Shown here: positions 1 to 64,000 of the stretch, one piece after another
How positions within the stretch are numbered: the stretch's first letter is position 1
Layout: every line of letters begins with the position of its first letter
The notes under the pieces: generated by a model
Told to the model about the DNA's origin: nothing
The model's input: only the letters and a program-made list of their open reading frames with translations
Databases searched by the model: none
DNA from: Candidatus Flexifilum affinis
GTDB lineage: Bacteria > Chloroflexota > Anaerolineae > Aggregatilineales > Phototrophicaceae
Direction of reading: 5' to 3'
NCBI GenBank assembly: GCA_016713325.1
Contig: JADJPJ010000004.1
Span: 124,001-188,000 of the forward strand
DNA length: 64,000 nt
Position numbers and translations under genes: made by a program

Positions 1-1910
1 CCGCGTCGTTCACGCCCGTCACGGTCACCGTCTGGCTGACGTTCCAGCTAGCGGACGAGAAGGTGATCGCCGCCGGAACTGTCCCCTCGGTGATGTCGCT
101 GCTGACGAGGGCGATGGTGACGTCCGCCGTCGGCTGGCTGGTCAGCACGACGCTGAACGTCGCCGTGCCGCCAGCCTCGGTGGTGACCAGGCCGCTTGTC
201 GGGCTGATGTTCACCCCGGCGGTGTCGTCGTCGGTGTTGGTCACGCCGACATCCGGCGCGGCCAGAGCGTTGTACAGCGCGTCGCCGCTGCTGACCGTGG
301 TGACGATGGAGTAGGCTATGTCGCCGTCATCCACCGCATCGTCCACCCCGCTCACAGTCACCGTCTGGCTGACGTTCCAGTTGGCGGGCGTGAAGGAGAT
401 CGCCGCCGGGACCGTTCCCTCGGTGGGGTCGCTGCTGGCCAGGGCGACGGTGACGTCGGCCGCTGGCTGGCTGGTCAGCACGACGCCGAACGTCGCGGTG
501 CCGCCGGCCTCGGTGGTGACCAGACCGCTGGTCGGGCTGATGTTGACGCCGGCGGTGTCGTCGTCCGCATTGGTCACGCCGACATCCGGCGCGGCCAGAG
601 CGTTGTACAGCGCGTCGCCGCTGCTGATGGTCGTGACGATGGTGTAGGCGATGTCGCCGTCGTCGATGCTGTCGTCGACGCCGGACACGGTCACCGTCTG
701 GATGGCGCTCCAGTTGGCAGGGGTGAAGCTGATCGCCGCCGGAACCGTTCCCTCGGTGGTGTCACTGCTGGCCAGGGCGACTGTGACGTCGGCGGCCGGT
801 TGGCTGCTCAGGACGACGCCGAACGTCGCGGTGCCGCCGGCTTCGGTCGTGACGAGGCCGCTCGTCGGGGCGATGGTGATGCCGGCCGCGTCGTCGTCAC
901 TGTTGGTGGCGCTGACGCTGGCTGCCGCGTTGTTGTAGTGCGTGTCGCCGCTGGTCGCCATGAGCGAGATCGTGTAAACAATGCTGCCATCGGCCTCCGC
1001 GTCATCCTGCCCGGTCACCTGGACTGCCACCGGCGTGGAGCAGTTGGCGCTGGTGAACGTGATCTGCGTCGTGCCGACCACGCCTTCGGTGGTGTCGTTG
1101 CTGATCAGGTGCACGGTGACGTCGGCCGCCGGCTGGCTGGTCAGGACGACGTCGAAGGTGTCGAACCCTCCGGCCTCGGTGGTGATCAGTCCGCTGCTCG
1201 GGCTGGCATCCAGGCCGGCGCTGTCGTCGTCGCCGTTGGTGACGTTGACGTCGGCCGCGGCCAGGTTGTTGTAGTGCGCATCGCCGCTGGTGACCGTGGT
1301 GACGATGGTGTAGGCGATGTCTCCGTCGTCGATGCTGTCGTTGACGCCGGTGACGGTGACGGTCTGCGGCGTGGCCCAGTTGGCGGACGTGAAGGTGATC
1401 GCCGGTTGGACGGTGCCTTCGGTCGTGTCGCTGCTGGAGAGGTTGATGGTGACGTCGGCTTCCGGCTGGGTGACCAGGATGACGCTGAACGTGTCTGTCC
1501 CGCCGGCTTCGGTGGTGACCAAGCCGCTCATCGGGTTGACGTTTACCCCGGCCGTGTCGTCGTCAGCATTGGTCACGCTGACATCTGGTGCGGCCAGGGC
1601 GTTGTAGCTCACGTCGCCGCTGGCGACCGTCGTGATAATCGTGTAGGCAACGTCGCCGTCGTCGATGCTGTCGTCCACTCCGATGAGGGTAACGGTCTGC
1701 GGTGTGGCCCAGTTGGCCGACGTAAAGGTGATCGCCGGTTGGACCGTGCCCTCGGCCGTGTCGCTGCTGGACAGGGCGATCGTCACATCGGCCGTCGGCT
1801 GGCTGGACAGGACGACGTCAAACGTCGCGGTGCTGCCGGCCTCGGAGGTGACCAGGCCGCTGGTGGGGTTGACGCTGACCCCGGCCGTATCGTCGTCGAC
1901 GATCGTGACC
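1..1910 (-). repeat. Six tandem ~333-bp (111-residue) Calx-beta-like coding repeats
   Basis: The landmark coding a DDDTAGV-type segment recurs at about 223, 555, 885, 1219, 1552 and 1885, a period of 330-334 bp. Each unit reads, in protein, DDDTAGV - SPTSGLVTTEAGGTATF - VVLTSQPAADVT - SSDTTEGTV - ITFTSANW - QTVTVTGVDD. Units 1 and 2 are nearly identical at DNA level; the unit at about 970-1310 is the most divergent. Three more distantly related domains precede them (about 1910-2960). Near-identical units imply recent expansion and make assembly collapse possible. Confidence 0.85.
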
Positions 1911-4900
1911 TGCTGCGTTCCCGACGCCGTGGCTGTGCCAACCGGCAGACCGGTGATCGTGCCAAACGTAAGATTGAATGTTTCGTCGGCTTCGTCGACG
2001 CTGTCGCTGACGATGGCGACAGCAACCGCCGCGGTATCCCCCGAGCCTGCGCCAACGCTGAAGGAGGCCAGTGTCGTCGTCAGAGCGTAGTCGGCAGGTG
2101 TTGCCGCTGTGCCGGCCGTTTCGCCCACCATCACCTGAAGCGGGGCCGCGAGACTGCCGCCCGCCGGGTCGGAGACGATGGTCAGTTCGACGTCGGCCGT
2201 GTAGGGTGTCGCGTTTTCCGGCGCGTTGGCCGTCGCCGCGGCGAAGGTGATCTCGGCGGTGTCGTTGTCGGCGATGCTCACCGCGACGGGCGCAACCGCC
2301 AGACTGTTATAGGCCGAGTCGGCGCTGGCGACGGTCAGAGTGATGGTGCCGTTCTCCAGTCCTTCGACCAGATCGTCGTTCACGGCTTCGACGTCGACCG
2401 TCTGGATCATCGTTTGACCGTCCAGGACCACGTCGACGCTGCCATCGGGGTCGGAGACGATAGTGAAGTCGGCCGGGTCGTGCGTCAGGGTGACGGTGAC
2501 CGGGTTGGTTGGAATGCTGGTGAGGGAGATGGTGAAGGAGTCCGGTGCGCCGCCTTCGGCGACGTCGGTCGAGCCGAGCGTCTGTGAGACGACCACCCCG
2601 GCGACCTCGTCGTCGATCAGCGTCACCGTGCCGGCGGTCTGCGGCATCAGGTTGTATTTCTCGCCGTCTTGCAGCGTCAGAATGACCGTCTCGCTGCTTT
2701 CTGGCATCAGATCGTCCACGCCGGTCAGAACGATATCCAGCATGGTCTGGTTGGCCGGGAAGGTGATGTTCAGCGGTACGCCGCTGACGGGTGTACCTGC
2801 TACGGTTAGCCCGTAGTCGCCGGCCGCCGCGCTGCCGGTCACGTCAATCACGACCGTGAGCTCTCCGGCCGTGCTGCCGGTGCGGGTGAGCGTGTAGCTG
2901 CCGGTGTCGCTGCCATCTTCGCTGGCCGTATCGTCGGACGCGCTCAGGCTGACGACCGTCGCGTAGGCCGACTCGATGGCGCCCATGTCGACCGATGAAC
3001 CCTGAAGGCGCGCGCCGCCGGCGTAATCGCTGGCGTAAGCCGCGGCGAAGGCGCTGCTGCCGCCGTCGATGGCCGGGCTGCTGGCGTTGAGCGCGAAATT
3101 GCCGCCGGCCGCATCCACGAAAAGCGGATTGAAGCCGACGACGCTGCCGCCCACGCCGTTCACGGCGCAGGTGCCCGCACCGAACAGGCTGAACTGCGCC
3201 CCCGGCGCGCCGGCGCAGTCGACACCGTTGCCATAGGCGATGACATTGCGCAGGAGAGACGAATCGGCGAACTGCACGCCGGAGCTGTTGCCGTGGAAGG
3301 TGCTGTTGACCACCGTCGCGCCAGTCGAGTCGCCATAGGCGCCGCCTCCTGCCGCCGCGCTGTTGCCGGTGAACAGGCTGTTGGCTGCCTCGCCGGTCGC
3401 GGTGGACGCCAGATACACACCGCCGCCGTTCCCCGTCGCGCTGTTGTGGTCGAAGCGCACGCGGTCGACGGACATTGCGCTGCTGTTGGAGAGGCCGCCG
3501 CCATTCCCGGCCGCCGTGTTGTAGACGATCTGCGCCTGGTTGACGTTGATTGTCCCTTCATTGGCGATGCCGCCGCCGTTCTGGGCGACGTTGGGGTGGC
3601 CGGACGCGCCGATGACCGTGCCAGGCATGACGTTGACCGTCGCCCCGGCCAGGTTGAAGATGGCGCCGCCGCTGCCGCTGGTGTCGAGGTTGCTGTCCGC
3701 GTAGTTGCCCTGCATGACCGGGCCGTTGAGCGTGATGTTGCCGCCCAGGTTGGCGATGCCGCCGCCGTCGGTGGCCGCCTGGTTGCCGTTAATCGTCCCG
3801 TCGTTGACCACCGTCGTCCCGGCGTTGGCGATGCCGCCGCCGAACGTGTCCTGGGCCTGATTATTATCGATATGACAGTTGTTCACGGCGGTGTGAGAGG
3901 CCGCCGTGACGCGCAGGCCGGCGGATCGGATGTTCGACTGGTTATTGACCACGCTGCAGTTGGTGAGCGTCGTGGTCCCCCCGGTGCCGATGCCTCCGCC
4001 GGTGATTCGGGCCGTATTGCCGGAGACGACCGAGGTCGGAGAGGGTCAGGGTTGCGTTGTCGAAGACGTTGATGCCGCCGCCGATGTCCGCCGTATTGCC
4101 GGTGATCTGCGAGTTGCCGTTGATGATCACCGGGCCGTCGGCCTGGAGGCTGAGGCCGCCGCCGTTATTGACGGTCCAGTTGTTGGAAATCGTCGAGCCG
4201 GTGATGGTGAGCGTCTCGGTTGTGCTGTAGGTGGAGATACCGCCGCCGGCGATGGCGCCCCCGTCATTGTGGTCGACCAGCGAGTTGGTGAGCGTGAACT
4301 GCCCGGCGCTGGCAATGCCGCCGCCGCCAGACGTCGCGATGTTGTTGCTGAGCGTCGAGCCGTCGACGGTCGCTGTTGCCGGCGCCCACAGGGTGATGCC
4401 GCCGCCGCCGGCGGCGGTGTTGGAGTCGATCAGCGTGCCGTTGACCACGTTTAGCGTCGAACCGTCGAGTGCGAAGATGCCGCCGCCGTTGTTGCTCGCG
4501 CTGTTGCTGAGGATCTGGGTGTCGTCCACCGTGAGCGATGAGCTGGCATACAGCAGAATCGCGCCGCCGTCCTGCGCCGAATTGCCGGTCATGACACTCG
4601 ACGTGATGCTGCCCGCGCCGGTCCACCCGTAGTAGGCGCCGCCATCCTGGGTGGCCTTGTTGCCGCTGAAGGTGGCATCGGTGATGGTCGCGGTGCCGTG
4701 GTCGTTGAAGACGCCGCCGCCGTGGTTGAATACTTCATTCACGTCGAAGAGGGTGCCGTTCTGCACGATGGCCGTCGCGCTGGCGGAGATGTGCAGACCG
4801 CCGCCGTCGCCGGTCAGGACGCGGTTGTTCGAGAAGGTGACGTTGGCGATCGTCGCCGTCGTGGCCGAGCCGAAGACCGCCATGCCGCCGCCGTGCGGTC

Positions 4901-7118
4901 CGGCATCGTTCCCGTCGATCAGTGTGCCGGTCACGCCGATCGACGCGCCGCTGCTGATGCCACCGCCGCTGTTCGTCGCCTCGTTCAGGGTGATGCTGCC
5001 GCCGGTGATGGTCATCTGGTGATTGTTCACGATGCCGGCGCCGCGGTCCGAGGCCAGGTTCTGCGTAAAATGGCTGTTGCTGACGGTGACTGTGCCGTCC
5101 GCCCGGTTGAAGAGGCCGCCGCCCAGGTGTGCCGAATTCGCCAGCAGCGTCGAGTCAGTCAGGGTCAGATCGCCGCCCTCGACGTAGATGCCGCCGCCAT
5201 TGCCAGGCGTCGTGTTGTTCGTGATCTGCGTGCCGGTCACCGTCTGCACGCCGAGGTCGCCGACCAGGAGTCCACCGCCCAGTCCGCTGGCGCTGTTGCC
5301 ATCTACGGTGCTCGTCTCAAGCGACGAAACGCCGTCCATCCACAGGCCCGCACCATACTGCGCGTCGTTGCCGTTGATCGTGACACGGGTCAGCGTGGCC
5401 GAGCCCGTGTTGACGATCGCCATGCCGCCGCCGGCCTGGGCCGTATTGTCGGAGAAGGTGCTGTCTTCCGCCACCAGCGTGCTGTCGGTTCCGCCGCCAT
5501 AGCCGCCGCTGAAGTTCGCCGAGGTGTTGTGATGTATGTCGCTGGCGGTGATCGTCACGCTGCCGCCGGTAGTGTTCTCCAGCCCGCCGGAATTGGACGC
5601 GCTGTTGTAGGAGATGTCGCTGTCGCTGACCTCCACGACGCTGCCGGTGCCGCTGCTGAAAATGCCGCCGCCGACGATTGCTGTGTTGCCGCTCCCGGCC
5701 GCGCCGCCGATGGCCGTGCCACCCTGCACCTGGAGGGTCGCGCCGCTGACGTTATAGATGCCGCCGCCGCTGCCGAATCCGTTGGTGTTCGAATCGGCCT
5801 GGTTGCCGGTCACGGTTGCGCCGTCGAGCACAAGCAGCCCGCCTGTCCCTCTGCTGATCAGGCCGCCGCCGTTGCCGAAGGCGTCGTTGTCGGCGACGGT
5901 GCTGGCGCTGACGGTGACCGAGCTGGCGTCGACGACGATGCCGCCGCCATGGGCCGTGGTGCTGTTGCCGGTGACCTGCGTGCCGTTCTTGAGCGTTCCC
6001 GAACTGCCGAGGGTGTATGTCACGCCGGCGCCGTCGCCGGCGGAACTGTTGTTGGAAAGGGTCGAGGCGCTGCTGTCGAAATGCGAGTTGTTCATCGCCC
6101 AGACGCCGCCGCCGCCAAAGCCGGAGTTGTTGCTGTCGATCACCGTGCCATTCTCGATAGTCGCGCTGGCCTCGGTGAACAGACCGATGCCGCCGCCGAC
6201 GCCGGTGGCCGTGTTATTCAGAAGCTGCACGTCGTCGAGCGTGACGCTGGCGTGGTCGTAGACGAGAATCGCGCCGCCGTCTTCCGCCTGGTTGCCGCTC
6301 ATGTTGCTGGAGGCGATCGTCGCGGTCGAGAGGGTGCCGTAGTAGGCGCCGCCGTCGAGTGTTGCGATATTGCCGCTGAACGACCCGCCGCTGATGGTCG
6401 CGCTGCCGTGATCCTGGTAGATACCGGCGCCGTGGACGTCCGCCGTATTGTCGTTGATGTTGGAGTCCGTGAGCGTGAGCGCGGTGTTGAGGAAATACAC
6501 CGCCCCTCCATATTGACCCGCGGAGTTATCATGGAAGGAGCTGTTGGTGATGCTCAGCGTCGTCAGGCCGGTAGCGTACAGGCCTCCGCCCCTGCCCGTC
6601 GCTGCGCCGGTTGCGACGTCGACGTTGCTGAAACTGGATGCGCCGCCGCTCAGGTACACGCCTCCGCCCGCCACGGCCGTACAATTGGACATGGCGACGC
6701 CGGAAAGAGTCAGCGAGCCGCCGCGAATGCAACCGCCGTTTTCGCCTACCGGCGCGCGGCCGTTGGCGACTTGGAGGTTTTGCAGCGTCAGGGTCCCGGC
6801 GGTGATGTCGAAGACGCGGACGGCGTCCCCGCCTGACAGGCGCAGCCCTGCCACGTCGATGCCGTTGATCGTCAGGTTCTTATCGATCGTTAGCGAGGTC
6901 AGCAGAGTGATGGTCGAATTATCGGGCAGGCTGGTCTGGAAGACGATCGTGTCGCCCGCCGACGCGGTGGTGATGGTATTGCGTAGGGTGCCCGGTCCGC
7001 TGTCGGCGAGCGAAGTCACTGTCAGGGTCGCGGCCAACGTGGGCTGCGGTGACAGCATGAGCAAACTGGCGGATACCAGAAAGAAAGCGAAGATCAGCAG
7101 AAAGAAGCGGCGATTCAC
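1..7118 (-). CDS. Giant secreted right-handed beta-helix / Calx-beta-like repeat surface protein (C-terminus off window, one frameshift)
   Basis: Seen: starts MNRRFFLLIFAFF with a signal peptide (about residues 1-30). Some 1,300 residues of short repeats rich in NNTA..GGGI / TITGS follow, typical of a right-handed parallel beta-helix. At about residue 1380 comes a short motif (SPAIDGGS...VDMGAIE) seen in choice-of-anchor Q proteins, then nine or so Calx-beta-like domains to the window edge, at least 2,370 residues in all. The frame breaks near 4032: upstream codons end ...TLTLSDLG, and reading one frame over continues VVSGNTARITGGG, so one gene is split by a single-base indel. Family knowledge: such proteins are secreted or surface-bound adhesins or polysaccharide-binding proteins. 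No catalytic residues could be assigned. Function beyond surface exposure is inference; the C-terminal anchor lies outside the window. Confidence 0.85.
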
Positions 7119-7425
7119 TGGGTATCCATTCTTGTCGGCCGGAGCGCGACAACTTGTCGCGAGAGCATGTCCTGGATTGGGGTTCGACCGCCCGTGTTGC
7201 CGTCAGATCGCGGCGGCTGATGCTTAAAGGTGGCCCGACGGACGTCTCCGCCCGGCCACCAGGGGTAGAACCTCATCCTCCATTCTTGGAAACCTGCGTC
7301 TAGAAATCGTGTATTACGGCGTTTATTAAGGACTTTGTCCGGCGCTCATCACGTGCAGTCAGCAAAGCGAGATCCATGAAGTCAGACTCCTCCCCTCCCC
7401 TCTCAACCTCCATCTCCTGGGTGGG
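7119..7425. other. Divergent intergenic region
   Basis: This spacer separates the minus-strand giant surface protein from the plus-strand BTAD regulator, so promoters for both should lie here. I see no recognisable RNA gene or strong inverted repeat. Codons just upstream of 7426, in its frame, encode LNLHLLGG, the usual first beta-strand of BTAD regulators, so the regulator probably begins inside this spacer. An ATG at 7376 lies one frame away; another small indel would join it. Confidence 0.5.
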
Positions 7426-10400
7426 ATGTCCATTACGCGCGCCGACCAGACGGTGAGCCGATTCGTGTCGCGGAAGGTCGAGGCGCTCCTTGTTTACCTG
7501 GCCTACGAGCGGCGTGAGCATCAACGGGAATGGCTGGCGGCGCTGCTGTGGGACGATCTGACGCAGGAGCGCGCGCTGGGCAACCTGCGCACCGCGCTGT
7601 CGAACCTGACGAGCCAGTTGGGCGACGTCCTGCAGGTGAGCCGGCAGAGTGTGATGCTTCGCCCGGATCTCGACTGCCGGGTCGACGCCCAAACGCTGCT
7701 GGAGGCCATCGACGCTTCCGACGGTCCGGTCAATGCCCCGGCAGCGCGCGACCTGACGGCCGCACTGGCCCTGTACAAGGGCGATCTGCTGGCCGGGTTT
7801 CACCTGCGCGGCGGTGAGAATTTTGAGCACTGGCGCACCGTGGAATCCGAGCGGCTGAAAGGGCGGGTGCTTGGCGCGCTCCAGCGGCTGTCCCGCTACA
7901 CCATCGAGCGTGGCGATTATGAGGCGGGCATCGCCCACGCTCGCAAGGCGCTCAGCCTCGACCCGCTGAACGAGGAGTCCCACCGCCACCTGATACTGAT
8001 GCTGGCACGTTCCGGCCAGCGCAGCGCCGCGATGGCGCAGTACGACCTGTGCCTCCAAGTCCTGCGCGACGAGCTGGACGTCGAGCCAGAGCCGGAGACG
8101 GTGGAACTGATGGAGGCTATCCTTGCCAACGAAGTGATGGCCACGGCGCCCGCACGACCGGCGGTGCACCTGCCGACCATGCCCACGCCGTTCATCAATC
8201 GGCCGGGCGAACTGCGGCGGATCGCCGAGAGCCTGCGCCAGCCCACCTGCCGCCTGCTGACCATCTTGGGCGGCGGTGGCATGGGCAAGACCCGGCTGGC
8301 GCTTCAGTCGGCGGCGGAACTGGCGGAGGATTTCCGCGACGGCGCCGTCTTTGTGCCGCTGGTCTCCGTCCTCAAGGGCGAATTCCTGCCGGTCGAGATT
8401 GCCAACGCGCTGGGTTTCACGCCACAGGGCGTACAGGACCCGTTGGCGGAGCTGGCTGATTACCTGTCCGACCGCGAGATGCTGCTGGTGCTGGACAATT
8501 TCGAGCATCGGCCGACTACGCAGACCGGCTCTCGGTCCTGCTGCGGCGCGCCCCGCAGGCGCGTATGCTGGTCACCTCGCGGGTCTGGCTGAATCTGCCG
8601 GAAGAGTGGGGCCTGCCGATCGAAGGATGTCCGTCCGGCCGGCGGAACCCCGGACAGCGCCTTGACTACGAGTCCGTGCTGCTGTTCACCGCCTGCGCCC
8701 GGCGGGTGTACCCGGAATTCTCACTCAGCGATGAGTTGGAGTCGGTCACCGCCATCTGCCGGCTGGTCCAGGGGATGCCACTCTGCATCGAACTGGCCGC
8801 GGCTTGGCTCGGCGTCCTGCCGGCCAAAGAGATCGCCCAGCAGCTTGACCTCAAGTTTCTCACCTCGTCAAGCCGCGGCATCAGCGAACGGCATCGCAGC
8901 GCCGAAGCGGTCTTCGACGCCTCATGGCGCATGCTCCGGACCGATGAGGCCGACGCGCTGATGAGGCTTTCGGTCTTCAAGGGCGCCTTCGACCGGGAAG
9001 CGGCGCAGAAGATCGCCGGGGCGACCCTGCCGATCCTGGCCTCACTGATGGAGAAGTCGCTGATACGCCGCGGGGAGGGTGACGCCTACACCATCCACGA
9101 ACTGCTGCGCCAGTACGCCTACGATCAGCTCGCGGCGCGCGGCGATGCCGACGCCGTGCATGAGGCGCACCTCGACCACTACGTCCAACTCACATCCAAC
9201 CCGGATTCGCGTATTCACGGCGAAAAGCAGACCGTCTGGCTGGACCGCCTGGAGCGCGACCAGGACAATTTGCGGTCGGCCATCAGTTATGCACTGGAGC
9301 ACGTCCGCCCGGAGGTGCACGATCTCGGCCTGCGGCTGGGCGCGTCGATCTGGGAATTCTGGCTGATGCGCGGCCACATCACGGAGGGGCGGCAGTGGGC
9401 TCGACCTGCTGCTGGAGACCACGCGGGGAACCGTCAGCGCCGCGCGCGGGCGGCGACCCAGGGCGCGGGCTACCTCGCCTGGATTCAGGGCGACTCCGAC
9501 CGCGCCGAAGCACTGCACCACGAGGGACTGGCCATCCGCCAGCAGATCGGCGACAAAGCCGGGATGGGTGGCTCGCTAAGCAATCTGGGCATCATCGCCT
9601 GGAGCCGGGGGGATTTCGCGGCGGCGCGGACCTACTACGAGCGGGCGCTGGCGGCGCGCCGCGAGGCCAACTACACGCTGGGCGTGGCCTCGGTGCTGAC
9701 CAATCTGGCGCTTCTGATGCAGGATCAGGGCAGCTACGACGAGGCTATCGACTTCGCGCAGCAGGCGTGGGCCAACTTCAAGGTGCTGGATGATCTTCAG
9801 GGAATGGTGCATGTGCTCTACAACATGGGGTCGATGCACCAGGATCGCGGCCATATGGTCCAGGCCATTCAGACGTACGAGCAGTCACTGGAACTGGCTC
9901 GGCGGTTGGGCGACCAGCGCGTGATCGGCGGGTTGCTGCTGAACCTCGGAGTGGTGCGACTGCGTCTGGGCAACACGCAGCAGTCGATGCTGGATTTCCA
10001 CGAGAGCCAGGCGATCATGACTCGCCTGGGCGATAAGCGACATCTGGCGCTGGTTCAGCGGGGCATGGCCGAGCTTGCGCTGCACGAAGGCCGGCTGCAT
10101 GACGCGCTGCCGCTCGCCGAAGAGAGCCTGTCATTCCTCCGTCAGCCGAAGGGCGATGTCGACCTGGGGGCGGCACTGGTCATCAAGGGAGATATTCTGC
10201 TGGCGCTGGATCCGGGTCGAGGGGCGGTCAAAACGCTTCAGGAAGCGCTGGACATCCTCGTCAAGGTCAAAAAGCCGACGCCCATCGCCGAGGCACTGCT
10301 TTCCCTGGGCGAGGCGCTGAGGCGGCAGGGACAGCAGCAGCGCGCACTTCGCCTGTTGGATGTGGCGGAGGAGATCGTACGACGCTATGGCTTGCTGATC

Positions 10401-10553
10401 CCGAAGCGGCCGCCGGCTGTGGAGTCCGCGATCGCGCCCGGATACCGATCAGGCACAGACCTGGAGGCCGTCACGCTCGACACACTGCTGGAGGCGATCC
10501 AGGCCGCCGTGTATGCGGAGCGCCTGACGTCCGTGGGTCAGGACCGGACGTAG
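7426..10553 (+). CDS. AfsR/SARP-like BTAD-STAND transcriptional regulator (frameshifted)
   Basis: Seen: about 1,040 residues. A winged-helix/BTAD region (about 1-235: FVSRKVEALLVYLAY, ALLWDDL, LRTALSNL) is followed by an NB-ARC/STAND ATPase with P-loop GGGGMGKT (about 282-289) and Walker-B LLVLDNFEH, then tetratricopeptide repeats from about 670. The frame breaks at 8510 (FEH then LADYADRL needs one extra base). A second, compensated pair at about 9399 and 9445 garbles 15 residues that otherwise read LDLLLETTRGTVSAAR. Family: signal-integrating activators in which ATP-driven oligomerisation and TPR-ligand binding control DNA binding. Target unknown; the neighbours are the surface-protein gene and the redox operon. 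ATG 7426 may be downstream of the true start. The 3' end overlaps the convergent apbE gene by 16 bp. Confidence 0.85.
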
Positions 10554-11279
10554 GCCGGGAAGCCGGTCGTCATGGTCGCCTGGCCGGCGCGGTCGATCAT
10601 ATAGGCCTCGAAGCCCGGCAGCGATTCAATGAAATAGACGCCCGTGCGGCCCATGGCAAACGCCGCCGTCGCGAAGCGATCGGCCTCCAGCACATCCGGG
10701 CCGATCACCGAGACGCTGACGATCTCTTCCAGTGCGTCGCTGCCGTTGCGCGGGTTGTAGATGTGTGCGCCGCGCATGTAGCTGCCCGACGTGGCGATCC
10801 CGCGGTCGTCCAGCGTGACAGTCTTGACGATCTGGCTGAGGACGAACGGGTTGCAGATGCCGACGCTCCATGCCTCGCCCCGGGTGTTTTTGCCATACAC
10901 CTGCACATCGCCCCCGGCATCGACATAGAAGTTACGGAAGTCCCGCTCGTAGAGCAGGGTGGCAGCTTCGTCGATGGCCCAGCCCTTGACGATACCGGAG
11001 GGGTTGAAGACTCCGCTGTGCCACACGTCGAAGTATCCGCCGGTCTCCTGCTTCGTCACTTCCGCCAGTTCGAGGATGATCTGCATGTCGGCGCAGGTCT
11101 CGTCGAGGCCAGCTCGCCCGGTTGACCCGCGAGACTTCACTGGTCTCCTTGAACGGGCTGAAGGTCTGGTCCACATAGTTGAAGTAGTCGTAGATCTCGT
11201 CGAATGCCGCGGTGGTGGCCGCGGCATCGACGATCTCCACGGTGATGGGCATGCCCATCAGCCAGCGAGTCTGTTTCAT
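10538..11279 (-). CDS. apbE: FAD:protein FMN transferase, ApbE family (frameshifted)
   Basis: Transfers FMN from FAD to a Thr/Ser of a target protein. Seen after repairing the frame at about 11110-11120: roughly 247 residues starting MKQTRWLMGMPITVEI, with FSPFKETSEVSRVN, GYFDVWHSGVFNPSGIVKGW, YVDAGGDVQVYG, HIYNPRNG and ADRFATAAFAMG, the family landmarks in order. Two single-base losses in short G and C runs would restore a typical RGEL.LDET segment. No signal peptide or lipobox is visible, unlike many periplasmic ApbE proteins, so it would act in the cytoplasm. Its start overlaps the stop of the upstream FMN-binding gene (ATGA), indicating translational coupling to its likely substrate. Confidence 0.9.
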
Positions 11280-11866
11280 AGGTCCAGGCCGATGGCCGCA
11301 TCGAGCAGCGCCGATTCCAGCGACTGTACGAAGGCGCGGCTGCTGTCGGTGGCGCGCGAGACGAAGTCGACGTCGGAGTCCTGCGCTTCAATGGCCTCGC
11401 TGATCAGCGTGGGCAGGGCGTTGCGGGTGATGATGTCGGACTCGTAGGTGCTGCGCGGGTAGTCGGCGATGAGCACGTCGACGAGCTGGCCCTCTTCGAT
11501 CACGGCCACCACCTGCATGACGCCCCAGCGGTCGGCATAGACGGCGTCGCCGTAGTACTGCCCGTCGTAGAACTCGGCGCCTTCGACCTTCTCCGTCGAC
11601 TGAGTCGCCTCGACTGTATCCTGTGCCGGCGCCAGTTCGACTTCCGCCGGGTTGGTATCCATGCCTTGCAGGTGGTGGTTGCCGCCGCCGCGACCGCCAC
11701 GGCCGCCGCGCGGACCATCCTGCTCTATGGTGGTCGTGATGGTGTCGGACTCCAGTGGGGTGCTGCCGCTCTGCGCGCTGATGCCGGAAAGGCTGGCGGC
11801 GGAGGCGACCAGGACGGAAGCGCCCAGGGCGTTGATGGCCAGATTCTTGCGACGGGATGCCTTCAT
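11276..11866 (-). CDS. FMN-binding (FMN_bind) domain protein, probable ApbE substrate
   Basis: Seen: 196 residues. The N-terminus MKASRRKNLAINALGAS has a twin-arginine-like stretch and a hydrophobic segment, so Tat export or anchoring is plausible. A GGRGGRGGG linker follows, then an FMN_bind fold (YYGDAVYADRWGVMQVVAVI) and the flavinylation motif SRATDSS, with the acceptor threonine at about T173. Start 11866 is supported by a ribosome site (AGGAGAG); the longer upstream reading frame has none. Family: covalently carries FMN and relays electrons outside the membrane, as in RnfG/NqrC and extracellular electron-transfer proteins. The ATGA overlap with apbE and the cytochrome-like genes upstream support this role. 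The electron acceptor is unknown. Confidence 0.9.
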   Translation of the reverse strand: MKASRRKNLAINALGASVLVASAASLSGISAQSGSTPLESDTITTTIEQDGPRGGRGGRGGGNHHLQGMDTNPAEVELAPAQDTVEATQSTEKVEGAEFYDGQYYGDAVYADRWGVMQVVAVIEEGQLVDVLIADYPRSTYESDIITRNALPTLISEAIEAQDSDVDFVSRATDSSRAFVQSLESALLDAAIGLDL

Positions 11867-11931
11867 GTGATTCTCTCCTGATTGGACGTGATAGTCGTGA
11901 TAAGGTTCAATGGTGTTTCGGGAAATCCGCA

Positions 11932-12603
11932 CTATGCTGCGGACGGTTTCGCGTTGCGCTTGATGCGGTTGACCAGCCACCCGGCGGGGCGGCCGATCAC
12001 GATGATGAAGACGGTGGCGGCCAGCATGAACCACAGGTTGTAGGCGACGCTGCCCAATTCCTCCCAGCGGAAGTCGAACAGGCTGGTGCTCCCACCTTCC
12101 GCCACGTCCGCCGGCGGCTCCGTGCCGCTGGGGGCGTCGCCCTTCAGACGCGCGGCCAGATCTTCGACTGTGACACGCCCGCTGTTGACGACGACCAGCA
12201 GGTTGTCCAGGCTCCGACCCTGGGCGGTCATGTCGGCTGACACCTGCTCCACGTCGACTCCGGCGGCGGCCAACGCGGTGGTGAAGTCTTCGAGCGTCAT
12301 CGTGCCGGTGGTGGTCTCTTCAGCGGGCTGTGCGGCGCTGGCTTCGACGGCGCTGTTTGCCGACTCGGAAGCGCTGGCTTCAACGGCACTTGATTCGGCG
12401 GCTTCACGGTCGGGCAGTGCGCCGTCCTCGGCCATTGCGAAGCCCGGCTCTCCGGAACTCATGCTCAGGACCAGGGTCGTGCTCTGCACCGGGCTGATCA
12501 GATCGCCCTGCGCCCACAGGATAGCTCCGCTGAGAATGACGATCGCGACGAGGATGATGAACCCCCGAAGTCCATTGGTGTTCTTGCGTTCCAGGCGTGC
12601 CAT
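11932..12603 (-). CDS. Two-TM membrane protein of the flavin redox operon, function unknown
   Basis: Not recognised as a named family. Seen: 223 residues; TM helix about 13-31 (FIILVAIVILSGAILWA), an Ala/Ser/Glu-rich low-complexity stretch (about 70-105), a helical segment with LEDFTTALAAAGVDVEQ and VTVEDLAARLKG, and a second TM at about 190-208 (YNLWFMLAATVFIIVIG) followed by a basic tail. ATG 12603 is chosen for its ribosome site (GGAGAAA). It sits between the DUF4405 protein and the FMN-binding protein. Inference: a scaffold or membrane tether linking the cytochrome b-like protein to the flavoprotein on the outer face. Confidence 0.7.
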   Translation of the reverse strand: MARLERKNTNGLRGFIILVAIVILSGAILWAQGDLISPVQSTTLVLSMSSGEPGFAMAEDGALPDREAAESSAVEASASESANSAVEASAAQPAEETTTGTMTLEDFTTALAAAGVDVEQVSADMTAQGRSLDNLLVVVNSGRVTVEDLAARLKGDAPSGTEPPADVAEGGSTSLFDFRWEELGSVAYNLWFMLAATVFIIVIGRPAGWLVNRIKRNAKPSAA

Positions 12604-12634
12604 GAGATGTTTCTCCTTCGGATTCCGCGGCGGC

Positions 12635-13179
12635 CTAGTTCGACGCGTCGCTGTTGGCGCGCTTCGGCAGCCAGCCAAAGAGGTATTTCGCGCTGTAGGT
12701 CTTGATCCACTTCCAGTGCATCGCCACGTGCAGGGCGACGATGATCAGCACCAGCTCGGAGCCGACCATGTGCAGAGTTTGCAGGGTCCGCTGGAAATCC
12801 TCGGCCAGTGACAGGTTGAGGCCGATGGTGCGCGAGATGAGGATGCCGCTGATGGTGACGAAGACCATGTCGGCGAACAGCAGAACGTTGAGCACGTAGT
12901 TCAGCCGCGCCTCGTGCAGGATCTTCCTGAAGAAGGTTCGGGTGAGGCTGACGACCCATTCCCAGTGCAGGAGGATGTGCAGCAGGAATGCAGCCGCGAA
13001 GACCAGGCCGAGCACTTCGTGCAGCGCCAGGCCGGTGAAGTGCTCTCTTCCATTTCGACGATGAAGACCAGCGCCAGCAGAAGGTCGAGGAAGAGGTTCA
13101 GGCGCGTCTTGTTGATTTTACGTCTGCTGACCGCGCGGTCCTGGACGATGGTTTTCGGATTCAGTGTTTGCGTCGCCAT
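12635..13179 (-). CDS. DUF4405 cytochrome b-like four-TM protein (frameshifted)
   Basis: Seen: N-terminus MATQTLNPKTIVQDR then TM1 LFLDLLLALVFIVEMEE; the frame breaks at about 13043. Adding one base gives RHFTGLALHEVLGL and TM2-TM4 with paired histidines (HILLHWEW, HMVGSEL, HVAMHWKW), about 181 residues. Family knowledge: DUF4405 proteins resemble the membrane cytochrome b of formate dehydrogenase and bind haem b through such histidines. First gene of the minus-strand operon leading to the FMN-binding protein and ApbE. Inference: moves electrons from the quinone pool or a cytoplasmic donor across the membrane to the flavoprotein. The break is probably a single-base sequence error. Confidence 0.82.
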
Positions 13180-13254
13180 GTCAACAGCTCCTGTGATGTT
13201 GGACGAACACGCTCATCACTTTAGCCGGAAGCCGTGGGGCCGTGGTTATAGGCA

Positions 13255-13283
13255 CCTCAAATAACCTCAAATTCGATTTAAGG
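13255..13283. promoter_or_regulatory. Phased direct repeats CCTCAAAT, putative OmpR-type binding site 1
   Basis: CCTCAAAT occurs at 13255-13262 and 13265-13272, 10 bp apart, followed by the inverted variant ATTTAAGG at 13276-13283. One-turn-spaced direct repeats are the usual target layout for OmpR/PhoB-family regulators. It lies between the redox operon start (13179) and the response regulator start (13492). Assignment to that regulator is inference. Confidence 0.6.
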
Positions 13284-13357
13284 TTGGCGGCCAGGGAACT
13301 ACGGACGGTGGGCGCGCGGAGGGCGCCGCACAGAACCTGGTTTGCCCGGCAGTGGAA

Positions 13358-13375
13358 CCTCAAATATCCTTAAAT
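13358..13375. promoter_or_regulatory. CCTCAAAT/CCTTAAAT direct repeat, putative OmpR-type binding site 2
   Basis: CCTCAAAT (13358-13365) and CCTTAAAT (13368-13375) repeat the first site with the same 10-bp spacing, 103 bp away and nearer the response-regulator gene. Two copies of a phased motif in one 312-bp divergent promoter region suggest each flanks one of the two operons, consistent with autoregulation plus control of the redox genes. Confidence 0.6.
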
Positions 13376-13491
13376 CCTGCGCCAACTGATTGATCGCGCA
13401 GGGCAGGCGGTGCGATACTGATAACGACAGGTGCGCGCCGGAACTGCACGGCCGGAACCTCCCCCAGCAAGTCAATAAGGTCGAAGTAGCC

Positions 13492-14190
13492 ATGGCCCAG
13501 ATTGTGATGATTGAAGATGATCGGCTGATTTCCGAGCCGGTGGCCCGCGCGCTGCGCAGCGCCGGCTATGAGACCATCGTCGCCAGCAGCGGCAAAACCG
13601 GTCTGGAGATGGTCCTGAGCCAGAAGCCGGATCTGGTCATCCTCGACATCATGCTGCCGGAGATGGACGGTTGGGAGGTGTGCAAGGCCATTCGTGAGAC
13701 CAGCCTGGTGCCCATCCTGATGCTGACCGCGCTGAACGAGGAGATCGACCGGGTCCTGGGGCTGGAGCTGGGCGCAGACGACTACATGAGCAAGCCGTTC
13801 AGCACGCGCGAACTGCTGGCCCGCATCAAGGCGGCGCTGCGCCGGGTGGAGTTCGACCGGGCGGGACTGCAGGAGGACCAATCGATCACTATCGGCGAGA
13901 TTCGCATCGACATTGCTCAGCGCCGGGTCTTCAAGAGAGGGCAGAAGCTTGAACTGCGCTACAAGGAGTTCGAGCTGCTCAGCCTCCTGGTGTCGCACCT
14001 GGGCGAAGTCGTGAGCCGCGCCGAGATCTTCGACAAGGTGTGGGGCACCGACTGGCTGGGCGACATGCGCACGCTCGACGTGCACATCCGCTGGCTGCGC
14101 GAAAAGCTGGAGGACGATCCGAGCGATCCGGCATATGTCCAGACGGTCCGCGGCGTCGGCTATCGCTTTGCGCCGGTTTCGCGATCATGA
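13492..14190 (+). CDS. OmpR/PhoB-family response regulator
   Basis: Seen: 232 residues. Receiver domain (about 1-120) with the acidic pocket (IEDD), phospho-acceptor Asp in LVILDIMLPEMDG, the switch Thr in MLTAL and Lys in DDYMSKPFS; then a winged-helix DNA-binding domain (about 130-230) ending TLDVHIRWLREKLEDD and TVRGVGYRF. ATG 13492 starts exactly at the receiver domain. It overlaps the kinase gene by an ATGA. Inference: controls the divergent flavin redox operon and itself through the CCTCAAAT repeats upstream. Confidence 0.93.
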   Translation: MAQIVMIEDDRLISEPVARALRSAGYETIVASSGKTGLEMVLSQKPDLVILDIMLPEMDGWEVCKAIRETSLVPILMLTALNEEIDRVLGLELGADDYMSKPFSTRELLARIKAALRRVEFDRAGLQEDQSITIGEIRIDIAQRRVFKRGQKLELRYKEFELLSLLVSHLGEVVSRAEIFDKVWGTDWLGDMRTLDVHIRWLREKLEDDPSDPAYVQTVRGVGYRFAPVSRS

Positions 14191-15702
14191 ACGCCTCGTC
14201 CCTGCCCCGGCCTATGCTTCCCTGGTTCGACCGCCTGCATAACCTGAGCATTCGCAAACGCCTGCTCCTGGCCTACGTCGGCCTACTGCTGGTCGGCTTT
14301 CTGGCGCTGACCCTGGTCGCCGGCGGCCAGATCGCCCAGGCGGCCCGCGCCGACTACGAACAGCGCCTGCTCAACGAGGTGCACCTCCTCAGTCAGGGGT
14401 TGAGCGCCGCGCTTCCGAACCACGATCAGGACTGGACGGAGGAGAACCAGGCGGCGCTGAATGCCCTCATCGCCGAGTACGAGACGCAGCTCAACGGCAC
14501 GGTGGCTGTGTACAACCTGGATGGCGACCGCGGTGGATCGCCGCCCGGCCGCGAGGGCTTCCGCGACGCACCGGAGATGGAGACGGCCATCCGCGATGGC
14601 GTGGGTCGTGGTCGAGCGCGAGGATGAAGACGGCCGGCCTGCGCTGTACACGGCCGCGCCTCTGAGGAACGGCTCTCGCCAGGACTACGGGTTTGGCATC
14701 GTTCAGCTCAGCGTACCCCTGGACAACCTGAATGCGCTGATCTGGGATCGGTGGGTTTTGCTGCTGCTGGTCTTCGGCGCGGTGCTGGCCGTGACCGTGA
14801 TCGCGGCGCTGTGGGTGTCGCGCTCGATCATCCTGCCGCTGCTACGTCTGCGCGATTCGGCCCTGCGGCTGTCTCAGGGCGATCTGACGTACCGGGTGAC
14901 CGATCTGCGCGAAGACGAGATCGGCGCGGTGGGCCGAGCCTTCAACGTGATGGCGTCGCAGGTCCAGAGCATGCTGGAAGAGCAGCGCGCCTTTGCCAGC
15001 AACACCTCGCACGAACTGCGCACGCCGCTGACCACCATCCGCCTGCGTTCGGAGGCGCTGCGCTACGAGGAGGACCTCGATGCAGAGACGACGGCGCAGT
15101 ACATCGTCGAAATCGACGAGGAGATCAGGCGGCTGAGCACCATGGTCGAGGACCTGACTCTGCTCTCGCGCTTCGACGCCGGCCGCGCTGAACTGGGGCG
15201 GAGCGAGATCGACATCGTTCGGCTGGCGGCCAGCCTGAAACAGCAGGAGCAGGCGCGGGCGGATGCGCGCCAAATCGCTCTGACCGTGGAGGCGCCCGAT
15301 ACGATCATCCCCATCCGCGGCAGCCTGAACCACCTGATGATCGTCTTCCGCAACCTGCTGGAGAATGCCATCAAGTACACCCCCAGGGGCGGCCAGATCA
15401 CCTGGACGATCCAGTCTGAGGCGAATGGCGTGCGCAGCGTCATCTGCGACAACGGGCAAGGCATCGCCCCGGCCAATCTGCCGCACGTGTTCGAGCGCTT
15501 CTACCGCGCCGACAAGTCCCGCGCCCGCGATGTGCCCGGCACAGGCCTTGGGCTGTCGCTGGTGAAGTCGATTGTCGATGCCTACGGGGGCACGGTGACC
15601 GTCGAAAGCTCGGGACTTCAGCACGGGACGAGGGTGACGGTCTTTCTGCCCTACCAACCGGCTGGCGCGGAGGCGGCACCGAGCGCTTACGCCGGCGCAT
15701 AG
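14187..15702 (+). CDS. HAMP-containing sensor histidine kinase (frameshifted)
   Basis: Seen: about 505 residues. TM1 (LLLAYVGLLLVGFLALTLVAG), an extracytoplasmic region of about 150 residues, TM2 (WVLLLLVFGAVLAVTVIAAL), HAMP, HisKA with the phospho-accepting His in NTSHELRTPLTTIR, and HATPase_c with N box FRNLLENAIKYTP, G1 DNGQGIAP and G2 GTGLGLSLVKSIV. The frame breaks at about 14605, in the sensor domain just after ETAIRDGVG, and resumes VVEREDEDGRPALY. ATGA overlap with the response regulator makes a standard pair. The signal is unknown; redox or metal status would fit the divergent operon. Confidence 0.9.
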
Positions 15703-15788
15703 GGGGCCGACGGCAGGGCGCAAAGCTGCAGGGCGGACCCGCGTGTCTGGCCGGATCTCTCAGTGCTGTCTCTCGTCATGGCTACTCC

Positions 15789-15850
15789 CGCCGAGGGCTA
15801 AAGCGCCTCGGCTACAGAACCGACAGGTCCACTGAAGGGACCAAAAGACA
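15789..15850 (+). repeat. Interspersed palindromic repeat element, copy 1
   Basis: A hairpin (CCGAGGGCTAAAGCGCCTCGG) is followed by CTACAGAACCGACAGG and TCCACTGAAGGGACC. The same two-part arrangement recurs at 33939-34030 with compensating changes in the hairpin arms (CCGGGTGTTAAAACACCCGG), which argues that the structure is conserved rather than the sequence. The right arm is weaker here than in copy 2. It resembles REP-like or MITE-like elements. The rest of the 15703-16069 spacer shows nothing recognisable. Confidence 0.65.
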
Positions 15851-16069
15851 AGTCTGCGTTCTAGCTCCTTTAGCTAGATTGCCTTTGCCTAGCCGATGAG
15901 CTTCCCACCAGCGCCTTTGGCGGAGCAGCACACCGATCCGGCATGATTCCTTTCGATTATTTATCGGTCCTGTTCCTTCTCATTTCTCATGACTCTTTAG
16001 TGCTCCTGGCGGCGGCGAACGCGCCAGGTGGCTCATGCGCATCTCAGAAGACGTCCTCATAATGGCGGT

Positions 16070-17050
16070 ATGCAGACACGTTCGATGTCCTCCGACCCCG
16101 CATACGACGACCGAGCGCGAAGTCGATCCCTCGCTGCGACGGCGCTGGCCCTGATCAGGCTGGGCCGGCTGCATTTTCTGGCCGGCGGCGTGCTGCTGCA
16201 TCTGCTCGGCGTGGCGATGGCCCTGTACGCCGGCGCGCCGCTCAACGTTGCGGCGCTGCTGTGGGGGCAGATCGCCATCACCGCCACCCAGTTGATGACC
16301 CACTACGCCAACGACTACTTCGACCTCGACGCCGACCGCGCCAACCGCACGCCGACCAACTGGTCGGGCGGCAGCCGTGTGCTGGTCGAGCGGGCCGTGC
16401 CGCCGCATCTGGCGCTGCGTGTGGCACTCGGCGCTGCGAGTGTCGCGCTGGTCGCGAATCTCGTCCTGAGCCTGGTCGTGCAGCCCGGCCTGACGACCTT
16501 CGCGCTGCTCGGGCTGGCGCAGTTGGCCGCCTGGTTCTACAGCGCGCCGCCCCTGCGTCTGCATTCGCGCGGGCTGGGCGAGGCGACGACGATGATCGTG
16601 GTCACGCTGCTGACGCCGCTCACCGGCTATGCGCTGCACGCCCGGCGTGTCGACCTGCTGCCCCTGCTGGTCAGCGCGCCGCTGTGCTGCATTCAGTTTG
16701 CGATGCTGCTGGCCATCGAGTTCCCCGACGCCGAAGGCGACCGTCTCGCCGGCAAGCGCACCCTGGTCGTCACGTTCGGCGGGGCCACGGCGATTCGCCT
16801 GTACGTCGGCTTCGTTGTGCCGCCTTTTCTGATCCTGCCCGCGCTGGTGGTCCTGGGCCTGCCGGCGGCCAACGCGCTGGCCGTGGCGCTGCTGCTGCCG
16901 CTGGCGATCGGCCTGCTGTGGCATGCCCGGCGCGGCGACTGGCGCCGGCCTGAGCGCTGGAACGGCTTCGCCTTTCACACCATTGTGCTGCTCATGGCCT
17001 CGGCGGCGGCGCAGTTCGGCGCGCTGCTGCTGCTGATCGGCACGCGCTGA
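16070..17050 (+). CDS. UbiA-family prenyltransferase (MenA-like)
   Basis: Seen: about 326 residues, eight or nine TM helices. The first Asp-rich motif is NDYFDLDAD and the second DAEGDRLAGKR, both intact; they bind Mg-prenyl diphosphate. A TNWSGGSRVL segment resembles the GGG-RVL region of menaquinone-type prenyltransferases. ATG at 16070 is taken; 16085 is equally possible and neither has a strong ribosome site. It is 67 bp upstream of the methyltransferase/oxidoreductase fusion and type III PKS on the same strand. Family: membrane transfer of a polyprenyl chain to an aromatic ring. Inference: prenylates the polyketide product of this cluster; a plain menaquinone role is less likely because no other men gene is here. 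Confidence 0.85.
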   Translation: MQTRSMSSDPAYDDRARSRSLAATALALIRLGRLHFLAGGVLLHLLGVAMALYAGAPLNVAALLWGQIAITATQLMTHYANDYFDLDADRANRTPTNWSGGSRVLVERAVPPHLALRVALGAASVALVANLVLSLVVQPGLTTFALLGLAQLAAWFYSAPPLRLHSRGLGEATTMIVVTLLTPLTGYALHARRVDLLPLLVSAPLCCIQFAMLLAIEFPDAEGDRLAGKRTLVVTFGGATAIRLYVGFVVPPFLILPALVVLGLPAANALAVALLLPLAIGLLWHARRGDWRRPERWNGFAFHTIVLLMASAAAQFGALLLLIGTR

Positions 17051-17117
17051 TCGGGCGCGTTCATCCGATCCTTATCGGACATTCTTCCATCATCTAATCG
17101 TCGCTGCACACAATGAA

Positions 17118-19049
17118 ATGACCGGCAACCATCGGCAACTTCGCATAGTGAGGGGATTGGCAGTGCTGATTCCACCCCGGCGCACGGACACCGAGCTGCT
17201 CGATCAGGGACTGGGTACGCCAGAGGATGTGCGCGCAAATCTGCGGGACATGTGGCGGCTGAACCGGGTCTTCGGCGGTGTCGGGGCTGTCACGAGTCAC
17301 CTGCTGCCGGCGCTGCGCAGCGCCTCGCATCCTGTGCATGTCGCCGACATTGGCGCGGGGTCGGGTCAACTGGCGCTGCATCTGACGCGATGGGCCGCGC
17401 GGGAGAGCCTGCCGCTGCACGTCTACCCGCTCGACATTGCGGCGCGCAACCTGGACGCCGCTGAACCCGCCGCGAGGTCCCACCCAGGCGTGCGCTTCGT
17501 GCAGGGGGATGGCCTGGCGCTTCCCTTCGCCGCCGGCGCGGTCGATTATTTCATCTCCTCCCTGGTCCTTCACCACTTCGATCCGGATGCCGTGGTTCAC
17601 CTATTACGCCACACCTTCGAGCGGGCAGGGCGCGGCATCATCATGAGCGACATTACGCGCGGCCGAACGCCGATGGCCGCCTTCCGGCTGCTGGGGGCGG
17701 TCGCTCCGCTGCACCCGATGACGCGCGACGACGGCATACTCTCGATCTGGCGGGCCTACACGCCCGACGAGCTGCTGGCCCTGGCCCGCGCGGCAGGGCT
17801 GCGCGGTGCGCGGGTAACCCGTCACTTTTCCTGGCGCATGACCCTGGTGGCGGAGCACGTGGCGACGATTCTCGACGCGGTGCATTACGACGCTGTGGTG
17901 ATTGGCGGCGGCCTGGCTGGCTGTATGGCGGCGATCACGCTGGCGCAGGGCGGGCGGCGCGTGGCCCTGCTGGAAGCCGGCAGCTACCCCCGCGCCAAGG
18001 TCTGCGGGGAGTTTCTCTCGCCGGAGTGCGCGGCGCTATTTGATGCCGTCGGCTTCCTGCCGGATCTGCACGCGCTTGGCCCGGCAATCATCCGCACCCT
18101 GCGTCTCACCGCGCCCAACGGTGTCGAGTGGTGCGCGGCCCTGCCCGCACCGGCGTTCAGCGTCAGCCGCTATGCGCTCGACGCGGCGCTGGCCGACTAT
18201 GCCGCGCGGCAGGGCGTCGAGGTGCACAGTGAAACCCGCGTCACCGAACGCGCTGGGACAGTGATCGACGGCTTCACCGTCACGGCTCAACTGCGGGCGG
18301 GGGCGACACCGGTGCGGGCGGCTGGGGTGATCGTCGCGTATGGCCGGCGCAGCAACCTGGATCGCTTCCTCGGGCGGCGCTTTTTCGCCGAACCGCAGCC
18401 GCTGGTCGGGCTGAAGCGGCACTTTCGAGGGCGACCGCTGCCGGAGCACATCGATCTGCACATCTTCCCCGGCGGCTACTGCGGCGTCTCACAGGTCGAA
18501 AACGACCGCACCAATGTCTGCCTGCTGGTCGATCAGGCCGTCTTTCAGGCGAGCGCGGGCGGAGCCAGCGGAACGCCGCCTGTCGATCGGTTCATCGCCT
18601 GGATGCGCGCGCAGAATCCGCATCTGGAGGCGTGGCTGCTCGATGCCGTCCCGCTCGACGACGCCTGGCTGAGCATCGGGCAGGTGCCGCTGTGCGCTAA
18701 GTCGCCGCTGGAGGGGGATCTGCTGGTGGCCGGCGATGCGGCGGGCATGATCGCCCCGCTGGCCGGCGATGGCATGGCCATGGCGCTGCACAGCGGGCGG
18801 TTGGCCGCACATACGCTGGAGCGCTTCCTTGCAGGTGAGGCCACAGCCGAGATAGCCAAATCGGATTACGCCCGGATGTGGATGCGTACCTTCCGCGGTC
18901 GCTTGCAGTTGGGCCGCTTTCTTCACCGGGCTCTGGTACGACCGCGCGTGCTTTCTCCCGCGCTGCGCGTCCTGCGGCGCTTTCCCTCTGCCGGCGACTG
19001 GCTGGTGCAGCACACCCGTGATATTGGTTTACTGGAGCAGTCCAAATGA
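17118..19049 (+). CDS. Methyltransferase / FAD-dependent oxidoreductase fusion
   Basis: Seen: 643 residues. Residues about 1-245 form a class I SAM methyltransferase (motif I VADIGAGSGQLALHL, then SSLVLHHFDPDA). From about 255 a geranylgeranyl-reductase/PHBH-type flavoprotein follows: GxGxxG site VVIGGGLAGCMAA, KVCGEFLSPE, and the second FAD motif GDAAGMIAPLAGDGMAMAL at about 540. No in-frame stop or obvious indel separates the halves. Family: in Streptomyces the separate enzymes SrsB and SrsC methylate and oxidatively hydroxylate the alkylresorcinol made by the PKS SrsA; here both activities would sit on one chain. The PKS start overlaps this stop (ATGATGA). Inference: tailors the polyketide to a methylated (hydro)quinone. 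A reductase acting on prenyl double bonds is the alternative for the second half. Confidence 0.85.
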   Translation: MTGNHRQLRIVRGLAVLIPPRRTDTELLDQGLGTPEDVRANLRDMWRLNRVFGGVGAVTSHLLPALRSASHPVHVADIGAGSGQLALHLTRWAARESLPLHVYPLDIAARNLDAAEPAARSHPGVRFVQGDGLALPFAAGAVDYFISSLVLHHFDPDAVVHLLRHTFERAGRGIIMSDITRGRTPMAAFRLLGAVAPLHPMTRDDGILSIWRAYTPDELLALARAAGLRGARVTRHFSWRMTLVAEHVATILDAVHYDAVVIGGGLAGCMAAITLAQGGRRVALLEAGSYPRAKVCGEFLSPECAALFDAVGFLPDLHALGPAIIRTLRLTAPNGVEWCAALPAPAFSVSRYALDAALADYAARQGVEVHSETRVTERAGTVIDGFTVTAQLRAGATPVRAAGVIVAYGRRSNLDRFLGRRFFAEPQPLVGLKRHFRGRPLPEHIDLHIFPGGYCGVSQVENDRTNVCLLVDQAVFQASAGGASGTPPVDRFIAWMRAQNPHLEAWLLDAVPLDDAWLSIGQVPLCAKSPLEGDLLVAGDAAGMIAPLAGDGMAMALHSGRLAAHTLERFLAGEATAEIAKSDYARMWMRTFRGRLQLGRFLHRALVRPRVLSPALRVLRRFPSAGDWLVQHTRDIGLLEQSK

Positions 19050-20125
19050 TGAACGCGCCGAAACTGCTCGCCCTGGAGACAGGCGTGCCGACGCAGTGCT
19101 ATCGACAGGAGGAGATCACCGACTTCTTCGTACAGTTGATCACCGCCCAGGGCAGCAAGCGCGAGCGCGCCATCCGCGCCGCCATGCGCTATGCCGGCGT
19201 GGAATGCCGCTATTCCGCCATCGAACCCGACTACTTCATCCAGCCGCGCTCGACGCAGGAACGCAACGACCGCTATATGGCCGAGGCCATGCCGCTGGGC
19301 GAGCGAGTGATTGCCGCCGGTCTGGAGCGGGCGGGCGTCTCGCCGGGCGACATCGACAGTTTCGTCGTCGTCTCCTGCACCGGCTTCAGCGTGCCGGGGC
19401 TGGACCTGCTGCTGGCGCAGCGCCTGGGCATGCCCTCGCATCTGGCGCGGACACAGGTGTGGGGCATGGGCTGCTATGGCGCCTTCCCCGGCCTGCGGCG
19501 GGCGCTCGACAGTGTGCGAACACGCCCCGGAGGGCTGGCGCTGCTGCTGGCCCTGGAACTCTGCACGCTGCATCTCCAGTTCGACGACTCGACGGAGACG
19601 GTGGTGTCCACCTCGCTGTTTGCCGATGGCGCAGGCATGGCGCTGATCGGCAGTGGGCATGGCGGAGACGCTCAGGGACGAGATGCCCTGGTTCCGGCGT
19701 TGATCGACTCTGAGACCTTCTGCGACTACCAGACGCTGGAACACATGACCTTCAACCTGACCGACCAGGGCTTCCGCATGTATTTGTCCAGCTACGTGCC
19801 GGATGTGCTGGCGGCCAACATCGTGCCATTCGTCGCCCGCCTGCTGGAGCGGAACGGCCTGTGTCGCGAGGACGTGCGCTTCTGGGCCATCCACCCCGGC
19901 AGCAAGCGGATTGTGGAATACATTCAGGCGCAGCTCGCACTGGAGGACGAGCAGGTGCAGTGCTCGCTCGACGTGCTGCGCGATTATGGCAATATGTCCT
20001 CGGCGACGGTGCTGTTCGTACTGGAGCGCATTTTGCAGGCGGGCACTGCCCGGCCCGGCGACTATGGCGTGATGATGGCGTTCGGACCGGGGCTGACGAT
20101 GGAGGCGATTCTTCTGCGCTGGTGA
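19046..20125 (+). CDS. Type III polyketide synthase (chalcone/alkylresorcinol synthase family)
   Basis: Seen: 359 residues with the full thiolase-fold triad: Cys143 in VWGMGCYGAFPGL, His283 in WAIHPGSKR and Asn316 in DYGNMSSATV; C-terminal GPGLTMEAILLRW is the usual family ending. The start overlaps the preceding stop, so ATG 19046 or 19049 is used. Family: condenses an acyl-CoA starter with malonyl-CoA into resorcinols, pyrones or phloroglucinols. Context (prenyltransferase, methyltransferase, flavoprotein) points to a lipid-type alkylresorcinol or quinone. Starter and ring closure cannot be read from sequence by eye. Confidence 0.93.
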   Translation: MMNAPKLLALETGVPTQCYRQEEITDFFVQLITAQGSKRERAIRAAMRYAGVECRYSAIEPDYFIQPRSTQERNDRYMAEAMPLGERVIAAGLERAGVSPGDIDSFVVVSCTGFSVPGLDLLLAQRLGMPSHLARTQVWGMGCYGAFPGLRRALDSVRTRPGGLALLLALELCTLHLQFDDSTETVVSTSLFADGAGMALIGSGHGGDAQGRDALVPALIDSETFCDYQTLEHMTFNLTDQGFRMYLSSYVPDVLAANIVPFVARLLERNGLCREDVRFWAIHPGSKRIVEYIQAQLALEDEQVQCSLDVLRDYGNMSSATVLFVLERILQAGTARPGDYGVMMAFGPGLTMEAILLRW

Positions 20126-20143
20126 ATGGCGGGGGATGTGTCC

Positions 20144-20374
20144 TCAGGAGGCGGTTTCTTCCCCGCCGAAGGTCAGGCCTTTCTCGGCCAGGGCTTCGCG
20201 GAGCACTTGGATGGCCTTCGGGCCGATGCCGTGCAGATAGGCGATATCCTTGACCTCGACCCCGGCCAATTGATCGAGCTGGCGGTAGCCCGCCCCGTGC
20301 AGCGCCCGCCGTGCCGGTTGGCCGATTCCCCTGGGGAAGTCGTCCGCCTGGGCCGTCTGTTGTTTCGACTTCAT
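20144..20374 (-). CDS. Small helix-hairpin-helix (RNAP alpha-CTD-like) protein
   Basis: Seen: 76 residues beginning MKSKQQTAQADDFPRGIG. Two HhH-like turns, GIGQPARRALHGAGY and LHGIGPKAIQVLREAL, resemble the DNA-binding alpha-CTD of RNA polymerase. ATG 20374 is chosen because AGGAG lies 8 bp upstream. It converges on the PKS gene 18 bp away. Family: small nucleic-acid-binding proteins of unclear role. No operon partner is evident. Confidence 0.7.
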   Translation of the reverse strand: MKSKQQTAQADDFPRGIGQPARRALHGAGYRQLDQLAGVEVKDIAYLHGIGPKAIQVLREALAEKGLTFGGEETAS

Positions 20375-20495
20375 GACGAATACTCCTGGTGCGGGCACAG
20401 TGCGCCCGACGTATGGGAAGGCATCCTGCGGCGTTGGCTGATCGATTCGTTTGCCAGCATACTTGTTCAGCCGTACCGGGTCAAGCGGACTCCGG

Positions 20496-20885
20496 TCATG
20501 GTCTCTGAAGACGCAGATCGACGCCCACGAGAGTCCATTCGTCGGTCATGCTCTGGCGCAGTTGCAGCGTGGCGTGGAAGCGCGCTTCGTCCAGCCGGCC
20601 GCCACGCAGACAGCGGAGATTCACGCGCATGACGACTTCGACGCGTTCATGCGCTGTGGCTGTCGATTCGATGACGACCTGTGCCTGACAATCGAGTGAC
20701 GACGGGAGAGTGCTGCGCATCCAGCGGGCCAGGGCGACGCCGGAGATTGTACGTCCGCGTGTCTGGGTCATCAGGGTAACGCTGGCGCCTAAAGAGGCGG
20801 CGCACCCTGCCAGATCGCCGCAGTTCCAGGCCTGCTCCATGCGGCGCAGCCAGGCTCTGATCGAGTAGTCGATATGCTGGGACAT
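20496..20885 (-). CDS. SnoaL/NTF2-like small protein
   Basis: Seen: 129 residues from MSQHIDYSIRAWLRRMEQAW. The order long helix - CGDLAGCAASL - SVTLMTQTRGRTISG - repeated beta strands (VVMRVNLRCLRGG, ARFHATLQLRQS, WTLVGVDLRL) matches the cone-shaped NTF2/SnoaL fold (DUF4440-like). ATG 20885 has GGAG six bases upstream. Such proteins are ligand-binding or small hydrolase/isomerase-like; no catalytic residues are assigned. It is a single gene between the HhH protein and a BTAD regulator. Confidence 0.6.
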   Translation of the reverse strand: MSQHIDYSIRAWLRRMEQAWNCGDLAGCAASLGASVTLMTQTRGRTISGVALARWMRSTLPSSLDCQAQVVIESTATAHERVEVVMRVNLRCLRGGRLDEARFHATLQLRQSMTDEWTLVGVDLRLQRP

Positions 20886-21009
20886 GATCGCTCCGCTCTG
20901 CATCTTCCCGCCTCTCGGCCGCGACATTTTCGCAGGTGATTGCACAGGTCGTGATGAGTCCAGCATAGCGGACTGTCGTAAAGAAGTCGTGAATGGGTGG
21001 CGGCGTGCG

Positions 21010-23814
21010 TCAGCCGGAGGCGAGCAGTTCGTCGATCTCGTCGATGTCTTTCTGAATCATTCCGACGTACTGCTCATGGCCAAGCGCGCGGAAGACCGCC
21101 TGACTCTGCGCGAAGTAGCTCCTTGACGCCCGCAGCTCATGCAGGTGGAACGACGACACCGCCAGATTGTTGAGCGCGTTGGCCTCCCAGTTCCGCGCGC
21201 CGATCTGACGGGCGATCGCCAGGGCCTCCAGATACTGCTCGATTGCCTCGGGATACTGCTCGCGCATGAAGGCGACGTTGCCCATACCGTTGGTGACCAT
21301 GCACATTCCATCCAGGCTGCCGACGGATTTGTAGACCGGCAGGGTCTTCAAATGCAGTTCGCGCGCGCCCTCCAGGTTGCCTTCCATCAGCAGAAGGTTG
21401 GCCATGAGGGTTTGAAGCCGGGCGGCGAGGAATTCATCGCCAATGCGGTCGCTGATTTCGATGGCACGCTCCGCGTAAGGGAGCGCCCGAGCCAGGTGTT
21501 CCAGCATCTGTTCGCGATGCGAGTCGCCATAGTGCACTTCGATTTGCGCGCGCTGGGCATGTCCGCTGGCCAGGCGCATCAGGCACTGCGCGCGATCCCA
21601 CTCGTCGCCCAGCGTTTCGCGCAGGGCGAGCGCCTCTTCGGCATAGGGAATAGCCAGATTGTGCGCCCCACGCAGCGCCTCGGAGTAGCCGAGGGCAAGT
21701 AGGGCGCGCGCAATGGCGTCGATATGAGCGGGATTATCACGCGAGAGGAGGGACAAACAGCGCTGAGTCAACTCAGTTGTCTTCTCCGCCTGATCGAGGC
21801 GCGACGTGGCCAGCGCCAGATGCGACAGCCAGACAGCGTAAGTCTCGCCGCCGGCGCGTCCGAAAACCGCTTCCGCGCCCTCCAACACCGCCAGCGCCAC
21901 GCGCCAGTTCGACTTCAGATCGTGAAAGAGTGACACACCGGGAAGCAGATCGCTCAGGATATCGGGGCGGTCGGCGCGGACCGCCAGTTCCCAGGCCGCA
22001 TGGATATTATCAGTCTCTTGAGTGAGTTCGTCGAGCAGCGCGCGCTGCTCGTGCGTCTTCAGGCGCGCCTGACGCTGCTGGAGAAGCTTCGTGTAGTATC
22101 GGAAGTAGAGGTCCTGTGTCTCTCCAAGCAGGCCGGAGTCGGCCAGCTTTTCCAAAAGGTACTGCCGCAGCATTTCGTGGACGACGAATCGCCCTTCGTC
22201 CTGACGCTGCACCAGCATCTTGTCGACAATGCCGAGCAGCATGACGAGTGATGCCCCTGCCACAGCCTGAGCGGACTCGCGGGTGAAGCCTCCAGGGAAC
22301 AGGGCGAGCGCCATCAGCACCCGCTGCTCCTGCGCCGAGAAGAGCTGCCAGGAATGGTCGAAGACCGCCCGCAGGCTGCGGTGGCGTTCCTCGTTGCGGG
22401 GGTGATCTGCTTCCAGCCCGGTGACGTTGGCGCCGATTTCGTCGGCCAGTTCCGCGACCGTCAGCAAGCGGGACCAGGCCGCCGCCAGTTCAATCGCCAG
22501 GGGCATGCCGTGGACCAGCGCGCAGATGCGCTGTACCGCCTCGGCCGGCTGCCGGCGCAGCAGGTCGTCGCCGCGGACGCGTTCGGCCGTCGTCCAGAAG
22601 AGTGTCATGGCAGGTGGAGTCGCTCCATCCTCGCGGGAGTCGCCACACGGTAGTCCTTCCAGCGCCAGCATCCATTCGCCTCGCAGATTGAAACGTTGGC
22701 GCGAGGTCATGACGAGCTTGAGATCGCTCGCCGTGCTGATCAGCTCTGCCAGGAAGTCATCGATAATGCCGGTGAGCTGCTCGACATTATCCAGAATGAG
22801 GAGCAGATGTTTTTCGCGCAGGTAATCGAGGATCTGGCCGCGTGGGGTACCGACCAAGGTCAACTGCAAGCGCAGGGCATCGGCTAGCGCAGTGAGAAAG
22901 GAGTCGAGCGTGCGTATCGAGGTCAGCTGAATCATGACTGCCCCGTGCAGCATGCGGCCCGCCTGGGCGTGTCCAAGGCGCAGGGCAAGACGCGTCTTGC
23001 CCATGCCGCCCAGGCCGACGATGGTGACCAGGTGACAGGTGGGATCATTCAGTCGTCGCGACAGCTCGTCCAGCTCGGCTGTGCGCCCTATGAACGGCGT
23101 CGTCTCGGTTGGAAGGTAGGTCAGCCGCTGCGCAGTCCTGATGCGTTCATACAATCGTGCCGTCTCTATCTCTGGTTCTACACCCAGTTCGCGATCCAGG
23201 ATTTCGCGGCACCTCTCATATTGTGCCAGCGCGGCCGGTCGCTGCCCGCTGCTGGCCAGAAGCATCATGAGCTGGCGGTGCGATTCTTCCTGAAACGGAT
23301 CGAGTCGCAGTAGGCGGTGCATGGTCGCGATGGCGGTCTCGTCGCTGCCGGCAGACTGCTGAGACGCCGCCTGCTGGCGCAGTATGGAGATCGCCTGATC
23401 GTGCAGACGTTCGCGCTCACTGGTCAACCAATCGTCGAATTCCGGCGCGTCGGCGATGCCAAAACCAGCCAGTAACTCGCCGCGGTACAGCCCTGCGTCG
23501 CGGGTGCGCATGAACTCGACGGCATCGATCCAGTGCGGCGCCTCGGCTTTGAAGGCGACGCTCTGGCGGGTGATGTCGAAGTAAGGTTCCAGCAGACGTT
23601 TGAGATTGGCGATGGCCTGGCGCAGGTTGGTGGAAGCGTCTTCGTCAGGCATGTCGCCCCAGAACAGCGCGGCAAGCGAGGAGCGCAGATGAGTCTGCTG
23701 AGGGGTCAGCGCCAGATAGCAGAGCAGGGCCTGGACTTTGCCGCTCACGAAACCAGTCACCGGTTCGTCGTCAAGTGTGATCTGGAGTCCGCCAAGGAGT
23801 TGAAGCTTCAGCAT
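21010..23814 (-). CDS. AfsR/SARP-like BTAD-STAND transcriptional regulator
   Basis: Seen: 934 residues, intact. Winged helix (1-80: MLKLQLLGGLQIT, FVSGKVQALLCYLAL, LRQAIANLKRLL), BTAD (about 95-235, SHRQLMMLLASSGQR), STAND ATPase with P-loop GLGGMGKT (267-274) and Walker-B LLLILDNVEQL (about 350), winged-helix linker, and TPR units in the last 300 residues (EGNLEGARELHLKTLPVYK, YPEAIEQYLEALAIA). ATG 23814 starts at the conserved first strand with GAGGG upstream; a longer start at 23850 is possible. It is transcribed away from the ScyD/ScyE-like gene, a candidate target. Signal unknown. Confidence 0.92.
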   Translation of the reverse strand: MLKLQLLGGLQITLDDEPVTGFVSGKVQALLCYLALTPQQTHLRSSLAALFWGDMPDEDASTNLRQAIANLKRLLEPYFDITRQSVAFKAEAPHWIDAVEFMRTRDAGLYRGELLAGFGIADAPEFDDWLTSERERLHDQAISILRQQAASQQSAGSDETAIATMHRLLRLDPFQEESHRQLMMLLASSGQRPAALAQYERCREILDRELGVEPEIETARLYERIRTAQRLTYLPTETTPFIGRTAELDELSRRLNDPTCHLVTIVGLGGMGKTRLALRLGHAQAGRMLHGAVMIQLTSIRTLDSFLTALADALRLQLTLVGTPRGQILDYLREKHLLLILDNVEQLTGIIDDFLAELISTASDLKLVMTSRQRFNLRGEWMLALEGLPCGDSREDGATPPAMTLFWTTAERVRGDDLLRRQPAEAVQRICALVHGMPLAIELAAAWSRLLTVAELADEIGANVTGLEADHPRNEERHRSLRAVFDHSWQLFSAQEQRVLMALALFPGGFTRESAQAVAGASLVMLLGIVDKMLVQRQDEGRFVVHEMLRQYLLEKLADSGLLGETQDLYFRYYTKLLQQRQARLKTHEQRALLDELTQETDNIHAAWELAVRADRPDILSDLLPGVSLFHDLKSNWRVALAVLEGAEAVFGRAGGETYAVWLSHLALATSRLDQAEKTTELTQRCLSLLSRDNPAHIDAIARALLALGYSEALRGAHNLAIPYAEEALALRETLGDEWDRAQCLMRLASGHAQRAQIEVHYGDSHREQMLEHLARALPYAERAIEISDRIGDEFLAARLQTLMANLLLMEGNLEGARELHLKTLPVYKSVGSLDGMCMVTNGMGNVAFMREQYPEAIEQYLEALAIARQIGARNWEANALNNLAVSSFHLHELRASRSYFAQSQAVFRALGHEQYVGMIQKDIDEIDELLASG

Positions 23815-24017
23815 AGGACCCTCGTTGCTCACCAGTGAAACAGGCTGCAAGGCGATTCACGTACACAGAGTCGAATTCACGATCACTTCACGATGGATTT
23901 CTAGTCTAGAAGTAGATCGCACAACACGCAAACAGCAGATAACAGGCCAGGAAACCACATGGGTGCGTGTAGAGGCGATTCATTTCAGCCAACTTTGGAA
24001 ACACGAGGAGCGAGCAC

Positions 24018-25070
24018 ATGAAGCAAGTTCGTTTGTTCCAGCCTACCCGCATCATTCCCTTCGTCGTCGCGTTGTGCCTGATCCTATTCGCTGCACCGGC
24101 CTTCGCACAGGACTTGCCGCCGCTGCCTGGCGAGCTAGTGGTCGGCGATCTCCCCGCGCCGCGCGGCATCGCCTTCGACGCGGCCGGCAATCTGATCGTC
24201 GCAGTGGCAGGCGCGGGTGGCGATATCACGCTGACGCTGCCGGGGCCAGACGGTGAAGCGGAAATGTCACTGGGGTTGACCGGGCGCGTTGTCTCCGTTG
24301 CTCCGGACGGCATGGCGTCAGATTGGATTCCCGGTTTCCCTAGCTACGCGACCGCCACGGAGACGGTGGGTCTCTACAGGGCCATCCCGCAGAACGATTC
24401 CCTGTGGATCGTGTTCAACGGCTCTGGCGCAGCCGCCACGGGCGCCTATTGGATGGACTCCGTCGTCGAACTGGATGCCGCTAGCCTGCGCGTTAAGCGG
24501 GTGATCAACCTGAACGCCATCGAAGCGGAACTGGACCCGGATGGCGCTGGGTTTGATACCAACGTCAGCGACATTGCCTGGGCCGCGGACGGCACGTTGT
24601 ACATTACCAATGCGGGCGGCAACGATCTGCTCTCCTGGACCGAAGAGGGCGGTTTGCAGGTGGTGCATGCCTGGACCGACAACCCGGTCCCGACCTCCGT
24701 CGAAGTGGCCGAGAATGGCGATCTGTATGTCGGTTTCCTGGGCGCGGGCATTGCTCCAGGCGCGGGCAAGGTCGAGCACTGGTCGAACGGCGAGTTGGTC
24801 GAGACCTTCGGCGGTTTGACGGGCGTGACCGATATCCTTCTGGATGGTGACACCCTCTACGCGGTGCAGCTCTTCCTCATCGGCGAACAAGGGCCCGGAC
24901 CCGGCAACGTGGTCATGCTGAGTGCTGATGGCGCGACGCCGGTCGCCGAAGGCCTGATCACCCCCTTCGCCCTGGGCAAGGGACCTGACGGTGCGATCTA
25001 CGTCAGCTATGGGACCATCGCCTTCGCGCCCGGCATGATGGGCGGTGTGGTCAAGCTCAGTGGGATGTAG
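24018..25070 (+). CDS. ScyD/ScyE-family secreted beta-propeller-like protein
   Basis: Seen: 350 residues; signal peptide with cleavage near AAPAFAQ (about residue 31); repeated NHL/SMP-30-like strands: LPAPRGIAFDAAGNLIVAV, VSDIAWAADGTLYITNAGG, PTSVEVAENGDLYVGFLG, ALGKGPDGAIYVSYGT. ATG 24018 has GAGGAG upstream. Family: ScyD/ScyE are named from the cyanobacterial scytonemin cluster but are widespread secreted propellers. A monohaem cytochrome follows 91 bp later on the same strand, so a periplasmic redox role is possible. No active site was assigned. Confidence 0.8.
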   Translation: MKQVRLFQPTRIIPFVVALCLILFAAPAFAQDLPPLPGELVVGDLPAPRGIAFDAAGNLIVAVAGAGGDITLTLPGPDGEAEMSLGLTGRVVSVAPDGMASDWIPGFPSYATATETVGLYRAIPQNDSLWIVFNGSGAAATGAYWMDSVVELDAASLRVKRVINLNAIEAELDPDGAGFDTNVSDIAWAADGTLYITNAGGNDLLSWTEEGGLQVVHAWTDNPVPTSVEVAENGDLYVGFLGAGIAPGAGKVEHWSNGELVETFGGLTGVTDILLDGDTLYAVQLFLIGEQGPGPGNVVMLSADGATPVAEGLITPFALGKGPDGAIYVSYGTIAFAPGMMGGVVKLSGM

Positions 25071-25161
25071 GTCTGTTCAGGTTCAACTTCGTCATGCCGA
25101 GGGAGCGCTCATCGGAGCGATCCCTCCTTCTTCGCAGAACCCAGACTCAGGAGTGGACCTC

Positions 25162-25602
25162 ATGCGCACGCTCATCGCCGTCCTGGCACTCGCCCTTCTC
25201 GCCGGCTTCGCTGTGCTCTCAACTCTTCCGGCAAGCGCCGTTTTTCCGATGGTTGCATCGCCCGAGGCGACACCGGTAGATGACTCCAATGGCGATCCGG
25301 CCCGCGGCGAGTCGATCTTTCGCCGTGGTACCGAGAGCGCGCCACCCTGCATTTCCTGCCACGCGATTGTTCCGGGTGGTTTCGGCATCGCCCCTAACCT
25401 GGCAGGCGTCCCCGAGCGGGCGGGCTTCCGTGTCGAAGGCCTGACGGCGGACGCGTATCTGCGCCAGAGTATCCTCGATCCGCTGGTGTTCATCGTGCCC
25501 GGCTTTCGGCCGATTATGGTCAACAACTACGCCGAGCTGCTCAGCGACCAGGAGCTCGCCGATCTGGTGGCATTTCTCAGCACAATGACGCCAACGTCGT
25601 AG
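25162..25602 (+). CDS. Secreted mono-haem c-type cytochrome
   Basis: Seen: 146 residues; signal peptide RTLIAVLALALLAGFAVLS; one haem site CISCH in ESAPPCISCHAIVPGG; a distal methionine candidate in PIMVNNYAELL; C-terminal helix DQELADLVAFLST as in class I cytochromes. ATG 25162 has AGGAG 8-9 bp upstream. Family: small electron shuttle of the periplasm or cell-wall space. It converges with the membrane partner of the HAO-like cytochrome, so the two loci may exchange electrons (inference). Confidence 0.88.
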   Translation: MRTLIAVLALALLAGFAVLSTLPASAVFPMVASPEATPVDDSNGDPARGESIFRRGTESAPPCISCHAIVPGGFGIAPNLAGVPERAGFRVEGLTADAYLRQSILDPLVFIVPGFRPIMVNNYAELLSDQELADLVAFLSTMTPTS

Positions 25603-25680
25603 GCAGAGCAGGGAAGCCATACCGAACCTCCAGGGTCAACGCACACGTCGCCGCAGGCGAACCGTGGCCCCGTCTGCAGT

Positions 25681-26583
25681 TCACCGGGCCGCTACCTCCC
25701 GCGGGTCGAGCAGGATGATCAGCCCCAGCAGGCCGACGTTGGCGAACAGCAGCGGCGCCAGCAGCGGCGACCCGCGCAGAAAGCGCTCGACCACGAAGAT
25801 GCCGCGCGGGATCAGGCTGGTGTTGAAATGCAGCACGAAACCGACCAGTCCGACCAGGATGAGCAGAATCATCGAGATGGCAAACAGCGCCAGATCGCCC
25901 CGGTTCGGGCGCTCGATGAAGCCGAGCGTCAGACTGGCGGTCATGGCGAACAGGCTGACGATGATCGGCAGCCAGACCCATCCGCTCTCCAGGTTGAAGC
26001 GCGCATGGTCGAGCACGCTGCTGATCAGCGCGGCCAGGATGAACAGGCTGACGATCAGAAAATAGGCACGCGTCTTGCTGTAGGGCATGCGGATCGTGCG
26101 TGCCCGCAGTAGGTGCAGGCGACCGCTGTCCGGCGGGCTTTCGATCCAGGCGGCGCTGATCCCCAGGATGCCGACCAGCGCGAAGAACAGCGGTCCCAGC
26201 AGCGGCGGCGCCCAGACCAGCGCGCTGACCGGCTCCTGCCCCGGTGATTCCAGCAGGACGGTGCGCGACAGGTGAAAATACACGCCGAGCAGACCGACCA
26301 GGATGCTGCCCAGGAAGACGAAGTTGGCCAGGAGGGTGGCCGCGCCCCGGTACTGGAAGGCGATCAGGCCGGCGATCAGCAGCAGAATGCCGGCCACCCC
26401 GCCGAACAGGATCGGGATCCACTCGTTGCGCGTGATCTGCCCGCTGGCGCTGTGGGCCAGCAGAATGTCGACGCTCAGGAAGATCTCGTTGATGGCCGCC
26501 ATCAACAGCATCAACTGGTCGCGGGTGATGGGCAGGTGTTCCAGGATGCGGGCGGGCGGAAAGACCATTTGCAGGTAGGACAC
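25681..26583 (-). CDS. Eight-TM membrane protein, partner of HAO-like cytochrome, unknown function
   Basis: Not a family I can name. Seen: 300 residues, about eight hydrophobic helices (LLMLLMAAINEIFLSVDILL, ILFGGVAGILLLIAGLIAF, PPLLGPLFFALVGILGISAA, YFLIVSLFILAALISSVL and others). It uses a GTG start 3 bp after the HAO-like stop with a strong AGGAGG ribosome site, so the two are co-translated. Loose resemblance to NrfD-like or quinol-interacting anchors is only in shape. Inference: membrane module passing electrons between quinones and the multihaem cytochrome. Confidence 0.75.
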   Translation of the reverse strand: MSYLQMVFPPARILEHLPITRDQLMLLMAAINEIFLSVDILLAHSASGQITRNEWIPILFGGVAGILLLIAGLIAFQYRGAATLLANFVFLGSILVGLLGVYFHLSRTVLLESPGQEPVSALVWAPPLLGPLFFALVGILGISAAWIESPPDSGRLHLLRARTIRMPYSKTRAYFLIVSLFILAALISSVLDHARFNLESGWVWLPIIVSLFAMTASLTLGFIERPNRGDLALFAISMILLILVGLVGFVLHFNTSLIPRGIFVVERFLRGSPLLAPLLFANVGLLGLIILLDPREVAAR

Positions 26584-26586
26584 GGG

Positions 26587-27948
26587 CTATCCTCCTGCTT
26601 CCAGGGTGACTTCCGGCGTGACGACCGGCCCGCCGAAATCGGCTTCCGCGGTCGCTTGTGCCCCGGCTGTCGTCTCCGGCTCGCCCATCCGTTCCTCGGC
26701 CATGACACGCAGCTCGGCCAGATCGGCCAGCATCTCGTAGGCGCCGTGCCACTGGGTGTAATCCGCGCCCTGCATCCACATGCCGAACTTTGCGGTTCGG
26801 CCCCAGTGGTGCCAGAGTTCGTAATCCACGAAGTCGATGGGCTCGTCGAATGGCTCGGATGTCAGCAGACCGGCCTCGCGCAGTGGGGCGACGATGTCGC
26901 GGCCCTGCTGGACCAGCGCGTTGATGGCCTCGGTGCCCCGGTCGGCGTCGGCGTAGAAGTCGGCGATGAAATTCGCGTTGTGGCATTCGCGGCAGACACT
27001 CTGCATGCGCGTCAGGTTGTCCTGCCAGGCGGGGCGACGCTCGCTGATCGGCGCGAACAGGTACCAGGTCAGCCGGTCGCCGACGTCGTGGGTCGTGCCG
27101 CTGGCGCCGAAGCCGCTGAAGTGACAGGTGGCGCAGGTCGGGGCGGGGAAGTCGCTGGTGGTCAGCGTGCCCGGCTCGGCCTCCCAGTGCCAGTCGTCGC
27201 CGCCGGTCATGTAGGCGATGCCGTGAGGCGATTCCTGGTAAATCTCCCACTGCGGGTGGTCCGGTCCGATATGGCAGGCGTTGCAGGTCTCCGGCTTACG
27301 GGCTTGCTCCAGGCTGAACTCGTGGCGCAGATGGCACTTCTGGCACTGGCCGATCGAGCCGTCCGGCTGGGGCGCGCCGACGTTGTGGCAGGTTTCACAG
27401 GCAAAGCGGGTGATATCCGGCCCTTCGATATCGAACAGAACGGCGCGCTGCTGGATCGGCCCGAAGGTGACTTCGGGGATGGCCTGATAGATCTCCAGCA
27501 GTTCCGGCGAGATCGAATCGATGCCGACCATGGCCACATAGGCGGGCAGGCTGTGGCGGCTCTGCGCGAACTGTGCCACTTCGTTTGCGTGGCAGTCCTG
27601 ACACATGGCCGGGGAGGGGCTGTTGACGACGAAGGTCCCTTCATGGGCGATGGCGCCGGGATAGTCGGAGGTCACTTCGTGGCAGTTGCTGCACGTGACG
27701 TTGGCGGCGGCCATGGTGCTGTGACCGTACTGCTCAACAATGCCGGGGGTGGTCTGATTGTGGCAGGTGACGCAGGCGTCGGTGCTCTGGGCCAGGACGT
27801 TGACGGCGCGCGGCTCGTCCGAGGTGGCGACCGAGTTGCTGATAGCCGCGAAGACCAGCGCCAGACCGGGGATGATGAGGATCACGATCAGTGCCACGAT
27901 CAGGATGCGCGCCGAGCGGATGAAGCCGGGCCTTTCGCCGTTGTTCAT
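26587..27948 (-). CDS. Octahaem c-type cytochrome, hydroxylamine-oxidoreductase-like
   Basis: Seen: 453 residues with an N-terminal TM anchor (about 13-36) and eight CXXCH sites starting at residues 59, 86, 116, 184, 202, 222, 272 and 319 (CVTCH, CSNCH, CQDCH, CETCH, CQKCH, CNACH, CATCH, CRECH). A C-terminal block, WHHWGRTAKFGMWMQGADYT followed by QWHGAYEML, is the HAO-family hallmark. ATG 27948 has GGGGAGA upstream; the longer frame lacks a site. Family: oxidises hydroxylamine or hydrazine, or runs in reverse to reduce nitrite or hydroxylamine. Whether the P460 cross-linking tyrosine is present I cannot decide by eye. A membrane anchor on the haem protein plus an eight-TM partner suggests quinone-linked activity. 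Confidence 0.9.
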   Translation of the reverse strand: MNNGERPGFIRSARILIVALIVILIIPGLALVFAAISNSVATSDEPRAVNVLAQSTDACVTCHNQTTPGIVEQYGHSTMAAANVTCSNCHEVTSDYPGAIAHEGTFVVNSPSPAMCQDCHANEVAQFAQSRHSLPAYVAMVGIDSISPELLEIYQAIPEVTFGPIQQRAVLFDIEGPDITRFACETCHNVGAPQPDGSIGQCQKCHLRHEFSLEQARKPETCNACHIGPDHPQWEIYQESPHGIAYMTGGDDWHWEAEPGTLTTSDFPAPTCATCHFSGFGASGTTHDVGDRLTWYLFAPISERRPAWQDNLTRMQSVCRECHNANFIADFYADADRGTEAINALVQQGRDIVAPLREAGLLTSEPFDEPIDFVDYELWHHWGRTAKFGMWMQGADYTQWHGAYEMLADLAELRVMAEERMGEPETTAGAQATAEADFGGPVVTPEVTLEAGG

Positions 27949-28171
27949 AGAGATCTCCCCTTGCAAGAGAATAAGTGAGCCTAAGGTGCGGCGGCGGGGC
28001 GGCGTTGCCGGCAGCATATGCGACGATGCTATTTGGGGCAGGGGCACCGTTGAGTCAGACGTGTGCTGTGCCCTTACGGCTTAGTATAGGAATGTCGGAG
28101 GGGGTGTCATCAACCGGTCGGGGGATATGCGCCGAAAGAGGCGATTGTCTCTCTGCATACGGCCCACAAAT

Positions 28172-28191
28172 GGCCTAACCGGGTTTAGGCC
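28172..28191. promoter_or_regulatory. Palindrome in divergent promoter of HAO-like operon and topoisomerase
   Basis: GGCCTAA and TTAGGCC flank CCGGGT, a perfect 7-bp inverted repeat within the 332-bp spacer 27949-28280. A dimeric repressor operator or a small hairpin are both possible. It lies about 90 bp upstream of the topoisomerase start and about 225 bp upstream of the HAO-like start. Nothing else is recognisable in this spacer. Confidence 0.4.
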
Positions 28192-28280
28192 GGGTGGCCC
28201 AGCGATGAACGCCGGAGACGCTGTAGCATACGCGCACACGACGGATGCGGGGCAGATCCGCCCCCTCGAAGGATATGGGT

Positions 28281-29288
28281 ATGGCACGTCTGCGCTACGT
28301 CTCGGCAAAAACGCGCGGTTACCAGCGCAAGAGACGCGGCAGGGGATTCACCTATCTGGACCCCAGGGGTGAGGTGGTGCGCGACCCGGAACTGCTGGAA
28401 TGGTTCGGCTCGCTCGGTATCCCGCCGGCCTGGACCGAGGTGTGGATCAGCCCGTACCGCAATGGTCACATCCTGGCCACCGGCCGCGACGATAAAGGCC
28501 GAAAACAGTACCGCTATCACCCGGACTGGCAGGCCGAGCGCAGTCAGCAGAAGTACGACGAGCTGTTGGAATTCGGGCGGACGCTGCCGCGCCTGCGCGA
28601 AGTCTCGGAGGAGTACCTGCGCCAGCGGACGCTCACGCGCGAGCAGGTGCTGGCCGCCATCGTGCGCCTGCTGGAAACCACGCTGATCCGCATTGGCAAC
28701 GAGGAATATGCCCGGCACAACGAGTCGTATGGCCTGACGACCCTGACCGACGACCATGCCCAGGTCAACGGCAGCGAAATCGTCTTCGAGTTCGTTGGCA
28801 AGAGCAAGAAGCAGCACACCGTCGTGCTGCGCGACCGGCGGCTGGCGAAGATCGTCAAGCGCTGCCAGGACATCGAGGGCTACGAGCTATTCCAGTACTT
28901 CGACGAAGCGGGAAACCACCAGGTCATCGACTCCGCCGACGTGAATGCCTACCTGCACGAGGTCACCGGCCAGCCCTTCACCGCCAAGGTGTTCCGCACC
29001 TGGGGTGGGTCGTCTCTGGCCATCAAGTTTCTGTGCGAGCAGTGCGCCGACGTGACGCCCGAAGCGGCTGCCCGCAACTGCGTGGCCCATGTGTCAGAAT
29101 CGCTTGGCAACACCAAGACCATCTGCCGCAAGTACTACATCCACCCGGCAATTCTGGATGCGCACCAGGACGGCCGGCTGTGCGACCTCTACGCGCAGCA
29201 CCAGCGCGAGACGGGGTCCGATCTCGACCTCGCGCCGGAAGAGCGAACCCTGCTCGCGCTGATTGAACAGCTCACCACACCAGGCTAA
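28281..29288 (+). CDS. DNA topoisomerase IB
   Basis: Seen: 335 residues from MARLRYVSAKTRGYQRKR. N-terminal beta region (GFTYLDPRGEVV, WTEVWISPYRNGHILATGRD), core helices (YLRQRTLTREQVLAAIVRLL, IRIGNEEYARHNESYGLTTL), and the catalytic region with active-site tyrosine at about Y286 in CRKYYIHP. RIGNEEY and FRTWGGS carry the conserved Arg residues. Family: monomeric type IB enzymes relax supercoils via a 3'-phosphotyrosyl intermediate. ATG 28281 fits the AAGGA site best; 28275 is an alternative. It stands alone; the next gene starts 49 bp downstream. Confidence 0.93.
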   Translation: MARLRYVSAKTRGYQRKRRGRGFTYLDPRGEVVRDPELLEWFGSLGIPPAWTEVWISPYRNGHILATGRDDKGRKQYRYHPDWQAERSQQKYDELLEFGRTLPRLREVSEEYLRQRTLTREQVLAAIVRLLETTLIRIGNEEYARHNESYGLTTLTDDHAQVNGSEIVFEFVGKSKKQHTVVLRDRRLAKIVKRCQDIEGYELFQYFDEAGNHQVIDSADVNAYLHEVTGQPFTAKVFRTWGGSSLAIKFLCEQCADVTPEAAARNCVAHVSESLGNTKTICRKYYIHPAILDAHQDGRLCDLYAQHQRETGSDLDLAPEERTLLALIEQLTTPG

Positions 29289-29337
29289 AAGCGGCCAGGT
29301 CCACTATACTCCAGTCAAATTGAACTGGAGGGGTTTG

Positions 29338-31218
29338 GTGGCACACATCACACGCCTTGTGAAACGATTAAGCGCAGCAGCCTTCCTGGCGCTGTTCACC
29401 ATGATGGCGCTCCCGGTTGCCGCGCAGACCGATTCGCTGGTCTGGAGCGCGTGGGAGATGCTGGACGTCGCGACCATCGGCGATGACAACACTGGCTCGG
29501 CGGTGGCGGTCAGCGATGCGGTTATGACCCCGGATGGCAGGCCGGCGCTGACGATCACGCCGGGCGGCAGCGCGGAAGAGACCAAGATCGCGGTGCCGGT
29601 GAGCGGCGCGGACCTGGTCGACTGGGCCGTCTACCGCGAGCTTGCACTGGAGGTCTATCTGCCCGAAGGCAACACCCTCAACCCGAACCGCTTCTTCCTG
29701 GGTATGGCCGATGTTGGCGGCGCCTGGACCTGGATCGCGGGCGTCTTCAGCGCGACGGATGCTGCCCCTGGCTGGAACACGGTCGTGTATCCGCTGCATG
29801 AGGCCATGCGCGAGGCCATCGCCGATCATCGCTACATGCTGTACTTCTCTTTCTTCCACGAGGCGGGGAGCAAGATTCCGCTGACCGAACCCTTTACCCT
29901 GGGCAGCATCTTGCTGACCTCCCCGGAGAGCGCCGCCCCGCAAACCGCCGGCCGCCCGACCACCGGCACGGATGAGACCTACCAGGAAGAAGTGGCGAGT
30001 CTGCTGGCAATGGGCGACACCGCGCTGATCGAGGCGGTGTCGCGCGAGACGTTCGACTTCTTCTGGTTCGAGGCTAACCCGGACAACGGCCTGATCAGGG
30101 ATCGCAGCACGGTGGACTCGCCGTCCAGCCTCGCGTCGGTCGGCTTCGGCCTGGCCGCTCTCCCGATCGGTATCGACCGCGGCTGGATCGCCTACGACGA
30201 GGGCTACGCGCGGGCGCTGACCACGCTTCAGACCTTTCTGAATGGCGGCGTAGAGGGCGAGCACGGCTTCTTCTATCACTTCGTCGACATGGAGACGGGC
30301 GAACGCGTCTGGAGCAGCGAACTGTCGTCCATCGACACGGCGCTGCTGGTGGCCGGGGCGCTGGTGGCTGGCCAGTATTTCGCCGGGACGGAGGTCCAGG
30401 CGGCGGCCGATCAGCTCTACGCCAATGTCGACTGGGATTGGATGCTGGGCGGGAGCGATCAGCCAAAGATGGGCTGGAGCCCGGAAGGCGGCTTTCTGGA
30501 TGCCGAATGGGATCATTTCGACGAGAGCATGATCCTGTACGCGCTGGCCATTGGCTCGCCGACGCACCCCATTCCAGCCGAGACGTGGGCGATGTGGAAC
30601 CGGCGAGTCAATTCGCGCTTCGGCTACATCTTTCTGCCCGGCGAGCCGCTGTTCGTCTACCAGTACCCGCTGGCCTTCCTCGACTTGCAGGGCAAGGAAG
30701 ATGCCTACGCCAACTACTTCAACAACACGGCCATGGCCTGCGAGCGCAACCGTCAGTTCGCCGTCGACCAGAGCGTCAACTGGCTGACCTACGAGGACGG
30801 CGTGTGGGGCCTGAGCGCCTCCGACGGGCCGACGGGCTACAAGGCCTATGGCGCGGCGGTCAACAACCACGACGGCACGGTGGCGCCCTATGCGTCGGCG
30901 TCGTGCCTGCCATTCACACCGGAGATCGCCCTGGAAGGAATGCGCGCCCTGCTGACCGAGTATGGCCCTCGCGTCTGGCGGGAGTACGGCTTGGTGAGCG
31001 CGATCAACGAGGAGCGCGACTGGTACTCGCGCGATCATATCGGCATCGACCAGGGCGACATTCTGCTCATGCTGGCCAACGCGCAGGACGGTTTCGTGTG
31101 GGACCTGTTCATGCAGAATCCGCACATCCAGGATGCTGTTGGTGCCATGGGATTTGTCGAGAGCACGGGTGACTACGCCGTGACGCCGGCCTATCTGGCC
31201 GAGGTGACCGGGAAGTAG
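29338..31218 (+). CDS. Secreted glucoamylase-like glycoside hydrolase (GH144-type)
   Basis: Seen: 626 residues. The signal peptide follows a GTG start at 29338 (GGAGGGG upstream), cleaving near ALPVAAQ. An N-terminal beta-sandwich-like carbohydrate-binding region (about 30-200) precedes an alpha/alpha-barrel domain: AVSRETFDFFWFEANPDNGL, RSTVDSPSSLASVGFGLAAL, GFFYHFVDMETGERVWSSEL, SSIDTALLVAGALVAGQYF, FDESMILYALAIGSP, ACERNRQFAVDQSVNWLTYE. These match the glycoamylase family (PF10091), which includes beta-1,2-glucanases. Substrate inferred as a beta- or cyclic glucan. A dipeptidase starts 10 bp downstream. Confidence 0.87.
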   Translation: MAHITRLVKRLSAAAFLALFTMMALPVAAQTDSLVWSAWEMLDVATIGDDNTGSAVAVSDAVMTPDGRPALTITPGGSAEETKIAVPVSGADLVDWAVYRELALEVYLPEGNTLNPNRFFLGMADVGGAWTWIAGVFSATDAAPGWNTVVYPLHEAMREAIADHRYMLYFSFFHEAGSKIPLTEPFTLGSILLTSPESAAPQTAGRPTTGTDETYQEEVASLLAMGDTALIEAVSRETFDFFWFEANPDNGLIRDRSTVDSPSSLASVGFGLAALPIGIDRGWIAYDEGYARALTTLQTFLNGGVEGEHGFFYHFVDMETGERVWSSELSSIDTALLVAGALVAGQYFAGTEVQAAADQLYANVDWDWMLGGSDQPKMGWSPEGGFLDAEWDHFDESMILYALAIGSPTHPIPAETWAMWNRRVNSRFGYIFLPGEPLFVYQYPLAFLDLQGKEDAYANYFNNTAMACERNRQFAVDQSVNWLTYEDGVWGLSASDGPTGYKAYGAAVNNHDGTVAPYASASCLPFTPEIALEGMRALLTEYGPRVWREYGLVSAINEERDWYSRDHIGIDQGDILLMLANAQDGFVWDLFMQNPHIQDAVGAMGFVESTGDYAVTPAYLAEVTGK

Positions 31219-31228
31219 GGCGAATTCT

Positions 31229-32290
31229 ATGCGGATTTTCGACGGGCACAATGACACACTTACCGCCTTCTATGAACGCCAGGGCGATGATGTCAGCGCC
31301 TTTTTCAGGCAGAACGAGGTGGGGCACCTCGATGTGCCTCGTGCCAGGCAAGGGGCGCTGACAGGCGGGCTGTTTGCCATCTTTGTACGCCCGCCGATGG
31401 GGTCGCCGGAACGCGACCCGATGGACGGCGTGACGTTCACCGAAGAGGGCTATGACGTCAGCCCGAGAAGCCCGCTGGACCCCGCCTATGCCGAAATGGT
31501 CACCCACCAGGTGATTGACTTCACCGATCACCTGGTGGCGGCATCGAACGGAACGGTCGTCATCGCGCGGACAGCGGCGGAGATCGAGACCTCCAGCAGG
31601 CGGGAGACTCTGTCCATGGTGCTGGCCCTGGAGGGGGCGGAAGCGGTTCGTGCCGATCTCAGCAATCTGGCGAGTTGGTATGACAGAGGGGTGCGTTCGC
31701 TGGGGTTGGTGTGGAGCCGACCGAATGCGTTTGGCGAAGGCGTCCCGTTCCGGTTTCCGCATGGTCCCGATACGGGCGCGGGCCTCACCGGCGCGGGCAA
31801 AGCGCTGGTTGAAGCCTGCAATGCGCTGGGAATCCTTGTCGATCTCGCGCACCTGAACGAGCAGGGCTTTCGGGACGTCGCAGCGCTTTCACGCGCCCCA
31901 CTGGTAGTTACCCACGCCGATGTCCATGCGATTTGCCCCTCTACCCGCAATCTCACCGATGCCCAGATCGATGCGGTCGCCGATTCGGGCGGGGTCATTG
32001 GCATCAATTTTGAGACTGGAAACACCCATCCCAGGTCGAGCTTTGACACGACCGTTCCGCTGACACAGATCACCCAGCACATCGACTACGTCGCTCAGCG
32101 GGTTGGGGTGGATCATGTCGCCTTCGGTTCTGATTTTGATGGAGCAGACATGCCGGATGCCCTGAAGGACAGCGCCGGCTTGCCAAAACTGATTGAACAG
32201 CTTCAGCGGCAGGGGTATGACGAAGCTTCCATCGAGAAGATCGCGTACGGGAACTGGCTGAGAGTGTTCCGGGATACCTGGAAGGCGTAG
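31229..32290 (+). CDS. Membrane dipeptidase (renal dipeptidase, peptidase M19)
   Basis: Seen: 353 residues. Zinc-binding motif FDGHNDTL at residues 4-11, the bridging Glu in LALEGAEAV, His in LVDLAHLNEQG and LVVTHADVHAI, and the C-terminal VDHVAFGSDFDGAD. All family landmarks are present. No signal peptide, so it may be cytoplasmic. Starts 10 bp after the glycosidase and is probably co-transcribed with it. Family: hydrolyses dipeptides, some with D-residues; substrate not predictable. Confidence 0.93.
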   Translation: MRIFDGHNDTLTAFYERQGDDVSAFFRQNEVGHLDVPRARQGALTGGLFAIFVRPPMGSPERDPMDGVTFTEEGYDVSPRSPLDPAYAEMVTHQVIDFTDHLVAASNGTVVIARTAAEIETSSRRETLSMVLALEGAEAVRADLSNLASWYDRGVRSLGLVWSRPNAFGEGVPFRFPHGPDTGAGLTGAGKALVEACNALGILVDLAHLNEQGFRDVAALSRAPLVVTHADVHAICPSTRNLTDAQIDAVADSGGVIGINFETGNTHPRSSFDTTVPLTQITQHIDYVAQRVGVDHVAFGSDFDGADMPDALKDSAGLPKLIEQLQRQGYDEASIEKIAYGNWLRVFRDTWKA

Positions 32291-32598
32291 ATCCGGAACA
32301 TCAACCGTGTTCTTGCGCGCACGGACGATGCATCGCGTGTGAACTCGGGCTGTCCATGGCGCCGGTTTGATAAATCGCTCGCGTTATGATACCTTCACCC
32401 TCTGCTGAATTTTCACTGTACGGCGCGCGATGATCGACTCCGTTCCGACCACTCCATTCGTTTTGACGAAAACACCAGGATGACCCATGGGTTCCCCGAT
32501 CGCGGGTCCTATGGCTGAGCGTCGGCCCGAGCGGCACAGGCGTCCTGGGTCATATTCTTCTACCCAGCCCACTTCCTCATCCAGAAAGGGACAGTACC
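32291..32598. other. Intergenic region upstream of the glycerol-1-phosphate-dehydrogenase-like gene
   Basis: This 308-bp spacer probably holds the promoter of the next gene. It includes a relatively AT-rich patch around 32365-32390 (TTGATA and TATGAT, but only 12 bp apart) and a GC-rich leader around 32480-32560 that could fold. I could not match it to a known riboswitch. No short gene was supported. Confidence 0.35.
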
Positions 32599-33861
32599 AT
32601 GCCCAAGATCGATCCGATTTACGTCGGCCGTGATGCCATCGGTCAATTTTTGGCCTACATCGACGCGCACCAGCTTCGCCGTTTCATCCTGGTCGCCGAC
32701 ACCAACACCTACCGCGCGCTGGGCGAACGGGTTGCCGCCGCGCTTCAGGAACATGGCTGCGAGCTGTCGACCATCGTCCTGGATGGCGAGAACATCCACG
32801 CCGACGAACATCAGCTCACCCGAGTCTTCGTCCAGGCGCCGCTCGGCGACTACACCTTCCTGGCCGTCGGCTCCGGCACCATCACCGACATCACCCGCTT
32901 CGTCAGCCACCGCAGCGGCCGCTCGTTCATCGGCCTGCCGACCGCGCCGTCGGTGGATGGTTTCACGTCAATGGGCGCACCGATCATCCTGGGTGGCGTC
33001 AAGATCACGCTCAACTGCCAGGCGCCCCTTGCCGTCTTCGCCGATCTGGAGACGCTGTGCCAGGCGCCGCAGCGGCTGCTGGCAGCGGGTTTCGGCGACA
33101 TGATCGGCAAGTACAGCTCGCTGGCCGACTGGGCGCTCGGCACGCTGGTGTGGGAGGAGCCATATGACGCCGGCATCGCCCGCAGGACACGCGCGGCCAT
33201 CGACAGCGTCGAGCAGAACGTCGACGCCATTGGTCAGAAGGACGAGGCCGGGGTGCGCGCCCTGATGGAAGCGCTGATCGAGTCCGGGTTGTGCATGCTG
33301 GACCTGGGCAACTCGCGTCCGGCGTCTGGCGCGGAGCACCACGCCTCACACTACTGGGAGATGCAGCGGTTGAAGGATCATCGCGAGACGGCGCTGCACG
33401 GCGCGCAGGTCGGGGTTGGTCTGACTCTGTCGGCGGCACAGTGGACGACGGTGCGCGAGCTGAGTCGTGCCGAGGTCATGAACCGGCTGGAAGCGGCGGC
33501 GCTGCCGGATCGCGAGAGCGAGATGGCGCACATCCGTGAGGGCTATGGTGATATGGCCGAGGACATCGCGCGCGATCATCTGGCCTTCCTCGACCTGACG
33601 GAAGCGGGTTTCGACCAGGTCAAGCGCCGCATCGCTGACGGGTGGGAGCAGATTCAGGCTATCGCCGCGCAGGTTCCGGCGCCGGAGACGGTCCGCGCGT
33701 CACTGCAAAAAGTGGGCGGGCCGGCGACCTGGGCGGAGCTCAAGCTGGAGGCGGAAGAGGTGCAGCCCGGCATGGAGTATGGCCACTACCTTCGCGACCG
33801 CTTCACGATCATGAAGCTCAGTCGTATCCTGGGCGTGCCGCTGGGTGCGCCGGCAGAGTAG
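32599..33861 (+). CDS. sn-glycerol-1-phosphate dehydrogenase-like (AraM/EgsA family)
   Basis: Seen: 420 residues of the iron-type alcohol dehydrogenase/dehydroquinate synthase fold. NAD site GSGTITDITRF (91-101), substrate loop LPTAPSVDGFTS, metal ligands apparently D167 (GFGDMIGKYSS), H247 region (SGAEHHASHYWE) and H267 (TALHGAQVGVG). Good ribosome site before ATG 32599. Family: reduces dihydroxyacetone phosphate to sn-glycerol-1-phosphate, or acts on related polyol/sugar phosphates (B. subtilis AraM sits in an arabinose operon). 406 bp separate it from the MtnA-like gene, so it is a neighbour rather than a clear operon member. Archaeal-type lipid synthesis is the alternative, but no lipid partner gene is present. 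Confidence 0.88.
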   Translation: MPKIDPIYVGRDAIGQFLAYIDAHQLRRFILVADTNTYRALGERVAAALQEHGCELSTIVLDGENIHADEHQLTRVFVQAPLGDYTFLAVGSGTITDITRFVSHRSGRSFIGLPTAPSVDGFTSMGAPIILGGVKITLNCQAPLAVFADLETLCQAPQRLLAAGFGDMIGKYSSLADWALGTLVWEEPYDAGIARRTRAAIDSVEQNVDAIGQKDEAGVRALMEALIESGLCMLDLGNSRPASGAEHHASHYWEMQRLKDHRETALHGAQVGVGLTLSAAQWTTVRELSRAEVMNRLEAAALPDRESEMAHIREGYGDMAEDIARDHLAFLDLTEAGFDQVKRRIADGWEQIQAIAAQVPAPETVRASLQKVGGPATWAELKLEAEEVQPGMEYGHYLRDRFTIMKLSRILGVPLGAPAE

Positions 33862-33938
33862 GGACGGCGTGAACCTCACCCCATGTGCACCGAGTTCGCG
33901 ACTGATCGACGCCATCAGAATAGCGATGGTCGCGGCGT

Positions 33939-34030
33939 CCGCCGGGTGTTAAAACACCCGGCTACCCGAAAAGACAGCTCCACTAAAGGGACCAAGAACG
34001 CAGGCGTTGGGAAGCCCCTTCAGTGGACTT
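33939..34030 (+). repeat. Interspersed palindromic repeat element, copy 2
   Basis: Hairpin CCGGGTGTTAAAACACCCGG, then GGCTACCCGAAAAGACAG and TCCACTAAAGGGACC; the distal arm CCCTTCAGTGGACTTGTCGG (34017 on) is nearly the reverse complement of the middle segment of copy 1 at 15789-15850. The element is thus a double hairpin. It lies in the spacer before the MtnA-like gene and may contribute an RNA structure or simply be a mobile repeat. Confidence 0.65.
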
Positions 34031-34126
34031 GTCGGCGGACGCGCCGGGCAAGCTCCGCTTGCACCGCGTCCCTACAGCCCTCGGCGGCCCCCGCAACCGT
34101 TAACCTGGTGCCAATGGGATGGCGTG

Positions 34127-34196
34127 AACCTCACCCCTCAATCCCCTCTCCGTTCCGGAGAGGGGAAGCTAAGCGAAGCGCAGCAGGGGTGAGGTT
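34127..34196 (+). repeat. 70-bp REP-like inverted repeat
   Basis: AACCTCACCCCT at the left is mirrored by AGGGGTGAGGTT at the right (perfect 12-bp arms); an inner hairpin CCCCTCTCC / GGAGAGGGG lies between. GTGAACCTCACCCC also appears alone at about 33868. Such elements are common between genes in Chloroflexota genomes as I recall them. It ends about 70 bp upstream of the MtnA-like start. Confidence 0.7.
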
Positions 34197-34267
34197 GAAG
34201 AACTGCATGGACTGCGCTGTCACACGCTTGTTTCTGTTTCAGAAGCTTGATTCGAGGAATTACACAC

Positions 34268-35308
34268 ATGTTCAAGAGTTTGGAATGGCGTCCGGAAGGG
34301 GCGCTGCGGCTGCTCGACCAGCGCCGGCTGCCCGCCGAGACCAACTATCTGGATTACACGACCGCCGAGTCGGTGGCGGAGGCGATCTTCGAGATGGTGG
34401 TGCGTGGCGCGCCGGCCATCGGCGACACGGCGGCCTACGGCCTGGCGCTGGAAGCCTTTCATTACGCCGGGGATGATGTGGATGATCTGCGCGCCCGGCT
34501 GGCCGAGGCTGACCGTGTGCTGCGCGCCAGCCGGCCGACGGCGGTCAACCTGTTCTGGGCGCTGGATCGCATGGGGCGTGTGGTGAACAATGCCGGACTG
34601 GACAACGTCGCGGCGCTGCGATCGGCCCTGCTTGAAGAGGCGCACGACATCGCCCATGAGGACGCCGAAACCTGCAAGCAGATCGGCCGTTTCGGCGCGG
34701 CGCTGGTCCCGGACCAGGCCAATGTCATCCACCATTGCAACACCGGCGGGCTGGCGACGATGGAGTACGGCACGGCCCTGGGCGTGATCCGCACGGCGCA
34801 CGAGATGGGCAAGCAGGTGCACGTCTTCGTCGACGAGACCCGCCCACGGCTGCAAGGGGCGCGCCTGACCGCCTGGGAGCTGAAGGAGTACGGCATCCCG
34901 CATCAGGTGATCGCCGATGGCGCCTCCGGCCATTTCATGCGGCGCGTCGGCGTGCAGATGTGCTTCGTCGGGGCGGACCGCATCGCCGCCAACGGCGATA
35001 CCGCCAACAAGATCGGCACCTACAACCTGGCCATCGTCGCCAAAGCGCACAACGTGCCGTTCTATGTCGTGGCGCCGCTGAGCACGGTCGATCTGAATAC
35101 GCCGCATGGCGACCGCATCGAGATCGAGGAGCGGCGGGCCGACGAAGTAACGCATATCGAGGGCGTGCCGATCACGCCGACCGGCACGGCGGTGGGCAAC
35201 CCGGCTTTCGACGTCACCCCGGCGGAGTACATCACCGGCATCATCACCGAGGCGGGGGTGATCCGGCCTCCGTTCACGGAGAATCTGCGCCGCGCCTTCG
35301 ACGCCTGA
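34268..35308 (+). CDS. MtnA-like aldose-1-phosphate isomerase (eIF2B/MtnA superfamily)
   Basis: Seen: 346 residues, full length. Substrate loop MVVRGAPAIGDTAAYG, catalytic Cys157 in HHCNTGGLATMEYGTAL and catalytic Asp237 in FVGADRIAANGDTANKIGTY match Cys160/Asp240 of B. subtilis MtnA. Family: isomerises 5-methylthioribose-1-phosphate to the 1-phospho-ketose; relatives act on ribose-1,5-bisphosphate or 5-deoxyribose-1-phosphate. Downstream, 28 bp away, begins the split transketolase and then the RuBisCO-like protein. No MtnK, MtnP or other salvage genes are here, so a role outside ordinary methionine salvage is plausible. ATG 34268 has GAGGA upstream. Confidence 0.9.
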   Translation: MFKSLEWRPEGALRLLDQRRLPAETNYLDYTTAESVAEAIFEMVVRGAPAIGDTAAYGLALEAFHYAGDDVDDLRARLAEADRVLRASRPTAVNLFWALDRMGRVVNNAGLDNVAALRSALLEEAHDIAHEDAETCKQIGRFGAALVPDQANVIHHCNTGGLATMEYGTALGVIRTAHEMGKQVHVFVDETRPRLQGARLTAWELKEYGIPHQVIADGASGHFMRRVGVQMCFVGADRIAANGDTANKIGTYNLAIVAKAHNVPFYVVAPLSTVDLNTPHGDRIEIEERRADEVTHIEGVPITPTGTAVGNPAFDVTPAEYITGIITEAGVIRPPFTENLRRAFDA

Positions 35309-35336
35309 CGCAGACCAAACGATAGAGAGGAAGTCT

Positions 35337-36266
35337 ATGAACCCCACGACAGAAGCTATTCAGCAGGCGGCGTATCGCATCCGGCGGCGGGTGTTCGATT
35401 ATGTGCTGCGCAGCAATGGCGGCTACCTGAGCCAGGCCTGCTCGTCGGCGGAGATGTTTGCCACGCTGTACATGCGGGTAATGAAGCTGGGACCGAGCGA
35501 GGCCCCGCTGATCCCGGGGCCGTTCCGCGGCGTGCCGGGACCGAATAACCCCGACTTTTTCAACGGCGGTGCGTACAATGGCGTTCCCACGCCGGATACC
35601 GACCGCTTCATCTTCTCGCCGGCCCACTATGCCCTGGTGCTGTACGCCACGCTGGTCGAGACCGGCCGGATGGCGCCGGAGGGACTGGAGATGTTCAACA
35701 AGGATGGCAGCACCGTCGAGATGATCGGCGCGGAACACTCGCCGGGCGTGGAGACGACCACCGGGTCGCTGGCTCAGGCCATCAGTCAGGCCGGGGGCAT
35801 CGCCCTTGGACGCCGGCTGAAGGGCGAAACCGGCCGCGTCTGGGTGCTGATGACCGACGGAGAGTTCCAGGAAGGGCAGGTCTACGAGGCGGTGCAGGCC
35901 CTGGCCTATCACCGGTTGGATAACGTCGGCATCTATGTCGACGTGAACGGGCAGCAGTGCGATGGGTTGATGACCGACGTGATGAGTATCGAACCGCTGT
36001 GCGCGCGGCTGGAAGCGTTCGGCGCGCGGGCGATGGAAGTAGACGGCCACGACATCGACGCGCTGTCGGCCCCGGCGGCGCTGCGCCCCGATGGCCGCCC
36101 GCTGATCGTGCTGGCGCGCACCGACCCGGCCCGCGGCATCGACGTGCTCCAGGAGCGCGCGCCCAAGCTGCACTATGTGCGCTTCACCGGCGAAGCGGAG
36201 CGCCAGCGCTACCAGGAGATTTTCGACCGGCAGTTCAAGCATGCGCAGAGCGGCGAGGGGTCCTGA
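35337..36266 (+). CDS. Transketolase N-terminal (TPP-binding) subunit
   Basis: Seen: 309 residues. Diphosphate/Mg motif TDGEFQEGQVYEAVQAL (from T173) with the closing Asn204 in VDVNGQQCDG; His in AEHSPGVETTTGSLAQ (canonical HxPG). The canonical GDGE is TDGE here. It has family relatives among split transketolases, including subunits of apulose-phosphate-type enzymes. The 3' end overlaps the C-terminal subunit by one base (TGATG). Ribosome site AGAGGAAG precedes ATG 35337. Confidence 0.92.
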   Translation: MNPTTEAIQQAAYRIRRRVFDYVLRSNGGYLSQACSSAEMFATLYMRVMKLGPSEAPLIPGPFRGVPGPNNPDFFNGGAYNGVPTPDTDRFIFSPAHYALVLYATLVETGRMAPEGLEMFNKDGSTVEMIGAEHSPGVETTTGSLAQAISQAGGIALGRRLKGETGRVWVLMTDGEFQEGQVYEAVQALAYHRLDNVGIYVDVNGQQCDGLMTDVMSIEPLCARLEAFGARAMEVDGHDIDALSAPAALRPDGRPLIVLARTDPARGIDVLQERAPKLHYVRFTGEAERQRYQEIFDRQFKHAQSGEGS

Positions 36267-37273
36267 TGGAAATCGTCATTCGTCCCTACGTTCAGACCTT
36301 CATCGATTGGGCGAAGGACAAGCCGAAGGTCCTGGTGCTTTCGGCCGACCTGACCAATTCCTGTGAGGTGGGCAAGTGGCAGGAGACCTATCCCGATCGC
36401 TTCTTCAGCATGGGTATGGCCGAGCAGAACCTGATGGGCTTCGCCGCCGGTCTGGCCCGCGAAGGGTTTTACCCTTACGTCCACACCTTCGCCGTGTTTA
36501 TCTACCGCCGGCCTTACGATCAACTGGCAATGAGCATCGCCTATCCAAACCTGCCGGTGCGCCTGATGGGCTTCCTGCCGGGCATCATGACGCCGGGTGG
36601 CGTGACACATCAGGCCATTGAGGACGTGGCCCTGATGCGCGCGACCCCGAACATGACCGTGCTGGAGACGGGCGACGCCACCGACGTCGAGACGGTGCTG
36701 GACGTGGCCCAGGCCGTCGACGGGCCGGTGTATGTGCGCATGCTGCGCGGCGAAGTGCCCCGCCTGTTCGCGAAGGGCGAGCGCATGATTTTCAACCAGG
36801 CGCGCGTGCTCAGCGAAGGCGATGACGTGGCCATCCTGACCGCCGGCATCACCACCGAGGAGGCGATGCGCGCCATCCCGGTGCTGGCGGGGGCGGGCAT
36901 CAAGGCGACGCACCTGCACATCAGCACGCATAAGCCGTTCACCGACCCGACCGTGCTGGAGACGCTCAAGCGCGTGAAGCATGGCGTGATCACGCTGGAA
37001 AACCACACCATTGTCGGCGGCCTGGGATCGGCGGTGGCCGAGCTGATGGCCGAAGAGGGCATCGGCAAGCGGCTGGTGCGCCTGGGCCTGCGCGATACCT
37101 ATGCCCACGGCGCGAGCAAGGCCTATCTGATGAAGACCTACCAGCTCGACGCGCTGGCGCTGGTCCGCGGGGTCGAGAAGCTGATGGATCGAGAGACGGG
37201 CATTGGCGAGGCCGATCTGGCCGCCGTGCGCATCGAAGCATTCCATTCACAGGCGAAAGCAGAGGCGCTATGA
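36266..37273 (+). CDS. Transketolase C-terminal (pyrimidine-binding) subunit
   Basis: Seen: 335 residues. Catalytic Glu53 in FSMGMAEQNLMGFAAGLA activates the TPP ring; HTFAVFIYRRPYDQLAMSIA and GGVTHQAIEDVALMRATPNM follow; the C-terminal domain carries ITLENHTIVGGLGSAVAEL. Start 36266 overlaps the N-subunit stop; GGGG-type ribosome site. With the preceding gene it should form one heterotetrameric transketolase, or a 1-deoxyxylulose-phosphate-synthase-like enzyme. The stop overlaps the RuBisCO-like start by ATGA, so the three genes are translationally coupled. Confidence 0.92.
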   Translation: MEIVIRPYVQTFIDWAKDKPKVLVLSADLTNSCEVGKWQETYPDRFFSMGMAEQNLMGFAAGLAREGFYPYVHTFAVFIYRRPYDQLAMSIAYPNLPVRLMGFLPGIMTPGGVTHQAIEDVALMRATPNMTVLETGDATDVETVLDVAQAVDGPVYVRMLRGEVPRLFAKGERMIFNQARVLSEGDDVAILTAGITTEEAMRAIPVLAGAGIKATHLHISTHKPFTDPTVLETLKRVKHGVITLENHTIVGGLGSAVAELMAEEGIGKRLVRLGLRDTYAHGASKAYLMKTYQLDALALVRGVEKLMDRETGIGEADLAAVRIEAFHSQAKAEAL

Positions 37274-38423
37274 CGCTGGCCAGACATTACCGCGTTCCCA
37301 ATCTCAGCGGGGAGCGTTTTACCGTCACCTATCACCTGACTGGCGACGCCGAAGAGGCGCGCGCCAGGGCCAAAGACATCACCCTGGAGCAGACCGTCGA
37401 ATTCCCGGAGGATCTGGTCCCGGATGGCGACATTCGCGAGCACATCCTTGGACGGGTCGAGACGCTGGAGCCGATCGGCGACCACCACTGGGAGACGCGC
37501 ATCAGCTATGCGCTGGAAACGGTCGGCGTGGAGCTGACGCAGCTTCTCAATATCATCTTCGGCAACATCAGCATCAAGCCGGGCATCCGCCTGATGCGCA
37601 TGGACCTCTCCGATGGCATCCTGGCGGCCTTCAACGGGCCGCGCTACGGCATCGAAGGCTGGCGCGCGCTGCTGGGCGTGCAGGACCGGCCGCTGCTGTG
37701 TACGGCGCTCAAGCCGATGGGACTGGACTGCGATCAACTGGCGCGTATCGCCTACGACTGCGCAAGGGCGGGCTGGACGTGATCAAGGACGACCACGGCC
37801 TGGCCGATCAGTCCTTCTCAGCGTTCAAAGAGCGGGTGGAGAAGTGCGCCGCGGCCGTCGCGCAGGCGAACCGCGAGACGGGTTTCCGCTGCCAGTACAT
37901 GCCCAACGTGACCGCTCCTGCCGATCAGGTGCTGCCGCGGGCGCAGTACGCCAAAGCGGTTGGGGCGGGCGCGCTGCTGATCTGTCCGGGGCTGACCGGG
38001 TTCGACGCGATGCGCATGCTGGCCGACGACGACGCGCTGTCGCTGCCGGTGATGAGCCATCCCTCGTTCTATGGCAGCATGGTGACCTCACCGACGAACG
38101 GCATGTCGCACTATGCGCTCTACGGTCAGCTTCAGCGGCTGGCCGGGGCGGATTCCAGCGTCTACCCGAACTTCGGCGGGCGATTCGCGTTCAGCCGCCA
38201 GGAATGTGAGTCGATCGTGGCCGGCTGCCTTGAGCCGATGGGCCACCTCAAACCGATCTTCCCGGCGCCAGGCGGCGGCATGAACGCCCACAACATCCCC
38301 GAGATGCGAACGGTCTATGGTCGTGAGGTGATCTACCTGATGGGTGGCGGGCTGCACCGCCACGGCGACGATCTGACCGCCAACGCCCGCTATTTCATCG
38401 ACCTGATCGCGCGGACCGACTGA
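37270..38423 (+). CDS. RuBisCO-like protein (form IV), one frameshift
   Basis: Seen after adding one base at about 37763 (tgc-gc[n]-aag-ggc): 384 residues. Landmarks: K148 in TALKPMGLD (RuBisCO K175), the carbamylated-Lys region GGLDVIKDDHGLAD (K173 = K201, D175 = D203, but His176 replaces Glu204), His in VMSHPSFYGSM (H294 region), and PGGGMNAHNIPEM / MGGGLHRHGDD in place of the phosphate-binding SGGIH and FGGG loops. Loop 6 reads YPNFGGRFAFS and has lost the catalytic K334. Hence no CO2 fixation is expected. Family: form IV enzymes enolise, isomerise or decarboxylate 2-keto sugar phosphates (methionine salvage, apionate catabolism). Coupled by ATGA to the transketolase. The frame break is probably a sequence error because both halves are well conserved. 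Confidence 0.88.
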
Positions 38424-38429
38424 TCAACT

Positions 38430-38460
38430 GCCGGTGGGGAGGGACACCTTCCCCGCCGGC
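38430..38460. terminator. Strong hairpin between convergent genes
   Basis: GCCGGTGGGGAGGG pairs with CCTTCCCCGCCGGC across a 3-base loop (14 bp, two G-T wobbles). It directly follows the RuBisCO-like stop (38423) and precedes the convergent hydrolase stop (38506), so it can end transcription from both sides. No clear T-run follows. Confidence 0.6.
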
Positions 38461-38505
38461 TCTCCGTGGTTCTGAGCCATGTGCTCTTCGCGAGGCGCGG
38501 TTGCA

Positions 38506-39426
38506 TCAAGCGCGGCGCGCTCCCGCTCCACTTCTCTCTCTCTGGGCGAACGGGTTCCTCACAACGCCGTCGAGGAAGTCGTTCACCATGCCCGTCAGCC
38601 AATCGATCTGGATGAGAACGGAAGTGTGCGTCGTGCCGGGCAGGATGGCAAGCTGTGCTTGCGGCAGCCCGGCCAGATCGCCATTCACGCCGCCGCCGCG
38701 CAGCTTGAACAGCTCGACGGCATGCTCCAGCGTGACCGAGTCGGAATCTCCGGCGACGATCAGCGTCGGCGCGGTGATGCCCTGGATGTCGACGGCCGGC
38801 CAGGCGAATTCCTGCGTTTCCAGTTCGACGATGCGGTCGACCAGCCCGGCGAAGTTCTCCGGGTTGGGTGACAGGCGCTGGTATTCGGCCTCCATGGGCG
38901 AACCCGCGAACATCTCGGCGGTCATCATGGGAAAGAGCGCCTGCAAATCGGCATGCCAGCCGGTACTCTCATAGGTGGCGGAGACGACGATCAGCTTGTT
39001 GACCCGTTCCGGATGACGGATGGCGATCTGGAGCGCCACGCCGCCGCCGAGCGAATAGCCGAAGACGTCGGCTTTTTCCAGGCCGATTTGTTCCATGGCG
39101 GCCGCGATGTCATCGGCCATCTGCTCGAAACGAAGCGGCCGGTCGAGGGCGGCGGTGCGGGCATGGCCCTCAAGCTCGAAGGCGAACACCTTGCGTGACT
39201 CCGCCAGGCGTGGGATCAGATCGCCCATGGCCGGAATCGACATGAACGCGCCGTGCAGCACAATGATCGGGTCGCCGACGCCATGAATCTCGTAGTACAT
39301 CTCCAGCCCGTTCACCGAGACATAACCGCCGATGGGGGCCGTCGCGCCCTCCTGGGCGACGACCAGGGGCAGGGCAAGGGCGCAGATGCCAAGGGCGGCA
39401 ACGGCCAGGGTAAATCGCTTGAACAT
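38506..39426 (-). CDS. Secreted alpha/beta hydrolase
   Basis: Seen: 306 residues; signal peptide MFKRFTLAVAALGICALALP to about residue 25; oxyanion HGAFMS, nucleophile Ser125 in GYSLGGGVALQ, acid region IVAGDSDSVTLEHA and His in LPGTTHTSVL. ATG 39426 has AGGAGA upstream. Family: exported esterase/lipase-like; many homologues in soil bacteria. Substrate unknown. It is 140 bp upstream of nothing co-directional except itself; the ArsR/SRPBCC pair lies on the same strand further upstream and looks independent. Confidence 0.87.
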   Translation of the reverse strand: MFKRFTLAVAALGICALALPLVVAQEGATAPIGGYVSVNGLEMYYEIHGVGDPIIVLHGAFMSIPAMGDLIPRLAESRKVFAFELEGHARTAALDRPLRFEQMADDIAAAMEQIGLEKADVFGYSLGGGVALQIAIRHPERVNKLIVVSATYESTGWHADLQALFPMMTAEMFAGSPMEAEYQRLSPNPENFAGLVDRIVELETQEFAWPAVDIQGITAPTLIVAGDSDSVTLEHAVELFKLRGGGVNGDLAGLPQAQLAILPGTTHTSVLIQIDWLTGMVNDFLDGVVRNPFAQRERSGAGARRA

Positions 39427-39566
39427 GGCCAATCTCCTGTTCAGATGGTTTAACCGATGTTGAATGAGACCCCGCCGAGGCGCAGGGTCCCGATCGTGAA
39501 CTGCGAGATGTGTGAATGAGAGGATGCAGAGGGTGCCTAAAGGATGGGCAATGTGCGCGAAGGGGC

Positions 39567-40037
39567 CTACAGCGTTTTCAGCAGCTCCTCAAGTTGATCC
39601 ATGCTCTCGTTGGCGCCCCATTCCATGCCCGCGGCGAGCATGCCATCGCGGTCCTCGACCGACTGGAAGACGGAGGCGTCCGTGATCCTGGTCTTGTCCC
39701 CGTCCGACTCAAAGGTGATCGTCTCCAGCAGCACATGGCCGGGAATGCCTTCGTACTCGAAGGTGTAGACGATGCGTTCCGACGGCGTGACTTCGTGGAA
39801 GACCCCGTGGAAGGCGTCTTCGGCGCCGTCTTCTCCGTGCTGAACCAGACGCCACGAACCACCCGGTTTCGCCTCGTACTTGTCGACGACGGTTGTGGTA
39901 CTGCGGAGGCCCCACCAGCGCGGGACCAGCGCAGGGTCGGTGAAGGCGCGGAACACCAGGTCTCGAGGTGCGTCGAACTCGCGGGTCACGCGAATCTCGT
40001 AGGTGCCCGGTTCGGCGACCAGATTAGTCTTGCCCAT
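39567..40037 (-). CDS. SRPBCC/AHSA1-family protein
   Basis: Seen: 156 residues; starts with a typical IRVTREFDAPRDLVFRAFTD strand, then RWWGLRSTTTVVDKYEAKPG, WRLVQHGEDG, FHGVFHEVTPSERIVYTFEY and a C-terminal helix MLAAGMEWGANESMDQLEEL. This is the START-like AHSA1 (DUF1801-type partner) fold that binds a hydrophobic ligand. It overlaps the ArsR gene by 14 bp, with GAGGAGA before ATG 40037. ArsR-SRPBCC pairs are very common; the regulator probably controls both genes. Ligand unknown. Confidence 0.9.
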   Translation of the reverse strand: MGKTNLVAEPGTYEIRVTREFDAPRDLVFRAFTDPALVPRWWGLRSTTTVVDKYEAKPGGSWRLVQHGEDGAEDAFHGVFHEVTPSERIVYTFEYEGIPGHVLLETITFESDGDKTRITDASVFQSVEDRDGMLAAGMEWGANESMDQLEELLKTL

Positions 40038-40353
40038 TGTCGTTCTCCTCTTTCTTCAGCTCGTCCAGAAGCTCGTCCAATCGGTCATAACGCGCGGCCC
40101 AGAGATGGCGGTACTGCGTCAGCCATTGATCGACCTCCGCCAGCGGCTCCGGTCGCAGTTCGTACCAGTGCCGCTGCGCATCCTGACGAACGCTCACCAG
40201 ACCCGTGTCGCGCAGCACCTTCAGGTGCTTGGAGGTGCCGGGCTGGCTGATGCCGAGCAGTTCGGCCAGTTCGCCAACCAGGCGCGGTCTTTCGCGCAGC
40301 AGGTCGAGGATTCGTCTGCGTGTCGGATCGGCCAATGCTTCATAGGGCGTCAT
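40024..40353 (-). CDS. ArsR-family winged-helix repressor
   Basis: Seen: 109 residues from MTPYEALADPTRRRILDLL. HTH helices LVGELAELLGISQPGTSKHL and LKVLRDTGLVSVRQDAQRHW, with the typical wing. No metal-binding Cys motif (ELCVCDL) is present, so it probably senses something other than metals, as in ArsR proteins paired with SRPBCC. An upstream in-frame ATG at 40374 is possible. The AT-rich 40354-40496 spacer to the divergent methyltransferase likely holds its operator. Confidence 0.92.
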   Translation of the reverse strand: MTPYEALADPTRRRILDLLRERPRLVGELAELLGISQPGTSKHLKVLRDTGLVSVRQDAQRHWYELRPEPLAEVDQWLTQYRHLWAARYDRLDELLDELKKEENDNGQD

Positions 40354-40496
40354 GATGTTCACAATATACCACATTGGTTATATAACTGTCAAGATATTTA
40401 AAAAATTTGTTCTAAAATTCCTGTCTGCCAATCTGTTGCAGTACTGGCAGAGAGTACAATAGCTCCCGTCGATCGCGCTACAGAAGGGGAAAACTC

Positions 40497-41083
40497 ATGA
40501 CGGACGATCGCCTGGAACGCTTCCTTGGGCACTACAGCAGCGGGCACACCCCCTGGGACACCGGCATCACTCCGCCGGAGATTGAACAGATCGCGGCTGA
40601 GCTGCCGCCCGGCAAAGCGCTCGATCTTGGCTGCGGGACGGGTACCAATGTCGGTTACCTGCTGGCGCGCGGCTGGCAGGCTGACGGCATCGACTTCGTG
40701 CCGCAAGCCGTGGAGATCGCGCGGGACAAGCTGGCGGCCTTCCCGCCGGAGCAGTTTTCGATCCTGTGCTACGACGTGACGCGGTTGGATGAATGCCCCG
40801 ATCTGCGCGCGCCTTACAATCTGGCCGTCGACATTGGGTGCGGGCACGGCCTGCCGCTGGAGTCACAGGCTCAGTACGCAAAAACATCGCCGATCTGCTG
40901 GGGCCGGGCGGCACGATGATGCTGTTCTGCCACGAGCCGAGCGAGCAGCGGCCGTTCGGCTGGCGCCCAGAGGATGTGCACCGCCTCTTCCTGCCGCACT
41001 TCGACCTCGTGTGGCAGGTACTCAACCCGGATACGACCACCGGTTCGCCATCCGGTTGGTACCGGTTGGCCAAACGGGGGTGA
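40497..41083 (+). CDS. Class I SAM-dependent methyltransferase (frameshifted)
   Basis: Seen: about 195 residues. Starts MTDDRLERFLGHY; substrate loop GHTPWDTGITPPEI as in thiopurine-methyltransferase-like proteins; motif I ALDLGCGTGTNVGYLLARGW; post-I VDFVPQAVE-type strand (GIDFVPQAVEIARDKL). The frame breaks in an A-run at 40879-40883: QYAK then NIADLLGPGGTMMLFCH continues with one more A. Ends SGWYRLAKRG. GAAGGGGA ribosome site before ATG 40497. Function: small-molecule methylation or detoxification; substrate unknown. The break is almost certainly a homopolymer loss. Confidence 0.85.
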
Positions 41084-42304
41084 GGGCAGGCGCGCGCGGC
41101 TGAAGCGGCCGATTGGGGTGCCGCGCGCATCGGTCGCCTGGGTTCGGCTGTGGGCGGGGTATTGCCGGAGTGCTTCTACCGTGCCAATGCTGATCACAGT
41201 GTCCGCGATTTCGCGGTTTGATGCCCGGGCCTCGTTCGCTGAGCGGCCAAGTCCACGGACACCCCAGCTCGCGGGGGGTTTCCCGCCCGTTGGATGGTCA
41301 AATGCGGCCGCAGTTTCGGCCGGGGGCGGCGCGCCTCGCGCGGGCCCCTCCGGTTCGCGGTACAAATGCGCGCTTGAGGCTGTCCAGCTTGCTCCGTCGT
41401 TGAGAGCCTGCCAGCGGGCAGGGTATCAATCCCCCCCAGGCTGTCCTCGGCATCCTGCTGAATTCGTCCAGGCGGGACGGGCGGATTGTCCCTCGAGATA
41501 AGAGCGCCAGCGTCGGATTCAGCCTCGCGCGGATAGGCCAGTCGGGTCTCTACGCTCAATCGGGGGGGGCCGGGCAGGGCGCCTCACCCCGGAGCTCGCG
41601 GCCCGAAGCCGCATGCTCGCCAATCGGACGGCCGTCGAGCAGGCCAGCCAATCTCCCTGGCCTGGCTTTGCCTGTGCGATATAGCCAGCGGATAACCTGG
41701 ACTAGCTCAACAGCCTGGGGCCATTCCCAGTCGATGGTGCCGGCCGTCTCCACTCATTCTGTTGCGTTGCCCAAACCAATATGGTAGGCCGCGCCGAGCA
41801 GTTGCCACCGCCCTTGCCGGCATCTGTTCGCAAGGCAGGCTTTGCCGATGTCGGGCGGGGGGGGGCGATGTCGCAAGTCCTATCCGCGGCGCCTCCTCCG
41901 CTGTCGTTCTACGACGGACCGCATCCGTCGGCCAAGGTGGGCGCATTCATCAGTGGGCGGTGGCCGGTACCCGGCCTTGTCAGGTCGCCCAATACACGAG
42001 CGTATCGGCACGCAAGCCCCAGCCCAGGAGGCTCGGGCTGCTTCCGTATCCGGGAAGGCCTTTTCGCCCACCTTCTGCTGCGATAGGTGCATCGCGTGCC
42101 GGGTGACGCAAGCCTGGCGTGCGCCCAGGCGGGTTATGCATCTCGAGCCTGCGGCGGATTTCTCTTCTGGACAAGACGCGCTGCCTGCTGGTGTCCTGGG
42201 CAGCGCGCCTCAAGCGCTTCCGGCCCATTTGCTCAAACACACTTGCGGGGGGAAGCTCTTAACAAGACCGGGATTAATCTTTGCAATTGACGCCTCAGCA
42301 TATC
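41084..42304. other. 1.2-kb stretch with no recognisable gene
   Basis: No open frame here shows a recognisable family motif on either strand. Composition stays GC-rich, with long G and C runs (eight G at about 41860, seven C near 41442, seven G near 41565) that suggest degraded or error-rich sequence. Several frames are open for 100-190 codons but are Arg/Ala/Pro-rich as in non-coding GC-rich DNA. It may be remnants of a lost gene or of a mobile element that can no longer be identified. Confidence 0.5.
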
Positions 42305-43240
42305 TCAAACAGATGGTGATAGCGATACCAGAAGCGCTCATCGTCGAGTGGATCAGGTAGTTGCCGTGTTCGATCTGCTCCAGGGACTAGCCGTCTGATC
42401 TGCGGTCACCGGTCGCACGGACCACAGGGTCCAGCAGGGAGGTTTGCAGCAGGAAATTCTGGATGTCCTGAGTCTGGCGTTTCAACACTTCCGACGGAAG
42501 TCGAGGATATAGCGGTGGCTGCCGGTGAATGCCGCAAGAAAGCAGCCAGATTCTCTCGCCCCTTCATTGCCAGCCCCAGTTGCAGCCCGGCAATCAGCCC
42601 TCTGTACGTGCCTCGGTCCTTGATCTGATTGGCGCTGAGCTCGCCTAACATTTGGCCTAGAAACTGTTTGGCTTCCTCCAGGGTAAACGGATCATCGGCC
42701 CAATTTCCGCAGGACCTCTTCACGCAAACGGCGAGGGAAAGGGGATCTTCCCGGCTGGCAATCCAGGTGAATGCTGGAGGGCAGATGATCCAGCAGATAA
42801 ATCAAGGCCTCGTGGACAACCTTGTCATTGATGCGGTGGTAATCGTCCAGAACCAGGACCAGACGGCGTGGGGAATCCTCCAGGCGGCTGATGATCACGT
42901 TCAGGATGACCTTCGGCGAGGGAGGCTGAGGCGAATGGAGCAGCGACAGGGTTTCCTCCATATCGATGCCGCTCGCATTTCTGACGGCGTGATCAGATGG
43001 ATCAGGAGCGTGTTGGGTCGTTGTCGTCTTCGTCGAGGACAACCATCCGACGCGTGTACTGCCTCCGTGGGAAACGACCACTCCGCGAGCAGGGTGGTCT
43101 TGCCATACCCGGCAGGTGCGAGACAGTGACCACAGGTTCAAGGCTGACGCCGAACTGAGGAAGGTCGGGGACGGTGATATAGTCAGTTGGGGGGGCCAGC
43201 TTTGTCTGGAGAACTCAAATGCCGTCATGACTATCATTGT
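42305..43240 (-). pseudogene. Remnant of a MalT/LuxR-type STAND regulator
   Basis: Fragments in several minus-strand frames align in order with MalT-like ATPases. TDYITVPDLPQFGVSLEP and a Walker-A-like stretch near 43110 (GKTTLLAEW needs indels) come first. Then WLSSTK/LDEDDNDPT, MEETLSLLHSPQPPSPKVIL, SPRRLVLVLDDYHRINDKVV (Walker B), HEALIYLLDHLPSSIHLD, PFTLEEAKQFLGQMLGELSA and TYRGLIAGLQLGLAMKGREN. Finally RQTQDIQNFLLQTS-type codons near 42460 and LDDERFWYRYHHLF at about 42350-42310. At least five frame changes and missing blocks, and no TPR or LuxR HTH part, so it is a decayed gene rather than one indel. Confidence 0.75.
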
Positions 43241-43307
43241 CCTGATAAATACATGAATAGCGAATAGCGCACTGGTCAGAAAGAGCACAAGCAGTTGCAT
43301 CCTCAGG

Positions 43308-43370
43308 AATCAACCCTGATGACTTTTGGTTACCCACAATCAACCCTGCCGTCGCCTAGAGTTAGGGTGG
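43308..43370 (+). promoter_or_regulatory. Upstream motif A (ATCAACCC ... GCCTAGAGT)
   Basis: AATCAACCCTG occurs twice (43308-43318 and 43338-43348), the second followed by CCGTCGCCTAGAGTTAGGG. A matching arrangement precedes 45641 (45543-45605). It starts about 105 bp before the Acg-type gene. Shared spacing suggests a common promoter type or regulator for these two genes. Confidence 0.5.
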
Positions 43371-43412
43371 TTGTCCAGTCCATTGCATTTGGGTCCCAAT
43401 CGAGGAGCGATC

Positions 43413-44465
43413 ATGATGTCTGCCCCTACGACACAGCGAAGTCTGAACCGCCGGGGGTTTCTTCGGCTGGCAGCGATGGCCGGCGTCACGAGCGTCGGAG
43501 GATACCTCCTCTTCGAATACGCTCCCTGGCTGGATATCGAACAGGTTGCCCAGCATACCAGACGGGCGCTGGAACCAGATCAAGCCGGCTCCGTACGCCT
43601 CCGCCAGCTGGTCCGCTACGCCACGCTGGCGGCCAACGGCCACAACGCGCAGGCCTGGAAGTTCGCTATCCGCGAAAATACGATCGAAATCCACCCGGAC
43701 TATTCTCGGCGTCTGCCTGTCGTCGATCCTGAGGACCGGGAGTTGTGGATGAGCCTGGGGTGCGCGCTGGAGAACCTTCTGGTCGCCGCCCGCGCCACGG
43801 GCTATGACGCTGAAGTGGTTTATCCGGATGGCGAAGACGTCATCCGGGTCCGCCTCGCGGAGAACACCCCGCAGAGCAGCACACTGTTCGATGCCATCCC
43901 GCGGCGCCAGAGCACGCGCTCTGACTACGATGGCCAGCCCGTTGCGACCAACTTCCTGGACCAGTTAATAGCCTTGCCTCCAGGGGAGGACTTGCACCTC
44001 TAGGGTCCGCTTGAGTTCGAACGCGTCGAATATATGCTGGGTAATCGGAGCCAGATGCGAGGGCGTTTGTCGAAGAACTGATCTCGTGGCTGCGCTTCAC
44101 CCGAAAAGAAGCCCTGGAATCGCTCGACGGCCTCTACCAGTCGGGTCCGGAGGTGCCCCGCTGGCTGGGAGGATGTTTGTGGGCGCAAGACCCGCACAGC
44201 ACGGATCGATGTCCGAAACTGCGGAGTTCTCAGCGTGGTGATCGCCGGAGTCGAGATAAGGCCCTGGTGCGCGGGCAGGTCTATGAGCGCCTGGCCTCTG
44301 ACCCTGGGCATCAGTCGGCATTTCTGAACCAGCCTCTGGTCCGGCTCTCCGGGTTCAGAGGCGATGGCGTTGGGTGCGGCATGGCCTCAACTGCTGATAC
44401 GCATTGGCTATGGACACGCAATGCCGCGATCGCTGCGTCGTCCGGTCGAAGATGTCCTTCTATAG
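43413..44465 (+). pseudogene. Acg-family FMN-binding nitroreductase-like protein, disrupted
   Basis: Seen: N-terminal 197 residues intact, beginning MMSAPTTQRSLNRRGFLRLA, a Tat signal, then YATLAANGHNAQAWKFAIRE (FMN-site region), LWMSLGCALENLLVAARATG and IPRRQSTRSDYDGQP. An early stop follows LPPGEDLHL. Downstream, other frames continue with FVEELISWLRFTRKEALESL, DGLYQSGPEVPRWLGGMFV, QVYERLA, SAFLNQPLV and SLRRPVEDVLL before TAG at 44463. So a complete Acg homologue of about 340 residues once existed; at least four frame changes now interrupt it. Start has GAGGAG. Family: Tat-exported flavoproteins related to the dormancy-associated Acg of Mycobacterium; function poorly defined. Confidence 0.78.
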
Positions 44466-44482
44466 TGTCCAGGAGAAAGGTC

Positions 44483-45537
44483 ATGAACAGTACAGTGGTC
44501 TATGTCCCATCAGCCGAAATGTCGGAAATTCAGCACCGCCGTGGCGTGCTTCCAAGTGTCAAACGAGGCATGAAATGGTTCGGCGTCGGACTTGTCGTAC
44601 TGCTGAGTCTCGGCTTTGCCTATCAACGGGTCGGGATGGCGATCGACGGAAGAAACTATGGACCGCGCGGGCAAGTCTACGTCGTTGAGAACCGCCTGAT
44701 GCATATCCGCTGTGAAGGAGAGGGCGGCCCTGTGGTCATTCTGGAGGCTGGGGGCGCCGCCGAGTCGTTGTGGTGGTATGGGTGCGCAGCAGCTTGCTGA
44801 ACACGCGCGTCTGCGCCTACGATCGCGCCGGGCATGGTTGGAGCGAACCTGCGCCGGAACCGCGGATCCTCAAGCCATAGTCTCCGATCTTCACGCTCTG
44901 CTTGGCCAAGCTGGCGTAATCCCACCCTATATCATGGCAGGGCATTCTTTCGGCGCTGTATGGGCGCGTATCTATGCAGAGCAGTATTCCAACGACGTCG
45001 CTGGGCTTGCCGTGGTGGACAGCACGGTTCTTGTTCCTCATGAGTTTGCCGACCAGAGCGAGTTCGACCAGTGGAAGAGCTCGAATGATGCGCTCAAGGC
45101 GCTTGAACGGGCCGCCTATGAGCTTGGGGCAATCCGACTGACCGCATCTGGCGATTTTGAGCGGGCAGGCTATCCTCCCGAAATTGTGCCGGAAATGGCC
45201 GCTCTGCGTTCCCGCATAAGCGTATTCGAGGCAGATTACGCGGAGCAGATCGCCGCCGGGTGGGCGTTGAGAGAAGCCTCGGCGGCGGCTGAAAGCCTGG
45301 GCGATCTGCCGATAGTCGTCTTGTGGGCATCAGAAACACACCATGATGGAGACCGTACCGGCTCTGCGTGAACCACATGACGACATTTCCACTTATTCCT
45401 CCAACAGCGTTACACGCATTGTGGAAGGGGCGAATCACGGGTCTATCCTCGGCAGCGAGCAGTACGCCCGGCAGGTCGGCGACGCTATCCTCGACCTGAT
45501 CGAAGCGGTTGAGACGGGTGAGCCGCTCGCCCAATAG
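44483..45537 (+). pseudogene. Membrane-anchored alpha/beta hydrolase, several frame breaks
   Basis: Seen: MNSTVVYVPSAEMSEIQH, TM GMKWFGVGLVVLLSLGFAY, then MHIRCEGEGGPVVILEAGGA; frame changes near 44780 lead to NTRVCAYDRAGHGWSEPAPE, near 44876 to IVSDLHALLGQAGVIPPYIM and nucleophile GHSFGAVWAR, and near 45345 to IVEGANHGSILGSEQYARQV (catalytic His). Together a normal 350-residue esterase-like hydrolase with all three catalytic elements. Three separate indels: decay or poor sequence. Ribosome site AGGAGAAAGG precedes ATG 44483, 18 bp after the Acg gene end, so they form one former operon. Confidence 0.78.
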
Positions 45538-45542
45538 TCAAA

Positions 45543-45608
45543 AATCAACCGCCCAATACGTATTTCGACAACCCCCTATCAACCCCGTTGCCCCCTAAAG
45601 TGGTCCTA
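45543..45608 (+). promoter_or_regulatory. Upstream motif B (ATCAACCC ... CCCTAAAGT)
   Basis: AATCAACC at 45543 and TATCAACCCCG at 45577, followed by TTGCCCCCTAAAGTGG. This matches motif A at 43308-43370: the pattern ATCAACCC-N-G-NN-G-N-C-N-CCTA-N-AGT is shared, with a second ATCAACC 30-34 bp upstream in both. It precedes the hydrolase fragment at 45641. Confidence 0.5.
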
Positions 45609-45640
45609 TCGACAGTGTTGACAAGCAGAAGGAGCGTTCC

Positions 45641-45943
45641 GATGAGTACCTTGACATCGGCCCGGGATATCCCGGCGAATCGGCTGGGCGTAGTACCTTC
45701 ATCACCTTTGAGCCGCTGGCCGCCCCTGTGCTCAGTATGCCGCCGGAGATGGTTGGCAGAATTCCAGCTGAGCGGGATGTGGGAATGATCAACGCGTACG
45801 TAACAGCGTTCTTCGACCAGCACCTGAAGGGCGTTCCTTCGACACTGCTCGAGGCGTCCGCCAGGGTATCCCGAAGTTCAGCGAGCGGCACGCGAATTGA
45901 TCCTTTATCGGAGGTGCTGACGCGGGCAGCTCCTCCAAAGTAA
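45641..45943 (+). pseudogene. Remnant of an alpha/beta hydrolase (C-terminal end)
   Basis: A start (ATG 45641 with AGGAG upstream) opens MSTLTSARDIPANRLGVV, which soon fails to look like protein. In another frame GMINAYVTAFFDQHLKGVPS matches the usual C-terminal helix of PAF-acetylhydrolase-like or dienelactone-hydrolase-like enzymes (AYTVAFFDQHLKG). No nucleophile elbow is present, so the body of the gene is deleted. It carries its own copy of the upstream motif, so expression may once have matched the Acg operon. Confidence 0.55.
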
Positions 45944-45996
45944 ATTCACCCAGTTTCCATAAGTGGGCAGAACGAGCAAACTCAAGGAGCAATCAC

Positions 45997-46801
45997 ATGT
46001 CCTCTAAACAGAAATCTTTCATCAGCCTGGCGATCATCGTCATTGGCTTCTATCTGGGGCTGACCTATATTCCCCAGATCGTCGGCACCTGCATGGATGG
46101 GGCCTGCGGCTTCAGCGCTGGCGAAATCATTATCTCGTTTGCCATCCCACTGGCCTTCATTGCCCTCCCTGTCGGGCTGGAAATGGCGCTCTTTCAAAAG
46201 GGATTGTCGCAGGCCCTCAGCGACGTCGGCATCACCCGCTTCCGCTGGCGGGGAGTCGGCATCGCCTTCGTCTACGTGGTGCCGCTGCTCCTGTTCTTTC
46301 CGGTCGTTTCCGTGGCCACGAATGCGCCGGTGAGCGTGCAGCCGAACTGGGGATGGCTGATCGTAAACGTCATCCTGGTCAACGGCTTTGCTGAAGAAAT
46401 CATGATGCGCGGCTTCATTTTTCGGCATCTGCGAGAGGGACGGCCCTTCTGGCGGGCGGCGGCACTCTCGACTGTGTTCTTCGCGGTCTATCACATCCCT
46501 CTGATCTTCGCAAGGCGTGGTCCTGGGTGTCATCGCCATCATCCTGGCGGTGCCGGTGGGATTTCTCACGGCCTACAGCTATGAGCGCGGGGGGAGCACG
46601 ATCTGGGGGCCGGTAATCCTGCATGCCGTGAATAACGCTCTCGTGATGCTCTTATTCTTCCCGGCGGATATTCAGCCTGCGGCCAGTTCGTTGTATATCG
46701 TGCTTGGGATCATTATGTCCATTCTCATTCTGGTTCGAGCGACCGGGCAGGTTATGAGGACGGCACTGGCTGCGACCGGGCCGGTAGTGGTCGGCGCCTA
46801 G
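45997..46801 (+). CDS. CPBP-family (CAAX-type) intramembrane metalloprotease (frameshifted)
   Basis: Seen: about 268 residues, seven or eight TM helices. Active-site motif 1 NGFAEEIMMRGFIFRHL (EExxxR), motif 2 FFAVYHIPLIF (His) and motif 3 VILHAVNNALVML (HxxxN). The frame breaks at 46510 (IFA then QGVVLGVIAIILAVPVGFLT with one base added). ATG 45997 has AAGGAG upstream. Family: Abi/CPBP proteases cleave prenylated or signal-related peptides in the membrane; bacterial roles include bacteriocin self-immunity. No bacteriocin gene was seen nearby. Confidence 0.87.
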
Positions 46802-46909
46802 AATCGAAAGACTTCGAAGGGTGCAGCATCACCCGGCGCGTTGGCGGGCGATGCTGCCACATGGGGGCATGAAGCATTTTTCACTCAAGACCGGCAGCGG
46901 AGATCACCA

Positions 46910-48036
46910 ATGTCACTCAAACCGATGACCATACAGATTCCTGACAGCGAAGTCGCGGCTCTGCGGCTTCGCCTGCGGCAAACCCGATGGCCTTCCCCGG
47001 TCGAGAACGCCGGGTGGACCGCCGGGACTGATGCCGACTATCTGCGCGCTCTGGTTGATTACTGGGCCTCCGACTACAACTGGCGCGAGCGCGAAGCGAG
47101 GCTGAATCGCTTCAACCATTTCACTGCCGATGTGAATGGGACCAACATCCACTTCATTCGGGCAACCGGCCAGGGGCCCAACGCCGTGCCACTGCTGCTT
47201 CTGCAGGGGTGGCCCAGCAGCTTCATTCAGATGCTCGATATCATCCCGCTGCTCACTGAAGCCCGGGGAGACGGAACGCCCAGCTTCGATGTCGTGGCGG
47301 CCTCGCTCCCTGGCTATCCGTTCTCCGATATTCCGGCGCAGCCCGGGATGAGTTTCAGTCGCATTGCGGATTTGATGACGGATTTGATGGTTGAACACCT
47401 GGGGTACATCCGTTTCGCCGCACGTGGCTCCGATCAGGGTGGGCTGGTGCAGCAGCAGATTGGACTCAGGCAACCACACCGACTCATCGGTCTGCATCGA
47501 GGAATCACGCCGTTTGCGATCCAATCCCGCCGACCTGAGCCCCGCCGAGATTGAATACCAAAAACAAGTGGCGGCCTGGGCCCAGGTCGAGACGGCCTAC
47601 GCGCGCCTGCAGTCCTGCGACCGGAGACTGACGCCTGCGCTCGCCGACTCGCCAGTCGGGCTTGCGAGCTGGTTCATCGAAAAGTTCCAGCGCTGGGGAT
47701 TGCGCCGAAGGCCTTGACCGGACATTTGGCCGGGATGCCTTGCTGGACAACCTCTCGCTGCACTGGTTCACGGGGGCGGGTGCAGCGTCGATCAGGCTCT
47801 ACCGTGAGTCGGTGCTGGATCCGGGTCTGTCCGGGCGGGTTGAGGTGCCGACTGCGATCCTGATGCCCTTGCGGGATGGGGTAACCGTGCCGGCGCCGCG
47901 TGAGTGGGCCGAGCGAAGCTTCAACGTCAAGCGCTGGACGATCATGGAGCGTGGCGGCCATTTCCCTGAATGGGAGGTACCGCACGACGTTGCCAACGAT
48001 ATCAGGCGCTTCTTTTCCGATCTGACGAGCACGTGA
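46910..48036 (+). pseudogene. Epoxide hydrolase (EHN type), two frame breaks
   Basis: Seen: N-terminal EHN lid domain MTIQIPDSEVAALRLRLRQT, TDADYLRALVDYWASDYNWR; oxyanion LLLQGWPSSFIQMLDIIPLL; nucleophile region FAARGSDQGGLVQQQIGL (Asp in GSDQG). The frame breaks near 47515 (to NPADLSPAEIEYQKQVAAWA) and near 47700 (to DALLDNLSLHWFTGAGAASI), ending with the catalytic His in IMERGGHFPEWEVPHDVAND. About 375 residues in total, the normal family length. Hydrolyses epoxides such as juvenile-hormone-like or xenobiotic substrates. Both breaks are single-base, so this may be a real enzyme with sequence errors. Confidence 0.82.
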
Positions 48037-48105
48037 TCATGTTGGCCGCATCAACCTTCAGGAACGTCCGCGCTCTGTGCGTCGGAGACTTCTCACGCAT
48101 GTGAA

Positions 48106-48336
48106 TGTGTCAGGGTCTCCACACTCCGCCTTAAGGGGCACCTGGATCAGGCATGGTCAGAATGGCTGGACGGGCTGACGATCCTTCACCTGGAAAACGG
48201 CGAGACACTTCTGACCGGACCGATCGGCGATCAGGCCGCCCTCTATGGATTGCTCAGCCGGCTGCGGGACATGGGCGTCACACTGGTTTCGGTCAACCCG
48301 ACGAGCACGCCTCCCGTGCCAGGTGACAACGCATAA
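48106..48336 (+). CDS. Small conserved-looking protein, start uncertain
   Basis: Seen: about 76 codons ending TAA at 48334: RLKGHLDQAWSEWLDGLTIL, HLENGETLLTGPIGDQAALY, GLLSRLRDMGVTLVSVNPTS. The pattern (ENGET-LTGP-DQAALYGLL--LRDMG--L-SV) is one I have seen in short Chloroflexota proteins of unknown function. No ATG is in frame; ATG 48105 lies one base out of frame, so another single-base error at the 5' end is likely. Lies between the epoxide hydrolase and a convergent transporter gene. Confidence 0.55.
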   Translation, partial: CVRVSTLRLKGHLDQAWSEWLDGLTILHLENGETLLTGPIGDQAALYGLLSRLRDMGVTLVSVNPTSTPPVPGDNA

Positions 48337-48345
48337 GGAGGTGGC

Positions 48346-49305
48346 CTAGCGCTCCGCTGATCTCTCGATTGCCTGCGCCGGCGCCGTCTTGCGCGCAACC
48401 ACCAGCATGGCGCTGACCAGCACCAGCGTTCCGCCGATGAGCTGGAGCGGCGACAGCCGTTCACCCAGGAACACCGCCGCCATGCCCACCGCCAGTACCG
48501 TCTCGATGGGGCTGAGCAGGGCCGTCTGCGCACTGCCCAGGCGCTGAATGCCGGCCGTCAGGGCGAGACGCGCGATGACGGTGGAGAAGACGGCCGTGAT
48601 GCCGATCACGACCCAGCCATTGGCCGAAAAAACGAACCACTCCGCCGGCGGCGAGGTGAAGAAGTAGACCAGCGTGTCGCAGATCGCCATCACCGAGATG
48701 AACAGCGGCGTGATCTGGGTACTGGAATAGCCGTAGAGATAACGCTGCACGATGATCAGATGGATGGAGAAGAACACCACCGTCACCAGGGTGAGGGCAA
48801 CGCCCTGCCATGCCACCTGCCCGCCGATGCCTACCAGCAGGGTCACGCCGATCAGGCCTAGCCCGGCGCGCCCCGCATCCAGCCGAGTTGGACGACTGCC
48901 CAGAAGCAGTAGCATGCCCAGGACGATCAGCGGATGGGCCGAAAACAGTACCATGGCGATTGAGGCGTCGATGTGCAGCAGGGCCAGGTAGAACGACGTC
49001 AGGCTGACGGCATTGGTCAGGCCGGCGGCTGCGGCGCCCAGCAGGAGGCGCCGTTCAAGCTTTGGACGCTCTCGAAAGATGAAGAACTGGATCAGCCAGA
49101 GCAGCGCCGCCGAGACAATCAGACGGGTGGCGAGCATGGGAATGGCAGGGATGGCTTCCGTCAGCGCCTGCTTGGTGACGATCGACGCCACGCTGCCGCC
49201 CAGAATGGCGACCATGACATAGAGATAACCTGAAGGAACGGCGCTGAAGCGGCGGCGCATACCAAGGCGCGCGCGCTGCACGGCACTGCTGGAGGCGGAG
49301 CTCAT
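48346..49305 (-). CDS. EamA-type (DMT superfamily) permease
   Basis: Seen: 319 residues, ten TM helices in two EamA halves (SGYLYVMVAILGGSVASIV ... GVTLLVGIGG; WQGVALTLVTVVFFSIHLII ... LVLVSAMLVVARK), with the characteristic Pro/Glu in SPIETVLAVGMAAVFLGERL. Start overlaps the upstream esterase stop (ATGA). Family: metabolite or amino-acid exporters; substrate unknown. Confidence 0.92.
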   Translation of the reverse strand: MSSASSSAVQRARLGMRRRFSAVPSGYLYVMVAILGGSVASIVTKQALTEAIPAIPMLATRLIVSAALLWLIQFFIFRERPKLERRLLLGAAAAGLTNAVSLTSFYLALLHIDASIAMVLFSAHPLIVLGMLLLLGSRPTRLDAGRAGLGLIGVTLLVGIGGQVAWQGVALTLVTVVFFSIHLIIVQRYLYGYSSTQITPLFISVMAICDTLVYFFTSPPAEWFVFSANGWVVIGITAVFSTVIARLALTAGIQRLGSAQTALLSPIETVLAVGMAAVFLGERLSPLQLIGGTLVLVSAMLVVARKTAPAQAIERSAER

Positions 49306-50057
49306 GCGGATTCTCCGGGGGAGATGGCGCGCAGGAGTGCCTGCGCTTCGGCGAAGATGACATCGATCTGATCCAGCAGGCCGTGATCGGAATCGACCGG
49401 TATGAGGGTAACGTTGGGACGGCCTTCGGCGAAGCGGGCGCTGTCTTCGACCCTTACCACTTCGTCTCGCGTCCCATGCACGATGGTGATCGGCATGGGC
49501 AGGTCCAGCGCGTAGGAGTCGTAACGCGCAACGTCGTCCATGATGCCATAGTGGATGCGGCGCGATTCACCATAGCCGAAGTGCGCCACGGTCAGCCAGC
49601 CGCTTTCCCGCCACTGACGCAGACCGGTTTCCCCCAACTGCCTGAGGCGGTTGTCGGCGAACGACAGCCCCGGCGCCATGAGCAGAATCGCGGCGATGCG
49701 ACCGGCATCCGGGCTGCCCCGGCGCCTGAGTTGATCGACGGTATGCACGGCGACCGCCCCGCCCATGCTCGACCCGATCAGCAGGATCGGCCCGGGTGGG
49801 CAGACGGCGACCTCGTCCATCGTCCGCTCGATCATGGCGGTCAGGGTGAGGTGTTCGAAATCGGGCTGGTTCAGGTCCGGCACGCGCAGATCGATGCCGA
49901 GGCTCGCGAAGCGGGTGACAAACGCGTTGACTTTGCTCGACCCGGTCGGCGACGACGCAAAGCCGTGCAGATAAATGACGTTCAATATGGGACACCTGGG
50001 AACGCTGGACACAACCAACTCAGTGTATCCGCGTTTCCCAGGCATGAATACGTCCAC
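49302..50057 (-). CDS. YqiA-like alpha/beta esterase
   Basis: Seen: up to 251 residues; VIYLHGFASSPTGSSK at the start of the fold, nucleophile GSSMGGAVAVHTV, acid in IVHGTRDEVVRVED, His in IPVDSDHGLLDQI. The N-terminal 24 residues before LNVIYLHGF look non-homologous; a TTG start at 49985 would fit the fold better than ATG 50057. Coupled by ATGA to the EamA transporter. Family: small cytoplasmic esterases. Confidence 0.85.
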   Translation of the reverse strand: MDVFMPGKRGYTELVVSSVPRCPILNVIYLHGFASSPTGSSKVNAFVTRFASLGIDLRVPDLNQPDFEHLTLTAMIERTMDEVAVCPPGPILLIGSSMGGAVAVHTVDQLRRRGSPDAGRIAAILLMAPGLSFADNRLRQLGETGLRQWRESGWLTVAHFGYGESRRIHYGIMDDVARYDSYALDLPMPITIVHGTRDEVVRVEDSARFAEGRPNVTLIPVDSDHGLLDQIDVIFAEAQALLRAISPGESA

Positions 50058-50082
50058 GTGGGTCCTGGGCTGAACTGTCGGC

Positions 50083-50976
50083 TCAGGCGTCGGCGACGCG
50101 CGCCTTCACCAGCCGGAACAGATCGAGAATCTGGCTGACCGGCGTGCCGTCGGGGTTGGAGAGATAGCGCTTCTGCATGTCCGCGGCATTGAGATGTTCG
50201 ACCAGTTCGAAGCCATGGGCTTCCAAAACGCCGGCCACCTGTGCCTCGTCCAGATCGAAGAGCAGCGGCTCGGCAGTGTTGTAGAGCGCCTGCATGCCCG
50301 CTCGGGCCTGCTGTGCCCCGTAACGTCCCTCTATCTGAGACGCCGGGATCATATAGTCGAAGCAGAGCAGGCTACCAGGCGGGGCCATGTCGCGGAGGGT
50401 GCGCAGTGTGGCCTTGACGGTCTGTGGCGGCAGATAGTAGGTGACGCCTTCCCAGACAAAGATCGCCTTCTGATCGGCCCGGTAACCGGCGTCGGTTAGC
50501 TTGTTGGCTAGGCTGTCGGAGGTGAAGTTGATGGGCACATACGTGAGGTGCTCGGGCGCCGGACACTCCGCCTGTTCCAGCAGCGTACGCTTGTGCGACT
50601 GCGTGACGGGTTCATCCAGTTCGAAGACGCGCGCCGCCCCCAGGAGATGCCTGAAACGGTGGACCCGGGTGTCGTAGCCTGCGCCGAGCAGCACGACCTG
50701 AGGGATGCCCGCTTTGAGAGCTTCTTCAACCGCTTCATCCAGGTAGGCGGTTCGGGCGATGAAGAACTCATAGCTGCCGGGCGAGAAATCGTTCAGCCGT
50801 TTGAGAATCATGCCGTGCATGACCGGGTCCTTCAGGGACTGGCGGGCAGCCGCGTCGAGAAAGAGTTCTGCCAGGGTGTCATGCCCCTTGATAGCGGCAC
50901 GAGCTTCATGGGCTGCGATCGCGCGGCAGCGGGCGACATTGAGCGCACTGGCCGAGGGTTGGCCTGAGGTTGACAT
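50083..50976 (-). CDS. SAM-dependent methyltransferase, LCMT/TIGR00027 family
   Basis: Seen: 297 residues; SAM motif VVLLGAGYDTRVHRFRHL, acidic post-motif RVFELDEPVTQSHKR, YVPINFTSDSLANKL, and IFVWEGVTYYLPPQTVKATL. These are hallmarks of the leucine-carboxyl-methyltransferase-like family (O-methyltransferases of polyketides and unknown acids in bacteria). AGGAC before ATG 50976. No cluster partner; natural substrate unknown. Confidence 0.9.
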   Translation of the reverse strand: MSTSGQPSASALNVARCRAIAAHEARAAIKGHDTLAELFLDAAARQSLKDPVMHGMILKRLNDFSPGSYEFFIARTAYLDEAVEEALKAGIPQVVLLGAGYDTRVHRFRHLLGAARVFELDEPVTQSHKRTLLEQAECPAPEHLTYVPINFTSDSLANKLTDAGYRADQKAIFVWEGVTYYLPPQTVKATLRTLRDMAPPGSLLCFDYMIPASQIEGRYGAQQARAGMQALYNTAEPLLFDLDEAQVAGVLEAHGFELVEHLNAADMQKRYLSNPDGTPVSQILDLFRLVKARVADA

Positions 50977-51085
50977 GTTCTTGTCCTTCCGGCTCGTTTG
51001 AGTCGTCTACTCCCTTCTCACTTTCCACTTTCTGATTCTACGCCCGCACGAACGAAATGGCCGAACGACATGGCCTCACAAGGAC

Positions 51086-51502
51086 TTATGCATCGGTGCC
51101 GGACGCACCCCGCCGGAGATTGACGAGGCCGGCCTGTGTCGGCTGGAAGCCGCAGCGCTGATAGAAACGGTGGAGGTGCGGTTCGTAGTCCACGTGCATC
51201 CACTCGATCCCACGCGCCCCCGCCGCCTCGATGGCCGTACACACCAGTCGCTGGCCAAGGCCCCGCCGCTGAAAGTCGGGATGCACGGTGGTGTCGAGAA
51301 GAAAAGCGTGAATGCCGCCATCCCAGGCGACATTCACGAAGCCGATCAGCCGGTCGCCGTGGAAGGCGCACACGGTGAGGAGGCTGCGGCTCAGAATTGG
51401 CGTGAAGTCGCGTTCGACGTGGCCCTCCCAGGCCGCTGCAAACAGAGCGTTGAGATCGTGGTTGTCGAGGGCCGGGCTGGTTCTCAGGAGGATGTCGTGC
51501 AT
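51086..51502 (-). CDS. GNAT-family N-acetyltransferase
   Basis: Seen: 138 residues. Motif A TTVHPDFQRRGLGQRLVCTA (QRRGLG binds acetyl-CoA), motif B MHVDYEPHLHRFYQRCGFQP, and an N-terminal acceptor region NHDLNALFAAAWEGH. Family: acetylates small amines or protein N-termini. The gene starts 19 bp downstream of an SDR remnant on the same strand and is probably functional by itself. Confidence 0.92.
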   Translation of the reverse strand: MHDILLRTSPALDNHDLNALFAAAWEGHVERDFTPILSRSLLTVCAFHGDRLIGFVNVAWDGGIHAFLLDTTVHPDFQRRGLGQRLVCTAIEAAGARGIEWMHVDYEPHLHRFYQRCGFQPTQAGLVNLRRGASGTDA

Positions 51503-51520
51503 GTTTCGGCTCGGGGTGCG

Positions 51521-51684
51521 CTAGTCGACGATCGCGCCGCAGGAGATGTTGATCTCCGGCGAGGTGATGGTGAGCGCCCGGCGAGGAAAGCACGGGCGCC
51601 TTCACGAACAAACGCGCGGGCCATCGCTCCGCCGATCGAGCCGCCACCGCCGTTGATCACGGCCACTTTGCTGTCCAGAGGCAT
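51521..51684 (-). pseudogene. Short-chain dehydrogenase remnant (internal deletion)
   Basis: Seen: the true SDR N-terminus MPLDSKVAVINGGGGSIGGA followed by MARAFVREGARAFLAGR (cofactor loop and first helix), then at about 51576 an abrupt junction to ALTITSPEINISCGAIVD and TAG, which resembles an SDR C-terminus. About 200 residues, including the Ser-Tyr-Lys catalytic site, are missing, and the two ends are in different frames. A clean internal deletion rather than gradual decay. Confidence 0.7.
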
Positions 51685-51734
51685 GAATGTGTTCGCTCCT
51701 TATCCCATGACGATCGCGCAGATGCTGACGCCCA

Positions 51735-53774
51735 TTATCCCTTGATTCCCGTCAACGCGACGCTTTCCACAAAGTAGCGCTGCAAGAGGAAGAACAGGAG
51801 CATGATGGGCAGCAGCGCCAGCGTCGAGCCGGCCATCAGCAGCGTCCAGTTCTGCTCGTACAGCGAGTCGAGGCGCGCCAGCAGCAGCGGGATGGGGAAC
51901 AGCTCGACGGTGCGCAGGTAGATCAGCGGGCCGAGAAAATCGTTCCAACGGGCGATGAACCCGAGGACGAAGAGGGTGGCGATGATCGGTTTGGCCAGCG
52001 GCAGAAAGACCAGCAGATAGGTCTGGAACCAGTTGGCGCCGTCGACCTTGGCCGCATCTTCCAGGTCGACGGGCAGCGTGGCGAAGAACTGGCGGCTGAG
52101 GAAGACGGCGAATGGTGTGCCGAACAGGATCGGAATGATGAGCGGATTCCAGGTGTTGACCCAGCCGAGTCGCGTGAACAGGATGAAAGCCGGGACCAGT
52201 GTGACCACGCCGGGGATGGTCATGGTGGCCAGCAGCACCCCGAACAGTCGATTCCGCCCCGGAAAGCGCATGCGCGCGAAGGCAAAACCGGCCAGCGTGC
52301 TGCAAAACACCTCGCCGACGGTGGAGGTCAGGGCGATAAACGAGGAGTTGAACAGGCCGATCGGCAGCATGGCCACCTCCCAGGCGCGTTCGAAGTTGGC
52401 CAGCGTCGGGTTACGCGGAATCCATTCGGGCGGCAGGATGAAAATGCTGGTGGCATCTTTGAGTGCGGTCGAGACCATCCACAGGAAGGGGAGGATCATC
52501 GCGGCCGCGCCTGCCAGCAGGATGGCGTAGGCGAGCGCCTTGGTGACCAGCGCTCCTTCGCGCGCGCCCAGCGAAAAACGGGCACGGGTTTGTTTGTCCT
52601 CAGGGAGTCGCAAGACATCAGCCATGGCGATCAACTCGTAATTGACCCAGCGGCGGCTGGCGGCAAAGTTGATGAGGGTGATGGCGATGATGATCAGGCC
52701 GAGCACCCACGCCTGTGCCGACGCATAGCCCATCTGGGTGTCACGGAAGGCGTTCTGTTGAATCAGCATGACCGGGGTGGTCGACTCGAAATAGGGCCCC
52801 CCCTGGGTCATCAGGAACGGCTCCTGGAAAATCTGGAAGGTGCCGATCATCGAGGTGATGACGAGGAAGAAGGTCGTCGGGGTAAGGACCGGCCAGGTGA
52901 TCTTCCAGAAGCGCTGCCAACCGTTGGCCCCGTCGATCTGGGCCGCTTCGTGGAGCTGGCGCGGCACCCCTTGCAGGCCTGCAAGGTAGATCAGGACCTG
53001 GTAGCCGAGTCCGCGCCAGATCAGCATGATGATCAGCGCAGGCTTGACGGTGGCCGGGTTGCCGAGCCAGTTGATGTTCGAATCGAGCCCCAGTGTCCCC
53101 AGGAAATAGTTCAGCAGGCCGTAGTCAGGGTTGAAAATCCACAGCCAGATCAGTGCCAGGGCCGCGATCGGCAGGATGACCGGCACATAGTAGATGGTGC
53201 GGAACAGACGCTGGCCGCGGATGCCCTGGTTCATGGCGACGGCGAAGACCAGCGCGATCACCAGCGAGATAGGGATGGCTAGCAGCAGAAAGAAGGTGTT
53301 GAAAATGGACTTCCAGAAGATGGGGTCGATGGCCCCGACGATGATCTGCTGCCCAAACAGGCTGAACTGAAACCACTCCTGGTAGCGGGTCGGCAGCACA
53401 TCACCGGCACGGGCATAGCGCGGCTCGCAGACGTAGGTCTGGCGCGTACGGGGATCGGTCTGTCCGAGATAGCCGGCGACCTCCGACTCGGGTACGAGGT
53501 CGCGTCCGCAGCGAAACATCGGTTCGCCGGTCGCTTCGTCCAACTGGCGCGGCAGCGGCGCGGCGTTGAGCGCGAATAGGTCGCCATAGTTGCGCCCGCC
53601 AACCCAGCGCGGTTCGCTGGCCAGATCCCACTGTGTGAAGCCGATCACCAGCGAGCCGATCAGTGGAACGGCGCCGAACAGCAGAAAGCCGACGATCGGC
53701 GCGGCGACGAACAGATAGCCCCACAACATTTCATTACGGCGGAGACTGCCGGACTTTCGCGTTTGAGCGGCCAT
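51735..53774 (-). CDS. Sugar ABC transporter permeases MalF-like and MalG-like fused in one frame
   Basis: Seen: 679 residues. First permease (about 1-380): six TMs with EAA loop HEAAQIDGANGWQRFWKITW, plus a long insert between TM1 and TM2 (about residues 60-125). Second permease (about 384-679): EAA loop EDAAKVDGANWFQTYLLVFL. The join RRWVNYELIAMADVLRLP contains ATG at 52625, a natural MalG-like start, and TGA lies one base out of frame just before it (52633-52631). So normally two genes; the fusion may be real or caused by one inserted base. ATG 53774 has AGGAGC. Works with the binding protein upstream. No ATP-binding subunit is in the window. Imports an oligosaccharide or sugar. Confidence 0.9.
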   Translation of the reverse strand: MAAQTRKSGSLRRNEMLWGYLFVAAPIVGFLLFGAVPLIGSLVIGFTQWDLASEPRWVGGRNYGDLFALNAAPLPRQLDEATGEPMFRCGRDLVPESEVAGYLGQTDPRTRQTYVCEPRYARAGDVLPTRYQEWFQFSLFGQQIIVGAIDPIFWKSIFNTFFLLLAIPISLVIALVFAVAMNQGIRGQRLFRTIYYVPVILPIAALALIWLWIFNPDYGLLNYFLGTLGLDSNINWLGNPATVKPALIIMLIWRGLGYQVLIYLAGLQGVPRQLHEAAQIDGANGWQRFWKITWPVLTPTTFFLVITSMIGTFQIFQEPFLMTQGGPYFESTTPVMLIQQNAFRDTQMGYASAQAWVLGLIIIAITLINFAASRRWVNYELIAMADVLRLPEDKQTRARFSLGAREGALVTKALAYAILLAGAAAMILPFLWMVSTALKDATSIFILPPEWIPRNPTLANFERAWEVAMLPIGLFNSSFIALTSTVGEVFCSTLAGFAFARMRFPGRNRLFGVLLATMTIPGVVTLVPAFILFTRLGWVNTWNPLIIPILFGTPFAVFLSRQFFATLPVDLEDAAKVDGANWFQTYLLVFLPLAKPIIATLFVLGFIARWNDFLGPLIYLRTVELFPIPLLLARLDSLYEQNWTLLMAGSTLALLPIMLLFFLLQRYFVESVALTGIKG

Positions 53775-53824
53775 ACAAGCTCCTTTTGATCTGGGCTGCG
53801 CTTGACCGTGTTGGGGAATCAATG

Positions 53825-53855
53825 CCCCCTCTCCCGAATGGCTCGGGAAAGGGGG
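53825..53855. terminator. Hairpin between binding-protein and permease genes
   Basis: CCCCCTCTCCCGA pairs with TCGGGAAAGGGGG (12 of 13 pairs) over a 5-base loop. Position, just after the binding-protein stop (53894) and before the permease start (53774), fits the frequent arrangement where a partial terminator or stabilising hairpin keeps binding-protein mRNA more abundant than permease mRNA. Confidence 0.6.
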
Positions 53856-53893
53856 TGTCGGTCAAGAAGCAGGGAATTGATGGACGATCGCGG

Positions 53894-55294
53894 CTAGCCG
53901 CCGCCGGATTCAGCGCTGGCCCAGGCTTCATCGAGGCCCTGCTGGAAGGCCTGAGCGCGATCGGCGAATTCGTCTTCCGCCAGCGCGGTCGCATCGTTGA
54001 CTACTGCCGGCCATACACCATTCCACCAGTTGTCGTCAAACCACTGGCCATAGAGCGGGGTCTCCGTCCAGGGGCCGGGGCGCTCGCAGCGCGCGGCTTC
54101 GAGGAAGACCTGCGCGTTTTCAGGCGGCTGACCGGGCTGGAGGAAGACGTCGCTGTCGGCCAGATCGCGCTGGTTGGGAATCTGGAAGCCGAGGGCCGCC
54201 TGTTCGGTCTGACCTTCTGGCCCGGCCAGGTATTCGATGAAGCGATAGGCGAGTTCGGCATTCGCTTCGCCCGCGCTGTTCGCCATGATCGCCAGGCCGA
54301 CCGAGCCTGACCAGCCGGAGAAGGCGCAGTTCTCTTCGCCGGGATAGGTGGTCAGACTGCCGGACGGACCGACGAAGTTGGGGATCACATCCCAGTCGAA
54401 GGTCAGAACGTTGCGGAAATTGGTCGTGGCCCAGCGGCCGGCGGTCGTCATGGCCACCCGACCTTGCTCGAACAAGGCGCCCCAGCCGATCGAAGTGGCG
54501 GTCTCCGCCGTCGGCCGGATGTGGTAGACGTGATCGAGGTCGCTGATCCACTGGACAGCCTCGATCGTGTTCGGATCGTCGGCGGCCACAAACGTGCGCC
54601 CGTCTTCGCTCACAATCCGTCCACCGTTGCCGTACACAATGTTCTCGAAGAAGACATCGCCGACCCCCCACTGCACGATCGTGTTGGGGTCGAAGCCTTC
54701 GTCGTCCGGATTCCGCCCCTGTTCGTCGACGGTGAGCTGCGTGCCGATTTCGACCACCTCATCCCAGGTCAGGGGAGTGTTCGGGTCGGGGACGGCAACG
54801 CCGGCTGCTTCAAACAAATCTCTGTTGATGAAGATCACCGTCGGCCCGATGTCCTTGGGCAGCGCATACAGATCGCCTTCGCCCGTCGTTCCGGTGGCCG
54901 GATCGAAGCGGTAGCGGCCGAGCGCGGACGGCCACAACTGCTCCTCGTCGATCAGATCGCTCGCGTCGACGAACGGCTGGAGGCTGACCAGCAGGCCGCG
55001 CGAGACGAAGCTGTAGAAATTGCCATCGGGGATGTAGGCAATGTCCGGGGGTGTGCCCGCTGCGACGCGGGTGTTGAGGGCGGTGGCGTAGTCGCCGGGA
55101 ATATGCTCGTAGATGATCTGGACGTCGTCGTTGTTCGCGTTGAAAGTTTCGGTGAGCTGCGTGAACACCTCGATTTCCTCGGGACCACCCCACCCAACGA
55201 ACGTGAGTTGCACGGGTTCTTGCGCGCTGACGACGAGCGGCAGCAGCATGAACACGGCGGCAACCAGCAACACTGGCACGAGTCGCCTTTTCAT
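53894..55294 (-). CDS. ABC-type sugar solute-binding protein (family 1)
   Basis: Seen: 466 residues; signal peptide MKRRLVPVLLVAAVFMLLPL cleaving near VVSAQ; bilobal binding fold: FVGWGGPEEIEVFTQLTETF, IIYEHIPGDYATALNTRVAA, PDIAYIPDGNFYSFVSRGLL, LYALPKDIGPTVIFINRDLF, LTWDEVVEIGTQLT, SGWSGSVGLAIMANS. No lipobox Cys is visible, so it may be free or anchored by the signal. Family members bind oligosaccharides. Heads the minus-strand transport operon with the fused permease. Confidence 0.93.
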   Translation of the reverse strand: MKRRLVPVLLVAAVFMLLPLVVSAQEPVQLTFVGWGGPEEIEVFTQLTETFNANNDDVQIIYEHIPGDYATALNTRVAAGTPPDIAYIPDGNFYSFVSRGLLVSLQPFVDASDLIDEEQLWPSALGRYRFDPATGTTGEGDLYALPKDIGPTVIFINRDLFEAAGVAVPDPNTPLTWDEVVEIGTQLTVDEQGRNPDDEGFDPNTIVQWGVGDVFFENIVYGNGGRIVSEDGRTFVAADDPNTIEAVQWISDLDHVYHIRPTAETATSIGWGALFEQGRVAMTTAGRWATTNFRNVLTFDWDVIPNFVGPSGSLTTYPGEENCAFSGWSGSVGLAIMANSAGEANAELAYRFIEYLAGPEGQTEQAALGFQIPNQRDLADSDVFLQPGQPPENAQVFLEAARCERPGPWTETPLYGQWFDDNWWNGVWPAVVNDATALAEDEFADRAQAFQQGLDEAWASAESGGG

Positions 55295-55487
55295 GAACTC
55301 CTCCTTCTATGGGTTATGTAGTGGTAAGATCCTTGAGATCTCTAGCGTAATTATATGGCATTCAGCAGGATGCCCGCATGAGTTTGTGCACGTTAGCTAA
55401 AGATCTACCTGTGGCACCACGAATTTCTCGCACCTTTCGAAGTCAAACGCTACTGCGATTCATATCCACGCCAGAAAGTGTCAACCC

Positions 55488-56303
55488 ATGACTGAGTCCA
55501 ACCCCTACATCCAGAGTTTGCTGACAGCCAACCCCCTTCGAGAGCCGCTGCTGCGCTCGCTCATCGAAAGCCTCCATCTTCCGCGTGGCAGCCAGGGCGC
55601 CGATATCGGCTGTGGCATCGGTCTGCAAGCGCTGCTGCTGGCGGAGTCCGTTGGGCCGCACGGTCGAGTCACCGGCGTCGACATCGCCGCGGAACTGCTG
55701 GCCTATGGGGAGCGGCTGGCGGCGGAGGCCGGGCTGTCCGATCGCGTCGACTTTCGACAGAGCGATGCCGCCCACCTGCCTTTCGCCGACGATTCTCTCG
55801 ATTGGGCCTGGAGCGCCGACTGCATCGGCTATCCAACCGGCGATCTGATCCCACAGCTCAACGAGCTGATACGCGTGGTCAAACCCGGCGGGAGCATTCT
55901 CCTGCTCGGCTGGACAGGGCAGAGCGTGCTGCCGGGCTACCCGCTGCTGGAGGCGCGGCTGAATGCCGGCTTTTCCGGCTACCTACCGCATCTTCAAGGC
56001 AAGGCTCCGGATCAGCATTTTGCCCGGGCGTCCCGCTGGTTTCAGGCGGCCGGCCTGACGGAGGTGGAAGCGCAGACCTTCGCCGGCAGCGCCCAGGCAC
56101 CACTGACCCCGGGCGTGCACGCGGCCCTGACTGCCCTGTTTCAGATGCTGTGGATGCCGCCGACGCCTGCGGCCGCGGAATCAGAAGACTGGGGTGAGAT
56201 GCAGCGGCTGTGCAGCCCCGAGTCGCCGGATTTCATCCTGGACCAGCCCGGTTACTATGCGTTTTTCACTTATTCGCTGTTTCGGGGCCGTGTGCCGGAC
56301 TGA
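55488..56303 (+). CDS. Class I SAM-dependent methyltransferase (UbiE-like)
   Basis: Seen: 271 residues; motif I GADIGCGIGLQALLLAESVG, post-I RVTGVDIAAELLAYGERLAA, motif II-like DSLDWAWSADCIGYPTGDLI and LIRVVKPGGSILLLGWTGQS. The C-terminal 120 residues form a substrate lid. Small-molecule methyltransferase; substrate unknown. Single gene, convergent with the CNNM gene. Confidence 0.9.
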   Translation: MTESNPYIQSLLTANPLREPLLRSLIESLHLPRGSQGADIGCGIGLQALLLAESVGPHGRVTGVDIAAELLAYGERLAAEAGLSDRVDFRQSDAAHLPFADDSLDWAWSADCIGYPTGDLIPQLNELIRVVKPGGSILLLGWTGQSVLPGYPLLEARLNAGFSGYLPHLQGKAPDQHFARASRWFQAAGLTEVEAQTFAGSAQAPLTPGVHAALTALFQMLWMPPTPAAAESEDWGEMQRLCSPESPDFILDQPGYYAFFTYSLFRGRVPD

Positions 56304-56319
56304 TCGCTTCCCGCGTCGA

Positions 56320-57687
56320 TCAGCCTGATGATTCGGGAGTGTCGCCAGCATCGCCCGGCGAGGCGGGTTTGGTGATGGGCGTGAAACGCACCCGCGCGAC
56401 GCGCCGACCGTCCATCGCTTCGACCCTCACCTCGTAGTCGGCGAAGCGCAGGGTATCGCCCTGAACCGGGATGCGCTCCAGTCTTTCGGCGACATACCCG
56501 CCGATCGTCGCCGACTCAACCTCGTCGCCAGGGTTGCCATAGCGCTCGATGACGTCGTCGATGGAAACCAGACCACTCATAACATTCGGATCGTCATCCC
56601 CGGGTTCGCTGGGCGGCGCCACGTCGAACTCATCCTCGACATCGCCGACGAGCAGTTCCAGGATATCTTCCATCGTGACCAGACCGGCTATGCCGCCATA
56701 CTCGTCGATGACAATGGCGAGGTGCATCTTCTTGCGGCGCATCTGCTCCAGCACTTTGTCGACGCTGAGCGTCATCGGCACATAGATGGGCGTGCGCAGC
56801 AGGGGCGTCATGTCGAACGGCGGTGCGTCGGGCGCCAGCAAGTCTGGCTGGTGTACCAACAGGTTGAAGAGGTCTTTGACGGTGAGCAGGCCGATCACAT
56901 TGTCGATATTGTCGCGGTAGACCGGGAAGCGCGAGTGGTGCAGATCGCCAATCTGGTGAAGCACTTTCTGGAGCGGCATTTTCACATTGAAGGCATCCAC
57001 GTCCAGGCGGGGATGCATGATCGATTCCACGGCCGTGTCGCTGAAATCGAACACCCGGCGCAGCAGGTCTTCCTCGTTCTCTTGCAGCAGCCCGGCCTCG
57101 CGGCTGGAGTGCACCAGCATCTCCAGTTCCTCGGCCGAATGAACCGAATTGTGCTCACTGGCCGGTTCAAAGCCGAGCAGTCGCACGACGGCGTTGCCAA
57201 TCCCGTTCATGATCAGGATGACCGGGCGGAAGATATTGTGGAACAGGATGGTCGGTCGGGCGACGATGATCGAGACATCTTCCGGACGCTGGAGGGCGAT
57301 AGACTTGGGCGCGAGTTCGCCCAGGACAATGTGCAGCGTGGTGACGATCGAAAACGCGATGGCGATGCTGATACTGCGGCCGACTGTCTCGGCCGTTTCC
57401 GGCGACATCACGCTTTCGAATATCGGCTCGAAGATGTGGGCGATAGCCGGTTCACCCACCCATCCCAGGCCGAGGCTGGCAAGCGTGATGCCGAGCTGAG
57501 TCGCCGCAATGTAACGGTCAAGGTGCGCCAGCGCGCTCTGGGCAGCGCGCGCGCCGGCACTGCCTTCCTGCGCCAGCTGCGCGATGCGGGTGCGCCGCGC
57601 TCCGACGAACGAGAACTCCGCGGCGACGAAAAAGCCATTCATGAACACGAGCGCCAGGACTGCGACGATACCGATTACTGTTTCCAT
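56320..57687 (-). CDS. CNNM/CorC-HlyC-type membrane protein
   Basis: Seen: 455 residues. CNNM (DUF21) membrane domain with TMs VIGIVAVLALVFMNGFFVAA, TQLGITLASLGLGWVGEPAI, SIAIAFSIVTTLHIVLGELA; paired CBS domains (IMHPRLDVDAFNVKMPLQKV; TPIYVPMTLSVDKVLEQMRR); C-terminal CorC/HlyC transporter-associated domain. ATG 57687 has GGGAGCC; the upstream extension is not coding-like. Family: magnesium/cobalt efflux or sodium-linked Mg export; often misnamed haemolysin. Confidence 0.93.
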   Translation of the reverse strand: METVIGIVAVLALVFMNGFFVAAEFSFVGARRTRIAQLAQEGSAGARAAQSALAHLDRYIAATQLGITLASLGLGWVGEPAIAHIFEPIFESVMSPETAETVGRSISIAIAFSIVTTLHIVLGELAPKSIALQRPEDVSIIVARPTILFHNIFRPVILIMNGIGNAVVRLLGFEPASEHNSVHSAEELEMLVHSSREAGLLQENEEDLLRRVFDFSDTAVESIMHPRLDVDAFNVKMPLQKVLHQIGDLHHSRFPVYRDNIDNVIGLLTVKDLFNLLVHQPDLLAPDAPPFDMTPLLRTPIYVPMTLSVDKVLEQMRRKKMHLAIVIDEYGGIAGLVTMEDILELLVGDVEDEFDVAPPSEPGDDDPNVMSGLVSIDDVIERYGNPGDEVESATIGGYVAERLERIPVQGDTLRFADYEVRVEAMDGRRVARVRFTPITKPASPGDAGDTPESSG

Positions 57688-57713
57688 TGGTGGCTCCCGG
57701 CCACGAACTCTCA

Positions 57714-57758
57714 GACAGTCTGCAACGATACCACGAAATGCCCGGTGTGCAGACTGTC
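57714..57758. promoter_or_regulatory. Perfect 11-bp inverted repeat upstream of the CNNM gene
   Basis: GACAGTCTGCA (57714-57724) is mirrored by TGCAGACTGTC (57748-57758) with 23 bp between. It lies 27 bp from the CNNM start and 190 bp from the globin start, on the divergent side of both. It could be an operator or a leader hairpin. Confidence 0.55.
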
Positions 57759-57847
57759 CTGTTGTCCTATAGGCGGCGGAACGACCTGCTCCGCCTGGAA
57801 AGTGAATCCAGCGCAGCAGATGGGTTTTGTGGTACAACAACAGTGGC

Positions 57848-57883
57848 CACAGGAGTGGGCCGCAACCGTGGGCCTCTCCTGTG
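57848..57883. promoter_or_regulatory. Inverted repeat upstream of globin 1
   Basis: CACAGGAG (57848-57855) and CTCCTGTG (57876-57883) enclose TGGGCC / GGCCT-like inner bases. It ends 65 bp before the globin ATG, in a position suited to an operator or mRNA leader hairpin. Confidence 0.45.
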
Positions 57884-57948
57884 ATCTGCCGCTGTGCGGC
57901 GATGCGTGCTGACCACTATCGACCTGGAAACCCTGGGGAGAGACAGAC

Positions 57949-58362
57949 ATGACCCTGACCGATGAACAGCGGCAACTGGTGACCAGCAGCTTCGCGCGTC
58001 TGGTGCCGATCACGGCCGCCGCAACGAGCATCTTCTACTCGCGGCTGTGGGATCTGGCGCCGGAGACGAGGCCGCTCTTTCGGTCAGCGGATATGACCCA
58101 GCAGGGCTTGAAGCTGATGCAGACTTTAGGGGTGGCCGTCCGCGCACTTCACGACCTCGACAGCATCCGGCCGTTTCTGCATGACCTGGGGCGGCGGCAT
58201 CAGGGTTATGGGGTGACGAAGGAGCAGTTTGAGCCGGTGCGCAGCGCTCTGCTGTGGATGATCGAGCAGTGCCTGAAAGATGAGTTCTCTCCGGCAACAC
58301 GGCAGGCCTGGAGCGCCGCCTATGACCTGATCGCCGACATGACGATCGAGGGCTTTGCCTGA
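57949..58362 (+). CDS. Single-domain bacterial globin 1
   Basis: Seen: 137 residues of the 3/3 haemoglobin fold: N-terminal A helix LTDEQRQLVTSSFARLVPI, FYSRLWDLAPETRPLF (B-C region with conserved Phe and Pro), distal side around QQGLKLMQTL (Gln near E7), proximal His84 in HDLGRRHQGYGVTKEQF, and C-terminal helices. No reductase domain. GGGGAGA before ATG. Family: Vitreoscilla-type globins bind O2 or detoxify NO. A paralogue lies 3.1 kb downstream. Confidence 0.93.
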   Translation: MTLTDEQRQLVTSSFARLVPITAAATSIFYSRLWDLAPETRPLFRSADMTQQGLKLMQTLGVAVRALHDLDSIRPFLHDLGRRHQGYGVTKEQFEPVRSALLWMIEQCLKDEFSPATRQAWSAAYDLIADMTIEGFA

Positions 58363-58370
58363 CGCAGACT

Positions 58371-59294
58371 CTAGACGGCGGTGGCGCGCTCGGCGGTAAT
58401 GACTGGCTGATCTGCCCGCCGAGGAAAGAGGCGGGGCAGGCGCAGCGAGCCAGCGGTCAGGGCGGCGATGGCCCCAACGGCGATCAGCGTGTAGGCCAGC
58501 ATCGAGGTCGGCGTCAGCGATTCTTTCCCCATCACCATTCCCCACACCACCGCCATTGGCGAGTCCATAAACAGCATCACGCCCATGAGCGTCGCCGTGA
58601 TCCAGCGGCCGCTCCACTGCATTCCCACCATGCACAGCACCGAACCAAACAGCGCGGCGATCAGGGCAGGGAGCAGCACATCGCTTTGCATCGAGAACTG
58701 AGTCTGGCCACTGAACAGCGCCGCGGCGAAAGAGCACAGCGCGACCACGCAGAAGTTGACGAACGAAGAGACGCGCCAGTCGGCCCCGGCGAATTTTTCG
58801 ATGGCGAGCAGGAGGCCGGCGGCGGCAGCGGCACGCAGCAGCGCGTAGAGATCGCCACCCGTCAACGCGTTCGGCGTGTAAAACAGCCACCACACGCCGG
58901 CGACCATGAGGACACCACCAAGGATTGAGGCGCGCTGAATCTTGCGGCGGTGAAGCAGGAAGCCGAGGAAGGGCATGAAGGCCACGAAGAGGCTGCCGAT
59001 GAACGTCACACGGCCGACGGAACCGGCGGCCAGCGCCTCCATTTCGAAGCCAATGGTCACGGCGTAGGCCAGCCCGACAGCGCCACCGCTGATCAGCGCC
59101 CGGCGCGTGACCTTGGCGCGGGTCGCCAGGCAGACGATGCCCATGAGAGCTGCCGCGATCACATAACGCTGCGTGTTGAAAGCCGCCGCGCTGGAGAGCT
59201 GCACCGCGGACTGCGTAATCCAGGGCTGCAATCCGAACCAGACTGCGGTGAGAAACATCACGACGATAGCGACCTGAGCTTTTCTGTTCATCAT
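58371..59294 (-). CDS. EamA-type (DMT superfamily) permease 2
   Basis: Seen: 307 residues, ten TM helices in two EamA halves (QVAIVVMFLTAVWFGLQPWI ... GVLMVAGVWWLFYTP; SFVNFCVVALCSFAAALFSG ... AVGAIAALTAGSL). AGGGGG before ATG 59294 (a second ATG follows at 59291). Converges with globin 1 eight bases away. Metabolite exporter with unknown substrate. Confidence 0.92.
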   Translation of the reverse strand: MMNRKAQVAIVVMFLTAVWFGLQPWITQSAVQLSSAAAFNTQRYVIAAALMGIVCLATRAKVTRRALISGGAVGLAYAVTIGFEMEALAAGSVGRVTFIGSLFVAFMPFLGFLLHRRKIQRASILGGVLMVAGVWWLFYTPNALTGGDLYALLRAAAAAGLLLAIEKFAGADWRVSSFVNFCVVALCSFAAALFSGQTQFSMQSDVLLPALIAALFGSVLCMVGMQWSGRWITATLMGVMLFMDSPMAVVWGMVMGKESLTPTSMLAYTLIAVGAIAALTAGSLRLPRLFPRRADQPVITAERATAV

Positions 59295-59530
59295 TTCCCC
59301 CTGCGTTCCCCCGCGCGGACACTTCATTTGCTGAAGATGACTTGACCATACGTCAGGCGACCTGTCGCTTCGCCCATCCAAAGGGGAATTCGCGCCAACG
59401 CAGGGGGTGGAATTGCTTTCCGAGGGGGGGTGAACCGGTCGGATTCGGAGCGCGCGGACGGGACCCACGCCGGGTCAGACGGCCCGAAGTACTTCGAAAA
59501 TCCAGACAACTTCGTGGCGCTTAGCGCCTG

Positions 59531-59551
59531 AGCGCTGATTAAGCGCTTTTT
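59531..59551 (+). terminator. Hairpin with T-run in the leader of the SH3b protein
   Basis: AGCGCT - 5 bases - AGCGCT followed by TTTTT, preceded by another palindrome (GGCGCTTAGCGCC). On the plus strand this is a classic intrinsic-terminator shape, about 100 bp before the gene start, so it may attenuate or end an upstream short transcript. Confidence 0.45.
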
Positions 59552-59574
59552 AGGCGCTGCCTCCGTAGCATGTG

Positions 59575-59606
59575 GAACATCACGACCAATCAACAACGTG
59601 ATGTTC
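59575..59606. promoter_or_regulatory. Perfect 10-bp inverted repeat upstream of the SH3b protein
   Basis: GAACATCACG (59575-59584) and CGTGATGTTC (59597-59606), 12-bp spacer, about 45 bp before ATG 59652. Fits an operator for a dimeric regulator or a leader hairpin. The rest of the 59295-59651 spacer shows only G-rich sequence. Confidence 0.55.
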
Positions 59607-59651
59607 GTTCGACCAAGGAACTCATGCAAAGCAAATGAAAGGAAAGCGATC

Positions 59652-61310
59652 ATGAAACGTGCAGCGCTGCTCATGCTGCTGATTCTGTCCATCGTGATGA
59701 TGGCCCTGGCGACCCAGGTCTCCCTGGCGCAGATCATCATCGCGCCGCCAACAGCGACTCCCGTGCCGCCTCTCGACAGCGATGGCGATGGGCTTCCCGA
59801 TACACGCGATCAGTGCCCCACGGTCGCAGGGCCGACGGCGAACATGGGCTGCCCGGTCCAGAGCCCGCCCAATAACCCGCCGGTCGAGAATCCACCCGGC
59901 CAGCCGCCGGTGAACGAACCGCCCGTCGAATCGGCGCCGGTCACGCCGGAGGTGGTCACGCCGCCGCCTTTCGTGCCGCCGGCCCTGCCGACCGATGGCT
60001 GCTATGTCACACCCGCGATGAACTCGCGCGTCAATGTGCGCAGTGCGCCGGACCTGAACGCCTCGATCATCGGCAGCCTGCTGCCCGGTGTGGTCTATGC
60101 CGCTGAGGGTGCGGTGGTCGCCGGGTCAGATGTGTGGTTCCGCCTGTCGGTCTATGAGGGCAGCTCCGGCGCGCCAGGTTTCTCTTCGCGCTCGGTGCTG
60201 GTCTATACCAACTGCCCGCAGGTGCCCGGCGACGCCGTTGGCGGCTCAGCCGGCGCGGCTGGGCTGGTCAGCAACCCGCCCGATCAGCCGGCGCTGTGCC
60301 ACCTGTCGGTCGGCTTCGATGCAGCCACATGGGGCGGGGCCGAATCCGTGGTGTACGCGGCATTCTGGTTCGCCGCCGAAGCCGGGACGCCGATCACGGC
60401 TGGGACGCCGGTATGGGGCGTCATCTTCCTGGATGAATTCTTGACCCTGCCGGACTCGTTTCTCCAGTTCCATGACGCCGACAGTGGCGTCGCGGTCGGG
60501 CCGAGCCAGGCCGCGGTTGAAGCAGCCGCTGCTGCCGGCATCGGTGAGGCCGCCAACATGGGCTGGCCGACGGCCAACGGCGGGATCAGCAACGGCGTGA
60601 CGACGCTCTACCGCCTGAACGACGACGACAACAGCGGCGCCTGCGGACCCATCGTCGGGCTGGATGGTTTGGCGACGGCTTCGACGGCTCCGACGGACGA
60701 CTCCTGCCTGGTGCGCAGCATCAACCACGGCGTGACGGTGCTGGCCTGGGCGCGGGTGGATGGCGTCTCGCCCTCGCAGGGCGGCGGAACGGTAGCGGAT
60801 GACGTGATCGTCGATGGGCGCATCATCACCGGCGAAAACCCGGCCCTGAACTGCGACCCTGGCACGGGCGACCCTGATCCGTTTGAGCTGACGTTGGAGC
60901 AGCGCGATCCATCCGCTGGCGAACAGCACACGTTCAACTTCACGGAGATAAAGATCGAAACCTATCCCGATCGTCTGGACATCGACCTGCGCGACACCCA
61001 GGTAGGCGGGCTGCGCGGCGGGCAGAACGGCGGCGTGGTGGTGGAGTACTGCATCAGCGTCGAACTGTACGAGGTCGGCGTGTTCAACGAGGTGTGCTAC
61101 GAGATCGAGATCCCAGCCAACTGCGTGCTGAGTTCCACCGAGGCTGGGGTCTACACGGTGGTCTGCGAGGGCGAGGGTGAGGTTCAGCTCAACCCGGCGC
61201 TGGAGGGTCTGCCCGCGCTCGACATCACGCTGCTGCCGCGTGATCCGGCATCCATGGCCACGGATTTCCTGCTCAGATTGGAAGGCATCAAAGGCGAGAG
61301 CAAAGACTGA
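59652..61310 (+). CDS. Secreted SH3b-domain protein with calcium-type Asp repeat
   Basis: Seen: 552 residues; signal peptide MKRAALLMLLILSIVMMALA, cleaving near VSLAQ; a thrombospondin-type-3 Asp motif DSDGDGLPDTRDQCPT; a Pro-rich linker (about 75-110); an SH3b-like domain (MNSRVNVRSAPDLNASIIGS ... RSVLVYTNC); then about 370 residues of beta-rich unknown region with several Cys pairs. AAGGAAA before ATG 59652. Family: SH3b domains bind cell-wall or other ligands. Function unknown. Confidence 0.85.
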   Translation: MKRAALLMLLILSIVMMALATQVSLAQIIIAPPTATPVPPLDSDGDGLPDTRDQCPTVAGPTANMGCPVQSPPNNPPVENPPGQPPVNEPPVESAPVTPEVVTPPPFVPPALPTDGCYVTPAMNSRVNVRSAPDLNASIIGSLLPGVVYAAEGAVVAGSDVWFRLSVYEGSSGAPGFSSRSVLVYTNCPQVPGDAVGGSAGAAGLVSNPPDQPALCHLSVGFDAATWGGAESVVYAAFWFAAEAGTPITAGTPVWGVIFLDEFLTLPDSFLQFHDADSGVAVGPSQAAVEAAAAAGIGEAANMGWPTANGGISNGVTTLYRLNDDDNSGACGPIVGLDGLATASTAPTDDSCLVRSINHGVTVLAWARVDGVSPSQGGGTVADDVIVDGRIITGENPALNCDPGTGDPDPFELTLEQRDPSAGEQHTFNFTEIKIETYPDRLDIDLRDTQVGGLRGGQNGGVVVEYCISVELYEVGVFNEVCYEIEIPANCVLSSTEAGVYTVVCEGEGEVQLNPALEGLPALDITLLPRDPASMATDFLLRLEGIKGESKD

Positions 61311-61338
61311 GATCGATCCGGCGACGGATGCCAATCGG

Positions 61339-61369
61339 GGGTGAAGCAGCCTGTCGGGTCGCTTCACCC
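61339..61369 (+). terminator. Hairpin downstream of the SH3b protein
   Basis: GGGTGAAGC (61339-61347) pairs with GCTTCACCC (61361-61369), a perfect 9-bp stem, 29 bp after the stop codon at 61310 and 60 bp before the second globin. No T-run, but position fits transcription termination or mRNA 3'-end protection. Confidence 0.6.
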
Positions 61370-61430
61370 GCCATCTGACCAGCGTCTTCATATCTCTCAA
61401 AATCAAGCGAATTCCTGACAGGAGAAGATC

Positions 61431-61874
61431 ATGAGCTTCACGAATGAGCAGAAAATCATCGTCCAGACGACATTTGCCCAGGTCAGCGATGCCGACCGGC
61501 TGGCATCCCGCTTCTACGACCGGCTGTTCGAGATCGATCCGACGACGCGCCCCATGTTTCGGCACGAGATGACCGAGCAGCGCAAGAAGCTGATGCAGAC
61601 CATCGCGGTCGTCGTGAATGCCCTGGATCGGCTGGAGACGATCGTCCCGGCCATCCAGGACCTGGGCCGGCGGCATGTGGCTTATGGCGTGACGCCCGCG
61701 CACTGGGACAGCGTCGGCGCGGCGCTGTTGTGGGCGTTGGAAGATGCCTTTGGCGCGGCCTTCACCGCGGAAGTCCGTGACGCCTGGGCCGCCGCTTACG
61801 GGCTGATCGCCGCGACGGCGCTGGATGCCGCCGCGACCGTGGGCGTTTCCTCGCCCGCGAATGACGCGGCCTGA
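61431..61874 (+). CDS. Single-domain bacterial globin 2
   Basis: Seen: 147 residues; MSFTNEQKIIVQTTFAQVSD, FYDRLFEIDPTTRPMFRHEM, distal Gln50 region EQRKKLMQTI, proximal His82 in QDLGRRHVAYGVTPAHW, C-terminal helix VRDAWAAAYGLIAATALDAA with a short disordered tail. Clear paralogue of the globin at 57949 (same motif order GRRH-YGVT). ACAGGAGAAG ribosome site. O2/NO binding by family; no partner reductase nearby. Confidence 0.93.
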   Translation: MSFTNEQKIIVQTTFAQVSDADRLASRFYDRLFEIDPTTRPMFRHEMTEQRKKLMQTIAVVVNALDRLETIVPAIQDLGRRHVAYGVTPAHWDSVGAALLWALEDAFGAAFTAEVRDAWAAAYGLIAATALDAAATVGVSSPANDAA

Positions 61875-61992
61875 CCGGCTCAAGGGACCGGAGGGGAGGA
61901 TGAGGCGCAGGGCTGCCGCGATGTGCGGCGACCCTGCGCATTCCGCTTTACAATGATAATCACCGAAGGGCTGCCTAGCTGAAAGTGGCGTT

Positions 61993-62451
61993 ATGGCCTA
62001 TCGCGTCGAGTGGATTGTGCAGGACCGGGTGCTCTACATGCGCGAGTACGATGCCGTGCAACTGGAAGACATCCGCGACATCTCGCAGAGGGCGGCCGAT
62101 CTCCTGGAAGCGGCCTATCGCAGCGGCGCCAGGCTGGTGATCGGGATTGTGGATCTGAGCGATGCCCGGTTCGAGACGTCGCTGCCCCTTTTTAGGCACG
62201 GACTGGAGGAGATCGCCGCAGCCGTCGACCCGCGCATGTGGAAGGCGAAACCCGGCTTCGTGGTGCTGATCACGACTACGGAAGCTGCCCGCGACATCAC
62301 CTCGTTTGTCATCAGCACGTCAAAACAGCCTCTGACGACCGTGGAGACTCTGGACGAAGCGCTGCTCGTCGTGCGCTATATGTACCCGGAACTGCAAGCC
62401 CAGCTTGACGCTTACCGGGACCGTCATCTGTCGCTCGGCAATGCCAACTGA
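61993..62451 (+). CDS. Uncharacterised alpha/beta protein (STAS-like)
   Basis: Not a family I can name with confidence. Seen: 152 residues; VEWIVQDRVLYMREYDAVQL, a helix RAADLLEAAYRSG, strand RLVIGIVDLSDARFETSL, helix FRHGLEEIAAAVD, strand KPGFVVLITTTEAARDITSF, then EALLVVRYMYPELQAQL. The alternation suggests a small alpha/beta fold like STAS or SpoIIAA-like domains. It precedes the truncated BTAD regulator by 46 bp on the same strand and may be co-transcribed. Confidence 0.6.
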   Translation: MAYRVEWIVQDRVLYMREYDAVQLEDIRDISQRAADLLEAAYRSGARLVIGIVDLSDARFETSLPLFRHGLEEIAAAVDPRMWKAKPGFVVLITTTEAARDITSFVISTSKQPLTTVETLDEALLVVRYMYPELQAQLDAYRDRHLSLGNAN

Positions 62452-62497
62452 TGGCCGAGTGATGCGCACGGCAGCCTACCCGGAGAATCCTGTATAG

Positions 62498-64000
62498 ATG
62501 GTCAGCACGCAGGGGCCCAGCTTCAACCGCGACGAGATACGGATCACCACCTTCGGCAAGCTGCTGGTGGAACGCGGCGGCGCAGCAGTGGCGGATTTCG
62601 TCTCGACCAAGGCCGCGCTGCTGTTCGTCTATCTGGCCATGCACCCCGGCGAGCACAGCCGCAAGAAGCTGGCCGCCCTGCTGTGGAGCGAGACGAGCGA
62701 CGAACAGGCCCTGAAGAACCTGCGCACGGTGCTCTCCAGCGTGCGTCAGCAGGTGGGCGAGGCGCTGATCGTCTCGCACGAGGACCTGGCGGTCCGCGAC
62801 CATCCGCCGGTTCAGGTGGACGCCAGCCAGTTCGAGAACGGCTTCCGGAAGGTCTTCTCCACGCCGGGCACGCTGACGCTGCTCAAGGCGCTGCAAGAGC
62901 TGGAAGCGCTGTACCAGGGCGAGTTCCTGGCCAGTGTCGTCGTCCGCGACGCCGTCCCGCTCGAAGACTGGATCGACGAGCGGCGGCGGCAGCTCGACGA
63001 ATTGTACGGGCGGCTCCTGCTGGAGATTGTGGAGATCGCGCTTAAGCAGGGCAGCTACGAAGTTGGCCTGGACTACGCCTGGAAGCTGGTGAGCCATGAT
63101 CCGCTGCTCGATACAGCGCAGCGCCACCTGATGCGTCTGCTCGCCTACACCGATCGCGCCAATGATGCCCTGGTCCAGTACGAGCGTTTCGCCGCGCTCC
63201 TGCGTGAGGAACTGGACGCCGAGCCGGAAGCGGAGACGACGACGCTCTGCGAGCAGATTCGCGCGCGGGCTATCGCGCCGCCGCGGGCCTCCGGCCTGTT
63301 CGCACGGGTTCAGCCCGACGTCGACTTCGTGGAGCCGGCCGACGACATCGAACTGGCGCAGCGCATGCTGAATACGCCCAACTGCCGCCTGCTGACCCTC
63401 TATGGGATCAGCGGCATCGGCAAGACGATGCTGGCGACACAGCTCGCCTATCATCGTCAGCACCTGTATCGCGACGGAGCCAGCTTCGTGTCGCTGGTGA
63501 TGGCGCAGACGCCGCGCGACTTGCTGGAGGCGGTGGCCCGCGCCCTGGAGGTGAGCTTCACCAGCACCATGACCGAGGCGGCGCTGGAACGGGCGGTGGT
63601 CGACGCGCTCAAGCCGCGCCATCTGCTGCTGGTGCTGGACAATTACGAGCAGCTCCTGCCGGAGACGGGCTTCATCCAGCGGGTGCTGCTGGAAGCGCCT
63701 TCGGTTCAGGTGGTGGTGACCTCGCAGACGCAGCTCAATCTCTTTCGCGAGTGGCTGCTGCCGCTGAAAGGACTGCGCGTCCCGGAGGTCGGCGCGGAAA
63801 ACTCGCAGGCCTATGAGGCGGTCCGCCTCTTCGAGCTGACGGCCCGCCGGGTCAATCCCCGTTTTGACCTGTCCGCGTCGCTCGACGACGTGATTCGCAT
63901 CTGCCGGATGGTGGACAGCCTGCCGCTCGGCATCGTGATCGCGGCAGGGTGGGTGCAGTTCATGCCGCCGGCGGCCATCCTGAAAATGATGCAGGCCGAC
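62498..64000 (+). CDS. AfsR/SARP-like BTAD-STAND regulator (3' end off window)
   Basis: Seen: first 501 residues. Winged helix/BTAD (IRITTFGKLLVERGG, FVSTKAALLFVYLAMHPGEH, LKNLRTVLSSVRQQVGEALI, RHLMRLLAYTDRANDALVQY), then a STAND ATPase with P-loop YGISGIGKTML at about 303-312, Walker-B HLLLVLDNYEQLL at about 375 and the sensor region VVTSQTQLNLF. ATG 62498 follows TATAG. Third regulator of this type in the window; its target could be the genes just upstream or beyond the edge. Confidence 0.9.
   Translation, partial: MVSTQGPSFNRDEIRITTFGKLLVERGGAAVADFVSTKAALLFVYLAMHPGEHSRKKLAALLWSETSDEQALKNLRTVLSSVRQQVGEALIVSHEDLAVRDHPPVQVDASQFENGFRKVFSTPGTLTLLKALQELEALYQGEFLASVVVRDAVPLEDWIDERRRQLDELYGRLLLEIVEIALKQGSYEVGLDYAWKLVSHDPLLDTAQRHLMRLLAYTDRANDALVQYERFAALLREELDAEPEAETTTLCEQIRARAIAPPRASGLFARVQPDVDFVEPADDIELAQRMLNTPNCRLLTLYGISGIGKTMLATQLAYHRQHLYRDGASFVSLVMAQTPRDLLEAVARALEVSFTSTMTEAALERAVVDALKPRHLLLVLDNYEQLLPETGFIQRVLLEAPSVQVVVTSQTQLNLFREWLLPLKGLRVPEVGAENSQAYEAVRLFELTARRVNPRFDLSASLDDVIRICRMVDSLPLGIVIAAGWVQFMPPAAILKMMQAD

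Follow-up and report, generated by a model that had tools for sequence, protein, structure and literature searches.

How microbes recycle MTA and 5'-deoxyadenosine when they do not use the dioxygenase of classical methionine salvage has been worked out only in part. The MTA-isoprenoid shunt of Rhodospirillum rubrum and Rhodopseudomonas palustris comprises MtnP, MtnA, a RuBisCO-like protein (RLP) of the DeepYkr group and a cupin, the methylthioxylulose-5-phosphate (MTXu-5P) methylsulfurylase. In excerpts from work on 5-deoxyadenosine salvage, transketolase acts on a 5-deoxyadenosine product, both in 7-deoxysedoheptulose formation by S. elongatus and in a step suggested for M. jannaschii (PMC8102628). 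Excerpts from a paper on microcompartments report an SPU6 type from Anaerolineae and give RpiB and DeoC as common to all SPU subtypes (PMC8217296). Here we describe an MtnA-type isomerase, a split transketolase and an RLP encoded together in a 64-kb window (the whole stretch of DNA analysed). The reading we favor, with some confidence, is that this unit salvages methylthioribose and/or 5-deoxyribose independently of oxygen; a transketolase replacing the cupin would cleave 1-methylthio- or 1-deoxy-xylulose-5-phosphate.

Gene content of the window

The cluster opens with a gene for an MtnA-type 5-methylthioribose-1-phosphate isomerase (34268..35308, forward strand, 346 aa), followed on the same strand by the two subunits of a specialised split transketolase: an N-terminal, ThDP/Mg-binding half (TK-N, 35337..36266, 309 aa; PF00456) and a C-terminal subunit with the pyrimidine-binding and C-terminal domains (TK-C, 36266..37273, 335 aa; PF02779 and PF02780). 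A gap of 28 bases separates MtnA from TK-N, TK-N and TK-C overlap by 1 base (TGATG), and TK-C overlaps the RLP gene by 4 bases (ATGA), the RLP stop lying at 38423. An earlier note on this DNA had reported four genes at these positions and spacings, and the window sequence bears this out; its domain assignments are likewise upheld (MtnA, Transketolase_N, Transket_pyr with Transketolase_C, and RuBisCO_large for the C-terminal part of the RLP). The note had treated the RLP as a single open gene, but its two parts lie in different frames on the forward strand. The N-terminal part (37270..37782) is matched by all 80 relatives (L001-L080), the C-terminal part (37764..38423) carries a KDDH motif and matches PF00016 at 83 bits, with 3qfw as its nearest solved structure, and the frameshift falls near 37765.

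The window MtnA scores 441 bits against its equivalog model TIGR00512 (cut-off 279) and 224 bits against the ribose-1,5-bisphosphate isomerase model TIGR00511 (cut-off 314); its best solved match is 1t9k, a probable MTR-1-P isomerase. TK-N (66 bits on PF00456) best matches 6yak, a split-transketolase N-terminal chain, and TK-C best matches 6yaj, the C-terminal chain of the Carboxydothermus split transketolase. In a tblastn search of the 64-kb window (E<=1e-5, one query per kind, two for MtnK), no homologue was found of MtnK, MTAP, the cupin, a sugar ABC ATPase, the pentamer, BMC-H or an acylating aldehyde dehydrogenase. Promoter/terminator and Rfam scans of the region gave nothing useful.

A conserved transketolase-RLP unit

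TK-N, TK-C and RLP are a genuine unit, beyond chance, because all 52 fetched relatives that hold the three genes keep them in identical order and strand. The earlier note had named conservation of the four-gene order as a check. Split transketolase and form IV RLP do make up a conserved operon, and in some relatives (L035, L043 and L063) MtnA accompanies it in the window's gene order. The unit is spread over about eleven phyla, in diverse bacteria and one archaeon, and its cultured carriers include Heliobacterium mobile, Heliobacterium chlorum and Alkalispirochaeta alkalica. TK-C lies beside the RLP in 55/80 relatives. Distances among RLPs and among TK-Cs are correlated (r 0.77 over 49 loci), a value reached in 0 of 2000 permutations. 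We also examined 121 relatives of one carrier genome, three of which are in common with the 40-genome set used below. An RLP was found in 15 of them, called at >400 bits, a threshold of ours that falls in the empty interval from 228 to 437 bits. The RLP-type TK-C occurs in nine, eight of these adjoining an RLP and the ninth lying at a contig end (Fisher p 6e-8 for the association of the two genes).

The RLP and its partners

The RLP of an intact relative (P0121) scores 228 and 181 bits against two MtnW models (cut-offs 409 and 514), 89 bits against the OiaX model (cut-off 700) and 161 bits against a form III RuBisCO model (cut-off 497). Identity as an MtnW enolase or as apionate OiaX was rejected on these scores, which supports that part of the earlier note's proposal. 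A form III RuBisCO acting with a ribose-1,5-bisphosphate isomerase was rejected as well, since the RLP relative and the window MtnA both fall below the respective cut-offs. The KDDH motif is present in 81/81 RLPs (the window and 80 relatives). The nearest solved RLP to the intact relative is 3qfw (254 bits), which we take to be an R. palustris RLP, and the next is MtnW (158 bits). In the tree, which does not include the R. rubrum RLP, 3qfw sits on a very long branch, and this counts against our main reading.

Among the 80 RLP loci, a split transketolase lies within 4 kb in 55, a cupin in 7, neither in 18 (several of which end early) and both in none. The L017 cupin, the one compared with solved structures, best matches 3jzv (E 1e-38), which is Rru_A2000, given in excerpts from PMC4958253 as the R. 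rubrum MTXu-5P sulfurylase; the L057 cupin is 41% identical to that of L017. A cupin of this kind, the partner of DeepYkr-type RLPs, is present at 7/80 sister loci and absent from the 64-kb window by tblastn. In the RLP tree, cupin-linked members are interspersed with transketolase-linked ones, with at least four changes of label, two of them forced by well-supported branches. A cupin at least 59% identical to that of L017 occurs in 1/30 genomes with the transketolase (G013), and this figure alone is informative; its comparison with the 7/10 of the other genomes was set aside as a test because seven of these ten (G032-G038) had been chosen for a cupin at the locus. The remaining three were picked without a locus cupin: G031 carries a close one at another site, the match in G039 is 41% identical, and G040 lacks any. 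The cupin search of the 121 relatives gave just 29-38% matches, in 13 genomes. From this distribution we infer that the split transketolase takes the cupin's place beside the RLP. The cupin swap, the shared motif and the tree together suggest that the RLP catalyses a 1,3-isomerisation like its R. rubrum counterpart, and the 18 loci with neither gene indicate that it can function with another partner.

A specialised transketolase

The RLP-linked transketolases form a single clade (support 100) apart from canonical transketolases and E. coli DXS. Their TK-N subunits score 53-82 bits on PF00456, and a canonical TK-N (best PF00456 score 162-510 bits) is also present in all 30 of the transketolase genomes examined, although in G004, G005 and G011 its match crosses a stop. 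Identity as the housekeeping transketolase was rejected because of this coexistence and the separate clade. Residues H26, H100, H461 and D469 of E. coli TktA, which we take to be donor-pocket residues, are replaced by Tyr (49/49 aligned rows), Met (49/50), Leu (50/50) and Gly (50/50), respectively. The ThDP/Mg residues are retained (E411 in 50/50 rows, D155 in 49/50, and N185 in 49, the remaining row having a gap), as are H473, S385 and R520 in 49 or 50 rows; the E160 and H66 positions vary inside the clade. The clade thus has the cofactor residues of a canonical transketolase but not these four pocket residues. A conserved His adjoins the H261 column.

Salvage and microcompartment genes in carriers

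MtnA exceeds its cut-off in 28/30 transketolase genomes, and MTAP or MtnK is present in 26/30. MtnK lies near the unit in 9/55 transketolase loci; where such a genome carries MtnK, it is within about 13 kb of the unit in 10/12 cases, and all five MtnK genes of the 121-genome set share a contig with an RLP or RLP-type transketolase, at a distance of about 9-13 kb. The earlier note held the pathway to be independent of methionine salvage. The relatives do not support this, placing the unit with MtnK and MtnA, and the same RLP family is found elsewhere with a cupin of the MTA-isoprenoid-shunt type. Co-occurrence of MtnA was dropped as evidence, for 75/106 of the relatives without RLP carry it too, compared with 13/15 of those with RLP (p 0.35); in G145 and G151 an RLP is present and MtnA was not detected. 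Nor does MtnK differ significantly with transketolase type in the 40-genome set (12/30 compared with 2/10). Acireductone dioxygenase is clear in 1/40 RLP genomes and marginal in two, in line with oxygen independence.

Shell genes of microcompartments occur in 4/55 transketolase loci. Two loci (L014 and L037, or L115 and L116 as larger stretches; 2/80 loci) encode an aldehyde dehydrogenase along with BMC-H, three EutN-like pentamers and a CcmP-like trimer. The L115 enzyme scores 536 bits against the acetylating acetaldehyde dehydrogenase model TIGR02518 (cut-off 620), with 5j78 as best solved match. One microcompartment locus with the dehydrogenase also has a class II aldolase near MtnK-MtnA. 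Microcompartment loci with aldehyde dehydrogenase and aldolase also fit an RLP-free 5-deoxyribose route, which counts against our main reading.

Proposed pathway and alternatives

The unit is probably a variant of methionine and 5-deoxyadenosine salvage rather than an unrelated pathway. Its substrates would be 5-methylthioribose from MTA and/or 5-deoxyribose from 5'-deoxyadenosine, left by the use of S-adenosylmethionine. MTAP or MtnK, encoded beyond the window and predicted from the relatives, would form 5-R-ribose-1-phosphate, which MtnA, assigned to its family by the curated model, would open to 5-R-ribulose-1-phosphate. The RLP may then act as a 1,3-isomerase to give 1-R-xylulose-5-phosphate. 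The operon, the separate clade and the altered active site suggest that the split transketolase attacks C2 of this compound and cuts C2-C3, releasing glyceraldehyde-3-phosphate and freeing a C2 unit. The latter could leave as an aldehyde, acetaldehyde where R = H and methylthioacetaldehyde where R = SCH3; alternatively, with R = SCH3, the ThDP-bound carbanion might lose methanethiol to leave an acetyl group, as in phosphoketolase. A more specific proposal, which we offer tentatively, is that the transketolase is a new ThDP enzyme that works as phosphoketolase does but eliminates methanethiol: from 1-methylthioxylulose-5-phosphate it would yield an acetyl unit and glyceraldehyde-3-phosphate besides the thiol. 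It would form part of a widespread anaerobic methionine salvage, which in some bacteria would take place inside a new type of microcompartment with the RLP among its cargo. The earlier note had imagined rearrangement or decarboxylation by the RLP followed by transketolase cleavage; rearrangement and cleavage are close to our best explanation, and decarboxylation is unneeded. A search of open-licence PMC found no paper treating the RLP and this transketolase jointly, with or without methylthioribose.

It is possible, though rather doubtful, that the unit disposes of 5-deoxyribose only, without handling methionine sulfur. The RLP would make DXP from 5-deoxyribulose-1-phosphate, the transketolase would yield glyceraldehyde-3-phosphate and acetaldehyde, and an acetylating aldehyde dehydrogenase, shell-enclosed in some species, would form acetyl-CoA. 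The shell genes with aldehyde dehydrogenase at L014 and L037 favor this, as does the known 5-deoxyribose pathway, in which, according to excerpts from PMC6079011, a class II aldolase works together with enzymes resembling MtnK and MtnA. Nevertheless, a homologue of the dehydrogenase was detected in just 2/80 loci, MTAP exceeds its cut-off in 22/30 transketolase genomes (a count that stands without a matched control set), and homologues of Cys/Met-metabolism PLP enzymes (6/80 loci) and cysteine synthase (5/80), at loci of both transketolase and cupin kinds, give a weak hint of sulfur. The earlier note's own idea, a different sugar-phosphate or sugar-acid pathway (apionate-like, or ribose-1,5-bisphosphate/AMP-like) that recruited MtnA and transketolase, seems improbable to us. 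Split transketolases and RLPs are both known in apiose pathways, the window lacks MTAP and MtnK, and sugar-type ABC ATPase homologues lie at 10/55 transketolase loci, one of them weak; against this stand the RLP relative's scores below the OiaX, form III and MtnW cut-offs, the assignment of the window MtnA to its own model over that of the ribose-1,5-bisphosphate isomerase, the MtnK linkage and the cupin swap.

The view of the transketolase as a standard enzyme of the pentose-phosphate pathway, a mere hitch-hiker with the RLP, would agree with its intact ThDP and metal residues but is very improbable given the separate canonical TK-N in every transketolase genome, the low PF00456 scores and distinct clade of the linked kind, the replacement of pocket residues in nearly all members, and a linkage kept over about eleven phyla. 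The frame break in the RLP raises a further question, whether the window's unit is a decaying pseudogene. We consider this unlikely, as MtnA, TK-N and TK-C are open along their full length and the nearest relatives of TK-N are up to 80% identical. Moreover, neighboring ORFs look broken too: some in the 40-46 kb region match methyltransferase, CAAX-type protease and alpha/beta hydrolase domains in truncated form, so an assembly error is a plausible source of the break.

If the salvage reading is true, form IV RLPs gain a second downstream partner, a transketolase with a rebuilt pocket is added, a possible source of methanethiol is indicated and a new microcompartment may be defined. The cultured Heliobacterium and Alkalispirochaeta carriers make the question directly testable.

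Comparison with known systems

Like the MTA-isoprenoid shunt, the unit has MtnA and an RLP of the family to which the cupin-linked RLPs belong. It differs in having an altered split transketolase at the cupin's place, and its product would be triose phosphate and a C2 unit instead of DXP for isoprenoids. Classical methionine salvage with MtnW likewise pairs MtnA with a form IV RLP, but here the RLP is under both MtnW cut-offs, KDDH stands for KDDE and acireductone dioxygenase is mostly missing. The DHAP shunts and 5-deoxyribose disposal (DrdK, DrdI, DrdA; Ald2) have in common with the unit an MtnA-like enzyme beside one like MtnK or MTAP, joined in some cases by sugar transporters and a class II aldolase, and similarly split a pentose overall into C3 phosphate and C2; cleavage in our unit would instead come after 1,3-isomerisation by the RLP, through a ThDP enzyme, and give glyceraldehyde-3-phosphate, not DHAP. 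The 5-deoxyadenosine salvage of PMC8102628 relies on a promiscuous ordinary transketolase and, in the excerpted text, where the word rubisco is absent, no RLP, whereas a dedicated clade encoded with an RLP is found here.

The enzyme resembles canonical and split transketolases in fold, in ThDP and Mg residues and in phosphate anchors, and is divided into two chains as in 6yaj/6yak; unlike canonical transketolases and E. coli DXS, it has its pocket His and Asp residues replaced and forms its own clade. Phosphoketolase, SqwGH and AptAB also share the fold and the ThDP/Mg residues; the sequence comparison covered canonical transketolases and E. coli DXS. Finally, L115 and L116 resemble SPU microcompartments in their shell proteins and acetaldehyde-type aldehyde dehydrogenase. 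RpiB and DeoC were not recognised at these loci in the part scanned of the ORFs listed within 20 kb, and the core, unlike that of SPU microcompartments, would be MtnK-MtnA-RLP-transketolase.

Conservation of the transketolase-RLP gene unit

The window (64% G+C) encodes, all on the forward strand, MtnA, an isomerase of the MTR-1-P type (34268-35308), the N- and C-terminal subunits of a split transketolase, TK-N (35337-36266) and TK-C (36266-37273), and a RuBisCO-like protein, RLP (37270 to 38423). The four genes are spaced as the earlier note described, with a 28-base gap followed by overlaps of 1 and 4 bases. A frame break splits the RLP near 37765, with residues to about 165 in one frame and the remainder in another; it sits in a G-rich stretch (37755-37785), and many genomes have intact relatives. 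Between 40497 and 46584, truncated domain matches in some ORFs (methyltransferase, CAAX-type protease, alpha/beta hydrolase and nitroreductase) suggest indel errors or decay in that part of the contig, and thus make it plausible that the RLP frame break is an assembly error.

Protein searches identified 4684 TK-N relatives among 7997 scored candidates and 3751 RLP relatives among 7996, numbers in which more distant kinds may be counted too. At least 507 stretches encoding an RLP relative were found in species-level genomes, and the best 80 loci were kept. Among these 80, TK-C adjoins RLP in 55 and TK-N does so in 52; order and strand of TK-N, TK-C and RLP are identical in all 52 loci having all three, a few of which contain a gap of several hundred bases within the unit. 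By record title, the TK loci belong to Chloroflexota, Bacillota, Spirochaetota, Nitrospirota, Planctomycetota, Deinococcota (Trueperaceae), Acidobacteriota, Aminicenantes, Calditrichota, Myxococcota and a Lokiarchaeote. Pairwise distances of RLP and TK-C are correlated across 49 loci (r 0.77; none of 2000 permutations as high). MtnA occurs anywhere in the fetched stretch at 12 of the best 80 loci, eleven being TK loci. The complete four-gene order, proposed in the earlier note as something to look for in other genomes, does recur in three of the best 80 (L035, L043 and L063), and in each the kinase gene mtnK immediately precedes mtnA.

Two forward-strand genes lie upstream of MtnA in the window. 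One encodes a membrane-dipeptidase-family protein (31229-32290); the other, some 400 bases from MtnA, encodes a 420-aa glycerol-1-phosphate-dehydrogenase-like protein (32599-33861) that is longer than the model and scores 197 bits (cut-off 413). Homologues of either are absent from all of the best 80 relative stretches, so there is no sign that these genes are members of the unit. In the intergenic stretch preceding MtnA (33861-34200), one 22-mer occurs twice (at 33861 and 34116) and 12 bases form an inverted repeat (34127/34185); there is also a near-perfect palindrome (34144-34164), of which the window holds no further copy with up to 3 mismatches.

RLP family and its alternative partners

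An intact relative's RLP (P0121) fell below the cut-offs of two MtnW models (228 and 181 bits against 409 and 514), of form III RuBisCO (161 against 497) and of OiaX (89 against 700), and these identities were rejected. Among solved structures it matches 3qfw best (254 bits, against 158 for the next). All 81 RLPs compared, 80 of them from the best loci, share with 3qfw the motif KDDH at a site where MtnW structures and 4nas have KDDE.

At seven of the best 80 loci RLP is adjoined by a cupin, with 41-100% identity to that of L017, whose best match is 3jzv (PDB name Rru_A2000, E 1e-38). As described in parts of PMC4958253, the Deep-Ykr RLP Rru_A1998 converts 5-methylthioribulose-1-P to 1-methylthioxylulose-5-P, and the cupin Rru_A2000 converts the latter to DXP and methanethiol. 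TK and cupin partners occur together at none of the best 80 loci, and a close cupin was found genome-wide in only 1 of 30 TK carriers. In a quick RLP tree the cupin label changes at least four times among TK-linked RLPs, two changes being forced by well-supported branches. Neither partner was seen at 18 of the best 80 loci, several of which are incomplete stretches. The simplest reading is a single RLP reaction served by two alternative downstream enzymes, transketolase or cupin.

Neither partner lies within 4 kb of a same-family RLP at L009, L027, L028, L049, L060-L062, L064, L066-L068 and L080 (L067 and L068 end early on one side). At L028, L064 and L068 the RLP is found with a ribose-type ABC transporter and FGGY-like kinase and DhaK/DhaL-like genes, as labeled from sequence starts. 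L007 (genome G031) has MtnA immediately 5' of RLP and an Rru_A2000-like cupin on a separate contig. An SBP_bac_1 solute-binding-protein-like protein lies 3' of RLP in 11 loci (L014:11104-12234, for example).

Divergence of the RLP-linked transketolase

All 30 TK genomes encode a second, canonical TK-N, with best Pfam matches of 162-510 bits (a stop is crossed in three); the RLP-linked TK-N scores 53-82 bits. A quick tree of 68 rows, in which R_L059 and DXS drew long-branch warnings, groups the RLP-linked pairs in a single clade (support 100). Residue numbers follow E. coli TktA (annotated MG1655 record), to which the sequences were aligned. At each of D155, N185, E411, H473, S385 and R520, at least 49 of 50 rows keep the TktA residue, and either Lys or Arg occupies position 358. 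Tyr takes the place of H26 (49/49 aligned rows), Met that of H100 (49/50), and Leu and Gly those of H461 and D469 (50/50 each); position 66 carries His (31 rows), Gln (18) or Tyr (1), and position 160 (Glu in TktA) is variable. In the yeast enzyme, the counterparts of H26, H100 and D469 contact or act on sugar hydroxyls, and that of H461 contacts the sugar phosphate. With Tyr and Met replacing H26 and H100, the pocket is as expected for a ketose lacking the C1 hydroxyl; judging from these residues, the substrate may be such a sugar, for example 1-deoxy- or 1-methylthio-xylulose-5-phosphate. Among the 120 best-scoring TK-N relatives listed, picked by score with no RLP neighbor required, GGY[LMVI]SQ occurs in 118, EMIG[AG]EHSPG in 103 and the canonical SGHPG in none.

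Predicted pathway and salvage genes

In the proposed pathway, MTAP (a phosphorylase) or MtnK would supply 5-R-ribose-1-P (R = H or SCH3), which MtnA would isomerize to 5-R-ribulose-1-P. For all steps past MtnA, we infer that RLP would form 1-R-xylulose-5-P and that transketolase would split its C2-C3 bond, giving glyceraldehyde-3-P and a ThDP-bound C2 unit. If R is H, this unit would be released as acetaldehyde; if R is SCH3, it could leave as methylthioacetaldehyde or, alternatively, methanethiol could be lost and acetate or acetyl-phosphate then released. Homologues of Cys/Met PLP enzymes (6 of the best 80 loci) and cysteine synthase (5 of 80), at both TK and cupin types, hint weakly at sulfur capture.

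Matches over cut-off in the 30 TK genomes number 28 for MtnA, 22 for MTAP and 12 for MtnK, with MTAP or MtnK in 26; acireductone dioxygenase is clear in one and marginal in another. In 10 of the 12 genomes with MtnK, its gene and the TK-RLP unit share a contig and are no more than about 13 kb apart (exceptions, G002 and G027). As a control we used 121 relatives of one carrier, three of which (G003, G012 and G016) overlap the 40 RLP genomes examined. The RLP profile matched 26 of them at E 1e-30, 15 above 400 bits; matches at or below 228 bits were counted as other RuBisCO-family proteins. RLP-type TK-C is found in nine control genomes, adjoining RLP in eight and at a contig end in one. MtnK is found in five, always about 9-13 kb from RLP or RLP-type TK: 4 of 15 RLP genomes versus 1 of 106 others (p 0.0007), that one being the genome with TK at a contig end. 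MtnA presence does not distinguish RLP genomes (13 of 15) from those without RLP (75 of 106; p 0.35), and MtnA was undetected in RLP-bearing G145 and G151. A divergent second MtnA paralogue (cluster C38) is present at L008, L043, L046 and L077; at L008, L046 and L077 it adjoins a DeoC/LacD-type aldolase, an SDR and a class II aldolase (domain scan for L008).

Microcompartment genes

EutN-type pentamer homologues are encoded at four of the best 80 loci (L004, L014, L024 and L037), and two of these, L014 and L037, also encode BMC-H and an acylating-type aldehyde dehydrogenase. Larger stretches of the latter two (L115 and L116, from genomes G003 and G012) share one gene order: a protein that is class II aldolase-type in L115 and a SorC-type regulator, followed in divergent orientation by MtnA, MtnK, the permease, ATPase and binding protein of a ribose-type ABC transporter, EutN-like protein, aldehyde dehydrogenase, BMC-H, CcmP-like double trimer, small protein, two EutN, TK-N, TK-C, RLP and SBP_bac_1-like protein. 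These labels were partly scanned, several in L116 being taken from similarity to L014/L115. In L115 the first protein combines a class II aldolase domain with an N-terminal stretch resembling that of the small neighbor protein, the aldehyde dehydrogenase scores 536 bits to TIGR02518 (cut-off 620) and the double trimer 252 bits (cut-off 340; 4ht5, E 3e-63). Release of acetaldehyde (R = H) would fit the aldehyde dehydrogenase of these shelled loci. Neither "transketolase" nor "rubisco-like" occurs in the main text of either of two microcompartment catalogues (PMC8217296, PMC4207490). The shell genes found alongside TK-RLP, at L004 and L024 as well as L115 and L116, possibly represent an undescribed microcompartment type. 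The queries used found no shell genes in the window.

Comparison with known systems

"Transketolase" is absent from the main text of the review PMC6302742, and in the passages of PMC7895386 compared, "rubisco-like" and "transketolase" are used separately. A role for transketolase in 5-deoxyadenosine salvage is already a known idea: sections of PMC8102628 describe a promiscuous transketolase that forms 7-deoxysedoheptulose with no RLP, and cite a transketolase suggested for M. jannaschii, also without RLP. The unit would share the overall split into C3-phosphate and C2 products with the DHAP shunt and 5-deoxyribose pathway, as outlined in PMC6079011, but its predicted cleavage enzyme belongs to another class. 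Compared with the MTA-isoprenoid shunt, the unit would work alike as far as RLP and differ afterwards.
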